Shown here: in pieces, positions 1-44,412 of the stretch
Position numbering within the stretch: position 1 is the first letter of the stretch
Layout of the letters: every line of letters begins with the position of its first letter
DNA from: an uncultured Oscillibacter sp.
GTDB lineage: Bacteria > Bacillota > Clostridia > Oscillospirales > Oscillospiraceae
DNA length: 44,412 nt
Assembly (NCBI GenBank): GCA_905234565.1
Contig: CAJOHW010000018.1
Span: 1 to 44,412, forward strand
Direction: 5' to 3'
Translations under genes and position numbers: made by a program
Notes under the pieces: generated by a model
The model's input: the letters and a program-made list of their open reading frames with translations, nothing else
Databases searched by the model: none
What the model was told of the DNA's origin: nothing

Positions 1-154
1 CCAGGACCGGGCACCGGTGTACGGCTCCTGCCTCCTGGCCGTCATCGGAATGCTGGTGTCCGTGCTGCGCCCCGCCGACGGTTACTATGCCATGTGGGTC
101 CTGGCTATGGCGGCCTTTGGCATGGGGGTTTACTTTACGGTCAAGCAGTTGTGA
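1..154 (+). CDS. C-terminal end of an unidentified membrane protein (partial)
   Basis: The open frame enters from the left edge in frame 2 and stops at a TGA at 152-154, giving about 50 residues. The visible part has two hydrophobic stretches (around GSCLLAVIGMLVSVL and MWVLAMAAFGMGVYF) separated by a short polar loop (RPADGYY), and ends in VKQL, so it is the last two membrane segments of an integral membrane protein. The family cannot be told from this tail; a transporter of the major facilitator type would fit but so would many others. It converges on ybaB, with a bidirectional terminator between them. Confidence 0.6.
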   Translation, partial: QDRAPVYGSCLLAVIGMLVSVLRPADGYYAMWVLAMAAFGMGVYFTVKQL

Positions 155-177
155 GGCTTCCTCAATTTTTAGAGAGC

Positions 178-211
178 AAAACACCCTTCCCGCTGGCGGG
201 AAGGGTGTTTT
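178..211. terminator. Bidirectional rho-independent terminator
   Basis: A perfect 13-bp stem (181-193 with 196-208, ACACCCTTCCCGC and its complement) is flanked by an A-run on the left and a run of nine T on the right. It lies between the convergent membrane protein gene and ybaB and can terminate both. Confidence 0.9.
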
Positions 212-227
212 TTTTTGCGTTTCCGCT

Positions 228-590
228 TTACGACAGCCCCAGGGCCCCGAGATTTAAGCCTCCGGTGGCCTGATTGATCCGCTGGTCCATGGCCTCTCCG
301 GCCTGACGCAGGGCCTCGTTCACCGCCGTGACGATGAGGTCCTGCAAGAACTCCACGTCCTCCGGATCCGCCGCCTCGGGCTTGATGGAAAGGCCCGTCA
401 CTTCCTTCTTGCCGTTGACCCGGGCCTCCACCACGCCGCCTCCGGCGCTGGCGGTAAACTCCCGGCCCTCCACCTCTGTCTGGGCGGCGTTCATGGCCTC
501 CTGCATTTGGGCCAGACGCTGCTGCATCTCCGCTTGACGGGTGGGCCGCTGACTGCCGTTGGAAAATCCCCGGCGGGCGCTGTAACTCAT
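228..590 (-). CDS. ybaB: YbaB/EbfC family nucleoid-associated protein
   Basis: This 120-residue protein belongs to the YbaB/EbfC family of small dimeric DNA-binding proteins. The conserved core is visible: a helical N-terminal part (QQRLAQMQEAMNAAQ), then the strand segment with EGREFTASAGGGVVEARVNGKKEVTGLSI, DPEDVEFLQDLIVTAVNEAL and a glycine-rich tail. The start at 590 is supported by an AGGAGG site 7 bases upstream; the first 25 residues are an arginine-rich extension compared with typical members of about 100 residues, and an internal ATG before QQRLAQ is the alternative. It lies 52 bp downstream of dnaX on the same strand, the common dnaX-ybaB-recR arrangement, but recR is not seen here; the strand switches after the terminator. 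Confidence 0.93.
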   Translation of the reverse strand: MSYSARRGFSNGSQRPTRQAEMQQRLAQMQEAMNAAQTEVEGREFTASAGGGVVEARVNGKKEVTGLSIKPEAADPEDVEFLQDLIVTAVNEALRQAGEAMDQRINQATGGLNLGALGLS

Positions 591-642
591 GGTTCTGCCT
601 CCTTATTTGTGATCAGACGTAAAATTTAGGTCTGGGGCCCTC

Positions 643-2478
643 TCACCCCTCCGGACCTCCCCGGACCGTGATGTTCTCATGCTGTCGGCTGAATTCCAAC
701 AGCGCCCGGAGATTTTCCTCCGGGGAGTGCTTGGGAGGCTCCCCCTCCCGGAGGACCATCCGGGCCGCGCCCGGGGCCTCCTCCTGTAAGACCTTCCGGA
801 CCCGGTCATTGTCCAGCCGTCCCAGAGTGATGCTGTCCGGGGCGTACAGCGTCAGCAGATCTCCTTCCAAGGTTCCGGTACACAACTCCAAAAAGGCCCG
901 GTACATCACCGGCAATCGGGCCTTGCACCGTTCGCACACGCCCTTCCACCAGTCCCCGGACAGCACCGGGGCGTCCGGCGGGGCCGACAGCGGTGGGGCC
1001 GACAGCGGTGGGGCAGGATTGGACGGCGGGGCGGGGTTCGGTGCCGGCGGGGGGGCCAGAATCTCCGGCGGGGCAGCACGCGGTGGGGCCGACAGCGGTG
1101 GGGCCGATGGCGGCGGGACTGGCTGCGGCGGAGCCAACGGTTCCTCCCAGGGCGGGGCGTCGTCAAGAGGCGGCGCGTCCTGGTCCCCGGGCAGAGGGGG
1201 CGCGTCCGGATCCCCGGACAGAGGCGGCGGCGTCACAGGGGGCATAGGAATCGACACGCTTGGCGCGCTGTCAGGCGGCGCTACTGGAGGCATGGGAATG
1301 GACGCGGCTGGCGGTGCCGTCAAGGAAAACGCCTTCCCGGTCAGGGCGGCTTCTAACCGCTCCACCCGGCTTGCTAAGGCGGACACGTCCCCGGACAGGG
1401 CCTCGTCACAGCACCGCAGCAGGCACAATTCCCCGTCCAGACGGCGGTTGGAACTGCCGTACAGGTCCGACGCCGCCTTTTGGAGGGTAGAAGCCAGGAA
1501 GGTCAGCCGCTCCGTGGACGCGGCCCCCTCTAAACGGTCCAGGGTATCGGCGGCGTAGCCGCCGCTGAGCAGGGCGTCGCTGCCCTCCGGGGCAATCCGG
1601 CGCAAAAGCAGGTCCCGCACCAGGGCGGACAGCTCGTTGAGCACCGTCCCCGGGTCCTTGCCGCCGCTGTACAGTTCCCCGAAGCGTTGCAGGGCGGCGG
1701 GGGCGTCCCGGCGCAGAAGATCTTCCAGCAGGGCGGCGGTCTGAAGCCCCCCCGCCAGGCCCAGCACGTCCAAAATGGCGGCGCTGTCCACCCGCTCCCC
1801 GGCGGCGGCGCACTGGTCCAGCAGGGACAGCCCGTCCCGCATGGCCCCGTCCGCCAGCCGGGACAGCAGTTCCGCCCCGTCCGGGGTCAGGTCGATGTGC
1901 TCCTGGGCCGCCACGCAGCCCAGTCGGGCGGCGATGTCCCCGGGGAGGATCCGCTTAAAGGCGTAGCGCTGGCACCGGGACAGGATGGTGGCGGGGACTT
2001 TGTGCAGTTCCGTGGTGGCCAGAATGAACATGAGATGTTCCGGCGGCTCTTCCAGGATTTTCAGCAGGGCGTTAAAGGCGGGGATGGAGAGCATATGGAC
2101 CTCGTCCACAATATACACCCGGGTTTTCACATTGGCGGGGGCGTAAATGGCCTCATCCCGCAACGCCCGGACCTGGTCCACGCCGTTGTTGGAGGCGGCG
2201 TCCAGTTCCAGCACGTCCAGATAACTGCCGTTTTCCAGTCCCACACAGGAGGGGCACTCACAGCAGGGGTCCCCGTCTACCGGGTGCTCACAGTTCACCG
2301 CCCGGGCCAGGATTTTGGCGCAGGTGGTTTTTCCGGTGCCCCGGGTGCCTGTAAAGAGGTAGGCGTGGGACGTGCGGCCGGAGGCCACCTGTTTGCGCAA
2401 AGTCCGGGTAACGTGTTCCTGGCCGATGACATCGGCGAACACCCGGGGCCGCCATTTCCGGTACAGCGCCTGGTACAT
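643..2478 (-). CDS. dnaX: DNA polymerase III subunit gamma/tau
   Basis: This is the clamp-loader ATPase of the replicative polymerase, 611 residues from the chosen start. The start at 2478 gives the canonical N-terminus MYQALYRKWRP and has an AGGAGG site 7 bases upstream; the longer open frame (to 2688) runs back through the SRP RNA gene and is not coding. Visible motifs are Walker A GTRGTGKT (residues 44-51), the zinc-binding cysteine cluster (CCECPSC, 72-78), the Walker B-type DEVHML, and the sensor region with LATTELHKVPATILSRCQ. Residues of about 420-535 are an extremely proline-rich linker with SAPPLSAPP-like repeats, followed by a tau-type C-terminal domain (from GDWWKGVCERCK). No slippery A-run for gamma production was noticed. 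Confidence 0.97.
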   Translation of the reverse strand: MYQALYRKWRPRVFADVIGQEHVTRTLRKQVASGRTSHAYLFTGTRGTGKTTCAKILARAVNCEHPVDGDPCCECPSCVGLENGSYLDVLELDAASNNGVDQVRALRDEAIYAPANVKTRVYIVDEVHMLSIPAFNALLKILEEPPEHLMFILATTELHKVPATILSRCQRYAFKRILPGDIAARLGCVAAQEHIDLTPDGAELLSRLADGAMRDGLSLLDQCAAAGERVDSAAILDVLGLAGGLQTAALLEDLLRRDAPAALQRFGELYSGGKDPGTVLNELSALVRDLLLRRIAPEGSDALLSGGYAADTLDRLEGAASTERLTFLASTLQKAASDLYGSSNRRLDGELCLLRCCDEALSGDVSALASRVERLEAALTGKAFSLTAPPAASIPMPPVAPPDSAPSVSIPMPPVTPPPLSGDPDAPPLPGDQDAPPLDDAPPWEEPLAPPQPVPPPSAPPLSAPPRAAPPEILAPPPAPNPAPPSNPAPPLSAPPLSAPPDAPVLSGDWWKGVCERCKARLPVMYRAFLELCTGTLEGDLLTLYAPDSITLGRLDNDRVRKVLQEEAPGAARMVLREGEPPKHSPEENLRALLEFSRQHENITVRGGPEG

Positions 2479-2494
2479 ACGCCGCCTCCTCTCC

Positions 2495-2518
2495 AAAAAA
2501 TGCGCCACGAATTGCGCA
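2495..2518 (-). terminator. Terminator at the 3' end of the SRP RNA gene
   Basis: Read on the minus strand, TGCGC pairs with GCGCA across an 8-base loop (plus-strand arms 2501-2505 and 2514-2518), followed by six T. It ends only about 10 bases before the dnaX ribosome binding site, so dnaX must depend on read-through or on a promoter inside this stretch. Confidence 0.7.
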
Positions 2519-2655
2519 ATCCTCCGCATACAGCCGCAAGCCGGCTTCCTCGCGTCACATGGAGTGATCCGCTTAATGCTGCTCGGTTCCCCGCCTGACA
2601 TGGTTCGCGGTTTCCATTGCGCAAGACCGGCTCCGCGGCTGTACGCGGAGGATGC
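2514..2655 (-). ncRNA. ffs: Signal recognition particle RNA (small bacterial type)
   Basis: The minus strand holds the diagnostic apical hairpin of SRP RNA: TCAGG, a CGG-GGAA-CCG tetraloop helix, then AGCAGC, matching the Ffh-binding loops of E. coli 4.5S RNA (TCAGG / GGAA / AGCAGC). The flanks extend into a long rod: GCATCCTCCGC at the 5' end pairs with GCGGAGGATTGC at the 3' end, and TACAGCCGC with GCGGCTGTA inside it. The predicted length is about 140 nt, so it is the short form without an Alu domain rather than the 260-nt Bacillus form. The RNA scaffolds Ffh and FtsY for co-translational membrane targeting. Its position just upstream of dnaX is common in Firmicutes. Exact ends are inferred from the pairing, promoter and terminator. 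Confidence 0.9.
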
Positions 2656-2659
2656 GTCT

Positions 2660-2688
2660 ATTGTACACGATTTTCCCCCGGGAATCAA
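2660..2688 (-). promoter_or_regulatory. Sigma-A promoter of the SRP RNA gene
   Basis: On the minus strand, TTGATT (2688-2683) and TACAAT (2665-2660) are separated by exactly 17 bp. Initiation about 7 bases downstream places the RNA start near 2653, matching the 5' arm of the SRP RNA. Confidence 0.85.
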
Positions 2689-2699
2689 GTCCTAATTTG

Positions 2700-2749
2700 T
2701 CCTGGTGGACAGCCAGCGCGCTCGTCCTGGCGGACAGCCAGCGCGCTCT
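2700..2749. repeat. Two tandem copies of a 25-bp unit
   Basis: Positions 2700-2724 and 2725-2749 match at 23 of 25 bases (differences at the seventh and last base). Each unit contains GGACAGCCAGCGCGCTC and has internal dyad symmetry (TGGC...GCCA). It lies between the lipoprotein stop and the SRP RNA promoter. No function is known; it may be a small intergenic repeat or act in termination. Confidence 0.75.
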
Positions 2750-2797
2750 AAAAGCTGCGCGTCACCAAGCTTTCTGCGACGGCAACGAAGGCCGGCT

Positions 2798-3529
2798 TCA
2801 ATCCAAAACCTCCGGCATCTCCGGCGTTTCCGGCGGATCTTCCGGCGGCACCTCCGGCGGTTCCGGTTCCGGCGGGGCGTCTAAGCGGAACTCCACCAGT
2901 CCCACCGGGCCGTGTTCCGGGAAAAACGCCACGGCGGGCCAGTCCCCGCCCTGGGCCTCCTCCTCCCGGAGACGGGCACAGGCCTCCTCAATCTGGGGCA
3001 TTCCGTCCGTCCCCCAGTAGCCCACCCGCACCGCTAAGGCGGACTGGCCCTCGTCCAAAGCCTGCCGCAGCAGGGGATACACCGCCTCCGGGCTGGTGGC
3101 GTTGACGATTGCCTGCAATTCCTCCGCCGTGCGGCGGTAGCCGATTTGGATCCGGACCTCATAGTACCCCCGCTGCCGGGCCTGGGTGGAAGAAGTCACA
3201 TAGGACACGGCGTAGGACCCCAAAGGCGTCTCGTTTTGCAGCTCCATGGCGGCCTGTTCCAGGGTATCCGCCACGGTCAGATCGTCGTCGAAGTGGTACA
3301 GGCGTAAAGTAGCGCTCTCCGCGTGGCGGTCCACCAGCAGCAGCAGGTCGTTGACGATGTCCTGGGAGTTCTCCGCCCGCAGAGTCCCCGCCGCCTCGCT
3401 CTCCCAGTACCGGCTGGAATGGGGCTCCGCCGTGGCATAGCGCCGTTCCAGCAGGGGGGCGCAGCCGCACAGCGCCGCCAGGGCCAGCGCCGCCCCTGCC
3501 AACCGGATGCCGTATCTCATCCGCCTCAT
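2798..3529 (-). CDS. Lipoprotein of unknown function
   Basis: The protein has 243 residues from the ATG at 3529, which overlaps the stop of the upstream amidase gene as ATGA; a second ATG three codons on (3520) is also possible. A lipoprotein signal is clear: positive start (MRRMRYGIR), hydrophobic core and lipobox LCGC, so the mature protein is probably anchored to the outer face of the membrane by its cysteine. The rest is a globular domain with no motif I recognise, containing two repeats of alpha/beta character (about residues 35-115 and 115-200), then a low-complexity C-terminus of Pro-Glu dipeptides (PPEPEPPEVPPEDPPETPEMPE). Translational coupling to the secreted amidase-like protein suggests a joint role in the envelope. 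Confidence 0.75.
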   Translation of the reverse strand: MRRMRYGIRLAGAALALAALCGCAPLLERRYATAEPHSSRYWESEAAGTLRAENSQDIVNDLLLLVDRHAESATLRLYHFDDDLTVADTLEQAAMELQNETPLGSYAVSYVTSSTQARQRGYYEVRIQIGYRRTAEELQAIVNATSPEAVYPLLRQALDEGQSALAVRVGYWGTDGMPQIEEACARLREEEAQGGDWPAVAFFPEHGPVGLVEFRLDAPPEPEPPEVPPEDPPETPEMPEVLD

Positions 3530-6500
3530 GGATCCACGCCCACGGACACCTCCAACGCCGGACACAGGGGCCGCACGGAGGACGCTCCGTCCAGGGCCAT
3601 GACCTTGATCAGATTCCACTGCCCCTCCAAGGCCAGGGACGCGCCGCCGTTTTCCTCCGGCGTCAGAAGGGACGCGCTCAAAAGCTGTCCGTCCAGATAC
3701 CGGGCGGCAATCAGAAGCGATCCGGCGGGGGCGTAGACGATCTCCAAGGTGTCCCCGTCCTCCCCGGAGACCACCGACGCGGAGAATACCTCCGGCTCCG
3801 GTTCCGGTCCCTCTGTCTCCTGCCAGCGGGCGTAAAGGGTGTGATCTTCCGCCGTCTCCACCAGGGTCTCCGCCGTGACAGGTTCGGAATCCTCTCCCTC
3901 CGCCGTCAGATACCAGCCCAGGAAGGTGTGGCCGGACCAGGCGGCCTTGGGCAGGGGGCCGTAAGGCTTCCCCACCTGCACGTCAGAGGCGAATTCGATG
4001 GGATCCGCCTCCTCCCCGGTGTCAAAAAACACACTGACATAGACCGGATCCGGCTCCGGCTCCTGTTCCTCCTGCCAGCGGGCGTAAAGGGTATGATCTT
4101 CCGCTGTTTCCACCGTCGTCTCCGCTGTGACGGCGGCGTCTTCCTCTCCCTCCGCGCTGGGATACCAGCCCAGGAAGGTGTAACGTTCCCGCTCCGGCGG
4201 TTCGGGCAGTTCCCCATAGACGCCGCCCACCGTTACCGTCACGCTGTCCGGGGCCGTGACGCCGTCTTCCAATTCATAGCCCAAATCGAAGGACACCCCT
4301 ACGGTGACGGGCTCCGGTCCCGGTTCTTCCGTCTCGCCCCAGCGGGCGTAAAGGGTGTGATCCTCCGGCAGACGCATCAGCGTCTCCTCCGTCACGGCGA
4401 TGTCCTCTTCTCCGGGGGTCTGCGTCAGATACCAGCCGGTAAAGGTGTGGTCCGCCCACACAGGTTCCGGCAGTTCCCCGTAGGGCTCGTCCATGATCAC
4501 ATCCTTGTCCTCCGGCTTTACGGTGCCCTCCCCCGGGTCAAAGAACACCATATAGACGATGGGCTCCCACTGGGCGTAGAAGGTCACCTCCGCGTTATCC
4601 CGGTAATAGGTGTTCTTTCTGGCCCGGTAAGTCTCCCCGGACCCGTCCTGGGCAGTGTTCCAGTACAGGAACACATAGCCCTTCCGGACCGGGATCTGGG
4701 TGCTGACCGCCAGGGACATCTCATAGACCTTGACCTCCTCCGCCGGGGCGCCCTCTCCGCCGTTGGCGTCGTATACCACGGCATAGGAGGGTTCCTCTAC
4801 GGTAAAGTCGAACAGCTCTCCCTCCACGGTTCTGTCCGCCTCATCCACGGCGTCCAGCCGCACGGCGTAGTCTCCCGGGTCCAGCTGTACGGCGTACGCG
4901 GTCTCCCGGAGATTGGGGAAGTCCCGGAAGGCGTAGCCAAAGCGGAAAATATAAAGGTGATAGGATACCGCCCCCTGTACCGGGGCCCAGGCAAAGGACA
5001 CGTTCAGTTTCTCCCCGGTGGCGGCGTTGATCGCCAAATCCGGCCTGTCCGTCACGAGATCCACTTTCCGGATTTCAAAGATCTGGGCCGGCGTACCGTT
5101 GCGGCCAAAGATCCACAGGGGCGCCCCGTCGTCGGCGCTGCTCTCCACGATGTCCAGCACCCGTTCCGTATAGATGGGCCGCAGCCAGTATCCCCCGTTG
5201 CCGTCGGGGAACAGGTGCCAGCTCTGGGAGAAGCCCTCCGCCTTGGCGGAGACGGCGGAGCGGCTGGATTCCCCTTCCGCCGTCAAAAGCGTCTGGTCCA
5301 GCAGGGAGGCGATCCGGTAGGAGTTGTCCGACAGCTTGGTAAAGTGCCAGAACTGTCCGTCCCCGGAGGCGGCGGCTTTGGAGGACACGGTCCCCTCTCC
5401 CTCATTGGTGACATACCGATCCAGGGCGGCGTTGTAAATTTGGGCGTCAAACTCCGCGCCTAAGTCCGCGTACTCCGCGAAGCCCACATAAAAGAGGTTG
5501 TTGGCGGTGAGCTGTACCGTGTCGATCTGCACGGAGCCGCTGTAATAGCTCCACACCACATGGTAGCGGTCCCGGTTGTGGGAGTTGATGATGGGGACGC
5601 CGGCGCTGTTCTTGCCCACACAGATCACCGTGTGCTGGAAGGTGCCGTTGCCCTTGGTGCTGTAATACACGGGGCTGCCGGGGAAGATCATCCCCAGGAT
5701 GGTCTTGTTCAGGTTCTGCACCAGGATGCCGCGGTTGTTGGACATCCAGCGGCGCATATTGGTGGAACTGGCCCAGGCGGTGCCCCGGTCGCTGGCGGTG
5801 CGGTAGTACCAGCCGGAGGTGGTGTACACCATTGGCATTCCCCCGGCCCGGATGCACTGGGAGGTGAAGTTGGCGCAGTCGCCGCCCACGCTGTTGAAGT
5901 TGGCGTAGGCGGGGTTATAGTGTTCCCAGTACGTCTCCGAGTAGTCGATGGCGGCCTGCACATCGTAGTTCGTATAGAACACGCTGTCCAGCAGTACCGC
6001 GCCGCCGTCCGGTTCTTCTTCCGGCGGCTCCTCCTCCTCAAACTCCTCCGTGGGGAGATAGCCCAGGGCAATCATCTCCCGCCGGGTCTCCTCCGTCACG
6101 GTGGAGACGCCCAAGAGGTCCGTTTCGTCGTACTCGTCGGAGAGCACCGCGCCGTTTCCGTCCAAGGTCAGCTTGTGCCAGGTGCCAAAGCCGGACACGT
6201 CGTTCCCCCCGGGGCCGTCATAGAGGTCGTCGTAGTCGAAAAACGTCCACTCGTAGACGTACAGGGAGTAGGTGCCGTCCCCGTTGTCCGTAGGCTCTCC
6301 CGCCGTGCGGGTGTTGACGGCGGCGTCGGTAATGGCGATGTCCAGCCGAGCCTGCATCTCCCCCACGGCCCGGGTCCGGTCCGCCGCCTGGGTCTGGACC
6401 TGTTCGCTCACGTCCAAGGGCGCGGCGTCCAGGAGGGACGCCCGGAAGTCCCCTTCCCGGGCGGCGAAGTACGCCGATAAGCTCCCCTCTTCCGCGTCCA

Positions 6501-6627
6501 GCAGGGACGCGCCGCCAAACCACGCCGCCGCCATATCATGGCAGTTGTTCTCCGCCGCCCAGGCCCTGCCCGTCAGCGCCGCGCACAGCGCCATGCACGC
6601 CAACGCGGCCCCCAATGCCTTTTTCAT
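3526..6627 (-). CDS. Secreted multidomain protein: amidase-like domain, ricin-type lectin region, four InlB-type repeats
   Basis: The 1033-residue protein starts with a signal peptide (residues 1-24, ending RAWA). Residues of about 215-390 match the Amidase_6-type fold of NlpC/P60-like cell wall hydrolases: GGDCANFTSQC with Cys251, and a histidine in FQHTVICVG (His332) followed by INSHNRDRYHVVW. Residues of about 395-522 show ricin B-like spacing (two YRI/LDI-type repeats with QFWHF, QSWHLFP and AQIFEI). A fibronectin-like stretch (about 530-612) precedes four Listeria-Bacteroides (InlB B-type) repeats, each with a G-Y/H-x-F-x-G/Y-W core and ending in FYAQW or LYARW, separated by Glu-Pro linkers. 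There is no LPXTG or S-layer anchor, so release or binding through its repeats is likely. The start has a CAGGAGG site 6 bases upstream. It sits 34 bp downstream of the Sel1 gene and overlaps the lipoprotein gene by 4 bases. Confidence 0.88.
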   Translation of the reverse strand: MKKALGAALACMALCAALTGRAWAAENNCHDMAAAWFGGASLLDAEEGSLSAYFAAREGDFRASLLDAAPLDVSEQVQTQAADRTRAVGEMQARLDIAITDAAVNTRTAGEPTDNGDGTYSLYVYEWTFFDYDDLYDGPGGNDVSGFGTWHKLTLDGNGAVLSDEYDETDLLGVSTVTEETRREMIALGYLPTEEFEEEEPPEEEPDGGAVLLDSVFYTNYDVQAAIDYSETYWEHYNPAYANFNSVGGDCANFTSQCIRAGGMPMVYTTSGWYYRTASDRGTAWASSTNMRRWMSNNRGILVQNLNKTILGMIFPGSPVYYSTKGNGTFQHTVICVGKNSAGVPIINSHNRDRYHVVWSYYSGSVQIDTVQLTANNLFYVGFAEYADLGAEFDAQIYNAALDRYVTNEGEGTVSSKAAASGDGQFWHFTKLSDNSYRIASLLDQTLLTAEGESSRSAVSAKAEGFSQSWHLFPDGNGGYWLRPIYTERVLDIVESSADDGAPLWIFGRNGTPAQIFEIRKVDLVTDRPDLAINAATGEKLNVSFAWAPVQGAVSYHLYIFRFGYAFRDFPNLRETAYAVQLDPGDYAVRLDAVDEADRTVEGELFDFTVEEPSYAVVYDANGGEGAPAEEVKVYEMSLAVSTQIPVRKGYVFLYWNTAQDGSGETYRARKNTYYRDNAEVTFYAQWEPIVYMVFFDPGEGTVKPEDKDVIMDEPYGELPEPVWADHTFTGWYLTQTPGEEDIAVTEETLMRLPEDHTLYARWGETEEPGPEPVTVGVSFDLGYELEDGVTAPDSVTVTVGGVYGELPEPPERERYTFLGWYPSAEGEEDAAVTAETTVETAEDHTLYARWQEEQEPEPDPVYVSVFFDTGEEADPIEFASDVQVGKPYGPLPKAAWSGHTFLGWYLTAEGEDSEPVTAETLVETAEDHTLYARWQETEGPEPEPEVFSASVVSGEDGDTLEIVYAPAGSLLIAARYLDGQLLSASLLTPEENGGASLALEGQWNLIKVMALDGASSVRPLCPALEVSVGVDP

Positions 6628-6661
6628 GTACTGCCTCCTGAAAATGATTCCTGACGTTTTC

Positions 6662-9088
6662 TTATCCGCACACGGTCTGGCCCAGGAAGGGCAGCAGATC
6701 CTCCGGGTTTCCCCGCTCTGAGGCCATTGCCGTCCAATAGGCTGCCGTCTCCTCGTCCTTCTCCACGCCGATGCCGTAGAAACAGCACCGGGACAGGCTC
6801 AGCTGGGCAAGGCGGAAGCCCTGTTCCGCCGCCTGACGGTACATCCGTGCGGCGGCTTCCGGGTCCGGTTCCACTCCCCGGCCCGCCTGCAGACACACGC
6901 CGTAGTTATACTGGGCTGGGGCATAGCCCGCCTCCGCCGCCTGACGGAACAGTCCCGCTGCCCGGAGGGTGTCCGTGTCCGCCCCCTGGCCGTGGTCATA
7001 ACACACGCCCAGGCCGTTGAGGCCCTTGGGGTTCCCCTGCTCCGCCGCCTTCCCATACCATGCCGCCGCCGCCAAATCGCTCTGGTCCCACACGCCGCTG
7101 ACGCCGTAATAACTGCACTCGCCCAGAGCCGCCTGGGCCTCCGCGTAGCCTTGACCTGCCGCCTGACGGTACAGCTCCACCGCCCGGGCCAGGTCCATGG
7201 TCACGCCGTCCCCGTAGAACAGGCACCGGGCCAAACCGTAAATGCCCCGGAGGTCCCCCTGGTCCGCGGCTTTCCCGTACCACTCCGCCGCCGCCCCGTA
7301 GTTCCGCTCCGTGCCGGTGCCCTCATACAGGCAGTCCCCCAGGCGGCTCTGGGCGGGGACAACGCCCTGTTCCGCCGCCTTTTCGTACCACCGCACCGCG
7401 TCCGCTATGTCTTTCTCCAAGCCCTTGCCCTCATAGAGGCACTCCGCGTAGCGGTACTGGGCCTCCGCGTTGCCCTGCTCCGCCGCCAGCCAGTACCATC
7501 TGGCCGCCTGGGGCAGATTCACCGCCGTGCCGAAGCCCTCCTCATAGCAGATGGCCGCTTGCAGCTGGGCCGGGGCGTACTCCTGTTTTGCCGACGCCAA
7601 ATACCACTGGAAGGCCAGGGCGGCGTTTTGATTGCCGTCCGTCTCCGGCTGCTGGGCGTAGAGCTGCCCCAGCTGGTACTGGGCCCGGCTGTGGCCCTGT
7701 TCCGCCGCCTTCCCCAGCCAGGCAAAGGCCTCCGCCGTGTCCGCTTTCACGCCGATGCCGTTGAGATAACACATCCCTAAGTTGTACTGGGACTGCATCC
7801 AGTCCTGTTCCGCCGCTTTGCGGTACCACTCCACCGCCGCTTTCGGATTCTTCTCCACGCCCTTGCCGTATTCTAAGCAGATACCATAGCGGTTCTGGGC
7901 CGGGGCATAGCCCTGTTCCGCCGACGCCAGATACCATTTGGCGGCCTGGACGCTGTCTGCCGGAACTCCCGCGCCGTGATACCAGCACTCCCCCAGCCGG
8001 AACTGGGCCTCATAGTACCCCTGCTCCGCCGAAAGGGTGTACCACTTCACCGCCTCGCCCAAGTCTTTCCCCACGCCCAGGCCGCCGGCATAGCACATCC
8101 CCAGGCGGTACTGGGACCGGTCATAGTTCTGGTCCGCCGATAAGAGGAACCACTCCACCGCCTGGCGGGGGTCCTGGGCGGTTCCGGTGCCCTTCAAGAG
8201 GCATACGCCTAAGTTGTGCTGGCCCATATAGAAGCCCTGGTCCGCGGATTTCCGGTACCACTCCACGGCCTCCTGTGCGTTTTTCTCCACGCCCCAGCCG
8301 TTTTGCAGGCACATTCCATAGCGGTTCTGGGCCTCCGCCTGGCCCTGCTCCGCGGACAAGCGGAACAGTTCCGCCGCCTCCTCATAGGCCTCCTCGTCAA
8401 AGTACAGCTCTCCTAAGCGGTACTGGGCCTGGGGGTGTCCGGTCTGGACCGCCTTGGCGTACCACTTCTTGGCGGCGGAGAGATCCCCATCCGCCTCCCG
8501 GAAGAGGCCCGTCCGGTACATGGCCTCGATGTGCCCTCTGTTGGCGGCCTGTTCATACCAATGGGCGGCCTGGGCGGGGTCCTGGGGGACGCCGCGGCCC
8601 AGTTCATAGCACTCCCCGATGCGGAACTGGGCCTCCGTATGGCCCTGTTTCGCCGCCTGTTCGTACCAGGCCGCCGCCTGTTCCAGGTCCAGCTCCACGC
8701 CGCTGCCCGTCTCATAAGCCTCCGCCAGGGCGAACTGGGCCTCCGTATGGCCCTGCTGGGCCGCCAGCTCAAACCACTCCGCCGCCGCTGCCGGGTCCGG
8801 GTCCACTCCCCGGCCCTCCGCGTACCGCTCCCCCAGAAGGTACCGGGCCTGGGCGCTGCCTTTTTCCGCCGCTTTCGCGTACCACTCCGCGGCGGCCTCA
8901 TAGTCTCCCTCCTGGTCATAGTGTTCCGCCAGGGCGGTCTGGGCGGGACCATAGCCCAGCTGGGCCGCCACCCGGTCCCAGCCGTAGGCCGTGGCTCCCA
9001 CCAGCAGTCCCACCAGCACTGCCGCCGCCATAGCGAAAATCCAGGGCCAGATCCGCTTTCTTTGGGTTTTCTCCGCCGCATTCGGCAT
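6662..9088 (-). CDS. Membrane-anchored Sel1-repeat (TPR-like) protein
   Basis: The protein has 808 residues from the ATG at 9088, chosen because GGAGGG lies 8 bases upstream and the longer frame lacks a site. Residues of about 12-40 are a short basic segment (QRKRIW) followed by one transmembrane helix, so the bulk should face outside. Almost all the rest is about 21 Sel1-like repeats of roughly 36 residues, recognisable by the A-x-x-WY-x-x-A-A-E/x-Q-G helix and the A-Q-x-x-L-G-x-C-Y-x-x-G-x-G-V helix. Sel1 repeats form alpha-solenoids that bind partner proteins and often act in envelope or secretion assemblies. It is the first gene of an operon with the amidase-like protein and lipoprotein, for which it may be a scaffold (inference). 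Confidence 0.92.
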   Translation of the reverse strand: MPNAAEKTQRKRIWPWIFAMAAAVLVGLLVGATAYGWDRVAAQLGYGPAQTALAEHYDQEGDYEAAAEWYAKAAEKGSAQARYLLGERYAEGRGVDPDPAAAAEWFELAAQQGHTEAQFALAEAYETGSGVELDLEQAAAWYEQAAKQGHTEAQFRIGECYELGRGVPQDPAQAAHWYEQAANRGHIEAMYRTGLFREADGDLSAAKKWYAKAVQTGHPQAQYRLGELYFDEEAYEEAAELFRLSAEQGQAEAQNRYGMCLQNGWGVEKNAQEAVEWYRKSADQGFYMGQHNLGVCLLKGTGTAQDPRQAVEWFLLSADQNYDRSQYRLGMCYAGGLGVGKDLGEAVKWYTLSAEQGYYEAQFRLGECWYHGAGVPADSVQAAKWYLASAEQGYAPAQNRYGICLEYGKGVEKNPKAAVEWYRKAAEQDWMQSQYNLGMCYLNGIGVKADTAEAFAWLGKAAEQGHSRAQYQLGQLYAQQPETDGNQNAALAFQWYLASAKQEYAPAQLQAAICYEEGFGTAVNLPQAARWYWLAAEQGNAEAQYRYAECLYEGKGLEKDIADAVRWYEKAAEQGVVPAQSRLGDCLYEGTGTERNYGAAAEWYGKAADQGDLRGIYGLARCLFYGDGVTMDLARAVELYRQAAGQGYAEAQAALGECSYYGVSGVWDQSDLAAAAWYGKAAEQGNPKGLNGLGVCYDHGQGADTDTLRAAGLFRQAAEAGYAPAQYNYGVCLQAGRGVEPDPEAAARMYRQAAEQGFRLAQLSLSRCCFYGIGVEKDEETAAYWTAMASERGNPEDLLPFLGQTVCG

Positions 9089-9119
9089 ACGCGTCCCCTC
9101 CCGTTTTCTGGATACTCCT

Positions 9120-9148
9120 ATCATGCCACAAAACCCGCCGCCGCGCAA
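9120..9148 (-). promoter_or_regulatory. Probable promoter of the Sel1/amidase/lipoprotein operon
   Basis: On the minus strand TTGCGC (9148-9143) and CATGAT (9125-9120) have a 17-bp spacer, with a TG just before the -10 box. The leader to the ATG at 9088 would be about 25 nt. Confidence 0.5.
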
Positions 9149-9423
9149 CACGAAATCCTGCATAACAGCGGTTTTTCCGGTTTTTTTTGCCCTCAACTCT
9201 TTGCAAAGCCGTTGCAAATGTTAAAAATCTATCAAATGCACAAGGGAACAGGCCCTTTTCCGGGAAAAACAGGGCGTTTTGAGGGGAAAACCTGCGGAAA
9301 CGGAGAGTGAAATCGAAACCACATCCCCATTTTCCGCAAAACCCCCAAAGTTCTGTCCTGTCATTTTCCACAAAACACCCCCGCGGGTTTTCGGGAATTT
9401 ACCATGGTTCCGCTGAAAATCGT
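9149..9423. other. Intergenic stretch with no gene seen
   Basis: This part of the divergent intergenic region between the Sel1 gene and the sugar operon is more AT-rich than its surroundings and contains homopolymer runs (for example eight T near 9181-9188). Short open frames on both strands lack convincing binding sites and coding character. I see no RNA gene or repeat in it. Confidence 0.5.
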
Positions 9424-9452
9424 TTGACAACCGCCCACAGTTGTGTTACTAT
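9424..9452 (+). promoter_or_regulatory. Sigma-A promoter of the rare-sugar operon
   Basis: TTGACA (9424-9429) and TACTAT (9447-9452) are separated by 17 bp. A small dyad, CACA-GT-TGTG, lies inside the spacer (9436-9445) and could be an operator. A hairpin, CCCGT/ACGGG (9457-9461 with 9471-9475), follows at the expected transcript start. Confidence 0.88.
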
Positions 9453-9504
9453 GTGTCCCGTAAAAAAATAACGGGCCCCGGGCCTATGTGGGAGGAAACG
9501 CGCT

Positions 9505-10440
9505 ATGGATCTGTACAGCATCGGTGAGATGGTCATCGACTTTATCCCCGGCAGCGAACCCGCCAGCTACATCCGAAACGCCGGCGGCGCGCCCGCCAAT
9601 GTGGCCGTGGCCTGCGCCAAAAACGGCTTAGAGGCCGGGATGTGCTGCTGCGTGGGGGACGACGACTTCGGCGTGTTCCTCATGGAGACCCTGACCCGGT
9701 ACCATGTGCGGCCCCTGCGGACGGAACTGTGCAAGGACGCCATTACCACCATGGCCTTTGTGACCCTGGACGACGAGGGGGACCGGAGCTTTACCTTTGC
9801 CCGGAAACCCGGGGCGGATATGTTTTTGCAGGAGGAGGACGTGCGCTATGAGGACATCGGCGCCGCCGCCATTGTCCACGCGGGGTCCTGTTCCCTGTCC
9901 GCGTCTCCGGAGCGGGAGGCCACGGTGAAGGCCCTGCGGCTGGGGTGCGAGATGGGGAAGCTGGTGAGTTTCGACGTGAATTACCGCTCCCTCATGTGGG
10001 ACGGGGACGAGAACGCCTGTGCCGACCAGGTCATGGACTGCCTTCCCTATGTGGACATTTTGAAGATCTCCGAGGAGGAGGCCGGAATGCTGGGGGGCGA
10101 GGATCACCTCTTTGAGGTGATGGAGGTCCAGGGCGTGCGCCTGATTGTGGAGACTTTGGGGGCCGCCGGAGCCCGGTGCTATTTTGAGGGCAGGAGTTTT
10201 GAGGTTCCGGGACGGAAGGCCGTGTGCGTAGACGCCACCGGCGCGGGAGACGCCTTCTGGGGGGGCTTCCTGTCCAGCCTCCGGATCCAGGGCATCGACA
10301 GCGCCGAACAGCTGACGGAGGAGACCATCCGCCGGGCCATGGAGTACGGCAACGTGGCGGGGTGGCTGTGCGTCCAGAGCAAGGGGGCCTTGACCTCCCT
10401 GCCCACCCGGGAACAAGTGGAGGCCCACCTGGGGAAGTGA
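9505..10440 (+). CDS. PfkB family carbohydrate kinase (fructokinase-like)
   Basis: The 311-residue protein has the length and both signatures of the ribokinase/PfkB family: the N-terminal substrate motif GGAPANVAVACAKNG (about residues 27-41) and the C-terminal anion-hole and catalytic-base motif DATGAGDAF (about 243-251). It should phosphorylate a furanose or keto-sugar with ATP in the cytosol; the sequence resembles bacterial fructokinases most, but specificity cannot be fixed from the sequence. The start has a GGGAGGAAA site. As first gene of the operon with an AlsE-like epimerase and D-lyxose isomerase, its substrate is probably the ketose produced or imported by this operon, for example fructose or allulose (inference). 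Confidence 0.9.
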   Translation: MDLYSIGEMVIDFIPGSEPASYIRNAGGAPANVAVACAKNGLEAGMCCCVGDDDFGVFLMETLTRYHVRPLRTELCKDAITTMAFVTLDDEGDRSFTFARKPGADMFLQEEDVRYEDIGAAAIVHAGSCSLSASPEREATVKALRLGCEMGKLVSFDVNYRSLMWDGDENACADQVMDCLPYVDILKISEEEAGMLGGEDHLFEVMEVQGVRLIVETLGAAGARCYFEGRSFEVPGRKAVCVDATGAGDAFWGGFLSSLRIQGIDSAEQLTEETIRRAMEYGNVAGWLCVQSKGALTSLPTREQVEAHLGK

Positions 10441-10456
10441 GCGGAGAGGCTTCTAT

Positions 10457-10603
10457 ATGACAAACGAACCGGAATTCTCAAACGCAAGTCTCCTTGAACG
10501 TCTTAGGAATGTAGAAGAAGAATCCGCGGAAATTTTGGCGGCGCTTGAGAGACTTGCTGATGAGGACCGGGAAATTGTACGTGAAAAGATCTCCAACATT
10601 TGA
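10457..10603 (+). CDS. Small 48-residue protein of unknown function
   Basis: An ATG at 10457, with GGAGAGG about 7 bases upstream, opens a frame of 48 codons ending in TGA at 10601-10603. It sits in the 184-bp gap between the kinase and the AlsE-like epimerase, where intergenic gaps elsewhere in the operon are short. The predicted product is strongly charged and helical (LLERLRNVEEESAEILAAL, then a DEDREIVREKI segment) with coiled-coil character and no membrane segment. Its codons (for example AGA, GTA, AAT, CTT) are more AT-rich than the neighbouring genes, which suggests a separate origin. I do not recognise a family. The binding site, position and length make translation plausible, not proven. 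Confidence 0.6.
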   Translation: MTNEPEFSNASLLERLRNVEEESAEILAALERLADEDREIVREKISNI

Positions 10604-10624
10604 AATAGACGAAGGAGTACACCC

Positions 10625-11323
10625 ATGGACCTTTGGAACAAACCCTGTCAGTACACCGTGTCGCTGATCACCCTGGACCTGTGCAACTTGGAGAGCCAGG
10701 TGCGGATCCTGGAACAAAACGGCGTGGAACTGCTCCACGTGGATATCCTGGACGGCCACTTCTCCCCCAGTATGCCCCTGGGACTGGACACCGTGCGCCA
10801 GCTCCGGGCCAAAACCGATATGGCCTTTGACTGCCACGTCATGGTGACGGAACAGGACTACTTTGTCAACGAGCTTTTGGACATCGGCGTCCAGCAGATC
10901 ACCTTCCACGCCGAGACCCAGCCCCATATCGACGGAATGCTGAACCGGATCCATGCCCGGGGTGTCCGGGCGGGGGTGGCCCTGAAACCCGCCACGCCTC
11001 TTTCTACCCTGGATTACGTGCTGGAAAAGTGCGACACCGTGCTGCTGATGCTCATTAACCCCGGCTACGCCTTTGTTAAAGGAGAAAAACAGACCTCCTA
11101 CGCGGACCGGAAGGTCCGGGAACTGCGGGAACTCATTGACCGGAAGAATCCGGAGGTGAAGATCTCCGTGGACGGCCGGATCTCCCCGGACAATGTGCGG
11201 TCCTACGGAAAGGGCATTGTAGACCAGTTCGTCTTAGGCAGCACCTGCCTGGACCGGAACCGTTTGGCGGAGAGCGTACAGGACATGAACCGCCTCCGCT
11301 CGGAACTTTTGAAGGAGGCGTGA
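10625..11323 (+). CDS. alsE: Ribulose-phosphate 3-epimerase family protein, probable D-allulose-6-phosphate 3-epimerase
   Basis: The 232-residue protein is a TIM-barrel of the ribulose-phosphate 3-epimerase family. Metal and catalytic positions are visible in HVDILDGHFSPS (His and Asp), DCHVMV (His) and SVDGRIS (Asp). The phosphate-loop region reads INPGYAFVKGEKQ rather than the VNPGFGGQ of housekeeping epimerases, so it is the divergent AlsE-like type that interconverts D-allulose 6-phosphate and D-fructose 6-phosphate. A GGAGTA site precedes the ATG. It lies in the sugar operon between the small ORF and the SIS isomerase gene, whose ATG follows 2 bases after its stop. A sugar-phosphate other than allulose 6-phosphate remains possible. 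Confidence 0.82.
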   Translation: MDLWNKPCQYTVSLITLDLCNLESQVRILEQNGVELLHVDILDGHFSPSMPLGLDTVRQLRAKTDMAFDCHVMVTEQDYFVNELLDIGVQQITFHAETQPHIDGMLNRIHARGVRAGVALKPATPLSTLDYVLEKCDTVLLMLINPGYAFVKGEKQTSYADRKVRELRELIDRKNPEVKISVDGRISPDNVRSYGKGIVDQFVLGSTCLDRNRLAESVQDMNRLRSELLKEA

Positions 11324-11325
11324 GC

Positions 11326-11907
11326 ATGGAACAGTCCTTTGCGGAACACTACCGGGAGGCCAGCGCCGCCGTCCTGGAGGAACTGGGCCGGACCCTGGCC
11401 AGTGTGGACCCCGCGTCCTTGGAGCGGCTGGCGGACGCCATGCTGGCGGCGGACCAGGTGTTTTTCATCGGCGTGGGCCGGGTGATGCTGTCTTTGCAGT
11501 CCGTGTGCAAGCGCATGGCCCATTTGGGCATCTCCGCCCACTATGTGGGGGAGATCACGGAGCCCCATTTCAATGAAGGGGATCTTCTGGTGGTGGGTTC
11601 CGGCTCCGGCGGATCCATCTTCCCTCTGAACATCGCCCGGAAAGCCCGGGCCGCCGTCCCCGGCTGCACCATCGTCCACATCGGTTCCAATCCCAACAGC
11701 CCCATGAGAGACATCGCGGATTTCATGGTCCGGGTTCCCGTGCGGACCAAGGAGTACTTGGAGGACGAGATCGACTCCTGCCAGCCCATGACCACCCTCT
11801 TTGAGCAGTCCCTGCTGCTCCTGGGGGATATCCTGGCCAAGATGATCATCGAGCGGCGGAACTTGAACATGAAGGACTTGTGGCGGTATCACGCCAATTT
11901 GGAGTGA
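11326..11907 (+). CDS. SIS-domain protein, 6-phospho-3-hexuloisomerase-like
   Basis: The 193-residue protein is a single sugar-isomerase (SIS) domain of the size of 6-phospho-3-hexuloisomerase (HxlB). Motifs include FFIGVGRVMLSLQSVCKRMAHLG near residue 40, corresponding to the GAGRS...A-x-R-L-x-HLG signature of HxlB, and VVGSGSGGS for phosphate binding. HxlB converts D-arabino-3-hexulose 6-phosphate to fructose 6-phosphate. The ATG at 11326 is preferred over the GTG at 11320 because GGAGG is 7 bases upstream of the ATG and only 1 base from the GTG. Its partner hexulose-phosphate synthase is absent, so a role in the rare-sugar pathway is more likely than formaldehyde fixation. Confidence 0.78.
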   Translation: MEQSFAEHYREASAAVLEELGRTLASVDPASLERLADAMLAADQVFFIGVGRVMLSLQSVCKRMAHLGISAHYVGEITEPHFNEGDLLVVGSGSGGSIFPLNIARKARAAVPGCTIVHIGSNPNSPMRDIADFMVRVPVRTKEYLEDEIDSCQPMTTLFEQSLLLLGDILAKMIIERRNLNMKDLWRYHANLE

Positions 11908-11912
11908 GGGCG

Positions 11913-12977
11913 ATGAGAAAAGAGGAACTGTTGCGGAAAGTGGGCAGTTTGCAGCAGGCGGCCTATGTGCGGCCTGTGGAGTACCAGGAGGGCCGTGCAA
12001 AAGGACTGCGGGCCTATGAGGTCATGAACGGCCCATTGCGCTACCATGTGCTGGCGGACAAGTGCTTAGACATGGGGGAACTGCAATATAAAGGCGTGAA
12101 TTTCAGCTTTCTCTCCAAACCGGGCTTACAGGGCCGGAACCATTACGACACCCGGGGCCAGGAGGCGCTGCGGTCCATCATGGGGGGAATGTTCTTCACG
12201 GCGGGGCTGGAAAATATCTGCGCCCCCTGCACCGTGGAGGGGAAGGACTACCCCATGCACGGCCGGATCCGCACCACCCCGGGAGAGGACCTGTCCGGCT
12301 CTGTCCGGTGGATCCAGGACAGCTGTTACTTAACCGTCAGCGGCACTTTCCGGGAGGCGGAACTGTTCGGGGAGAACCTGGTCCTCCGCCGGACCGTGGA
12401 GAGCCGCTATGGAGAGCCCTCCGTGGTGATCACCGACGAGATTGAAAACCAGTCCTTCCGGCGGGAGCCTATGATGATCCTCTATCACATCAACATCGGC
12501 TATCCCCTGCTGGACGAGGGCACGGAGATTCTCCTTGCCACCCGGTCCGTCACCCCCCGGGACCAGGCCGCCCGGGGCCATGAGGACCGCTGGAACGTTA
12601 TGGACGCCCCGAAAGACAATGAGCCGGAGTACGTGTTTCTCCACGATCCCATCCCCCGGAAGGACGGGGCGGTGATTGCGGCGGCGGTCAACGAAACATT
12701 GGGCCTGGGGCTTCGCATTGAGTATACAAGTCAAAATCTCCCCTATTTCATGGAATGGAAATCCACCGCCTCCGGGGACTATGTCATCGGCCTGGAACCG
12801 TCCAACTCCTCCGTGTACGGGCGGCCCTATCATGAGGCCCGGAAGGATCTGCACTACATGGAGCCGTTTGCCAAGGAGACCAACGTCCTCACCTTTACGG
12901 TGCTGGACGGGGCGGCGGAGATTCAGGCCGTGCGGGAGGAGATCCGGGCTTTGGGCGGAGAAACGCGTAAATCTTAA
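11913..12977 (+). CDS. DUF4432 family protein, galactose-mutarotase-like
   Basis: The 354-residue protein matches the DUF4432 group of aldose-1-epimerase-like beta-sandwich proteins. Typical segments are the early GLRAYEV...LRYHVLADKCLDMGE region, GGMFFTAGLENICAP, the MHGRI histidine, a central YHINIGYPLLDEG and a late YFMEWKS...YVIGLEPSN. Members are thought to act on sugar anomers, but the reaction of most is not established. The start at 11913 lies 5 bases after the SIS gene stop with GAGG just upstream; the earlier in-frame start at 11880 is inside the SIS gene. Its place suggests it prepares the correct anomer for the lyxose isomerase that follows (inference). Confidence 0.82.
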   Translation: MRKEELLRKVGSLQQAAYVRPVEYQEGRAKGLRAYEVMNGPLRYHVLADKCLDMGELQYKGVNFSFLSKPGLQGRNHYDTRGQEALRSIMGGMFFTAGLENICAPCTVEGKDYPMHGRIRTTPGEDLSGSVRWIQDSCYLTVSGTFREAELFGENLVLRRTVESRYGEPSVVITDEIENQSFRREPMMILYHINIGYPLLDEGTEILLATRSVTPRDQAARGHEDRWNVMDAPKDNEPEYVFLHDPIPRKDGAVIAAAVNETLGLGLRIEYTSQNLPYFMEWKSTASGDYVIGLEPSNSSVYGRPYHEARKDLHYMEPFAKETNVLTFTVLDGAAEIQAVREEIRALGGETRKS

Positions 12978-13017
12978 AAGGAATCCATCATTTTTCATTT
13001 TAATGGGGGGAATCAGA

Positions 13018-13692
13018 ATGAAACGCTCGCAAATCAACGCCATCATCAAGGACTTCGAGGCCATGCTGGGGGAGTACCGCTTTGCCCTGCCGCCCTTCCT
13101 GAGCTGGACGCCGGAGGAGTGGCAGAACAAGGGCCACGAGTACGACGAGATCCGGGACAACGCCCTGGGCTGGGACATCACCGACTACGGTGAGGGCAAT
13201 TTCGCGGAGAAGGGCCTGTCTCTCATCACCATCCGTAACGGCAACGTCCACAATCCCAAGTACACCAAGACCTACGCCGAGAAAATCATGATGCTCTATC
13301 CCGGCCAGATCTCCCCCAACCACTTCCACTGGAACAAGATGGAGGACATCATCACCCTGATTTTCCACCTGTGGAACGCGGACCGCAACGATGAGGGGAA
13401 ACTGCTGGATACGGACGTGGAGATCTTCCAGGACGGGCGGCGCTATAAGGTCCCCGCCGGGTCCGACATCGTGCTGCACCCGGGGGAGAGCCTGACCCTG
13501 TACCCCTACTATTACCATGAGTTCATCATCCCCAAGGACGGCACCAAGGTGCTCATTGGAGAGGTGTCCATGTGCAACGATGACAACAGCGACAACCGGT
13601 TCTATGAGCCTCTGGGCCGCTTCCCCACCATCGAGGAGGACGAGCCGCCCTACCGCCTGCTGTGCAACGAGTATCCGCCGGCGAAAGACTGA
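13018..13692 (+). CDS. D-lyxose ketol-isomerase family protein
   Basis: The 224-residue protein belongs to the D-lyxose isomerase family (EC 5.3.1.15), cupin metalloenzymes that interconvert D-lyxose and D-xylulose and also D-mannose and D-fructose. The metal ligands appear in the cupin motif HFHWNKMEDII (two His and Glu, about residues 102-112) with the second His near LYPYYYHEF. The N-terminal SQINAIIKDFEAML and LPPFLSWTPEEW are characteristic. The ATG at 13018 has a G-rich site 7 bases upstream. Together with the PfkB kinase and AlsE-like epimerase it suggests that an aldose (lyxose or mannose) enters through the ketose. Confidence 0.88.
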   Translation: MKRSQINAIIKDFEAMLGEYRFALPPFLSWTPEEWQNKGHEYDEIRDNALGWDITDYGEGNFAEKGLSLITIRNGNVHNPKYTKTYAEKIMMLYPGQISPNHFHWNKMEDIITLIFHLWNADRNDEGKLLDTDVEIFQDGRRYKVPAGSDIVLHPGESLTLYPYYYHEFIIPKDGTKVLIGEVSMCNDDNSDNRFYEPLGRFPTIEEDEPPYRLLCNEYPPAKD

Positions 13693-13753
13693 GTGACACC
13701 CGCGATTTTCGTTCACGAGTAAGCGGGAAAACCGGAAGGAAAGGGGTTTGTCA

Positions 13754-15262
13754 ATGAGCGAGTATGTAGTATCCATGGAGAACATCTCTAAGAGCTTCCC
13801 CGGCGTCAAGGCCCTGGACGGCGTACAGCTTCACCTGCGGGCGGGAGAAGTCATGGCCCTGCTGGGGGAGAACGGCGCGGGGAAATCCACCCTCATGAAG
13901 ATCCTCTCCGGCGTGTACACCCGGGACTCCGGCACCATGGAGATCTTCGGGCACAACATTGAGGGGGATCTGAACACGAAACAGGCCCAGGAGCTGGGGG
14001 TCGCCATCATCCATCAGGAGCTGAATATGTGCCAGCACCTGACGGTAGCCAACAATATGTTCTTAGGCCGGGAACTGGTGAAAGGCGGACGGCTGGACAA
14101 CCAGGAGATGAACCGTCAGGCCGTGGAGCAGCTGTCCCGGCTGGGGATCACGGACCTGGACCCGGAGACCATCGTGGGGACCCTGCCCGTGGGACGACAG
14201 CAGATGGTGGAGATCGCCAAGGCCCTGCTGATTAACGCCAAAGTGCTGATTATGGACGAGCCGTCGTCCTCCCTCTCCAACAAGGAGATCACGGCTATGT
14301 TCAACATCGTGAACAAGCTGAAAAAGGACGGCATCGCCATTGTCTACATCAGCCACCGGCTCCAGGAGCTGCACCACATTGTGGACAGCGTCACCATCAT
14401 GCGGGACGGCCACTACATCACCGAGGGGAAATTCACGGACTTCACCATGGACCAGATCATCGCCAACATGGTGGGCCGGGAGATCACCAACCAGTTCCCC
14501 CGGGATACGGTGCCCCGGGGCAAGAAGATTCTGGAAGTGCGGAACCTGAACGCCGGACGCATGGTCCGGGACGTGAGTTTCGATGTGTACGAAGGGGAAG
14601 TGCTGGGCTTCTCCGGCCTGGTAGGCGCGGGGCGTACGGAGACCATGCGGGTGCTGTTCGGGGCGGACCCGGCGGAGAGCGGGGAGATCATCCTGGACGG
14701 CAAGAGCCTGGTCATCAAAGACCCCGGCACCGCCATCCGGGACGGCATCGTCCTGGCCCCGGAGGACCGGAAAAAGGAGGGGCTGTGTACCAAGCTCTCC
14801 ATCCGGGACAACATCGCCCTGCCCAACCTGGACTTGATCTGTGACGCCACGGGCACCATCCGCAAGAAGGTGGAGGACGAGATGATCGAGCGGGGCAAAA
14901 GCTCCCTGACCATCAAAATGGCGGGACCGGAGATCCAGGCCGGGAGCCTGTCCGGCGGCAACCAGCAGAAGATCGTGGTGGCCAAGTGGCTGGCCCGGAA
15001 CTCCCGGGTGGTGATCTTCGACGAGCCCACCCGGGGCATCGACGTGGCGGCGAAAGTGGAGATCTACCAGATCATCAACGATCTCAAAAAGCGGGGCATC
15101 GGCGTGATCATCGTCTCCTCCGAAATGCCGGAGGTCATGGGCATCTCCGACCGCATCGTGGTCATGTGCAACGGCAAGGTCACGGGAGAAGTGGACCCCC
15201 GCCACACCACGGAGGAGGAGATCATGACCTACGCCACCCAGTTCGGCGACAACGCCGCCTGA
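13754..15262 (+). CDS. Sugar ABC transporter ATP-binding protein (RbsA/MglA type)
   Basis: The 502-residue protein is a tandem-domain ABC ATPase of the ribose/galactose/xylose importer class. The first domain has Walker A GENGAGKST (about residues 36-44), a degenerate signature TLPVGRQQM and Walker B VLIMDEPSSSLS. The second has the degenerate A-loop GLVGAGRTE, signature LSGGNQQK and Walker B VVIFDEPTRGID, the usual pattern of this class. The start at ATG 13754 is preferred over an in-frame TTG two codons earlier because AAGGGG is 7 bases upstream. It energises the permease encoded next. Confidence 0.95.
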   Translation: MSEYVVSMENISKSFPGVKALDGVQLHLRAGEVMALLGENGAGKSTLMKILSGVYTRDSGTMEIFGHNIEGDLNTKQAQELGVAIIHQELNMCQHLTVANNMFLGRELVKGGRLDNQEMNRQAVEQLSRLGITDLDPETIVGTLPVGRQQMVEIAKALLINAKVLIMDEPSSSLSNKEITAMFNIVNKLKKDGIAIVYISHRLQELHHIVDSVTIMRDGHYITEGKFTDFTMDQIIANMVGREITNQFPRDTVPRGKKILEVRNLNAGRMVRDVSFDVYEGEVLGFSGLVGAGRTETMRVLFGADPAESGEIILDGKSLVIKDPGTAIRDGIVLAPEDRKKEGLCTKLSIRDNIALPNLDLICDATGTIRKKVEDEMIERGKSSLTIKMAGPEIQAGSLSGGNQQKIVVAKWLARNSRVVIFDEPTRGIDVAAKVEIYQIINDLKKRGIGVIIVSSEMPEVMGISDRIVVMCNGKVTGEVDPRHTTEEEIMTYATQFGDNAA

Positions 15263-15303
15263 GTATCCGCGTTTTTTATATTAATAAAAAGGAGTGTCGT
15301 ACA

Positions 15304-16341
15304 ATGCCAGCTACGAAATCCAAACCCGAAGCCGCCGTGAAACAGCAGAGCGGTTTGCAGAAATTTATGGCGATCCCCGGCATGGCCTCCGTCATCACCG
15401 CCTTTGCGGGCGTGGTGATCCTCATGGTGATTTTCGCCATGATGAACAGGAATTTCATGGGCAAGAACAACCTCATGTCCCTGTCCCGGTCCATCGTGCC
15501 CTACCTGCTGGTGGGCATCGGCCAGGGCATCGTGTGTATTACGGGAAACATTGACCTCTCCATCGGCTCTGTGCTGGGAATGTCCGCCATGATCTCCGCC
15601 ACGTTGATCTGCAACGGCGTGAACCCCATTGTGGCGGTAATCGTGGACCTGGTGGCGTGTCTCGCCGTAGGCGTGGTGAACGGCATCCTGGTGGGCAAGT
15701 TCAAGCTGCCCCCCTTCATCGGAACCCTGGGCACCATGACCATCTGCCGGGGCCTTGCGGAACTGGCCAACGGCAACTACAACACCGGCGACATCGGCAG
15801 CGCCCCCCTGGCCCAGGGACTGCGGAACCTGTTCTACTATGGCCGCGTGGGCGTGGTGTACAGCGGCGTCATTGTGGCGCTGATCATCTGGTTCGTGTTT
15901 AACTACATCATGAGCTATACCCGCATGGGACGGCACATCTACGCCATTGGGTCCAACGTGGACGCGGCGCGGCTGTCCGGCGTGGACGTGTTCAAAACCA
16001 CCACCGCCGCTTACCTGATCTCCGCCTTCTGCTCCTGCGTGGCGGGCCTTGTGGTCATGGCCGCCGCCGGTATGGGCTCCATGCAGGCGGGCATGAGCTA
16101 TGAGATGTACGGCGTGGCCGCGGCGGTTATCGGCGGCATCTCCACCCTGGGCGGTTCCGGACTGCTGGTGGGCGTGATTGCGGGCGCCAGCGTGTGGGCC
16201 ATTCTGCAAAACGGCCTGAATATGGCCAGCGTCCCGGTGGCTATGCGGAACATCATCATCGGCATCATCGTGGTGGCCTGCGTGCTGCTGGACATCATGC
16301 GCCGCAGCGGGATTAAGATCGGCGGAAAGAAGAAGGCGTAA
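15304..16341 (+). CDS. Sugar ABC transporter permease (RbsC type)
   Basis: The 345-residue protein is a multi-spanning permease of the ribose/xylose/galactose family. After a short cytosolic N-terminus it shows 8-10 hydrophobic segments and the family motif ITGNIDLSIGSVLGMSAM; another conserved part is FIGTLGTMTICRGLA, and the late loop with AIGSNVDAARLSGVDVFKT is the EAA-like contact to the ATPase. An AAAAAGGAG site precedes the ATG. It is the sole permease in the operon and presumably forms a homodimer. Confidence 0.95.
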   Translation: MPATKSKPEAAVKQQSGLQKFMAIPGMASVITAFAGVVILMVIFAMMNRNFMGKNNLMSLSRSIVPYLLVGIGQGIVCITGNIDLSIGSVLGMSAMISATLICNGVNPIVAVIVDLVACLAVGVVNGILVGKFKLPPFIGTLGTMTICRGLAELANGNYNTGDIGSAPLAQGLRNLFYYGRVGVVYSGVIVALIIWFVFNYIMSYTRMGRHIYAIGSNVDAARLSGVDVFKTTTAAYLISAFCSCVAGLVVMAAAGMGSMQAGMSYEMYGVAAAVIGGISTLGGSGLLVGVIAGASVWAILQNGLNMASVPVAMRNIIIGIIVVACVLLDIMRRSGIKIGGKKKA

Positions 16342-16348
16342 GACTGCG

Positions 16349-16361
16349 CCGCGAAGCGCGG
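16349..16361 (+). other. Small intercistronic hairpin before the binding-protein gene
   Basis: CCGCG and CGCGG pair around AAG in the 119-bp gap between the permease and substrate-binding protein genes. It is not followed by a T-run. Such hairpins can protect the transcript end or adjust the ratio of binding protein to permease; here that is inference. Confidence 0.4.
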
Positions 16362-16460
16362 ACAAAACGCGGATTTAATTTGGTACAGAGCCGGAATCCG
16401 GCTTTGCACATAGACCCGCCCCGGCTGACCGGAGCGGAAATTGGAAAAGGAGAAACACCT

Positions 16461-17456
16461 ATGAAGAAGAAACTGTTTGCCCTTGCCCTTGCTCTGGTGA
16501 TGGCCCTGGCTCTGGCCGCCTGCGGCGGCGGCGGAACCACCGGCGGCGGCGACGCTTCCACCGGCGGCGAAAACTCTGGCGGCGGCGTGTCCGCCCGCAT
16601 TGCCCTGATTACCATGGACCAGATGGACGTGCACTGGGTGCGGCTCAAGGACGCCGCCCAGGCCAAAGTGGACGAGTACAACGCTGCCGGAAACAGCCTG
16701 GATATGCAGTGGCTGGCCCCGGAGACCAAGGACAACGCCCAGCAGATTGAGATGATCAACACCGCCATCGCCAACAACGCGGAGTATATCATCATCGCCT
16801 GCAACGACGCCACCTCCTGCAACAACGCCCTCCAGGAAGCTGTCAGCATGGGTGCCCAGATCATCTATGTGGACGCCCCCGCCACCCTGCCCGCCGCCGC
16901 CACCTATGCCACGGATAACTATGCCGGCGGCGTCCAGGCCGGAGAGTATATGCTGAACGTCCTCACCGAGGCCGGACTCACCGAAGGCACCATCGGCATC
17001 GTGGACGCCCAGCCCGGCGTGGACTCCTGCGAGAACCGGTTCCAGGGCTTTGCCTCCGTGTTTGAGGGCACCGGCTTCACCATCGGCGAGCGCCAGTACT
17101 CCGACGGCGACAACTCCAAGGCCCAGGAGATTGCCAACACCCTGATCAACAACGGCGTCATCGCCATCTACGGCACCAATGACGGCGCGACCAACGGCGC
17201 CGCCGCCGCCGTGGCCGACGCCAAGGCCAACGGCATGAACATCTACTGCGTGGGCTGGGACAAGTCTGACTCCAACATCGCCCATGTGGAGAGCGGCGAA
17301 CTGCTGGCCTTCATGGCCCAGAATCCCCAGGTCATGGGCGCGGACGCCATTGACGCGGTGGTGGAACTGGCCAGCGGCACGGACCTCGGCGGCGTGGTGG
17401 TAGACACCGGCGTGTCCACCATCGACATCACCAACGTGGAGGAGGCCAAGGCGTAA
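16461..17456 (+). CDS. Sugar ABC transporter substrate-binding lipoprotein (RbsB type)
   Basis: The 331-residue protein starts with a lipoprotein signal peptide (KKK, hydrophobic core, lipobox LAAC at about residue 20) and a Gly/Thr/Ser-rich linker (CGGGGTTGGGDASTGGENSGGG). The mature part is a periplasmic-binding-protein type I fold: RIALITMDQMDVHW, ADAIE-like IIIACNDATSCNNALQEA, TDNYAGGVQAGEYM, and the hinge segment IYGTNDGATNGAAAAV. It should capture the sugar outside the membrane and deliver it to the RbsC-type permease. The AGGAG site 8 bases before ATG 16461 fixes the start. A strong terminator follows, ending the operon. Confidence 0.94.
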   Translation: MKKKLFALALALVMALALAACGGGGTTGGGDASTGGENSGGGVSARIALITMDQMDVHWVRLKDAAQAKVDEYNAAGNSLDMQWLAPETKDNAQQIEMINTAIANNAEYIIIACNDATSCNNALQEAVSMGAQIIYVDAPATLPAAATYATDNYAGGVQAGEYMLNVLTEAGLTEGTIGIVDAQPGVDSCENRFQGFASVFEGTGFTIGERQYSDGDNSKAQEIANTLINNGVIAIYGTNDGATNGAAAAVADAKANGMNIYCVGWDKSDSNIAHVESGELLAFMAQNPQVMGADAIDAVVELASGTDLGGVVVDTGVSTIDITNVEEAKA

Positions 17457-17495
17457 GTCCCCGGCGTCCTGACAAATCGCAACTCCTATGAAACG

Positions 17496-17530
17496 CACCG
17501 CCCTCTCCGTATGGGGAGGGCGGTGTTTTT
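17496..17530 (+). terminator. Rho-independent terminator of the rare-sugar operon
   Basis: A 13-bp stem (17496-17508 with 17513-17525, one G-U pair) with a GTAT loop is followed by five T. Confidence 0.93.
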
Positions 17531-17582
17531 GGCGGCATTCTGCCGCGCAGGCGGGTTTTTCGGAGGAGATTCCGGCCGTGCG

Positions 17583-17611
17583 TTGCATTTTGGCGGAAAT
17601 GCTGATATAAT
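17583..17611 (+). promoter_or_regulatory. Sigma-A promoter of the EAL-domain gene
   Basis: TTGCAT (17583-17588) and a perfect TATAAT (17606-17611) are separated by 17 bp. The transcript would have a leader of about 70 nt. Confidence 0.88.
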
Positions 17612-17687
17612 TTCTGGAACACAAAGAGGACCTTTTTCCGCGCAAGGGTTCCTTCCGCGCAATCTGGAAATAAAAGGGGGGATTTCC

Positions 17688-19631
17688 GTGAGTTTTGAGA
17701 TTTCCGCGTTTATTCTGTCCCTGCTGTGCCTGGTGTACAGTCTCTCTGCCAAAAGGCGGCAGTACCATCTGCCCAAGGGCCTAAAAAATATGCTCCTGAG
17801 CCAGCACGTTATGTTCTTGGCGCTTTTGATCTGCAATATCCTCTCCGCCGCGTCCTCCGTAGGCGGCGTGTACTTACAGGCCATTGCCTCCCGGGAGGTG
17901 GTGTTCTGGCAGTATCTCCTCCACGCCTGTTACTTCTTCTTCCACACCACATTGTCCATCAGCTTTGCCCTGTACATCATGAACGTCAACGGGGCCAGCA
18001 TGGGCCGCAGCCCCCGGTTTTATTTTTACTTCGCCCTGCCCTATCTCTGCTCGGAACTGCTGGTCCTGACGAACTCCTTTACGGGCGCCGCTTTTTATAT
18101 GGATGCGCGGTTTCTCTATCACCGGGGGCCCCTCATGCCCCTGCTCTATGCCAACGGGGCGGTGTATCTGGTTTTGGGCGTTCTGTTCTTTTTCCGATAC
18201 AAACAGGCGGTTTCCCGGGCGGACAGCCTGGCCATCGCTGTGGTCATCGCGCTGACCTCCCTGGGGGTGACCATCCAGGGCCTGTACCCAAATTTGCAGG
18301 TGGAGCTGTTCTCCGAATCCCTGAACTTCCTGGCCCTCATGATCCTGCTGGAAGAGCGCGGCGGCCACATGGACCCGGCCACCGGGGCGTTAAACCGCCT
18401 GGCCTTCGCCGACGCCAACCGGCGGCTCATGGAAACCGGCCAGACCTATCAGATTGTGCTGGTGAAACTGACGGACATTGCACTTTTTTCCAAGCTCTTC
18501 AGCGGCCGGGAGATGGATGCCCTGGTGATGCGGGTGTCCGGGTGGCTGACCTCCATTTCCTCAGAACAGGACCTGTTCAGCCTTCGGGACGGCGAGTTTG
18601 CCCTCCTTTGCTCCGAGGCGGAGGGCCGGGACGCCGCCGCCACAGCCACAGCCGTTCTGGAACGATTTGGACAGGACTGGAAAACCGGCTCCCTGACCCT
18701 GCGGCTGGAAACCATGGTCAGTGTGGTCCGGGTTCCGGAGGATGTGGCCTCCCTGACGGACCTGGAAGAACTGCTGTCCTCCGGGTTCCGCAAGGCGGGA
18801 CCTGGTTCCCGGCTGGTGCCCTTTGCGGAGCTGTCCGCCCACCGGCGGAACCGGAGGATTGAGCAGGCCCTGCGGGGGGCGGTGAACGACCGCCGTCTCC
18901 ATGTGTGGTACCAGCCCATCTGGTCCGTGCAGAAGCGGCGGACCGTGGCGGCGGAGGCGTTGCTGCGGGTGGACAGCGAGGAACTGCGGACCCTGTCGCC
19001 GGAGGAATACATTCCCCTGGCGGAACAGTGCGGCCTCATTCGGGAGATCGGACTGTTCGTCTTTGAGGACGTGTGCCGGTTTCTCCGGGACAGGCAGGCG
19101 GAGGCGGCGGGGCTCTCCTATATCGAACTGAATCTCTCCGTCCACCAGTTTCTCTATGACGATCTGGTGGAGCGCTTTGAGGAGATCCGGGCCAGGTACG
19201 GCGTTCCCCGGGAGAAGCTCAATTTGGAAATCACGGAGTCCGCTTCCACCGACAAAGCTCCCGCCGTGCGGGAGGCCATGGAGACTATGCGCTCCATGGG
19301 CTACACCTTCTCCCTGGACGATTTTGGCACCGGGTACTCCAACCTGGTGCAGCTCATTCGGGGCAATTATAAGAACGTGAAGATGGACAAGTCCCTCCTC
19401 TGGGACGCTGAGGGCAGCGCGGCGGCGTCCCGGCTGCTGGACAGTTTGATCCATGTGATCCGGAGCCTGGGCTGTAATGTGGTGCAGGAAGGGGTGGAGA
19501 CCCCCGCCCAGTTGGAACGGACGGAGACCTCCGGTGGAAATTTGATTCAGGGCTACTATTTCAGCCGTCCCCTGCCAGAGGACCGCTTCCTCACCTATTT
19601 GGGAAGGGAGGCTTCCGGCGGGAGAAGGTGA
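17688..19631 (+). CDS. Membrane c-di-GMP phosphodiesterase (EAL domain) with degenerate GGDEF domain
   Basis: The 647-residue product starts at GTG 17688, preceded by AAAGGGGGGA; the longer frame runs back across the promoter. Residues 1 to about 220 carry roughly seven hydrophobic segments, a 7TM-like sensor. The central domain starts like a GGDEF domain (DPATGALNRLAF) but the active-site loop is RDGEF, so cyclase activity is not expected. The C-terminal EAL domain is complete: EALLR, ELNLSVHQF, LEITES, DDFGTGYSN, KMDKS, QEGVET and QGYYFSRPL, so it should hydrolyse c-di-GMP. Such proteins govern motility versus attachment; the window also holds flagellin. Its 3' end overlaps the convergent PAP2 gene by 41 bp. 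Confidence 0.94.
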   Translation: MSFEISAFILSLLCLVYSLSAKRRQYHLPKGLKNMLLSQHVMFLALLICNILSAASSVGGVYLQAIASREVVFWQYLLHACYFFFHTTLSISFALYIMNVNGASMGRSPRFYFYFALPYLCSELLVLTNSFTGAAFYMDARFLYHRGPLMPLLYANGAVYLVLGVLFFFRYKQAVSRADSLAIAVVIALTSLGVTIQGLYPNLQVELFSESLNFLALMILLEERGGHMDPATGALNRLAFADANRRLMETGQTYQIVLVKLTDIALFSKLFSGREMDALVMRVSGWLTSISSEQDLFSLRDGEFALLCSEAEGRDAAATATAVLERFGQDWKTGSLTLRLETMVSVVRVPEDVASLTDLEELLSSGFRKAGPGSRLVPFAELSAHRRNRRIEQALRGAVNDRRLHVWYQPIWSVQKRRTVAAEALLRVDSEELRTLSPEEYIPLAEQCGLIREIGLFVFEDVCRFLRDRQAEAAGLSYIELNLSVHQFLYDDLVERFEEIRARYGVPREKLNLEITESASTDKAPAVREAMETMRSMGYTFSLDDFGTGYSNLVQLIRGNYKNVKMDKSLLWDAEGSAAASRLLDSLIHVIRSLGCNVVQEGVETPAQLERTETSGGNLIQGYYFSRPLPEDRFLTYLGREASGGRR

Positions 19632-20280
19632 AATCCGCCCACAAAACCGCGGACTGGTACACCAGATACGCTCCCGCGCTGAACAGCACCGCCCCCACAA
19701 TATCCGTCAGCCAGTGAACCCCCGCCAGGGTCCGGCCCGCCACCATGAACAGGGCAAACAGGGCCGCAAACCACGTCAGGACGGATCGGAGGGCGGGGTT
19801 TTTCACTCTCCGGTTCGCTTGAAACGCCAAGGTGGGCATGACGCTGAGGACCAGGAGGGTGGTAGAGGAGGGATAGGATGTCTCCAGCCGTCCTTCAATG
19901 AGAACAGGCCGGAAATTGATGGGAATCATTTCAAAGAGTACATAGCAGGCGATGACGGCGATGTAATAGATCCCCAGCAGGAGAATGTCCGGATCTACTT
20001 TGAAAAGGCTTTTCCGCCGGATCAGCTGCCAGAGCCCCAGGCACCCGAAGGCCGCGCACACCGCCATGGGCACCAAGCCCAGCCAGTCGGTGAGGGTGTA
20101 GACCGCCATATGGACCCCGGTGCGCTGATGAAACCAGGTGTTCAGGGCCGCGAAGCCCACCCGGGTATCCAGCTGTCCCACGGGCCGCACATCCACCGTC
20201 TGGACGCACACCGTCCAAAGGAGGAAGGCCCCCAGCAAAAGGAGCCCGGTTTTCAGCGTCTTTGTCCAGTTTCTCTCCAT
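19591..20280 (-). CDS. PAP2 family membrane phosphatase
   Basis: The 229-residue protein has about six transmembrane helices and the three-part PAP2 signature in modified form: FRPVLIEGRLETSYPSSTT (for K-x6-RP and PSGH) and GRTLAGVHWLTD (for SR-x5-H-x3-D). The central PSGH histidine is replaced (PSSTT), although the last Arg, His and Asp remain. Members dephosphorylate lipid phosphates such as undecaprenyl pyrophosphate or phosphatidic acid at the outer face. The start at 20280 has AAAGGATG upstream. It overlaps the GNAT gene by 28 bp at the 5' end and the convergent EAL gene by 41 bp at the 3' end. Activity is less certain because of the missing histidine. Confidence 0.85.
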   Translation of the reverse strand: MERNWTKTLKTGLLLLGAFLLWTVCVQTVDVRPVGQLDTRVGFAALNTWFHQRTGVHMAVYTLTDWLGLVPMAVCAAFGCLGLWQLIRRKSLFKVDPDILLLGIYYIAVIACYVLFEMIPINFRPVLIEGRLETSYPSSTTLLVLSVMPTLAFQANRRVKNPALRSVLTWFAALFALFMVAGRTLAGVHWLTDIVGAVLFSAGAYLVYQSAVLWADFTFSRRKPPFPNR

Positions 20281-20858
20281 ACTTTCATCCTTTCCTTTCC
20301 TTTCATTGCTTCGTCCAGGTCCAGCCGCATGAGGCACAGGGCCTGCCAGCCGCTCACGCGGGAGCGGAAGCCCTTGGGATTCCGCCCATATTCCACAAAA
20401 CCCAAACTCTCATACAGCCTGACCGCCCGGTGGTTTTCCGCCACAACGTCCAGTTCTAACTGGGCGTATCCCGCCTGTTTCGCGCATTGAATGCAGGCTT
20501 TTGTCAAGGCCCGCCCGATGCCCAGGCCCCAGAAGCCCTCTTCCACGCTGACGCCGAACTCCGCCCGGTGCCGGACTTTCGCCCCCGTTCCCACCTGCGC
20601 AATCCCGGCGGTTCCCACAATTCTGCCCTGGACCTCCGCCAGAATCTCGATTTCGCAGCCGCTGTCCGTTTTCTCCCGGAGGAACCGGCGCTCCTGCTCC
20701 ACAGTATGTTGGCTCTCCTCCGGATAAGAGCGCAGATAGTCCGTCTGCGCATGGGCCAGGAGGAAATTTTCCAGGGCGGCGGCGGCGTCCTGTTCCGTGC
20801 CGTTTCGCAGAAGGCAGGTTCTGCCGTCTTTCAGCCCAATGGTTTCCCGGTATTGCAC
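20253..20858 (-). CDS. GNAT family N-acetyltransferase
   Basis: The 201-residue protein is a GNAT fold acetyl-CoA-dependent transferase. The acetyl-CoA loop is visible in GVSVEEGFWGLGIGRALTKACI (motif A, Q/R-x-x-G-x-G/A type), followed by LELDVVAENHRAVRLYESLGFVEYG (motif B). The N-terminus DGRTCLLRNGTEQDAAAAL is typical of this group. The start is taken as GTG 20858 because GGAGG lies 8 bases upstream and a strong promoter sits just beyond; the longer frame to 20999 would cross that promoter. The acceptor is unknown. It forms an operon with the PAP2 gene. Confidence 0.9.
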   Translation of the reverse strand: MQYRETIGLKDGRTCLLRNGTEQDAAAALENFLLAHAQTDYLRSYPEESQHTVEQERRFLREKTDSGCEIEILAEVQGRIVGTAGIAQVGTGAKVRHRAEFGVSVEEGFWGLGIGRALTKACIQCAKQAGYAQLELDVVAENHRAVRLYESLGFVEYGRNPKGFRSRVSGWQALCLMRLDLDEAMKGKERMKVWRETGQRR

Positions 20859-20887
20859 GCTGCACCCCTCCCCGCCGCTTTGCCATG

Positions 20888-20916
20888 AGTATACCAGATT
20901 TGCCCGGGGCTGTAAA
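20888..20916 (-). promoter_or_regulatory. Sigma-A promoter of the GNAT-PAP2 operon
   Basis: On the minus strand TTTACA (20916-20911) and TATACT (20893-20888) have a 17-bp spacer with TGG just before the -10 box. Confidence 0.85.
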
Positions 20917-21013
20917 GAGCGGCTGCCCGCCCGAAAGGAAAATTCCGGTGTGCGGGACCGGAGAGGCGCTTTATACTCGCGCTCTTTCACATTTGCCACA
21001 TTTTAGGTCACTG

Positions 21014-21076
21014 GCACGGCAACGAATGGCAAATCTTATCGTTTACGAGTATCAGATTTGCCGCTCACTGCCGTGC
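21014..21076. repeat. 63-bp two-part inverted repeat upstream of tspO
   Basis: GCACGGCA (21014-21021) is complementary to TGCCGTGC (21069-21076), and GGCAAATCT (21028-21036) to AGATTTGCC (21054-21062), with symmetric 6-base internal gaps and a 17-base centre. The total is 17 perfect pairs in nested order. The CAGATTTGCC element recurs at 20895-20904 inside the GNAT promoter spacer, there preceded by GAGTATAC as here by GAGTAT. It could be a transcribed hairpin, an operator pair or a mobile-element remnant. Confidence 0.8.
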
Positions 21077-21129
21077 AAAACTTTCCTCCGCATGATTTTT
21101 CCCCTTCCCGCATATCCTATCCCCGGGTG

Positions 21130-21612
21130 ATGCCAAATATGAAAGGCCAGTGGAAAACCTATGCCGCCTGGGTGCTGTTTACGGAGGCGGTGGGGGGCCT
21201 GTCCGGGTGGCTGACCCGGGAGGGAACCCGGTATTTTAACGCCTTTGTGACCAAACCGCCCCTGTCCCCGCCGGGGATCCTGTTCCCCATTGTGTGGGCG
21301 GTGCTGTATCTGCTCATGGGCATCGGCGCGGCGCGGATTTATCTCCTGCGGCCCTCCCGATCCCGGTCCCGGAGCCTGTACCTGTATCTTTTGCAGCTGG
21401 CGTTTAATTTCCTGTGGAGCGTGATTTTCTTCAACCTCCGGGCTTACGCCGGGGCGTTTGTATGGCTTGTGGTGCTGTGGGCGCTGATTTTCCGGATGAT
21501 CCAGAGGTTCCGGGAAAATGACACCTTAGCAGCCAACCTGCAAATCCCGTACCTGCTGTGGGTGGCGTTCGCGGGATATCTGAACGCCGGAGTGTGGTAT
21601 CTGAACCGGTAG
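21130..21612 (+). CDS. tspO: TspO/MBR family protein
   Basis: The 160-residue protein is a five-helix membrane protein of the tryptophan-rich sensory protein (TspO, peripheral benzodiazepine receptor) family. Signature parts are FVTKPPLSPPGILFPIVWAVLYLLMGIGAARI and LQLAFNFLWSVIFFNLRAYAGAF, with a late YLLWVAFAGYLNAGVWYLN. TspO proteins bind tetrapyrroles such as protoporphyrin IX and are linked to stress and porphyrin handling. The start is uncertain: ATG 21130 and ATG 21139 are both possible and neither has a strong binding site. It follows a large inverted repeat and lies divergent from the GNAT gene. Confidence 0.9.
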   Translation: MPNMKGQWKTYAAWVLFTEAVGGLSGWLTREGTRYFNAFVTKPPLSPPGILFPIVWAVLYLLMGIGAARIYLLRPSRSRSRSLYLYLLQLAFNFLWSVIFFNLRAYAGAFVWLVVLWALIFRMIQRFRENDTLAANLQIPYLLWVAFAGYLNAGVWYLNR

Positions 21613-21667
21613 AGTGCGGCGCGCCGCCTGAAAAAACCTGCCCCAAAAGCAGCGGATATCGCCCAAG

Positions 21668-21708
21668 GCCCCTTCCCCCGCCTCCCGTCCGGAGACAGGG
21701 GAAGGGGC
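21668..21708. repeat. Long GC-rich hairpin between tspO and nhaC
   Basis: GCCCCTTCCCC (21668-21678) pairs perfectly with GGGGAAGGGGC (21698-21708), with an inner CTCC/GGAG pair. No T-run follows on either strand, so it is not a classical terminator; it looks like a REP-type intergenic palindrome. A separate 12-bp palindrome, GCGGCGCGCCGC, lies just after the tspO stop near 21617. Confidence 0.7.
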
Positions 21709-21737
21709 GCGTTGGTCTTGAGAGAAAGCACATCTCC

Positions 21738-21766
21738 TTGACTTTCCCGCCGGACTGGTCCATAAT
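21738..21766 (+). promoter_or_regulatory. Sigma-A promoter of the nhaC-like gene
   Basis: TTGACT (21738-21743) and CATAAT (21761-21766) are separated by 17 bp, 79 bases upstream of the ATG. Confidence 0.8.
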
Positions 21767-21772
21767 GGCACA

Positions 21773-21817
21773 CGCGGCGTCCCACGTAAGGCGCGTTTCG
21801 TATGCGCCGGGGCCGCG
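21773..21817 (+). promoter_or_regulatory. Structured 5' leader of the nhaC-like gene
   Basis: Immediately after the predicted transcript start, CGCGGC (21773-21778) pairs with GCCGCG (21812-21817) and encloses a second hairpin GGCGC/GCGCC (21790-21794 with 21804-21808). The nested arrangement resembles a small regulatory RNA fold, but I cannot match it to a known sodium, pH or nucleotide riboswitch. Confidence 0.4.
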
Positions 21818-21844
21818 CAATCTTGACTGTAAAGGGGAAGCTGT

Positions 21845-23152
21845 ATGGAAAAGAAAACGCCCAATGGGAGGGCCTTGCTGCCGGTGGCCGTGTTTCTGGC
21901 CCTGTATCTGGGCACGGGGATCTGGTATGAGTACATCCACCCCATTGAGGGACAGATGGGCTTTTACATCATGTCGGTGGTGGTGGCGTTCTCCATCGCC
22001 TTAGCGGTGGCCCTGGCCCAGAACCGGGGGCTCAATTTTGAGCAGAAGATCCACATCTGCGCCCAGGGCATCGGGGACGACAACATCACCATCATGCTCT
22101 TTATCTTCCTTCTGGCGGGGGCCTTCGGCGGCATTGCGAAACAGGCCGGCGGCGCGGTCAGTACCGCGAACCTTCTGCTGGACATCCTGCCGGAGAGTTT
22201 TGCCGTACCGGGACTGTTCCTCATCGCCTGCCTCATCTCCATGGCCATGGGCACCAGCGTGGGAACCATTACGGTGCTGGTGCCCATCGCGGCGGAAGTG
22301 TCTTTGAACGGCGGGTTTTCTATGCCCCTGTGCGTGGGCACGGTGGTAGGCGGGGCCATGTTCGGGGACAACCTGTCCATGATCTCGGACACCACCATTG
22401 CCGCCACCAAGACCCAGGGGGTGGAGATGAGGGACAAGTTCCGGGTGAACATCCGCATCGCCCTTCCGGCGGCTCTGGCAACTCTGGCAATCTTGATCGC
22501 CGTGTCCCTGACGGGCCGCGCCGCGTCCGTGGGAGAGTATGAGTACAACCTGCTGCAAGCCCTGCCGTATTTTGTGACCCTGGCGGCGGCGCTTTTGGGC
22601 GTGAACGTGTTCCTGGTGCTGGGACTGGGGATTGTGCTGTTTCTGCTGGCGGGGGCCGTCACCGGCTCCCTCACCTACATCACCGCTTTCACCGCCATGG
22701 GGGACGGCACCACGGGGATGTTTGAGACCATGATCGTGACGATTCTGGTGGCCTCCATCGGGGCGCTGATCCGGGAGAACGGGGGCTTCGCGGCGATCCT
22801 CCACTTTATCCGCACCCACTTCTCCGGGAAGCGGGGCGGTATGCTGGGCATCGCCATGCTGACGGCCCTCATGGACATCGCCACGGCCAACAACACCGTG
22901 GCCATCGTCATGGCGGCTCCCATTGCCAGGGAGATCAGCCGGGATTACGGCATCGAGCCGGAGCAGACCGCCTCCCTGCTGGACACCTGCTCCTGCATCG
23001 CCCAGGGGATCATTCCCTACGGCGCGCAGCTGCTGATTGCGGCGTCTCTCAGCGGCCTGTCCAGCATCTCCATCCTGCCCTTCCTGTTCTATCCCTGCCT
23101 GCTGGCGGTGTGCGTCCTGGTCTCCATCGTCCGGAGCAAGGACCACGCGTAA
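21845..23152 (+). CDS. NhaC family Na+/H+ antiporter-like transporter
   Basis: The 435-residue protein has about 11-12 transmembrane helices and the features of the NhaC/ArsB-type ion transporter group: AMGTSVGTITVLVPIA (about residue 135), VVGGAMFGDNLSMISDTTIAAT (about 160-180), and the late TANNTVAIVMAAPIAREIS and DTCSCIAQGIIPYGAQLL. NhaC members exchange Na+ for H+, and sister groups move malate/lactate or methionine, so the exact substrate is open. An AAAGGGGAAG site precedes the ATG. It is monocistronic, between its own promoter and terminator. Confidence 0.9.
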   Translation: MEKKTPNGRALLPVAVFLALYLGTGIWYEYIHPIEGQMGFYIMSVVVAFSIALAVALAQNRGLNFEQKIHICAQGIGDDNITIMLFIFLLAGAFGGIAKQAGGAVSTANLLLDILPESFAVPGLFLIACLISMAMGTSVGTITVLVPIAAEVSLNGGFSMPLCVGTVVGGAMFGDNLSMISDTTIAATKTQGVEMRDKFRVNIRIALPAALATLAILIAVSLTGRAASVGEYEYNLLQALPYFVTLAAALLGVNVFLVLGLGIVLFLLAGAVTGSLTYITAFTAMGDGTTGMFETMIVTILVASIGALIRENGGFAAILHFIRTHFSGKRGGMLGIAMLTALMDIATANNTVAIVMAAPIAREISRDYGIEPEQTASLLDTCSCIAQGIIPYGAQLLIAASLSGLSSISILPFLFYPCLLAVCVLVSIVRSKDHA

Positions 23153-23181
23153 GAGCGAAAACGGGTATCGTCTATCGGAAC

Positions 23182-23212
23182 GCTCCTCCCTTTTCAGGGA
23201 GGAGCATTTTTT
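23182..23212 (+). terminator. Rho-independent terminator after the nhaC-like gene
   Basis: GCTCCTCCC (23182-23190) pairs with GGGAGGAGC (23197-23205), followed by A and six T. Confidence 0.93.
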
Positions 23213-23222
23213 GCCGTCTATA

Positions 23223-23373
23223 TAGTCTGATGTCCGTCATTCGTCATATTGTCTGACAAATGGGACTGCCTTTTGTGCAAAAGGGAGAACGGGAAAAAAT
23301 TTGGCAAACCCCCTTGACTTTGTCCGACAAACGGCATATACTCCAAACTGTCCTAAGTCCTATGTCAGACTAA
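23223..23373. promoter_or_regulatory. Array of four GTCTGAC-type operator sites (GntR/FadR-like)
   Basis: Two perfect 5-1-5 palindromes, TTGTCTGACAA (23249-23259) and TTGTCCGACAA (23320-23330), are joined by two weaker copies, TAGTCTGATGT (23223-23233) and on the minus strand TAGTCTGACAT (within 23361-23373). The second palindrome lies exactly between the -35 and -10 boxes. The pattern T-x-GT-N3-AC-x-A is typical of FadR-subfamily GntR repressors. A further dyad CTTTTG-TG-CAAAAG lies at 23270-23283. No regulator gene is in the window. Confidence 0.7.
23314..23342 (+). promoter_or_regulatory. Sigma-A promoter of the chimeric transketolase/ketopantoate reductase ORF
   Basis: TTGACT (23314-23319) and TATACT (23337-23342) are separated by 17 bp. 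The leader to ATG 23454 is about 105 nt and contains the last operator-like site. Confidence 0.85.
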
Positions 23374-23453
23374 TGCGGGGCGAACCAACCCCCTATCCAT
23401 CCGGCGGATCCCGCAAAGCCCTATCCCCGCAAATCTATTCAGAGGTGATTCCC

Positions 23454-24782
23454 ATGAAAGACATCTCCATCCAGGAACTCCAAAACACCGCCACAAAGAT
23501 GCGCATGAAGGTCGTGGATATGATCTACAAGGCGCAGTCCGGACATCCCGGCGGCTCCCTGTCCGCGGCGGACTTCGTCACCGCCTGTTACTTCAAGTAC
23601 ATGAACGTGGATCCCCAGAACCCCCGCTGGCCGGACCGGGACCGCATGGTCCTCTCCAAGGGCCATGTGTGCCCCATCCAGTACGCCTGCCTTGCCACCG
23701 TGGGCTTCTTCCCGGAGGCGGAACTGGATACCCTCCGCAAGGAGGGCTCCAAGCTCCAGGGCCACCAGGCCATTGAGGACATGGGCATTCTGCGGACCAT
23801 CCCCAACATCGCCGTGATCATGCCCGCCGATTACAACTCCGCCCGGAAACTGGTTCATCAGGCCGGGGTCACGGAGGGCCCGGTGTACCTCCGCTTTACC
23901 CGGGACGCGGTGCCCCAGATCTACGGCCCCGAGGTGGAATTCACCATCGGCAAGGCCCACCAGATCCAGGACGGCAAAGACGTGGCCATTATCGCCAACG
24001 GCGACACGGTGCGTCTGGCGGTAGAGGCGGCGAAGGAACTGGCCGCCCAGGGCCTGTCCGCCCGGGTGCTGGATATGCACACCATTAAACCCTTAGACGT
24101 GGAGGCCGTGACCGCCTGCGTCAACGACATCGGCAAGATCATCACCATGGAGGACCACAACATCCTGAACGGCCTGGGCAACTATGACGAGATCGCAAAA
24201 GTCGTGCCGGAGGAACAGATCATCGTGGGCAACACCGCCTTTGGAGCTACGCCTGTGTCTCCCGGACACGTGAAGCACACGGGCTACGGCGTCACCAATA
24301 TGGGCACGTTGAAGGCTCCCATGGCGAAGGTAGAGGCCGCCGCCGAGGCCTTCCGGGCGGTGGGCTTAGACGTGACGGTCCATGAGAACGTCATGAACGC
24401 CATTTGGCACAAGCTGCTGGTGAATTCCGCCATCAACGGCATGAGCGCCCTGCTGGAAACCCCCAACGGCTTTGTGGCCAAGAACCAGTACGCCCATGAG
24501 GTGGCCCGGATGCTGGTGGAAGAGGGCCTGAAAGTGGCCAACGCCTGCGGCTGTACCCTGGACCCGGACGAGGAGATGGCCCACGTCTATGAGGTGTCCC
24601 GGGACACGGACGCCACCATCAGCTCCATGGTGCAGGACGTGATCCACCACCACGAGACGGAGATCCGGATCATCAACGGCGCGGTGTGCCGCTATGGCCG
24701 GGAACACGGCATCCCCACGCCGTGCAACGATCTGCTGGTGCAGCTGGTGCTGGCGAAACAGTCCATCTATTTAGGGAAGTAA
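23454..24782 (+). pseudogene. Tripartite in-frame chimera: transketolase N-subunit, transketolase C-subunit and ketopantoate reductase fragments
   Basis: The frame of 442 codons has a good site (AGAGGTGA) before ATG 23454 but joins parts of three proteins. Residues 1-104 are the start of a split transketolase N-terminal subunit (SGHPGGSLSAADF, RDRMVLSKGH, KLQGH). Residues of about 105-242 are the middle of a transketolase C-terminal subunit (HQAIEDMGILRTIPN, IMPADY, YLRFTRD, DMHTIKPLD, EDHNILNGLG). Residues 239-442 are the C-terminal two thirds of a 2-dehydropantoate 2-reductase (NGLGN, IVGNTAFGA, WHKLLVNSAINGMSAL). Missing are the GDGE thiamine site, the catalytic Glu domain and the NADPH Rossmann domain, so none of the activities is expected. 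The second junction falls at an NGLG motif natural to both parents. It may be a real double deletion or an assembly error. An upstream in-frame extension to 23301 is not used because it overlaps the promoter. Confidence 0.85.
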
Positions 24783-24799
24783 CCCCCCCAAACCCAACG

Positions 24800-24843
24800 C
24801 GGGATCCCCAGGCGGCGCGTCCGTCTGGGGATCCCGTGTTTTT
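24800..24843. terminator. Terminator between the chimeric ORF and trmO
   Basis: CGGGATCCCCAG (24800-24811) pairs perfectly with CTGGGGATCCCG (24825-24836), followed by TG and five T. It serves the plus strand; the minus-strand trmO gene stops right beside it. Confidence 0.88.
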
Positions 24844-25546
24844 ACTCCACTTCCGTTACGGTGAGCGTCTCTCCCTCCACCCGGAACCGGATTTCCCGCT
24901 CTCCGAAGCGGAAGCCGTAGACCCGCGCCGGATCCGACTGGTACCGGGGCCGGGGATCCTGGGCCAGCACCCCCCGCAAAGCGTCCCGGTGGATTGGAGG
25001 GATCCGGTCCAGCAGGTTTTCGGGGATCTCCACGTCCAAGGCCGCCTCCGGCTCCGGGGCAAAACCCTCCGACGCCTCCGGAATCCGGTCCGCGTAGGGC
25101 AGATAGGGCTTGATGTCCAAAATGGGGGTGCCGTCCATCAGATCCGCCCCCCGGACGCGGAGCAGGGGGCCCAGTGGGGCGTCGTAGTCGATGGCGTCCA
25201 GTTTCACGGCGGAGAGGCCGATGGGATTGGGCCGGAAGGGGGACCGGGTGGCAAATACGCCCATGCGCACGTTGCCCCCCAGCCGGGGCGGCCGCACCGT
25301 GGGGGACCAGTCCCGCCGGGCCGCCTGGTGAAAGACCCACACCAGCCACAGGTGGGAAAACCCCTCCAACCCCCGCAGGGCGTCCCGGTTCCGGTAGGGC
25401 GGCTCGAAGCGGATCTCTCCCCGCAGTTCCTCCACCAGCCCGCTCTGCCGGGGGACGCCGAATTTTTCCCCAAAGGGACAGCGCATCCGGGCAATGGGCC
25501 GCATGAGAAACCCGGCTTCCAGGGTGTCGTCAACAGTGGTATCCAT
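24842..25546 (-). CDS. trmO: tRNA (N6-threonylcarbamoyladenosine-37-N6)-methyltransferase TrmO
   Basis: The 234-residue protein matches the TrmO (TsaA, VirR/YaeB) family that methylates t6A37 of certain tRNAs with S-adenosylmethionine. Diagnostic parts are PIARMRCPFGEKFGVPRQ, the GLEGFSHLWLVWVFH segment, the GVFATRSPFRPNPIGLSAVKL signature (about residues 97-117), and GTPILDIKPYLPYAD. The C-terminal region carries an extra RYQSDPARVYGFRF segment typical of longer members. The ATG at 25546 has AGGAG 8 bases upstream. It has its own strong promoter between it and the small lipoprotein gene. Confidence 0.93.
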   Translation of the reverse strand: MDTTVDDTLEAGFLMRPIARMRCPFGEKFGVPRQSGLVEELRGEIRFEPPYRNRDALRGLEGFSHLWLVWVFHQAARRDWSPTVRPPRLGGNVRMGVFATRSPFRPNPIGLSAVKLDAIDYDAPLGPLLRVRGADLMDGTPILDIKPYLPYADRIPEASEGFAPEPEAALDVEIPENLLDRIPPIHRDALRGVLAQDPRPRYQSDPARVYGFRFGEREIRFRVEGETLTVTEVE

Positions 25547-25618
25547 GGATTCGTCTCCTTCCGCACCGCCGGATGGGACGGCGCATAGGATAAAACAGTG
25601 ATGTAAAGTTCCGGGAAC

Positions 25619-25647
25619 ATTGTATCCAGCCGGGCCGGGGCTGTCAA
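25619..25647 (-). promoter_or_regulatory. Sigma-A promoter of trmO
   Basis: On the minus strand a perfect TTGACA (25647-25642) and TACAAT (25624-25619) are separated by 17 bp. It starts directly after the terminator of the upstream lipoprotein gene. Confidence 0.92.
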
Positions 25648-25648
25648 C

Positions 25649-25683
25649 AAAAAATCCGCCCTCCGGATTCCTCCGGAGGGCGG
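25649..25683 (-). terminator. Terminator of the small lipoprotein gene
   Basis: A perfect 12-bp stem, CCGCCCTCCGGA (25656-25667) with 25672-25683, around a 4-base loop, is followed on the minus strand by a T-run (25654-25649). Confidence 0.92.
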
Positions 25684-25693
25684 AAGCTGGGCG

Positions 25694-25966
25694 TTACCGG
25701 TTGGTGCCATTGACCGCGTCCCGGGCGTTGTCCACGCCGTTGCGGATGGCGTTCCCGGCGCTGTCCATGCCGTCCCGGACGGCGGCGCCCGCGTCGTCCA
25801 TGGCGTCCCTGGCCCCGTTGGCCGCACCGTTCAGGGTGCCGCCCGCGTCCTGGATCAGGGAGCCGTTGTCGCTGTATCCATTGCTGTTGGTATTCCCGCT
25901 GCCGCAGGAGACCAGCCCCAGAGCCAGCGCCGACGTGAGAAGCAAAAGTCCGCAGGTCCTTTTCAC
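25694..25966 (-). CDS. Small lipoprotein with amphipathic 11-residue-type repeats
   Basis: The 90-residue product starts at GTG 25966, 8 bases after AGGAGG; the longer frame to 26119 has no site. It has a lipoprotein signal (VKRTCG, hydrophobic core, lipobox LVSC) and a short Asn/Gly/Ser linker. The remaining 50 residues are alanine-rich helix with a repeated pattern of about 11 residues (GARDAMDDAG, AAVRDGMDSAG, NAIRNGVDNAR, DAVNG), resembling apolipoprotein- or LEA-like amphipathic helices and YtxH-type envelope proteins. Function is unknown; a membrane-surface or stress role is a guess. Confidence 0.8.
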   Translation of the reverse strand: MKRTCGLLLLTSALALGLVSCGSGNTNSNGYSDNGSLIQDAGGTLNGAANGARDAMDDAGAAVRDGMDSAGNAIRNGVDNARDAVNGTNR

Positions 25967-26178
25967 TGAAAGTTCCTCCTTCCCCTTCCGGGGAATCCGC
26001 GATTGCACTGCGCGATACCCGAACCCTATTGTGTCCGGACAGGGAAAAACCATGACAGGAAATCTCCGGATCGCCGTTTTTTCCAAGAAACAGCCGATTG
26101 TGAATTGTTTATCGCGCAAAACGCCGAAAGCAGGGCCGCCTTTTCGTAAGTTTTCCTGAATCTTTGTGGAAATACCCC

Positions 26179-26207
26179 TTGACGAAAGGGTTAAAATCGG
26201 GTATGCT
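26179..26207 (+). promoter_or_regulatory. Sigma-A promoter of the HPr gene
   Basis: TTGACG (26179-26184) and TATGCT (26202-26207) are separated by 17 bp; the leader to ATG 26279 is about 65 nt. Confidence 0.82.
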
Positions 26208-26278
26208 AAGACTACTTTCTATAACGTGATTCCATACGTGAGAGGACTGCATACGGTGCGGGAAAGGAGAGTTGTGAT

Positions 26279-26542
26279 ATGTATACACAAGTCATCACCA
26301 TTAACAATGAGGTCGGCCTCCACGCAAGGCCCGCCACCTTCTTTATCCAGAGAGCCAACGAGTTCAAAAGCGGCATCTGGGTGGAGAAGGACGAGCGCCG
26401 GGTGAATGCCAAGAGCCTGCTGGGTGTGCTGTCCCTGGGCATCGTAAAGGGCACCACCATTACCCTCATTGCCGATGGCACCGATGAAAAGGCCGCCATT
26501 GCCTCCCTGGTGGAGCTGGTGGAAGACAACTTCGGCGAGTAA
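26279..26542 (+). CDS. ptsH: HPr family phosphocarrier protein
   Basis: The 87-residue protein is a full HPr domain. The PEP-dependent phosphorylation site is present as GLHARPATFFIQ (His15 equivalent), and the regulatory HPr-kinase site as AKSLLGVLSLG (Ser46 equivalent), so both PTS transfer and CcpA-type catabolite control are possible. Crh-type proteins lack the active histidine, so this is HPr rather than Crh. It is monocistronic with its own promoter and terminator; enzyme I (ptsI) is not adjacent, which is common in Clostridia. An AAAGGAGAG site precedes the ATG. Confidence 0.94.
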   Translation: MYTQVITINNEVGLHARPATFFIQRANEFKSGIWVEKDERRVNAKSLLGVLSLGIVKGTTITLIADGTDEKAAIASLVELVEDNFGE

Positions 26543-26574
26543 CCGCGCCGATCCGTGAAAACGCCAATAAAACA

Positions 26575-26617
26575 CCATCCCCTGTGCCGCGAACCGGACA
26601 GGGGATGGCAGTTTTTT
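26575..26617. terminator. Terminator between the HPr and Uma2 genes
   Basis: CCATCCCCTGT (26575-26585) pairs perfectly with ACAGGGGATGG (26598-26608), followed by CAG and six T, with a second T-run at 26622-26627. It mainly serves the HPr transcript. Confidence 0.9.
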
Positions 26618-26633
26618 AAGTGTTTTTTGTCGT

Positions 26634-27209
26634 TTACATCTGAAATACCCGGGTTAAATCAATCACACAGCCTTCCAGCACGGATACTTCCATGGATTCT
26701 CCGTCCTGTTTCAGGTCCCGGGGATTGAGATGCCCGTCCTCTAACACAAAGGACTCCGCCGTCTTTGTCTCCGGGTCTACAATCCAGTACTCCCGCACGC
26801 CGGCCCTCTGGTACAGGCCGTATTTGGTGATCCGGTCATGGCGGCGGGTGGAGGGGGAGAGCACTTCTACAATGAGATCCGGTGCGCCCCTGCAGCCCAG
26901 ATCGTCCAATTTCTCCGGGTCGCACACCACCGTGATATCCGGTTCCACATAGGTGTCCACATCCCAGGGGCGGTCCTCCTTCTGCTCAAAGAGCCGGACG
27001 GCAAAGGGGGGAAAATAGATCTTACAGGGTTTATCTTTTAGAAAATCCCACAGTTGCTGGTAAATGACACCTGAAATGTCCTGGTGCCGCCTGCTGGGCG
27101 TGGCGAACATATAAGGTTCTCCGTCAATCAGTTCAATTCTGTCCCTTTCGTCCCACGTCAGGGCGTCCGCAAGGGTATAAGATTCTTGCTTTTCCTGGGG
27201 CAGAGCCAT
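26634..27209 (-). CDS. Uma2 family (DUF820) putative endonuclease
   Basis: The 191-residue protein belongs to the Uma2 family, which has a restriction-endonuclease-like PD-(D/E)XK fold. The catalytic core is visible: ELIDGEPY (first Glu), then VEPDITVVCDPEKLDD and GAPDLIVEVLSPST with the Glu-Val-Leu-Ser motif, then KYGLYQRAGVREYWIVDP. Family members are abundant in cyanobacteria and some gut Firmicutes; the biological role is poorly known, with mobile-element or stress links proposed. The start at 27209 has AAGGAGG 8 bases upstream. It lies 104 bp downstream of groEL on the same strand, with only a weak hairpin between, so heat-shock read-through is possible. Confidence 0.88.
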   Translation of the reverse strand: MALPQEKQESYTLADALTWDERDRIELIDGEPYMFATPSRRHQDISGVIYQQLWDFLKDKPCKIYFPPFAVRLFEQKEDRPWDVDTYVEPDITVVCDPEKLDDLGCRGAPDLIVEVLSPSTRRHDRITKYGLYQRAGVREYWIVDPETKTAESFVLEDGHLNPRDLKQDGESMEVSVLEGCVIDLTRVFQM

Positions 27210-27248
27210 TAAAACGCCTCCTTCCGGCGATCTGGAATAACCGGGAAT

Positions 27249-27278
27249 CCCCGGCATCCCAATCGCGGGACGCCGGGG
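27249..27278 (-). terminator. Possible weak terminator after groEL
   Basis: CCCCGGC-A-TCCC pairs with GGGA-C-GCCGGGG (27249-27260 with 27267-27278, one mismatch). There is no T-run on the minus strand, so it probably attenuates rather than ends groESL transcription into the Uma2 gene. Confidence 0.4.
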
Positions 27279-27313
27279 TGATTGCTGTACGGTTGTTTTA
27301 CCGTTTGACTGTT

Positions 27314-28954
<1,641 letters not shown>

Positions 28955-28969
28955 TTACAAGCTTGCGGT

Positions 28970-29310
<341 letters not shown>

Positions 29311-29317
29311 CGGTGCT

Positions 29318-29346
29318 ATCATAGTACACAGCGGGCCGTTTGTAAA
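29318..29346 (-). promoter_or_regulatory. Sigma-A promoter of the groESL operon
   Basis: On the minus strand TTTACA (29346-29341) and TATGAT (29323-29318) have a 17-bp spacer; CIRCE begins 8 bases downstream. Confidence 0.9.
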
Positions 29347-29614
29347 GGGGAAATTTCGCAAAAGTTATGAAAATTTTGTAAACAACTTTGCTAAATTTTA
29401 CCAGACATACCCGAAAAGCCCCCTTCCGGCTATCCTTGCGCCGTCCACTCTGCCCTTGTGAGACAGGTGAAATGCTCCGTGCGGGGGAAGCCGTCCGCGG
29501 CGCAGGGGACATTATACGCGCCCTGATTGCAAGACGGTCCGCCTGCCGTTCCGTCATTTTGCCGAAACCCTGCTCCGTATCCGGGAAAGGCGCGGCGGCG
29601 GGACAATCTCCCCC
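29347..29614. other. Divergent intergenic stretch with no gene seen
   Basis: This lies between the groES promoter and the prfB promoter. The groES-proximal 60 bp is AT-rich and could serve as an UP-type element. An open frame on the plus strand (29388-29642) has no binding site and runs into the prfB promoter. I see no RNA gene or repeat. Confidence 0.5.
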
Positions 29615-29643
29615 TTTACAAACGCCCCGGCGTCCGATATAAT
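29615..29643 (+). promoter_or_regulatory. Sigma-A promoter of prfB
   Basis: TTTACA (29615-29620) and a perfect TATAAT (29638-29643) are separated by 17 bp, 40 bases upstream of the prfB ATG. Confidence 0.9.
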
Positions 29644-29683
29644 GACAGGGTTGTAAAACGGTGAGGAAAAGGATGGGATCATC

Positions 29684-30808
29684 ATGGCGCTGATTGAATA
29701 CGATGTCTACCGGCAGAAACTGCGGGAACTGGAACCGGAGCTTGCCAAGCTCTCCGCCGCCCTGGACCTGGACGGGGCCCGCCGGGAGGCGGAACGGCTG
29801 AACGCGGAGACGGAACAGGAGGGGTTCTGGAACGATCTCCAGCGGTCCCAGAAGGTACAGATCCGGCTCAAACAGCTGCAAAACAAAATTGCCCGGCAGG
29901 AAAAGCTCCTCTCCGCCCACGAGGACCTGACGGCCCTGTGCGACATGGGCCAGGAGGCGGACGACGGGGAACTGCTGGAAGAACTGAAAAGCGAATACGC
30001 CGCCTTAGAGGCCCAGGTGGAGGAGGCCCGGATGGCCACGCTCCTGTCCGGGGAGTACGACAACTCCAACGCGATTTTGCAATTCCATCCCGGGGCCGGC
30101 GGCACCGAGGCCCAGGACTGGGCCCAGATGCTCTACCGGATGTATACCCGCTGGGCGGAGCGCCACGGGTTCGCCTGGAAGACCCTGAACTATGAGGACG
30201 GGGACGAGGCGGGACTGAAATCCGCCGCCGTGTCCATTGAGGGGGAGAACGCCTACGGGCTTTTGAAGAGTGAGAACGGCGTCCACCGCCTGGTCCGGGT
30301 GTCCCCCTTCGACGCCAACGCCCGCCGCCAGACCTCCTTTGCCGCCATTGAGGTGATGCCGGAGATGACGGACGACGGTTCCGTGGAGATCCGGGAGGAG
30401 GACATTGAGATGCAGGTGTACCGGGCCTCCGGCGCCGGAGGACAGCACGTCAACAAGACCTCCTCCGCCGTGCGGCTGATCCACAAGCCCACGGGGATTG
30501 TGGTGGCGTCCCAGCAGGAGCGCAGCCAGTTCCAGAACAAGGACAACTGTATGAAGATGCTCCGGGCCAAGCTGCTGGAATTGAAAGCCCAGCAGCACGC
30601 GGAGAAGATCTCCGACATCAAAGGGGTCCAGATGAAGATCGAGTGGGGCAGCCAGATCCGCTCCTATGTGTTCATGCCCTATCAGATGGTGAAGGACACC
30701 CGTACGGGCTATGAGACGGCGGCCATTGACAGCGTCATGGACGGGGACCTGGACGGCTTTTTGAACGCGTACCTGACGAAACTGGCCACCGGAGAGCTGA
30801 AACGGTAA
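29684..30808 (+). CDS. prfB: Peptide chain release factor 2
   Basis: The 374-residue protein is a complete class I release factor. It has the peptidyl-tRNA hydrolysis motif in YRASGAGGQHVNKTSSAVR (GGQ), the stop-codon recognition region with SPFDANARRQTSF (SPF type, for UGA and UAA) and HPGAGGTEAQDWAQML in domain 2. It reads in one continuous frame from MALIEYDVYRQKL, so the UGA-programmed +1 frameshift that autoregulates prfB in many bacteria is not present in this frame. A GGATGGG site precedes the ATG. Confidence 0.96.
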   Translation: MALIEYDVYRQKLRELEPELAKLSAALDLDGARREAERLNAETEQEGFWNDLQRSQKVQIRLKQLQNKIARQEKLLSAHEDLTALCDMGQEADDGELLEELKSEYAALEAQVEEARMATLLSGEYDNSNAILQFHPGAGGTEAQDWAQMLYRMYTRWAERHGFAWKTLNYEDGDEAGLKSAAVSIEGENAYGLLKSENGVHRLVRVSPFDANARRQTSFAAIEVMPEMTDDGSVEIREEDIEMQVYRASGAGGQHVNKTSSAVRLIHKPTGIVVASQQERSQFQNKDNCMKMLRAKLLELKAQQHAEKISDIKGVQMKIEWGSQIRSYVFMPYQMVKDTRTGYETAAIDSVMDGDLDGFLNAYLTKLATGELKR

Positions 30809-30815
30809 AAAACAC

Positions 30816-30850
30816 GGGCGCGGGAATACAGCCCCGCGCCCTGTGGTTTT
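30816..30850 (+). terminator. Terminator after prfB
   Basis: GGGCGCGGG (30816-30824) pairs with CCCGCGCCC (30833-30841), followed by TGTGG and a T-rich stretch interrupted by one C. Confidence 0.7.
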
Positions 30851-30879
30851 CTTTAGATTCGCCCTGTATTGGCGGCGTT

Positions 30880-31077
30880 TTATCCCGCGTCTTTTCCCTC
30901 CATCTTGCGCCGCTGGCTGCGCAGGGCGGCGGAACGCCGGAAGCCTTCGTAAGATTCCGGCGTCAGGGCGGGGGAATCCTCGTCAAAGAGGATGGGCAGC
31001 GACTTTGCCGCCTCAAGTTCCGCGATTTCTTCCGGCGTCAGCGGTTCACCCTTTTTCAGCCTGTACTGCACGATCAT
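30880..31077 (-). CDS. Small 65-residue protein, antitoxin-like but uncharacterised
   Basis: The ATG at 31077 has GGAGGG 8 bases upstream, and the frame encodes a soluble, charged protein. The layout is a basic N-terminus (MIVQYRLKKG), a PLTPEEIAELEAAKSLPI segment, an acidic FDEDSPALTPESYEGF segment, then a basic tail (RRSAALRSQRRKMEGK). The paired LTPE motifs around an acidic DED core recall small proteins found next to toxin genes in gut Clostridia, but no toxin partner lies beside it here. That comparison is from memory, so a function is not assigned. It is convergent with prfB. Confidence 0.65.
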   Translation of the reverse strand: MIVQYRLKKGEPLTPEEIAELEAAKSLPILFDEDSPALTPESYEGFRRSAALRSQRRKMEGKDAG

Positions 31078-31215
31078 CTGCGGTCCCTCCCCCTTTTTTC
31101 TTCATCATACCACATCCCGCCCCGTTCCGCAACCCCCGCAAAGCTGTGTCCCGTTTGCTTCCATGGGTGCCGGGCACAAGCATCGGCAATTTGACGAAAA
31201 TCAAAGGCGGATACC

Positions 31216-31244
31216 TTGACAGGAATTTACACTTCTGATACAAT
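31216..31244 (+). promoter_or_regulatory. Sigma-A promoter of the ABC exporter operon
   Basis: A perfect TTGACA (31216-31221) and TACAAT (31239-31244) are separated by 17 bp, giving a leader of about 83 nt. Confidence 0.9.
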
Positions 31245-31333
31245 ACCCACTCACCCAATCGGAATAAAAAACGGAAGCGGTACGAAACGAATGGCTGTTC
31301 TATGCGCGTTTCGGACATAAGGGGGCATCATGA

Positions 31334-32248
31334 TTGGAGTATGTTTTACAAACGAATGACCTGAAAAAGAGCTACAAATCGTTTCAGGCGTTAGACGGCC
31401 TCACAATGCGGGTTCCGAAAGGCTCTGTCTATGGCCTTGTGGGAAAGAACGGAGCCGGCAAGACCACGCTGCTCCGCCTGATCTGCGGTCTGCAAAAACC
31501 CACATCCGGCAGTTTCCAGCTGTACGGCATCCGTAATGACAGCAAAGACATCATCCAGTCCCGCCGCCGCATAGGGGCCATGGTGGAAACTCCGTCCGTC
31601 TACATGGATATGACGGCGGAGGATAATCTCAAACAGCAGTATCTGATTCTGGGCCTGCCATCCTATGACGGGATCCCGGAACTGCTGGAACTGTCCGGGC
31701 TTGAAAAGGCCGGAAAGAAAAAGGCGAAGCATTTTTCCCTTGGCATGAAACAGCGCCTGGGGATTGCCATGGCTCTGGCGAGTGAGCCGGATTTCCTCAT
31801 TTTGGACGAGCCTGTAAACGGTCTTGACCCCCAAGGCATTGTGGAAACGCGGGAAATGATTCTGAATCTAAACCGGGAACGGCAGATAACCGTTCTGATT
31901 TGCAGCCACATTCTGGATGAACTCTCCCGCCTGGCGACGCATTACGGAATCATCGACCGCGGACGCATGGTGAAAGAACTGAGCGCGGAGGAGTTGAACA
32001 CCGCCTGCCGCAAATCTATGCGTATGGAGGTCAGCGACATAGCGGCCCTGACCCGTGCGCTGGACGCTATGAATTTGGAGTATCAGGTCATTTCCGATAC
32101 CACTGCCGATGTGTTTGCGAGGATGAGCGTCACCCAGCTGGTTATGGCGCTTGCAAAGGAAAACTGCGAAGTATTGTCCCTGCGGGAGCGCGTTGAAAAC
32201 CTGGAAAGCTATTTCATCTCTCTGGTAGGAGGCGGCGGAGAATGTTAA
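31334..32248 (+). CDS. ABC transporter ATP-binding protein (BcrA/lantibiotic-immunity type)
   Basis: The 304-residue protein is a single ABC ATPase: Walker A GKNGAGKTT (about residues 37-45), signature FSLGMKQRL, Walker B FLILDEPVNGLDP and H-loop CSHILDE. The C-terminal 80 residues form the extension usual in bacitracin- and lantibiotic-type exporters. The only in-frame start with a binding site (AAGGGGG, 8 bases) is TTG 31334; the ATG at 31330 is in another frame and ends after nine codons. It overlaps its permease gene by 7 bp. Codon use is less GC-rich than in surrounding genes, which hints at acquisition. The exported compound is unknown. Confidence 0.9.
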   Translation: MEYVLQTNDLKKSYKSFQALDGLTMRVPKGSVYGLVGKNGAGKTTLLRLICGLQKPTSGSFQLYGIRNDSKDIIQSRRRIGAMVETPSVYMDMTAEDNLKQQYLILGLPSYDGIPELLELSGLEKAGKKKAKHFSLGMKQRLGIAMALASEPDFLILDEPVNGLDPQGIVETREMILNLNRERQITVLICSHILDELSRLATHYGIIDRGRMVKELSAEELNTACRKSMRMEVSDIAALTRALDAMNLEYQVISDTTADVFARMSVTQLVMALAKENCEVLSLRERVENLESYFISLVGGGGEC

Positions 32249-33018
32249 GATTCCTGAGAGCGGATTTTGTCCGGCTGCGCAAAAATTTCGCTTTTCGTCT
32301 TTCGCTTGCCGGAATGCTTGCGCTGTCCGGGGGTCTTATGGCGACGCAGGCCACCGCGATGGATTACACGGTGCCGCTGAGCCGCGTTATCTTTCTTCCC
32401 ATGAGTATGTATGGAATTGCCATGGCCGCGTTTGTCAGCGTTTTTGTAGGGACGGATTTCAGCGACGGGGTGATCCGGAATAAACTGCTGGCGTCAAACT
32501 ACCGCCGCAGCCTGGTCCTCTCACAAATCATCGTGAGCTGCACAGCCTGTTCCATTGTTTACATGGCCGCCACCGCTTTTTCCGCCGGGATCGGACAGTT
32601 TATCTTTGAAAATAACGTGGAAGGCATCACGTTTATACGGTATTTTTTCACGGGCCTTGGTGTGGCCTTGGTCACCGGCTGCCTGTTTTGCGTTGTCACG
32701 CTTCTTTGCGGCAACAAAACGCACGCGGTAATCTGGTGCATGGGTTTGGCGTTCGGAATGCTCTTTCTGTGTATCCGTACCAATGCCGTGCTGGTACAAA
32801 CCGAGTATAAAGACGGGGTTCTCAACCCGCATTACATAGGAGGCTTTTGGAGGGAACTGTATGGCCTTCTTCATGATTTGAATCCCTACGGTCAGGCGGC
32901 ACAGCTCTCTTCGTGGGAAGTCTGGCATCCGGTTCGCGGACTGCTTTTCGATGGTTTCCTGTTTACCGGCCTGAGCGTTTTGGGATGTAAACAGTTCCGC
33001 AGAAAAGAAATTTCCTGA
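32242..33018 (+). CDS. ABC-2 type transporter permease
   Basis: The 258-residue protein has about six transmembrane segments and the start MLRFLRADFVRLRKNFAFRLS, with the cytosolic coupling region FSDGVIRNKLLASNYRRSLVLSQ, typical of ABC-2 permeases that pair with BcrA-like ATPases. It overlaps the ATPase gene, so the two are translationally coupled and form one exporter. Such pairs give self-immunity or resistance to peptide antibiotics, but the role here is inferred. A small dyad, TTTCC-TGA-GGAAA, lies over its stop codon. Confidence 0.88.
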   Translation: MLRFLRADFVRLRKNFAFRLSLAGMLALSGGLMATQATAMDYTVPLSRVIFLPMSMYGIAMAAFVSVFVGTDFSDGVIRNKLLASNYRRSLVLSQIIVSCTACSIVYMAATAFSAGIGQFIFENNVEGITFIRYFFTGLGVALVTGCLFCVVTLLCGNKTHAVIWCMGLAFGMLFLCIRTNAVLVQTEYKDGVLNPHYIGGFWRELYGLLHDLNPYGQAAQLSSWEVWHPVRGLLFDGFLFTGLSVLGCKQFRRKEIS

Positions 33019-33083
33019 GGAAAAAAAGGATATATGATAGATTGACTTCACACAACAGACAATCAGAAAGGATGTGTTTTTCC

Positions 33084-34490
33084 ATGGCACAGCGACGCCC
33101 CGTTCCGGCGGGAGAGAATAAAATGGGCACCATGCCCATTGCCCCCCTGCTTTTGAGTATGGCCCTGCCAATGATGGCCTCCAACCTCTTTCAGGCCCTG
33201 TACAACGTGGTGGACAGCTTCTGGGTGGCGAAACTGGGCCAGGACGCCCTGAACGCCGTCTCCCTGGCCTTTCCCCTGCAAAACCTCATGTTCTCCTTGG
33301 GAATCGGCACCGGGGTGGGTATCAACGCCCTGCTGTCCCGGTCCCTGGGGGCCAAACGGCAGGAGACCGCCGACCGGGCCGCCAATACCGGGATCTTCCT
33401 CTGCTTTTGCAGCGCCATTGTATTCGCCTTTGTGGGACTGTTCCTGTCCCGGCCCTTTTTCCTGGCCCTGACCTCTAACGAACAAGTAGTCTCCTACGGC
33501 GCCGCCTATACCAGTATCTGCCTGGGGCTGTCCTTCGGCGTGTTCGGACAGGTGTGCTTTGAGCGGCTTCTTCAGTCCACAGGCCGGACGCTGCTGTCCA
33601 TGGTGTCCCAGATCACCGGGGCGCTGATCAACATGATCCTGGACCCCATCCTGATTCTGGGCCTCTTTGGCGCGCCGAAACTGGAAGTGGCCGGGGCCGC
33701 CGTGGCTACCGTCATCGGACAGTTTATCGCCGCGGGGATCGCTGTCTATCTGAATGTCCGCCACAACCCGGACATCCATCTGCGTCTCCGGGATATCCGC
33801 TGGCACGGCGTCACCGCCCAGGAGATCTACCGGGTGGGCTTTCCCTCCATCCTCATGATGAGCGTGGGGTCCGTCATGAACTTCTTCCTAAACCGGATCC
33901 TGATCTCCTTTACGGAGGCGGCTACGGCGGTATTCGGCGTGTACTTCAAGCTCCAGAGCTTCGTCTTTATGCCGGTGTTCGGCCTGAACAACGGCATGGT
34001 GCCCATTGTGTCCTACAACTACGGGGCCCTGCGGGAGGACCGGCTCAAAGGCGTTATCCGCATTGCCGTTATCAGCGCCATCAGCCTGATGTTCACGGGC
34101 TTTTTGATCTTTCAGTTCTTCCCCGGACAGCTCATGTCCCTCTTTAAGCCCACGGAGGAGGCCATGCTGGCCCAGTACGACGAGATGCTGGCCATCGGAA
34201 AAGTGGCCCTGCGGATCATCAGCCTGTGCTTCCCCTTCGCGGGGTTCTGTATCATTGCCGGATCCGTGTGCCAGGCCATTGGAAACCCCTTTTACAGCCT
34301 GATCGTGTCCGTATGCCGCCAGCTGGTGGTGCTGCTGCCGTCGGCGTGGCTGCTGGCCCAGACGGGAAAGCTGGATCTCGTATGGTTCGCCTTCGTCATT
34401 GCGGAGGGAATGTCCCTGGTACTGAGCGTAATTTTCCTCCGCCGGACCATGACCGCCGCCGAGGAACACTTCCGCCGGGAGCGGGGATGA
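33084..34490 (+). CDS. MATE family efflux transporter
   Basis: The 468-residue protein has twelve predicted transmembrane helices in two pseudo-symmetric halves. Family parts include MALPMMASNLFQALYNVVDSFWVAKLG at the start, LGIGTGVGINALLSRSLGAKR, and PVFGLNNGMVPIVSYNYGALREDR in the second half. MATE pumps export drugs and metabolites in exchange for Na+ or H+. The start at 33084 has AAAGGATG 13 bases upstream, an unusually long distance; an in-frame ATG at 33072 has no space for a site. GC content returns to the local norm here, so it is probably not part of the ABC pair's insertion. Confidence 0.94.
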   Translation: MAQRRPVPAGENKMGTMPIAPLLLSMALPMMASNLFQALYNVVDSFWVAKLGQDALNAVSLAFPLQNLMFSLGIGTGVGINALLSRSLGAKRQETADRAANTGIFLCFCSAIVFAFVGLFLSRPFFLALTSNEQVVSYGAAYTSICLGLSFGVFGQVCFERLLQSTGRTLLSMVSQITGALINMILDPILILGLFGAPKLEVAGAAVATVIGQFIAAGIAVYLNVRHNPDIHLRLRDIRWHGVTAQEIYRVGFPSILMMSVGSVMNFFLNRILISFTEAATAVFGVYFKLQSFVFMPVFGLNNGMVPIVSYNYGALREDRLKGVIRIAVISAISLMFTGFLIFQFFPGQLMSLFKPTEEAMLAQYDEMLAIGKVALRIISLCFPFAGFCIIAGSVCQAIGNPFYSLIVSVCRQLVVLLPSAWLLAQTGKLDLVWFAFVIAEGMSLVLSVIFLRRTMTAAEEHFRRERG

Positions 34491-34501
34491 ATGAATCCAT
34501 A

Positions 34502-34543
34502 AAACCGCCCGGGGCCGCGTCAGCGTACGGCCCCGGGCGGTTT
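34502..34543. terminator. Strong bidirectional terminator between the MATE gene and the aro operon
   Basis: A perfect 16-bp stem (34502-34517 with 34528-34543) is flanked by AAAA on the left and TTT on the right. It ends both the MATE transcript and the aro operon. Confidence 0.88.
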
Positions 34544-34556
34544 GTAGATATGCCGT

Positions 34557-34991
34557 TTATTGTTTCAGGTTCTTCAAAAACCGCAGGGCTTCCAGGTAGC
34601 CGTCCAGGCCGTGGCCCCGGATGGAGGCGGCGCAGGCTTCCCGGATATAGGAGACATGGCGGTAGTCCTCCCGGGTATCCGGGTCCGACACATGGACCTC
34701 CACCGTGGGGATCCCTACGGCCTTCACCGCGTCCAACAGGGCGATGCTGGTGTGGGTATAGGCGGCGGGGTTGATGACGATGCCGTCCAGGTGGTCAAAA
34801 TAGGCCTGCTGGATGGCGTCCACCAGTTCCCCTTCGTGGTTGGACTGGATGCAGGACACCTCCATGTCCAGGTCCGCCGCCTCCCGCTTGATCCGGTCCA
34901 CCAGTTCCCGATAGGTGGTGGTGCCGTAGATCTCCGGCTGGCGGATGCCCAGCATATTCATATTAGGGCCGTTCAGTACCAATATGCGCAC
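34557..34991 (-). CDS. aroQ: 3-dehydroquinate dehydratase, type II
   Basis: The 144-residue protein is a type II dehydroquinase that converts 3-dehydroquinate to 3-dehydroshikimate. Features are ILVLNGPNMNMLGIRQPEIYG at the start (with the catalytic Tyr), QSNHEGELVDAIQQA, INPAAYTHTSIALLDA and EVHVSDPDTREDYRHVSYI (catalytic His). It starts at GTG 34991 with GGAGG 7 bases upstream; the longer frame is inside the aroE-aroK gene. It is the last gene of the aro operon and overlaps the one before by 29 bp. Confidence 0.95.
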   Translation of the reverse strand: MRILVLNGPNMNMLGIRQPEIYGTTTYRELVDRIKREAADLDMEVSCIQSNHEGELVDAIQQAYFDHLDGIVINPAAYTHTSIALLDAVKAVGIPTVEVHVSDPDTREDYRHVSYIREACAASIRGHGLDGYLEALRFLKNLKQ

Positions 34992-36219
34992 AAAAATTCC
35001 TCCAAATCTCCCCGGCGGTCTGGGCCGCCGGACCGTTGTTGTCCACCGCCACGTCCCGGAAGCGCTCATACAGGGGGGCCCGCTGCCGCCACATCTCCGA
35101 GAGATCCGCCCCCTGGGAAAGAGGCCGTCCCTCCACAGGCAGGGCGTTCAGGTCCCGGAGCAGGTGATAGATCCGTCCGTTCTGCCGCAGGGGGGCATAG
35201 TTGGCCGGGTCCTTCACCACGCCGCCGCCGGTGAGGATCAGGATTCCCGTCCGCTTTCCGGCCTCCGCCACGGCCTCCCGTTCCAGGGCCCGGAACGCCG
35301 CCTCGCCCTGACGGGCAAAGATCTCCGGAATGGAACACCCCGCCCGCGCCGCGATCAGCTGGTCCAGATCCACCGCCTGGCGTCCCGAGAGGGCGGCCAG
35401 GGCCTTGCCCACGGTGGTTTTGCCGCTGCCGGGCATTCCAATCAGCACCAGATTGGCGGTAGAGCGCCGGAGGCGTTCCAGCACCCGGCCCTGTTCCCGG
35501 ACGGAGATGGAGGCCCCGTTGAACCGCTCCTCCGCCGCCGCCGCCTGGGACACCAGCATGGCAAGCCCTCCGGCACAGGGGATCCCCCGCTCCTCCGCCT
35601 GCATCAGCAGGGCGGTGCGCCGGGGGTTGTAGATGAGATCCAGCACTCCCCGCAGGGCGGGGAAGGCGTCCAGGTCCACCGGGGACGCCCCGTTGCCCGG
35701 GTACATCCCCACAGGGGTGGCGTTCACCAGCACGTCCGTGTCCGCGTGGCGGGACAGGTTCTCATAGTTGTCGGGACCGGCCCGGGAGACCACCACAATC
35801 TCCCGGGCGCCTTCCAGTTTTGCCGCGTACTGTACCGCCAGAGACGCCCCGCCGCTTCCCAAAATCGTGACCTTCCGCCGTTCCAGGGGGATGCCGGAGC
35901 GCTTCACCAGGCACCGGAACCCGGTGACGTCCGTGTTCCAGGCGCACAGGACCCCGTCCTCCCGGCGGGCGATGGTGTTGGCGCTGCCTACGGCCTGGGC
36001 GTCCTCATGGACCCAGCCGCACAGGGGCAGCACCTGCCGTTTATAGGGAATCGTCACGTTTAAGCCGCCGATGTCCTCCCGGGCCAGGAAGGGGGACAGG
36101 TCCTCCGGTTCCAGCTCAATGAGCTGATAGTCCGGACAGCCAAAGGCCTGGTGGATGGGCACGGACCAGCTGTGGCCCAGTTTCCGCCCCAGCAGGCCGT
36201 AAACCTTGCCGCCGCTCAT
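34963..36219 (-). CDS. Fused shikimate dehydrogenase and shikimate kinase
   Basis: The 418-residue protein joins two pathway enzymes. Residues 1 to about 245 are AroE: YGLLGRKLGHSWSVPIHQ (shikimate site), GLNVTIPYKRQVL with the catalytic Lys, ILGSGGASLAVQYAAKLEGA (NADP-binding Rossmann loop), NATPVGMYP and the late GLAMLVSQAAAA. Residues of about 255-418 are AroK: LIGMPGSGKTTVGKALA (P-loop), DLDQLIAARAGCSIPEIF, EREAV and LTGGGVV. The fusion reduces 3-dehydroshikimate and then phosphorylates shikimate. Its ATG overlaps the pheA stop (ATGA). The Rossmann motif reads GSGGAS instead of GAGGA. Confidence 0.95.
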   Translation of the reverse strand: MSGGKVYGLLGRKLGHSWSVPIHQAFGCPDYQLIELEPEDLSPFLAREDIGGLNVTIPYKRQVLPLCGWVHEDAQAVGSANTIARREDGVLCAWNTDVTGFRCLVKRSGIPLERRKVTILGSGGASLAVQYAAKLEGAREIVVVSRAGPDNYENLSRHADTDVLVNATPVGMYPGNGASPVDLDAFPALRGVLDLIYNPRRTALLMQAEERGIPCAGGLAMLVSQAAAAEERFNGASISVREQGRVLERLRRSTANLVLIGMPGSGKTTVGKALAALSGRQAVDLDQLIAARAGCSIPEIFARQGEAAFRALEREAVAEAGKRTGILILTGGGVVKDPANYAPLRQNGRIYHLLRDLNALPVEGRPLSQGADLSEMWRQRAPLYERFRDVAVDNNGPAAQTAGEIWRNFCAHIGTERP

Positions 36220-37352
36220 ATCTCCGCGTAGCTCCCTAAGAACAAAAACGCCGCGCAGCTGCGCTCCATCTCCTCCAGCATGGGCAGGATCCCCGGCTCC
36301 TTTACGGAGGCCTCCAATTCGATGAAGAAGATGAACTCAAAGTTCCGTCCCGTCACGGGACAGGACTCCAGTTTCGTCATATTCACCCCCAGGGCCGCCA
36401 GTTTCGCCAGCACGTCGTACAACGCCCCGGGCTTGTTCTCTGTGGCCAGAATCAGGCTGATGCGGCTGGCTCCGGCGTAGATGGCGGGATCTTTGGACAC
36501 GCAGATAAAGCGGGTATAGTTGTTGTCGCTGTCCTGCACGGCGTCGTTGAGGCATTCCAGGCCGTACAGGGCGGCGCAGGAGTGGGAGGACAGGGCGGCG
36601 GCGTGGGGATTGCCGCTCTCCGCCACCAGTTTGGCGGCCACGGCGGTGTTGTCGCAGGGGATGATCCGCACGCCGTTCAGGGCGCTTAAGAACTTCCCGC
36701 ACTGGCCGATGGCCTGTTCATGGGAGTAGATCTCCTGAATGTCCTCCTGTTTCGCCCCCGGCAGGGCCAGCAGTTCATGGCGGATATGGAGCCGGGTAGA
36801 CCGGACAATGTGGAGCCGGTAGTCCTGCAACAGGTCATAGACCGCCCGGACGGAGCCGTTGGAGCTGTTCTCAATGGGGAGAACCCCGAACTTGCACAGC
36901 CCCGACTCCACCGCCGACGCCACCGCCCGGAAGGTCTTTACATACATGATATGCCCCCGGGGGAGCAGGCGGTCACAGGCGGCCTGGGAGTTGGCCCCCT
37001 CCACCCCCTGGCAGGCCACCAGTCCCGTCTGGGGGAACACCTCGCTGCCCCCCGCCAGGGCGGCTTCCACCTCCCGGCCCACCCGGGTGGGCAGGCCCAG
37101 GAGTTCCGCCTGACGGGTCCGGGACAGCTCCATCAAAGTGGTGAACAGGTGGTAGGCGTAGCGCTCCCGGTCCCCGGCGGCCTCTGTTACCCGGGCCAGA
37201 ATCTCCCGCTCCCGCTGTTTGTCCAGAATGGGGATCCGGCCCTCCCGCTTCCGGGCGGACACCTCCTCCGTCAGGTCCATCCGCTTCAAAAACAGGTCCA
37301 GCAGTTCCTTGTCTACCGCGTCAATTTGGCTTCTCAGTTCAGAAAGTTCCAT
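36216..37352 (-). CDS. pheA: Bifunctional chorismate mutase / prephenate dehydratase (P-protein)
   Basis: The 378-residue protein has an AroQ-type chorismate mutase at residues 1 to about 90 (LRSQIDAVDKELLDLFLKRM, then the KREGRIPILDKQRE segment with the conserved Lys and Arg). A prephenate dehydratase domain follows (about 105-290), with VEGANSQAACDRLLP, GVLPIENSSNGSVRAVYDLL and DNNYTRFICVSKDP. A C-terminal ACT domain has LATENKPGALYDVLAKLAALGVNMTKLES, the phenylalanine-sensing GALY and ESRP-like region. It leads to phenylpyruvate and should be inhibited by phenylalanine. Confidence 0.95.
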   Translation of the reverse strand: MELSELRSQIDAVDKELLDLFLKRMDLTEEVSARKREGRIPILDKQREREILARVTEAAGDRERYAYHLFTTLMELSRTRQAELLGLPTRVGREVEAALAGGSEVFPQTGLVACQGVEGANSQAACDRLLPRGHIMYVKTFRAVASAVESGLCKFGVLPIENSSNGSVRAVYDLLQDYRLHIVRSTRLHIRHELLALPGAKQEDIQEIYSHEQAIGQCGKFLSALNGVRIIPCDNTAVAAKLVAESGNPHAAALSSHSCAALYGLECLNDAVQDSDNNYTRFICVSKDPAIYAGASRISLILATENKPGALYDVLAKLAALGVNMTKLESCPVTGRNFEFIFFIELEASVKEPGILPMLEEMERSCAAFLFLGSYAEI

Positions 37353-38445
37353 GATTTCCCTCCAACAACATCTCCAACAATACCGCCGCCGCGGCGGCCT
37401 CTACCACCGGTACCGCCCGGTGGGCCACGCAGGGATCGTGCCGTCCGGGGATCCGCAGTTCCGCGCCTTCTTCATAGGACAGGCGCACCGTCTCCTGGGC
37501 CCGGGCAATGGACGGCGTGGGCTTGAACGCCGCCCGGAACACCACGGGCATTCCCGTGGTGATGCCCCCCAAAATGCCCCCCGCCCGGTTGCGCGTGGTC
37601 CGGACCGCCCCCTGTTCCCAGACGAAGGGATCGTTGTTCTCCGAGCCCCGCAGCCGGGAGGCGGCGAACCCCGCCCCGAACTCCACGCCCTTCACCGCCG
37701 GAATCCCGAACACCACCGCGGCGATCCGGCTCTCCACGCCCTCAAACATAGGCTCTCCCAGTCCGGCGGGGACGCCCACGGCGGCGCACTCCACCACGCC
37801 GCCTACGCTGTCCTGGTCCTGTCGGGCCTGGGCAATCAGGGACCGCATACGCTCCCCGGCATCATCGTCCAGCACCGGGAAGGGCTTTTCCGCCACGGCC
37901 TGGAACAGTTCCGCCGCAGGATACAGGGGGAAGGGGGCGTCCTCCGCGTCTCCCACGGAGGCCAAATGGGCTCCCACGGCAATGCCCCGGCGGGACAGGA
38001 TCTGCTTGGCAATCCCCCCCGCCGCGCACAGGGGGGCCGTCAGCCGTCCGGAGAAGTGGCCCCCTCCCCGCATATCCGCATAGCCCTTCCATTTCACCCA
38101 GGCGGTATAGTCCGCGTGTCCCGGCCGGGGGGTATCCCGGAGGGCGTCGTAGTCCCCGGACCGCTGGTCGGCGTTGTCCAGCACCGCCAGCAGCGGCGCG
38201 CCGCAGGTGAGGAGCTTCCCCTCCCCCGCCGGAAGGACCCCGGAGAGAAACCGGGGCACGTCCGTCTCCTTCCGGGCCGTGGACAGGGGGTCCTTTCCCG
38301 GACGGCGGCGGTCCAAGAAGGCTTGCAGGGCGTTGGTGTCGATTTCCTCCCCGGCGGGCAGGCCGTCCATCAGCACGCCGATGCCCGCCCCGTGGGACTG
38401 GCCGAAGATGGAGATCTTCAGCGTCTTTCCAAACTCAGAACCCAT
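37339..38445 (-). CDS. aroC: Chorismate synthase
   Basis: The 368-residue protein has the three family signatures: GQSHGAGIGVLMDGLPAG near the start, RPGHADYTAWVKWKGYADMRGGGHFSGRLTA in the first third, and SENNDPF...RNRAGGILGGITTGMPV later. It converts EPSP to chorismate with reduced FMN. It overlaps aroA by 11 bp and pheA by 14 bp, so translation of the three is coupled. The length matches the usual 360-390 residues. Confidence 0.97.
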   Translation of the reverse strand: MGSEFGKTLKISIFGQSHGAGIGVLMDGLPAGEEIDTNALQAFLDRRRPGKDPLSTARKETDVPRFLSGVLPAGEGKLLTCGAPLLAVLDNADQRSGDYDALRDTPRPGHADYTAWVKWKGYADMRGGGHFSGRLTAPLCAAGGIAKQILSRRGIAVGAHLASVGDAEDAPFPLYPAAELFQAVAEKPFPVLDDDAGERMRSLIAQARQDQDSVGGVVECAAVGVPAGLGEPMFEGVESRIAAVVFGIPAVKGVEFGAGFAASRLRGSENNDPFVWEQGAVRTTRNRAGGILGGITTGMPVVFRAAFKPTPSIARAQETVRLSYEEGAELRIPGRHDPCVAHRAVPVVEAAAAAVLLEMLLEGNHGTF

Positions 38446-39589
38446 GGACCTGCCCTCCCAACCTTTGGTAATCCGTAAAAAATCCCGGGTAGGATTTCTC
38501 CACCGCCTCCGCCCCGTGAATCGTCACGGGGCCGTTTCCGGCGCTGGCCAGTACCGCCGCCGCCATGACAATCCGGTGGTCTTTGGCCCCGTCCGCCTCG
38601 ATAGGGCCGTCCCAGGGCGTCAGCGGGCCGTACACCGTCAAAGTGTCCGGCCCCGCCTCCGCCGGAACGCCGAAGGTCCGCAGCAGGGCGGACACGGTTT
38701 CCAGCCGGTCGCTCTCCTTCATGCGGAGCCGTCCGGCGTTGACAAAACGGGTCCCGTCCCGCCGCGCCGCCGCCATGACCGCCAGCGGCGGCAGCAGGTC
38801 CGGACAGCCGGACACGTCGATCTCCGCCGTCCCGGGGTTTTTCAGCCGCCGGGACAGGCCCGCGATGCACCGATCCCCCTGGGCGGAATCCGCCCGGAGG
38901 CCGGAGACGGTGATCTCGCTTCCCAGGAAGTTGGCGGCGAACCAGAAGGCCCCCTGGGACCAGTCCGCCTCCAATTCGGCGGAAATGGGGCCGTAGGACT
39001 GGGGGCCGGGGATCCGGAAGCGGCGGGGCGTCTCCGGCTCCACGCGCACTCCCGCCTGACGGAGGGTGTCTAAGGTCAGGTCCACATAGCCCCGGGATTC
39101 CAGGGGCGTGGTCAGTTCCAGTACCGAGTTCCCATTCAGCAGGGGCAGGGCAAAGAGCAGTCCCGTGACGAACTGGCTGGACACGTTCCCCGGCAGGGCG
39201 TACCGTCCCGGGGGCAGGGTGCCCCGGACCGTCAGGCGGTCCGGCTGGCGGGTATAGACAATGCCCTTCTCGTCAAACAGGGCGAAATAGGGCTCCAGGG
39301 GCCGTTCCAGCAGACGCCCCTGGCCCGTAAAGACGCCGCCGCCCCGCAGGGCCAGGGCAATGGGGAGAAAGAAGCGTAAGGTTGACCCGGACTCCCCGCA
39401 GTCCAGAACGCCGCCCCGCTGCAGGGCCTCCCCACAGCGAAGGGTTGCCTCCAAATCCCGGTTCAGAGGGGGCACCGTCATTTTTTCGCCGCTTAAGAGC
39501 TGGGCAATGGCGGTGCGGTGGGCCATGGACTTGCTGGGGGGCGGCGTCACGGTGCCCCGCAAAGGCCGGGGATCGATGCGTACATCCAT
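38435..39589 (-). CDS. aroA: 3-phosphoshikimate 1-carboxyvinyltransferase (EPSP synthase)
   Basis: The 384-residue protein shows PPPSKSMAHRTAIAQLL (shikimate-3-phosphate site), CGESGSTLRFFLPIAL (PEP site, in place of the usual NAGTA or GNSGT), GNVSSQFVTGLLFALPLL, RMKESDR and AKDHRIVMAA. It is about 40 residues shorter than the E. coli enzyme, mainly through compact loops, as in other Clostridia. The GESGSTLR motif places it apart from the class I consensus, which bears on glyphosate sensitivity but does not decide it. It starts 3 bases after the aroB stop. Confidence 0.95.
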   Translation of the reverse strand: MDVRIDPRPLRGTVTPPPSKSMAHRTAIAQLLSGEKMTVPPLNRDLEATLRCGEALQRGGVLDCGESGSTLRFFLPIALALRGGGVFTGQGRLLERPLEPYFALFDEKGIVYTRQPDRLTVRGTLPPGRYALPGNVSSQFVTGLLFALPLLNGNSVLELTTPLESRGYVDLTLDTLRQAGVRVEPETPRRFRIPGPQSYGPISAELEADWSQGAFWFAANFLGSEITVSGLRADSAQGDRCIAGLSRRLKNPGTAEIDVSGCPDLLPPLAVMAAARRDGTRFVNAGRLRMKESDRLETVSALLRTFGVPAEAGPDTLTVYGPLTPWDGPIEADGAKDHRIVMAAAVLASAGNGPVTIHGAEAVEKSYPGFFTDYQRLGGQVHGF

Positions 39590-39592
39590 GGC

Positions 39593-40657
39593 TTATTCCC
39601 GAACCTGCCAGCCCGCCCGGATCAGGGGCAAAAGCTCCTCTACGGGAATGGTTTTCAAAGTACAGCGCCCAATCTCCACGGGGACGGCGATGGTAATGGC
39701 GTCTCCGGCCCGTTTCTTGTCGGACAGGGCCGCCTCCGCCAGGGCCTCCGGGGAGTACTCTGTGCGTATCGGCAGACGGTTGGCGGCGAGACACCGGACA
39801 ATCCGGTCCGCCAGGGGACCCGCCGTCCAGCCCAAGGCCTCCGACGCCCGGGCGATGACCGCCAGCCCCGCCGCCACGGCGTGGCCGTGGGGCATGGTGT
39901 ACCCGCTGCATTTTTCAATGGCGTGGCCCACGGTGTGGCCCAGGTTCAGCAGTTTCCGCTCCCCCTGTTCCCGCTCGTCCCGCTCCACCACCCCGGCCTT
40001 GTAGGCCGCGCACCGGGCAATGACCTGTTCCGGGGCGGTGTGGAGGGCGCCGTCCTCAAAGAGGGCAAAGAGCCCCTCGTCGCTGAGAACCCCGGTTTTG
40101 ATGGCCTCCGCCGCCCCGTCGGCGAACACCTCCGGCGGCAGGGTGGACAGGCACTCCGTGTCGCACAGCACGGCGGCGGGCTGTAAAAAGGCCCCGGCCA
40201 GGTTCTTCCCCGCCTGTAAGTCAATGGCGGTCTTGCCCCCCACGGAGGAGTCCACCGCCGCCAGGAGGGTGGTGGGCATCTGGACGTACCGGATGCCCCG
40301 GAGATACACGGCGGCGGCAAACCCCGCCATGTCCCCGGTGACGCCGCCGCCCAGGGCCAGGACGCTGTCCGTCCGGGTCAGGCGCTGCCGGGCCAAAAAC
40401 TCTAAGATGTCCGACAGGGTGGTGAAGTTTTTGCTGCCCTCCCCGGCGGGGAAGGTGTAGGCGCACACGGAGAACCCGGCGTCCTCTAAACTCTCACGCA
40501 CCGCGCCCAGATACAACGGCCCCGTGTGGGTGTCCGCAATCACCGCAATCCGGCGTCCCGGCAGGAGGCTATTTAAGATCTCCCCGCACTGTCTCCGCAA
40601 TCCCGGACCGATCTCCACCGCGTAGGGCGGGCTGGTCCGCACTGGAATCCGCTCCAT
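39593..40657 (-). CDS. aroB: 3-dehydroquinate synthase
   Basis: The 354-residue protein is an NAD-dependent, metal-containing dehydroquinate synthase acting on DAHP. Visible motifs are PAGEGSKNFTTLSDILEFL, LALGGGVTGDMAGFAAAVYLRGI (NAD site), MPTTLLAAVDSSVGGKTAIDLQAGKNLAGAF, and the metal-binding His residues in LNLGHTVGHAIEK and YTMPHGHAVAAGL. It lies 1 base after tyrA in the aro operon. Confidence 0.97.
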   Translation of the reverse strand: MERIPVRTSPPYAVEIGPGLRRQCGEILNSLLPGRRIAVIADTHTGPLYLGAVRESLEDAGFSVCAYTFPAGEGSKNFTTLSDILEFLARQRLTRTDSVLALGGGVTGDMAGFAAAVYLRGIRYVQMPTTLLAAVDSSVGGKTAIDLQAGKNLAGAFLQPAAVLCDTECLSTLPPEVFADGAAEAIKTGVLSDEGLFALFEDGALHTAPEQVIARCAAYKAGVVERDEREQGERKLLNLGHTVGHAIEKCSGYTMPHGHAVAAGLAVIARASEALGWTAGPLADRIVRCLAANRLPIRTEYSPEALAEAALSDKKRAGDAITIAVPVEIGRCTLKTIPVEELLPLIRAGWQVRE

Positions 40658-40658
40658 C

Positions 40659-41495
40659 TCAGTTTCCTCCCGCCTGGGCCTTGGCCTCCCGGCCCTCTTT
40701 CAAAAGCCGCCGCAAGTCCTCCGGATCCCGGCGGCGAAGGGCGTCCTGGAACTCCTGCAAGTGTCCGATGAGGATGCCCAGTTCCTCCGTGAGAAAGTCC
40801 CCGTCGTCTAAGAACAGTTCCGTCCACATCCCCTCGTCCAGCCGGGCCACCCGGGTCATGTCCCGGAAACTCCCGGCGGAGAACCCCCGCCGCCGGACCG
40901 CCTCCGGGGACTTCACATAGGCGCTGGACACGATGTGGGCCAGCTGGGAGGTAAAGGCGATGATCCGGTCGTGTTCCTCCGGGGTGGAGAAGGTGATGCC
41001 GGCAAAGCCCAGATCTAAGAAAAAGTTTTTCAGGGTTTCCAGCAGACGGGGATCCGTTTGGCCCGGAGGGGTGAGGATCATGGAGGCCCCCACATAGAGA
41101 TCTTCCCGGGAGGCGGTGAACCCGCTGCGCTCTGTGCCCGCCATGGGGTGGCCCCCCACGTAGGCAAACCCATACTTCCGGGCCAGAGGCTCCATGCCCG
41201 CCGCCACGGACCGCTTCACGCCGCACAGATCCACTACGGCGGCGTCCCGGGAGATCTCCCCCCCGTGTTCCGCCGTCCACGCCACGGCGGCGGAGGGACG
41301 CACCGCCAGGAGAATCAGATCGCACTCCCCCAGATTCTCCGCCGTCAGGGGGGCGTCCATGGCCCCGCACATCCGGGCCAGGGACAGAGTTTCCCCGTCC
41401 AGGTCCGCGCCGTAGACGGTATGGGCCGTGCGGGCCTTGGCGCTTTTCGCCATGGACCCCCCAATAAGCCCCAGGCCCACAATGCCGATGGTCAT
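40659..41495 (-). CDS. tyrA: Prephenate dehydrogenase
   Basis: The 278-residue protein begins with a Rossmann fold, IGIVGLGLIGGSMAKSAK, and carries the family His in GGHPMAGTERSGF and the SFRDMTRVA segment. It oxidises prephenate to 4-hydroxyphenylpyruvate for tyrosine. It lacks the C-terminal ACT domain that many Gram-positive TyrA proteins have, so tyrosine control probably comes from the DAHP synthase or transcription. Its ATG overlaps the stop of aroF (ATGA). Confidence 0.93.
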   Translation of the reverse strand: MTIGIVGLGLIGGSMAKSAKARTAHTVYGADLDGETLSLARMCGAMDAPLTAENLGECDLILLAVRPSAAVAWTAEHGGEISRDAAVVDLCGVKRSVAAGMEPLARKYGFAYVGGHPMAGTERSGFTASREDLYVGASMILTPPGQTDPRLLETLKNFFLDLGFAGITFSTPEEHDRIIAFTSQLAHIVSSAYVKSPEAVRRRGFSAGSFRDMTRVARLDEGMWTELFLDDGDFLTEELGILIGHLQEFQDALRRRDPEDLRRLLKEGREAKAQAGGN

Positions 41496-42520
41496 GGGGC
41501 CGTCTCCGCCAGGGACCGGCTCAGGCTGTGGATTTTTAAGAGCTTCCGGGCCACGGCGTCAAACTCCTCCGGTTTCAAGGACTGGGGGCCGTCGCACAGG
41601 GCGTGGGCCGGGTCGTTGTGGACCTCAATGAGCACTCCGTCCGCCCCGGTGGCAACTGCCCCCAGGGCCATAGGCTCCACCAGATAGCTCTTGCCCGTGG
41701 CGTGGCTGGGGTCCACCACGATAGGCAGGTGGGTCAGCCGCCGCAGTACCGGAATGCAGGAGAGATCCAGGGTGTTGCGGGTGAAGGGCTCAAAGGTCCG
41801 GATCCCCCGCTCGCACAGGATCACGTTCTCATTGCCCCCCGCCATGACGTACTCCGCGCTCATAAGCCACTCCTCATAGGTGGCGGACATCCCCCGCTTC
41901 ACCATGACGGGCTTTTCCTGCTGGCCCACCACCTTTAAGAGGTCAAAGTTCTGCATATTCCGGGCACCGATCTGGATCACGTCCACGTCGTACTTCTGGA
42001 ACAGGGGCAGCTGGTTGAGGTCCATGAGTTCCGTGACGATGGGGAGGCCGGTTTCCTCTTTGGCGGCCCGCAGAAAGGCAAGACCCTGTTCCCCTAAGCC
42101 CTGGAAGGCGTAAGGGGACGTGCGGGGCTTGAACGCGCCGCCCCGGAGCATGGTGGCCCCGCTGGCCTTTACCGCCTGGGCGATGCCCACAATCTGGGCC
42201 TCCGACTCCACGGAGCAGGGCCCCGCCATAATGGCCAGCACGCCGCCGCCGATCTGCGTGTCCCCCACCCGGATCACCGTGTCCTCGGGATGGAACTTCC
42301 GGTTGGCGTTCTTGAACGGCTCCTGGACCCGCTTCACGTCCTCCACAATGTCTAAGGCGGCGATAAGGTCCATATCCAGCTTGGACGTGTCCCCCACCAG
42401 GCCCAGGATGGTGTTCTCCACTCCCGCGCTGGTGTGGATGGAAATGCCCTTCTCCCGGAGCCAGGCGATCAGGCTCTCCAGCTGTTCCGGATTGGGGTTG
42501 CGCTTCAAAATGACAATCAT
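41492..42520 (-). CDS. aroF: 3-deoxy-7-phosphoheptulonate synthase, type I-beta with N-terminal regulatory domain
   Basis: The 342-residue DAHP synthase has a ferredoxin-like regulatory domain at residues 1 to about 75 (MIVILKRNPNPEQLESLIAWL) and the TIM-barrel of the beta subfamily: MAGPCSVES, RGGAFKPRTSPYAFQGLG, IQIGARNMQNFDLL, MVKRGMSAT, LCERGIRTFE and VDPSHATGKS, with metal ligands Cys, His, Glu and Asp among them. It commits erythrose-4-phosphate and PEP to the pathway and may be feedback-regulated through its extra domain. It is the first gene of the aro operon, with GGGAGG 7 bases upstream. Confidence 0.96.
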   Translation of the reverse strand: MIVILKRNPNPEQLESLIAWLREKGISIHTSAGVENTILGLVGDTSKLDMDLIAALDIVEDVKRVQEPFKNANRKFHPEDTVIRVGDTQIGGGVLAIMAGPCSVESEAQIVGIAQAVKASGATMLRGGAFKPRTSPYAFQGLGEQGLAFLRAAKEETGLPIVTELMDLNQLPLFQKYDVDVIQIGARNMQNFDLLKVVGQQEKPVMVKRGMSATYEEWLMSAEYVMAGGNENVILCERGIRTFEPFTRNTLDLSCIPVLRRLTHLPIVVDPSHATGKSYLVEPMALGAVATGADGVLIEVHNDPAHALCDGPQSLKPEEFDAVARKLLKIHSLSRSLAETAP

Positions 42521-42570
42521 AACGGATACCTCCCTTGCTCTCTATTGTATGGTTCTCTGTTCAGTCTGCG

Positions 42571-42606
42571 GCGGATACGGATATCCGCGGCCCGGGGGCC
42601 GCGGAT
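42571..42606 (-). promoter_or_regulatory. Two overlapping hairpins upstream of the aro operon
   Basis: ATCCGCGGCCC (42583-42593) and its exact complement (42596-42606) form an 11-bp hairpin. The GCGGATA/TATCCGC pair (42571-42577 with 42582-42588) shares one arm with it, so only one can form at a time. There is no T-run. A TACAAT box (minus strand, 42549-42544) lies downstream but without a good -35. It may be a leader switch for the aro operon or a processing site after the phospholipase gene. Confidence 0.4.
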
Positions 42607-42622
42607 GGGAAAAACCGGACGC

Positions 42623-43297
42623 TCACCGCCCCCGTACCCGGACCGGTTCCGGGACGGGCACCGCCGCGTAGGCGGGCTGGAACTCCGGTTCCGGCAGAAA
42701 GACGCCTTCCGGCAGGAATTCCGGCAGGAACTCCGGTTCCGGGGCGTGGATCCGCCCCCGGCAGGAGCCCATGAGCAGTTCACAGGCGGAGAGGATGAAC
42801 CGGATGTCCCGGTCCAGGCCGCCGCTTTTCGTCTCCGCCAGATAGTACCGGTGGAGCCGGTCCAGGGCCTCCGGGAAGGTGCAGCGGCAGGGCCGCAGGG
42901 CCGGGGACCGCTCCGAAAGGGTTTCTTCCAGCCGGGTACGCAGGGCCGTCTCATAGCGGTGGTGGTCCCAGCCCCGGCCGGGGAAGCTGGGGTTGTGGGG
43001 CCAGGTGAAGGCGTCGGCCACGTAGTGGGTCAGTTTCCCCATGGTGTAGTAGTGCCAGATGTGCCAGTGCTCCCGCCTGCGCAGCCTCCTGGCCCGCCGG
43101 GCAATGTACCGGTCGTTGTTGCCGTATGTATGCCCGCCCAGTTTCTTTCCCCGCAGGGAGCCTTTCAGGTAACTGAAGGGGTTCAGGTCCGGCTGGATGG
43201 AGCCGAACAGAAACGCCAGCTCATACGCTCGGTTGGAAAAGCCGCCTTCCCGGCGCATCAGCGCACCGGCCAGCAGGGCATGACTGCGTTTTTGCAC
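42623..43297 (-). CDS. Zinc-dependent phospholipase C-like protein
   Basis: The 224-residue protein matches the zinc-dependent phospholipase C family seen as a single domain in many Clostridia. Key parts are KRSHALLAGAL (His), FLFGSIQPDLNPFSY (Asp), GGHTYGNN, MGKLTHYVADAFTWPHNP (His and Asp ligands) and WDHHRYETAL. No signal peptide is visible, so it is probably cytosolic and its substrate is unknown. The last 45 residues are a Pro-Glu-Phe-rich tail with PEFLPEFLPE and FLPEPEFQP repeats. The start is GTG 43297, 8 bases after GGAGG; the longer frame to 43354 lacks a site. Confidence 0.85.
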   Translation of the reverse strand: MQKRSHALLAGALMRREGGFSNRAYELAFLFGSIQPDLNPFSYLKGSLRGKKLGGHTYGNNDRYIARRARRLRRREHWHIWHYYTMGKLTHYVADAFTWPHNPSFPGRGWDHHRYETALRTRLEETLSERSPALRPCRCTFPEALDRLHRYYLAETKSGGLDRDIRFILSACELLMGSCRGRIHAPEPEFLPEFLPEGVFLPEPEFQPAYAAVPVPEPVRVRGR

Positions 43298-43369
43298 GAT
43301 GAAAACCTCCGATATTCGCAGAATAGGGCCACACGGCCCGGAAAAGAAAGGCAACTCTCAGCGCCCATG

Positions 43370-43399
43370 AGTATACCACACCACCGCGCCAAAACGCAA
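43370..43399 (-). promoter_or_regulatory. Possible promoter of the phospholipase C-like gene
   Basis: On the minus strand TATACT (43375-43370) is preceded by TGG, an extended -10 form, and by TTGCGT (43399-43394) at 18 bp. It lies about 70 bases upstream of the GTG start. Confidence 0.45.
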
Positions 43400-43418
43400 C
43401 AGGAAATATTGCGCCTTC

Positions 43419-43447
43419 TTGACAAAACCCGCCCAAAACGATATCAT
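43419..43447 (+). promoter_or_regulatory. Sigma-A promoter of the 51-residue protein gene
   Basis: A perfect TTGACA (43419-43424) and TATCAT (43442-43447) are separated by 17 bp, 32 bases upstream of ATG 43480. Confidence 0.85.
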
Positions 43448-43479
43448 ATGCCTATCTCTACCAGGAAGGAGGCGATCCC

Positions 43480-43635
43480 ATGGGCATGACGGACAGCCAG
43501 TTCAAGGCCGTGCTTCTGGATGAGCTGGAGGATTGGCAGGAGCTTCTCCGCCTCCTCCGGGACGGGAAGGCCGAGGAGGCCGTGGAAAAGGCCCAGCGGC
43601 AGATTGAAAAGACCAACGCCAAGCTTCAGCTGTGA
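43480..43635 (+). CDS. Small 51-residue helical protein of unknown function
   Basis: The ATG at 43480 has AGGAGG 7 bases upstream and a strong promoter, and the frame ends at TGA 43633-43635. The product is a charged two-helix protein: DSQFKAVLLDELEDWQELL, a short turn (RDGK), then AEEAVEKAQRQIEKTNAKL, with no membrane segment. A second ATG two codons on is possible. Codon use matches the chromosome. It lies directly upstream of flagellin, but a flagellar link is not shown by the sequence. Confidence 0.75.
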   Translation: MGMTDSQFKAVLLDELEDWQELLRLLRDGKAEEAVEKAQRQIEKTNAKLQL

Positions 43636-43639
43636 GGAC

Positions 43640-43669
43640 TGCGCATGGAGGGGCACCCTTCCATGCGCA
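43640..43669 (+). other. Hairpin after the 51-residue protein gene
   Basis: TGCGCATGGA (43640-43649) pairs perfectly with TCCATGCGCA (43660-43669). It is followed by five A rather than T on this strand, so it is a poor terminator and may be a processing or stability element. Confidence 0.5.
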
Positions 43670-43686
43670 AAAAGTTTGATAAACCC

Positions 43687-43715
43687 TTGACAAGCGTGCC
43701 TATAAGAGGTATAAT
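43687..43715 (+). promoter_or_regulatory. Consensus sigma-A promoter upstream of flagellin
   Basis: TTGACA (43687-43692) and TATAAT (43710-43715), both perfect, are separated by 17 bp. The start would lie about 375 bases upstream of the flagellin ATG, giving an unusually long leader. Confidence 0.88.
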
Positions 43716-43748
43716 CTTCCTGTCACCATCCATCACCCCACCCCTCTG

Positions 43749-43773
43749 GCCCGCCGTGTCCCATGCGGCGGGC
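43749..43773 (+). other. Hairpin in the long flagellin leader
   Basis: GCCCGCCG (43749-43756) pairs with CGGCGGGC (43766-43773), followed by ACCC and four T. It could weakly terminate the sigma-A transcript before flagellin. Confidence 0.45.
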
Positions 43774-43825
43774 ACCCTTTTAACCTGTCCCTGCAAAAAA
43801 TTTTGGAAAAAATTTTCCCACGGCT

Positions 43826-43853
43826 CTTAATTTTCCAGCCATACCGCCGATAT
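43826..43853 (+). promoter_or_regulatory. Sigma-D (sigma-28, FliA) type flagellin promoter
   Basis: CTTAA (43826-43830), a 15-bp spacer and GCCGATAT (43846-43853) match the sigma-28 consensus (TAAA-N15-GCCGATAA) closely. It gives a leader of about 235 nt before the flagellin ATG. Confidence 0.85.
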
Positions 43854-44048
43854 ATCTGTTGAAAGGCGGTTGTGAGACCGGGACGCAAACTCCCCTCCCC
43901 GGTGACTGTGGCCCCGAAAAGCCCCCCCAAGGACGGGGCGGGCGGACAGGGTTTCAGCGGCTCGCGCGGCCGATTGAAATAACGTGAGACGCCTCCCTTC
44001 CCCGGCAGACTGGCCAGATGCCCCGGAAACGGCGTAAAACCAAAAAAC

Positions 44049-44086
44049 GCGGACGCAGGGAATAGCGGACGCAGCGGAATTTAAGG
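44049..44086 (+). promoter_or_regulatory. Repeated GGA motifs in the flagellin leader (possible CsrA site)
   Basis: GCGGACGCAG occurs twice (44049-44058 and 44065-44074, period 16), and GGA occurs five times between 44051 and the AAGGAG binding site at 44083-44088. CsrA binds GGA motifs around the ribosome binding site of flagellin mRNA in Bacillus. That this site does so is inference. Confidence 0.4.
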
Positions 44087-44096
44087 AGATGTCATT

Positions 44097-44412
44097 ATGC
44101 CTTCGAGAATTCAACACAATATTACGTCCCTGAATGCCTACCGGAACTACTACAACAACAACCGGGCATTGTCGGCCAACCTGGAAAAGCTGTCCTCCGG
44201 TTACAAGATCAACCGCGCCGGCGACGACGCGGCCGGGCTTGCCATTTCCGAGAAAATGCGCGCCCAGATCACCGGACTGAACGTGGCGCAGAAAAACGCC
44301 AAGGACGGCATCTCCCTGGTGCAGACCGCTGAGGGCGCGCTGACCGAAGTACACGATATGCTCAACCGGATGTACTCTCTGGCCGAGCAGTCCGCCAACG
44401 GAACCTACGACA
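44097..44412 (+). CDS. Flagellin, N-terminal part (runs off the right edge)
   Basis: The frame from ATG 44097 (AAGGAGATG-type site upstream) continues past the window end; 105 codons are visible. It shows the conserved flagellin D0/D1 domain: [78 protein letters not shown], in pieces typical of the TLR5-interacting helix. The product is exported and polymerises into the flagellar filament. The central variable domain and C-terminus lie outside the window. Confidence 0.96.

Follow-up and report, generated by a model that had tools for sequence, protein, structure and literature searches.

An open chimeric frame of transketolase and ketopantoate reductase fragments in an Oscillibacter genome, probably a recent deletion relic

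Introduction

Deletion pseudogenes and chimeric relics that arise between short direct repeats are a known kind of event in bacteria. The locus described here shares with them that fragments of adjacent genes are joined at short repeats and that catalytic parts are missing, but it differs in that the reading frame stays open through both joins and shows no visible point decay. A second point of comparison is the 2-dehydropantoate 2-reductase family (TIGR00745, ApbA/ApbA_C), of which the locus keeps the whole C-terminal domain, whereas the NADP-binding N-terminal part of approximately 114 residues is absent. The closest counterpart is an intact unit accompanied by a TRAP transporter, which is present in the genomes G019 (locus L024), G009 (L025), G003 (L026) and G071 (L057) and in Oscillibacter sp. 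ER4 (L074). The three genes, their order and the promoter region are the same there, whereas the genes are complete and separate and no fusion occurs. A literature search for an operon of TRAP transporter, transketolase and ketopantoate reductase, or for its substrate, yielded nothing among the papers listed; an apulose or sulfosugar role of the module was considered and is not claimed. Of the papers listed on chimeric genes arising at short direct repeats none was to the point, and those listed on in-frame deletion and codon periodicity dealt, by their titles, with editing or disease.

The window, i.e., the whole stretch of DNA that was analysed, is the complete contig C18 with a length of 44,412 bases. 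The genome to which it belongs is a draft with a size of 1.99 Mb, 74 contigs and a completeness of 95.78%. We regard the chimeric frame found in it as probably being a recent deletion relic of a transcription unit composed of tktN, tktC and a panE-like gene.

Results and Discussion

Composition of the chimeric frame and its junctions

The frame is uninterrupted and made of three gene fragments (Table 1): residues 1 to approximately 103 come from the N subunit of a split transketolase, residues 121 to 259 (approximately) from its C subunit, and the C-terminal 204 residues from a PanE-like ketopantoate reductase. The respective Pfam domains follow one another in this order: Transketolase_N (ORF residues 11-108, profile positions 4-102 of 334), Transket_pyr (101-154, profile 118-173 of 174), Transketolase_C (166-253, profile 1-86 of 124), ApbA (237-286, profile 99-148 of 150) and ApbA_C (312-436, profile 1-125 of 125, E-value 5.7e-35); TIGR00745 is matched over profile positions 101-302 of 305. 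Aligned with G019, the pieces correspond to residues 1-104 of tktN (90% identity), 121-260 of tktC (90%) and 115-318 of pan (96%), and identity to the counterparts in G019, G009, G003 and G071 amounts to 87-97%. The order of the domains and the G019 alignment bear out the first-pass annotation, which had described one frame of 442 codons that changes its identity twice. The ATG at 23454 aligns with the tktN starts of the relatives; an alternative frame of 493 amino acids, starting from TTG at 23301, would begin inside the conserved promoter region. A single-sequence structure model of the fusion was uninformative (mean pLDDT 35.0).

Table 1. Coordinates of the chimeric frame, its parts and associated features (positions in the window unless another locus is given).
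Feature	Position	Strand	Basis
Kept promoter region with TTGTCTGACAA palindrome (23249), -35 TTGACT, TTGTCCGACAA palindrome (23320), -10 TATACT and ATGTCAGAC half site (23362)	23249..23370	+	Motif scan; relatives
Whole chimeric ORF	23454..24782	+	Open frame, 442 codons
5' fragment, split-transketolase N-subunit gene (residues 1-103)	23454..23762	+	Pfam; 90% identity to G019 tktN 1-104
Middle fragment, split-transketolase C-subunit gene (relatives' residues 121-260)	23763..24182	+	Pfam; 90% identity to G019
3' fragment, PanE-like ketopantoate reductase gene: end of NADP domain and whole ApbA_C	24168..24782	+	Pfam; 96% identity to G019, 204 residues
Junction 1 (J1), short shared sequence of ~5-6 nt, CCACC/GCCACC	~23761..23766	+	Judged from relatives' tktN/tktC codons
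Junction 2 (J2) on AACGGCCTGGGCA, NGLG codons common to tktC and panE-like gene	24168..24180	+	Relatives' sequences, repeat listing
dctM with in-frame deletion and 17-N run	L117:7369-8265 (own C17)		DNA/protein comparison with relatives

Alignment of each segment to its family had been proposed for defining the breakpoints; the refined junctions are the short intervals of Table 1, and the positions 23766 and 24174 given in the first-pass annotation lie within them. At J1 the tktN sequence ending in CTCCAGGGCCACC passes into tktC at CACCAGGCCATTGAG, with approximately 903 nt missing in G019 coordinates; at J2 approximately 590 nt are missing in the same coordinates. The 12-mer that had been named for the NGLG region was correct. 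The lengths of both repeats are read from the parent genes of the relatives. In G003 tktC and pan share a 13-nt version of the J2 repeat, AACGGTCTGGGCA, which is tied for the longest repeat between them; the longest tktC/pan repeat of G019 and G009 is a version of 11 nt. In G071 the J2 repeat does not rank among the top six tktC/pan repeats. The J1 repeat is short and ranks outside the six longest tktN/tktC repeats in all four of these relatives, which is a point against the relic.

The intact parent unit in related genomes

Five genomes of the same genus (G019, G009, G003, G004 and G071) carry tktN, tktC and the panE-like gene side by side, each as a complete gene of its own. The parent gene order, which had been supposed to form a plausible operon, is thereby confirmed in relatives. 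Likewise, the middle and last segments, for which membership in one known protein family had been considered, are separate genes in all five relatives read. In G068 the gene set is divided between two contigs, and the contigs of G025 and G024 stop inside tktC. An apparent fusion of tktC and pan in G003, an open frame of 662 residues, was rejected: two separate genes (frames of 316 and 345) are present there together with a long antisense frame.

The neighbourhood of the unit varies. Genes for the TRAP transporter components dctP and dctM share a contig with it in G019, G009, G071 and G004; those of G009 run divergently to tktN instead of lying upstream of it, and the contig of G003 begins within dctM. 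A GntR gene stands beside the unit in G019, G071 (truncated by the contig end), G068 and G004, and was not found in the stretches of G009 and G003 that were searched. Against NCBIfam, tktN and tktC of G019 match transketolase models and the regulator matches GntR-type models, all below the model cut-offs; these are exceeded by the reductase (TIGR00745) and by the binding protein (DctP models). In the window's genome the TRAP genes are found on contig C17, the GntR homologue on C29 and the chimeric frame on C18, where it is flanked by NhaC-like and TrmO-like genes. These two names, as well as that of the DctQ-like gene mentioned below, are putative and assigned from the sequences themselves. 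In G003, G009 and G071 the NhaC-like and TrmO-like neighbours lie on contigs other than that of the unit.

Intact parents in sister genomes and fragments in the parental order support the relic. Two deletions between short direct repeats (J1 approximately 5-6 nt, J2 13 nt) would have cut three genes into one frame. From the N subunit the ThDP-binding part would be lost, from the C subunit residues 1-120 together with approximately 50 at the end, and from the reductase the half that binds NADP. We infer that the deletions are present in the living genome and were made by slippage or end joining at the repeats.

Lost catalytic parts and kept promoter

The first-pass annotation had held known activities to be unlikely since catalytic parts were missing, and indeed none of the three enzymes retains its catalytic parts in the ORF. 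The match to tktN ends at residue 104-108, so that the stretch GDGESQEGEIWEAAN, which follows parent residue 140 and which we take to be the ThDP/Mg-binding motif GDG...N of the relatives' tktN, is absent. From the C subunit, tktC residues 1-120 and those beyond approximately 260 are missing. This includes the NVGIAEQN region, presumably the catalytic-Glu region of the pyrimidine domain in the relatives' tktC, and leaves Transketolase_C incomplete (1-86 of 124). The reductase lacks pan residues 1-114; its match to ApbA and TIGR00745 starts at profile position 99-101, and GFVGCGAI, in the relatives presumably the N-terminal GxGxxG NADP-binding motif, is absent. The substrate-binding C-terminal domain ApbA_C is complete. 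To judge from these losses, the fusion should make neither a working transketolase nor a working reductase.

Upstream of the frame the promoter described before as well kept is in fact conserved: positions 23306-23370 are 84% identical to the sequence upstream of tktN in G019 and 88% identical to that in G003, and palindromes related to those of the relic stand before tktN in G019, G009, G003, G071 and L074. The hexamers are arranged as TTGACT-17-TATACT, with the TTGTCCGACAA palindrome between them. The relic would still be transcribed from this promoter, and the palindromes are likely the operator of a GntR-type regulator. A scan of 392,027 bases of the organism's own sequence gave 15 occurrences of the motif, and besides the promoter the window has it at three further positions. 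The TTGTCNGACAA palindromes lie around a strong -35/-10 pair (window 23249-23370) and are shared with the relatives' tktN promoters.

A further deletion in dctM and the question of assembly

The gene dctM, encoding the membrane subunit of the TRAP transporter, is also broken in the window's genome, unlike in G019, G009, G071 and L074, where it is complete. On C17 residues 19-261 (95% identity) and 380-427 (90%) of the G019 protein are combined in one frame of 298 residues, and the break is likewise seen in DNA comparisons with G003, G009 and G071. The join lies on GTGGGCGTG, a repeat of 8-9 nt near C17:32112-32120, and approximately 372 nt (approximately 124 codons) are lost in frame. GTGGGCGTG overlaps the 10-nt repeat CCGTGGGCGT, located at dctM residues 255 and 379 in G009 and G071; in G019 a repeat of this type is not among the top eight of dctM. 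A third deletion of the same kind would thus have removed this part of dctM. Taken together, the deletions in dctM and in the enzyme genes would leave both ends of a module of importer and enzymes broken in this genome. The genes dctP, the DctQ-like gene and the GntR homologue are intact. The GntR homologue (L174, C29:14214-14972) is 69% identical to that of G019, which is below the values for dctP (92%) and dctM (95%).

For a screen for large internal deletions, 22 of the organism's own stretches (the window, L117 and 20 others) were compared with loci of the relatives, using non-overlapping ORFs that matched a relative over at least 80 amino acids with at least 55% identity. Of 75 such ORFs, the fusion and dctM, which belong to one functional module, were the only two with a deletion of this kind; the screen is a partial sample, depends on the relative loci compared and includes L117, which was chosen because dctM looked broken. 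Four candidates had been obtained in all, and two of them, at window positions 23442-24092 and 28353-29300 (the latter opposite groEL/groES), were dropped as antisense frames and not sense genes.

As an alternative, the organism may possess intact tktN, tktC, panE-like and dctM genes, and contig ends may have been joined at short overlaps during assembly with the intervening sequence dropped. We consider such an artefact the main rival to the relic, though a rather unlikely one. The draft consists of 74 contigs, and in 25 of the organism's own loci there are six N runs resembling scaffold gaps, none of which lies in the window. One of them, of 17 N, is situated near the start of dctM, approximately 700 nt from the join, where the relatives have 38 nt. 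Such gaps speak against the relic in that the module may be badly assembled, and the N run within dctM shows that assembly was not clean there. Moreover, three anomalies come together in one module without point decay. Searches of the assembly failed to recover the missing pieces, which agrees with the relic and would equally be explained by short contigs left unbinned. A query of 292 residues covering the missing tktN end and tktC start detected in the own assembly only two loci, a paralogous split transketolase (52%) on C26 and a transketolase of full length on C4. These were also the only two places in this assembly where Transketolase_C extended beyond position 86, and the first 114 residues of the reductase had no match there at E<=1, in a search run without a positive control. 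Against an artefact stands the size of the losses: the two of the six N runs that could be checked against relatives deviate by 9 and 21 nt, whereas approximately 370-900 nt are missing at the joins. In addition, the affected stretches are located on different contigs (C17 and C18) and nevertheless belong to one module, and the 73 other matched ORFs show no deletion. Assembly k-mers are usually longer than the 5-13 nt shared at the joins.

Codon phase, selection and the meaning of the open frame

A frame which stays open over gene fragments resembles a new fused protein, and this calls for caution. We counted how many maximal exact repeats between different genes are in the same codon phase. 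Between the operon genes of four relatives 9252 of 15672 repeats of 5 nt were in phase, 3168 of 4786 of 6 nt, 1796 of 2349 of at least 7 nt, 213 of 249 of at least 9 nt and all 22 of at least 11 nt; these four operons are related and the counts thus not independent. Six genes of the organism itself gave similar figures, with 9453/15399 (5 nt), 3171/4607 (6 nt), 1741/2237 (at least 7 nt), 236/263 (at least 9 nt) and 26/30 (at least 11 nt). The fusion was left out of this count, being homologous to two of the others, and its inclusion changes little (80 versus 78% for at least 7 nt). The in-phase share thus amounts to approximately 60-70% at 5-6 nt and to 85-90% at 9 nt or more. The product of the shares for joins of approximately 5-6, 8-9 and 13 nt puts the chance of three in-frame joins at roughly one half. 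The in-frame joins are no sign of function, because most repeats that coding genes share by chance preserve the codon phase, which is probably also why the frame of the relic remains open. In GC-rich genomes deletions at short repeats between coding genes will often yield open chimeras by default, since the majority of such repeats keep the phase.

Pairwise dN/dS values between the pieces of the window and the four relatives range from 0.014 to 0.097. Comparing values to the clade of the relatives with those within it, we obtained 0.051 versus 0.018 for tktN, 0.072 versus 0.050 for tktC and 0.021 versus 0.041 for pan; the intact outgroups L074 and L072 likewise lie above the within-clade values. 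Measured as dN to the outgroup ER4 (L074), change in the pieces of this genome is not raised for tktN (0.052 versus 0.055-0.064 in the relatives), pan (0.130 versus 0.136-0.146) and dctM (0.071 versus 0.081-0.087 in three relatives) and slightly raised for tktC (0.118 versus 0.096-0.100). Little or no excess change in the kept pieces indicates that the deletions are recent, or that they are artefactual, or that the frame is still under selection. For the relic, three large deletions with no nonsense or frameshift mutation and almost no excess substitution are an odd order of decay.

According to the last of these options, the 442 residues would be a new fused protein under selection, folding around ApbA_C and the transketolase pieces and having a binding or regulatory role under a GntR-type promoter. 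The frame without stops, the kept promoter with its operator-like palindromes and the low dN/dS in all three pieces, together with the complete ApbA_C, would agree with this; the intact dctP, DctQ-like gene and GntR homologue and the promoter elements also fit a frame still in use. However, low dN/dS would equally result from the time when the genes were still separate, the in-frame joins can be expected from the repeat phase, each of the three enzymes has lost its catalytic parts and dctM of the same module is broken too. We thus judge a selected fusion protein to be very improbable. The more specific idea that the chimera is expressed from the GntR-regulated promoter and was recruited after transporter loss as a non-enzymatic protein, e.g., a ligand sensor or decoy based on ApbA_C, appears more doubtful still.

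The first-pass annotation had left relic, new fusion and artefact side by side; the evidence favours the relic, and the functional fusion is the weakest of the three. Overall we favour a recently broken catabolic module, an event of an ordinary kind, however misleading its appearance. The module of TRAP transporter, transketolase and PanE-like reductase is apparently being lost in one species and kept by its neighbours.

Distribution of the fusion and of the module

The fusion had been suggested as a query for other genomes, and protein searches showed it in no other genome examined. In a search with the whole ORF against 60 genomes, only the organism's own match covers residues 1-442 among the matches listed, and among those listed for residues 91-273 in 86 genomes of the genus, only the own one spans the whole query. 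None of the matches in 49 loci from named genomes runs through residues 85-122 or 215-262. The exact peptide pattern of J1 was present in one of 400 family genomes, which is the own genome, and had no match in viral contigs. This distribution, too, argues against a selected fusion protein; the genome collections searched hold one genome per species, and the window's species is represented by a single one. Among named records, the closest matches to the pieces of the fusion are metagenome-assembled genomes titled Oscillibacter, several of them from goat reticulum or sheep rumen.

Loci titled Mogibacterium, in which query residues 1-441 were matched within approximately 1 kb, were considered as a second occurrence of the fusion and rejected: tblastn on 13 loci gives separate matches. 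In one of them, L077, the genes are intact and separate in the order pan-tktN-tktC-dctP. A set of TRAP transporter, transketolase and PanE-like genes is thus also found in other Clostridia (L077, L080 and similar loci), with a different gene order.
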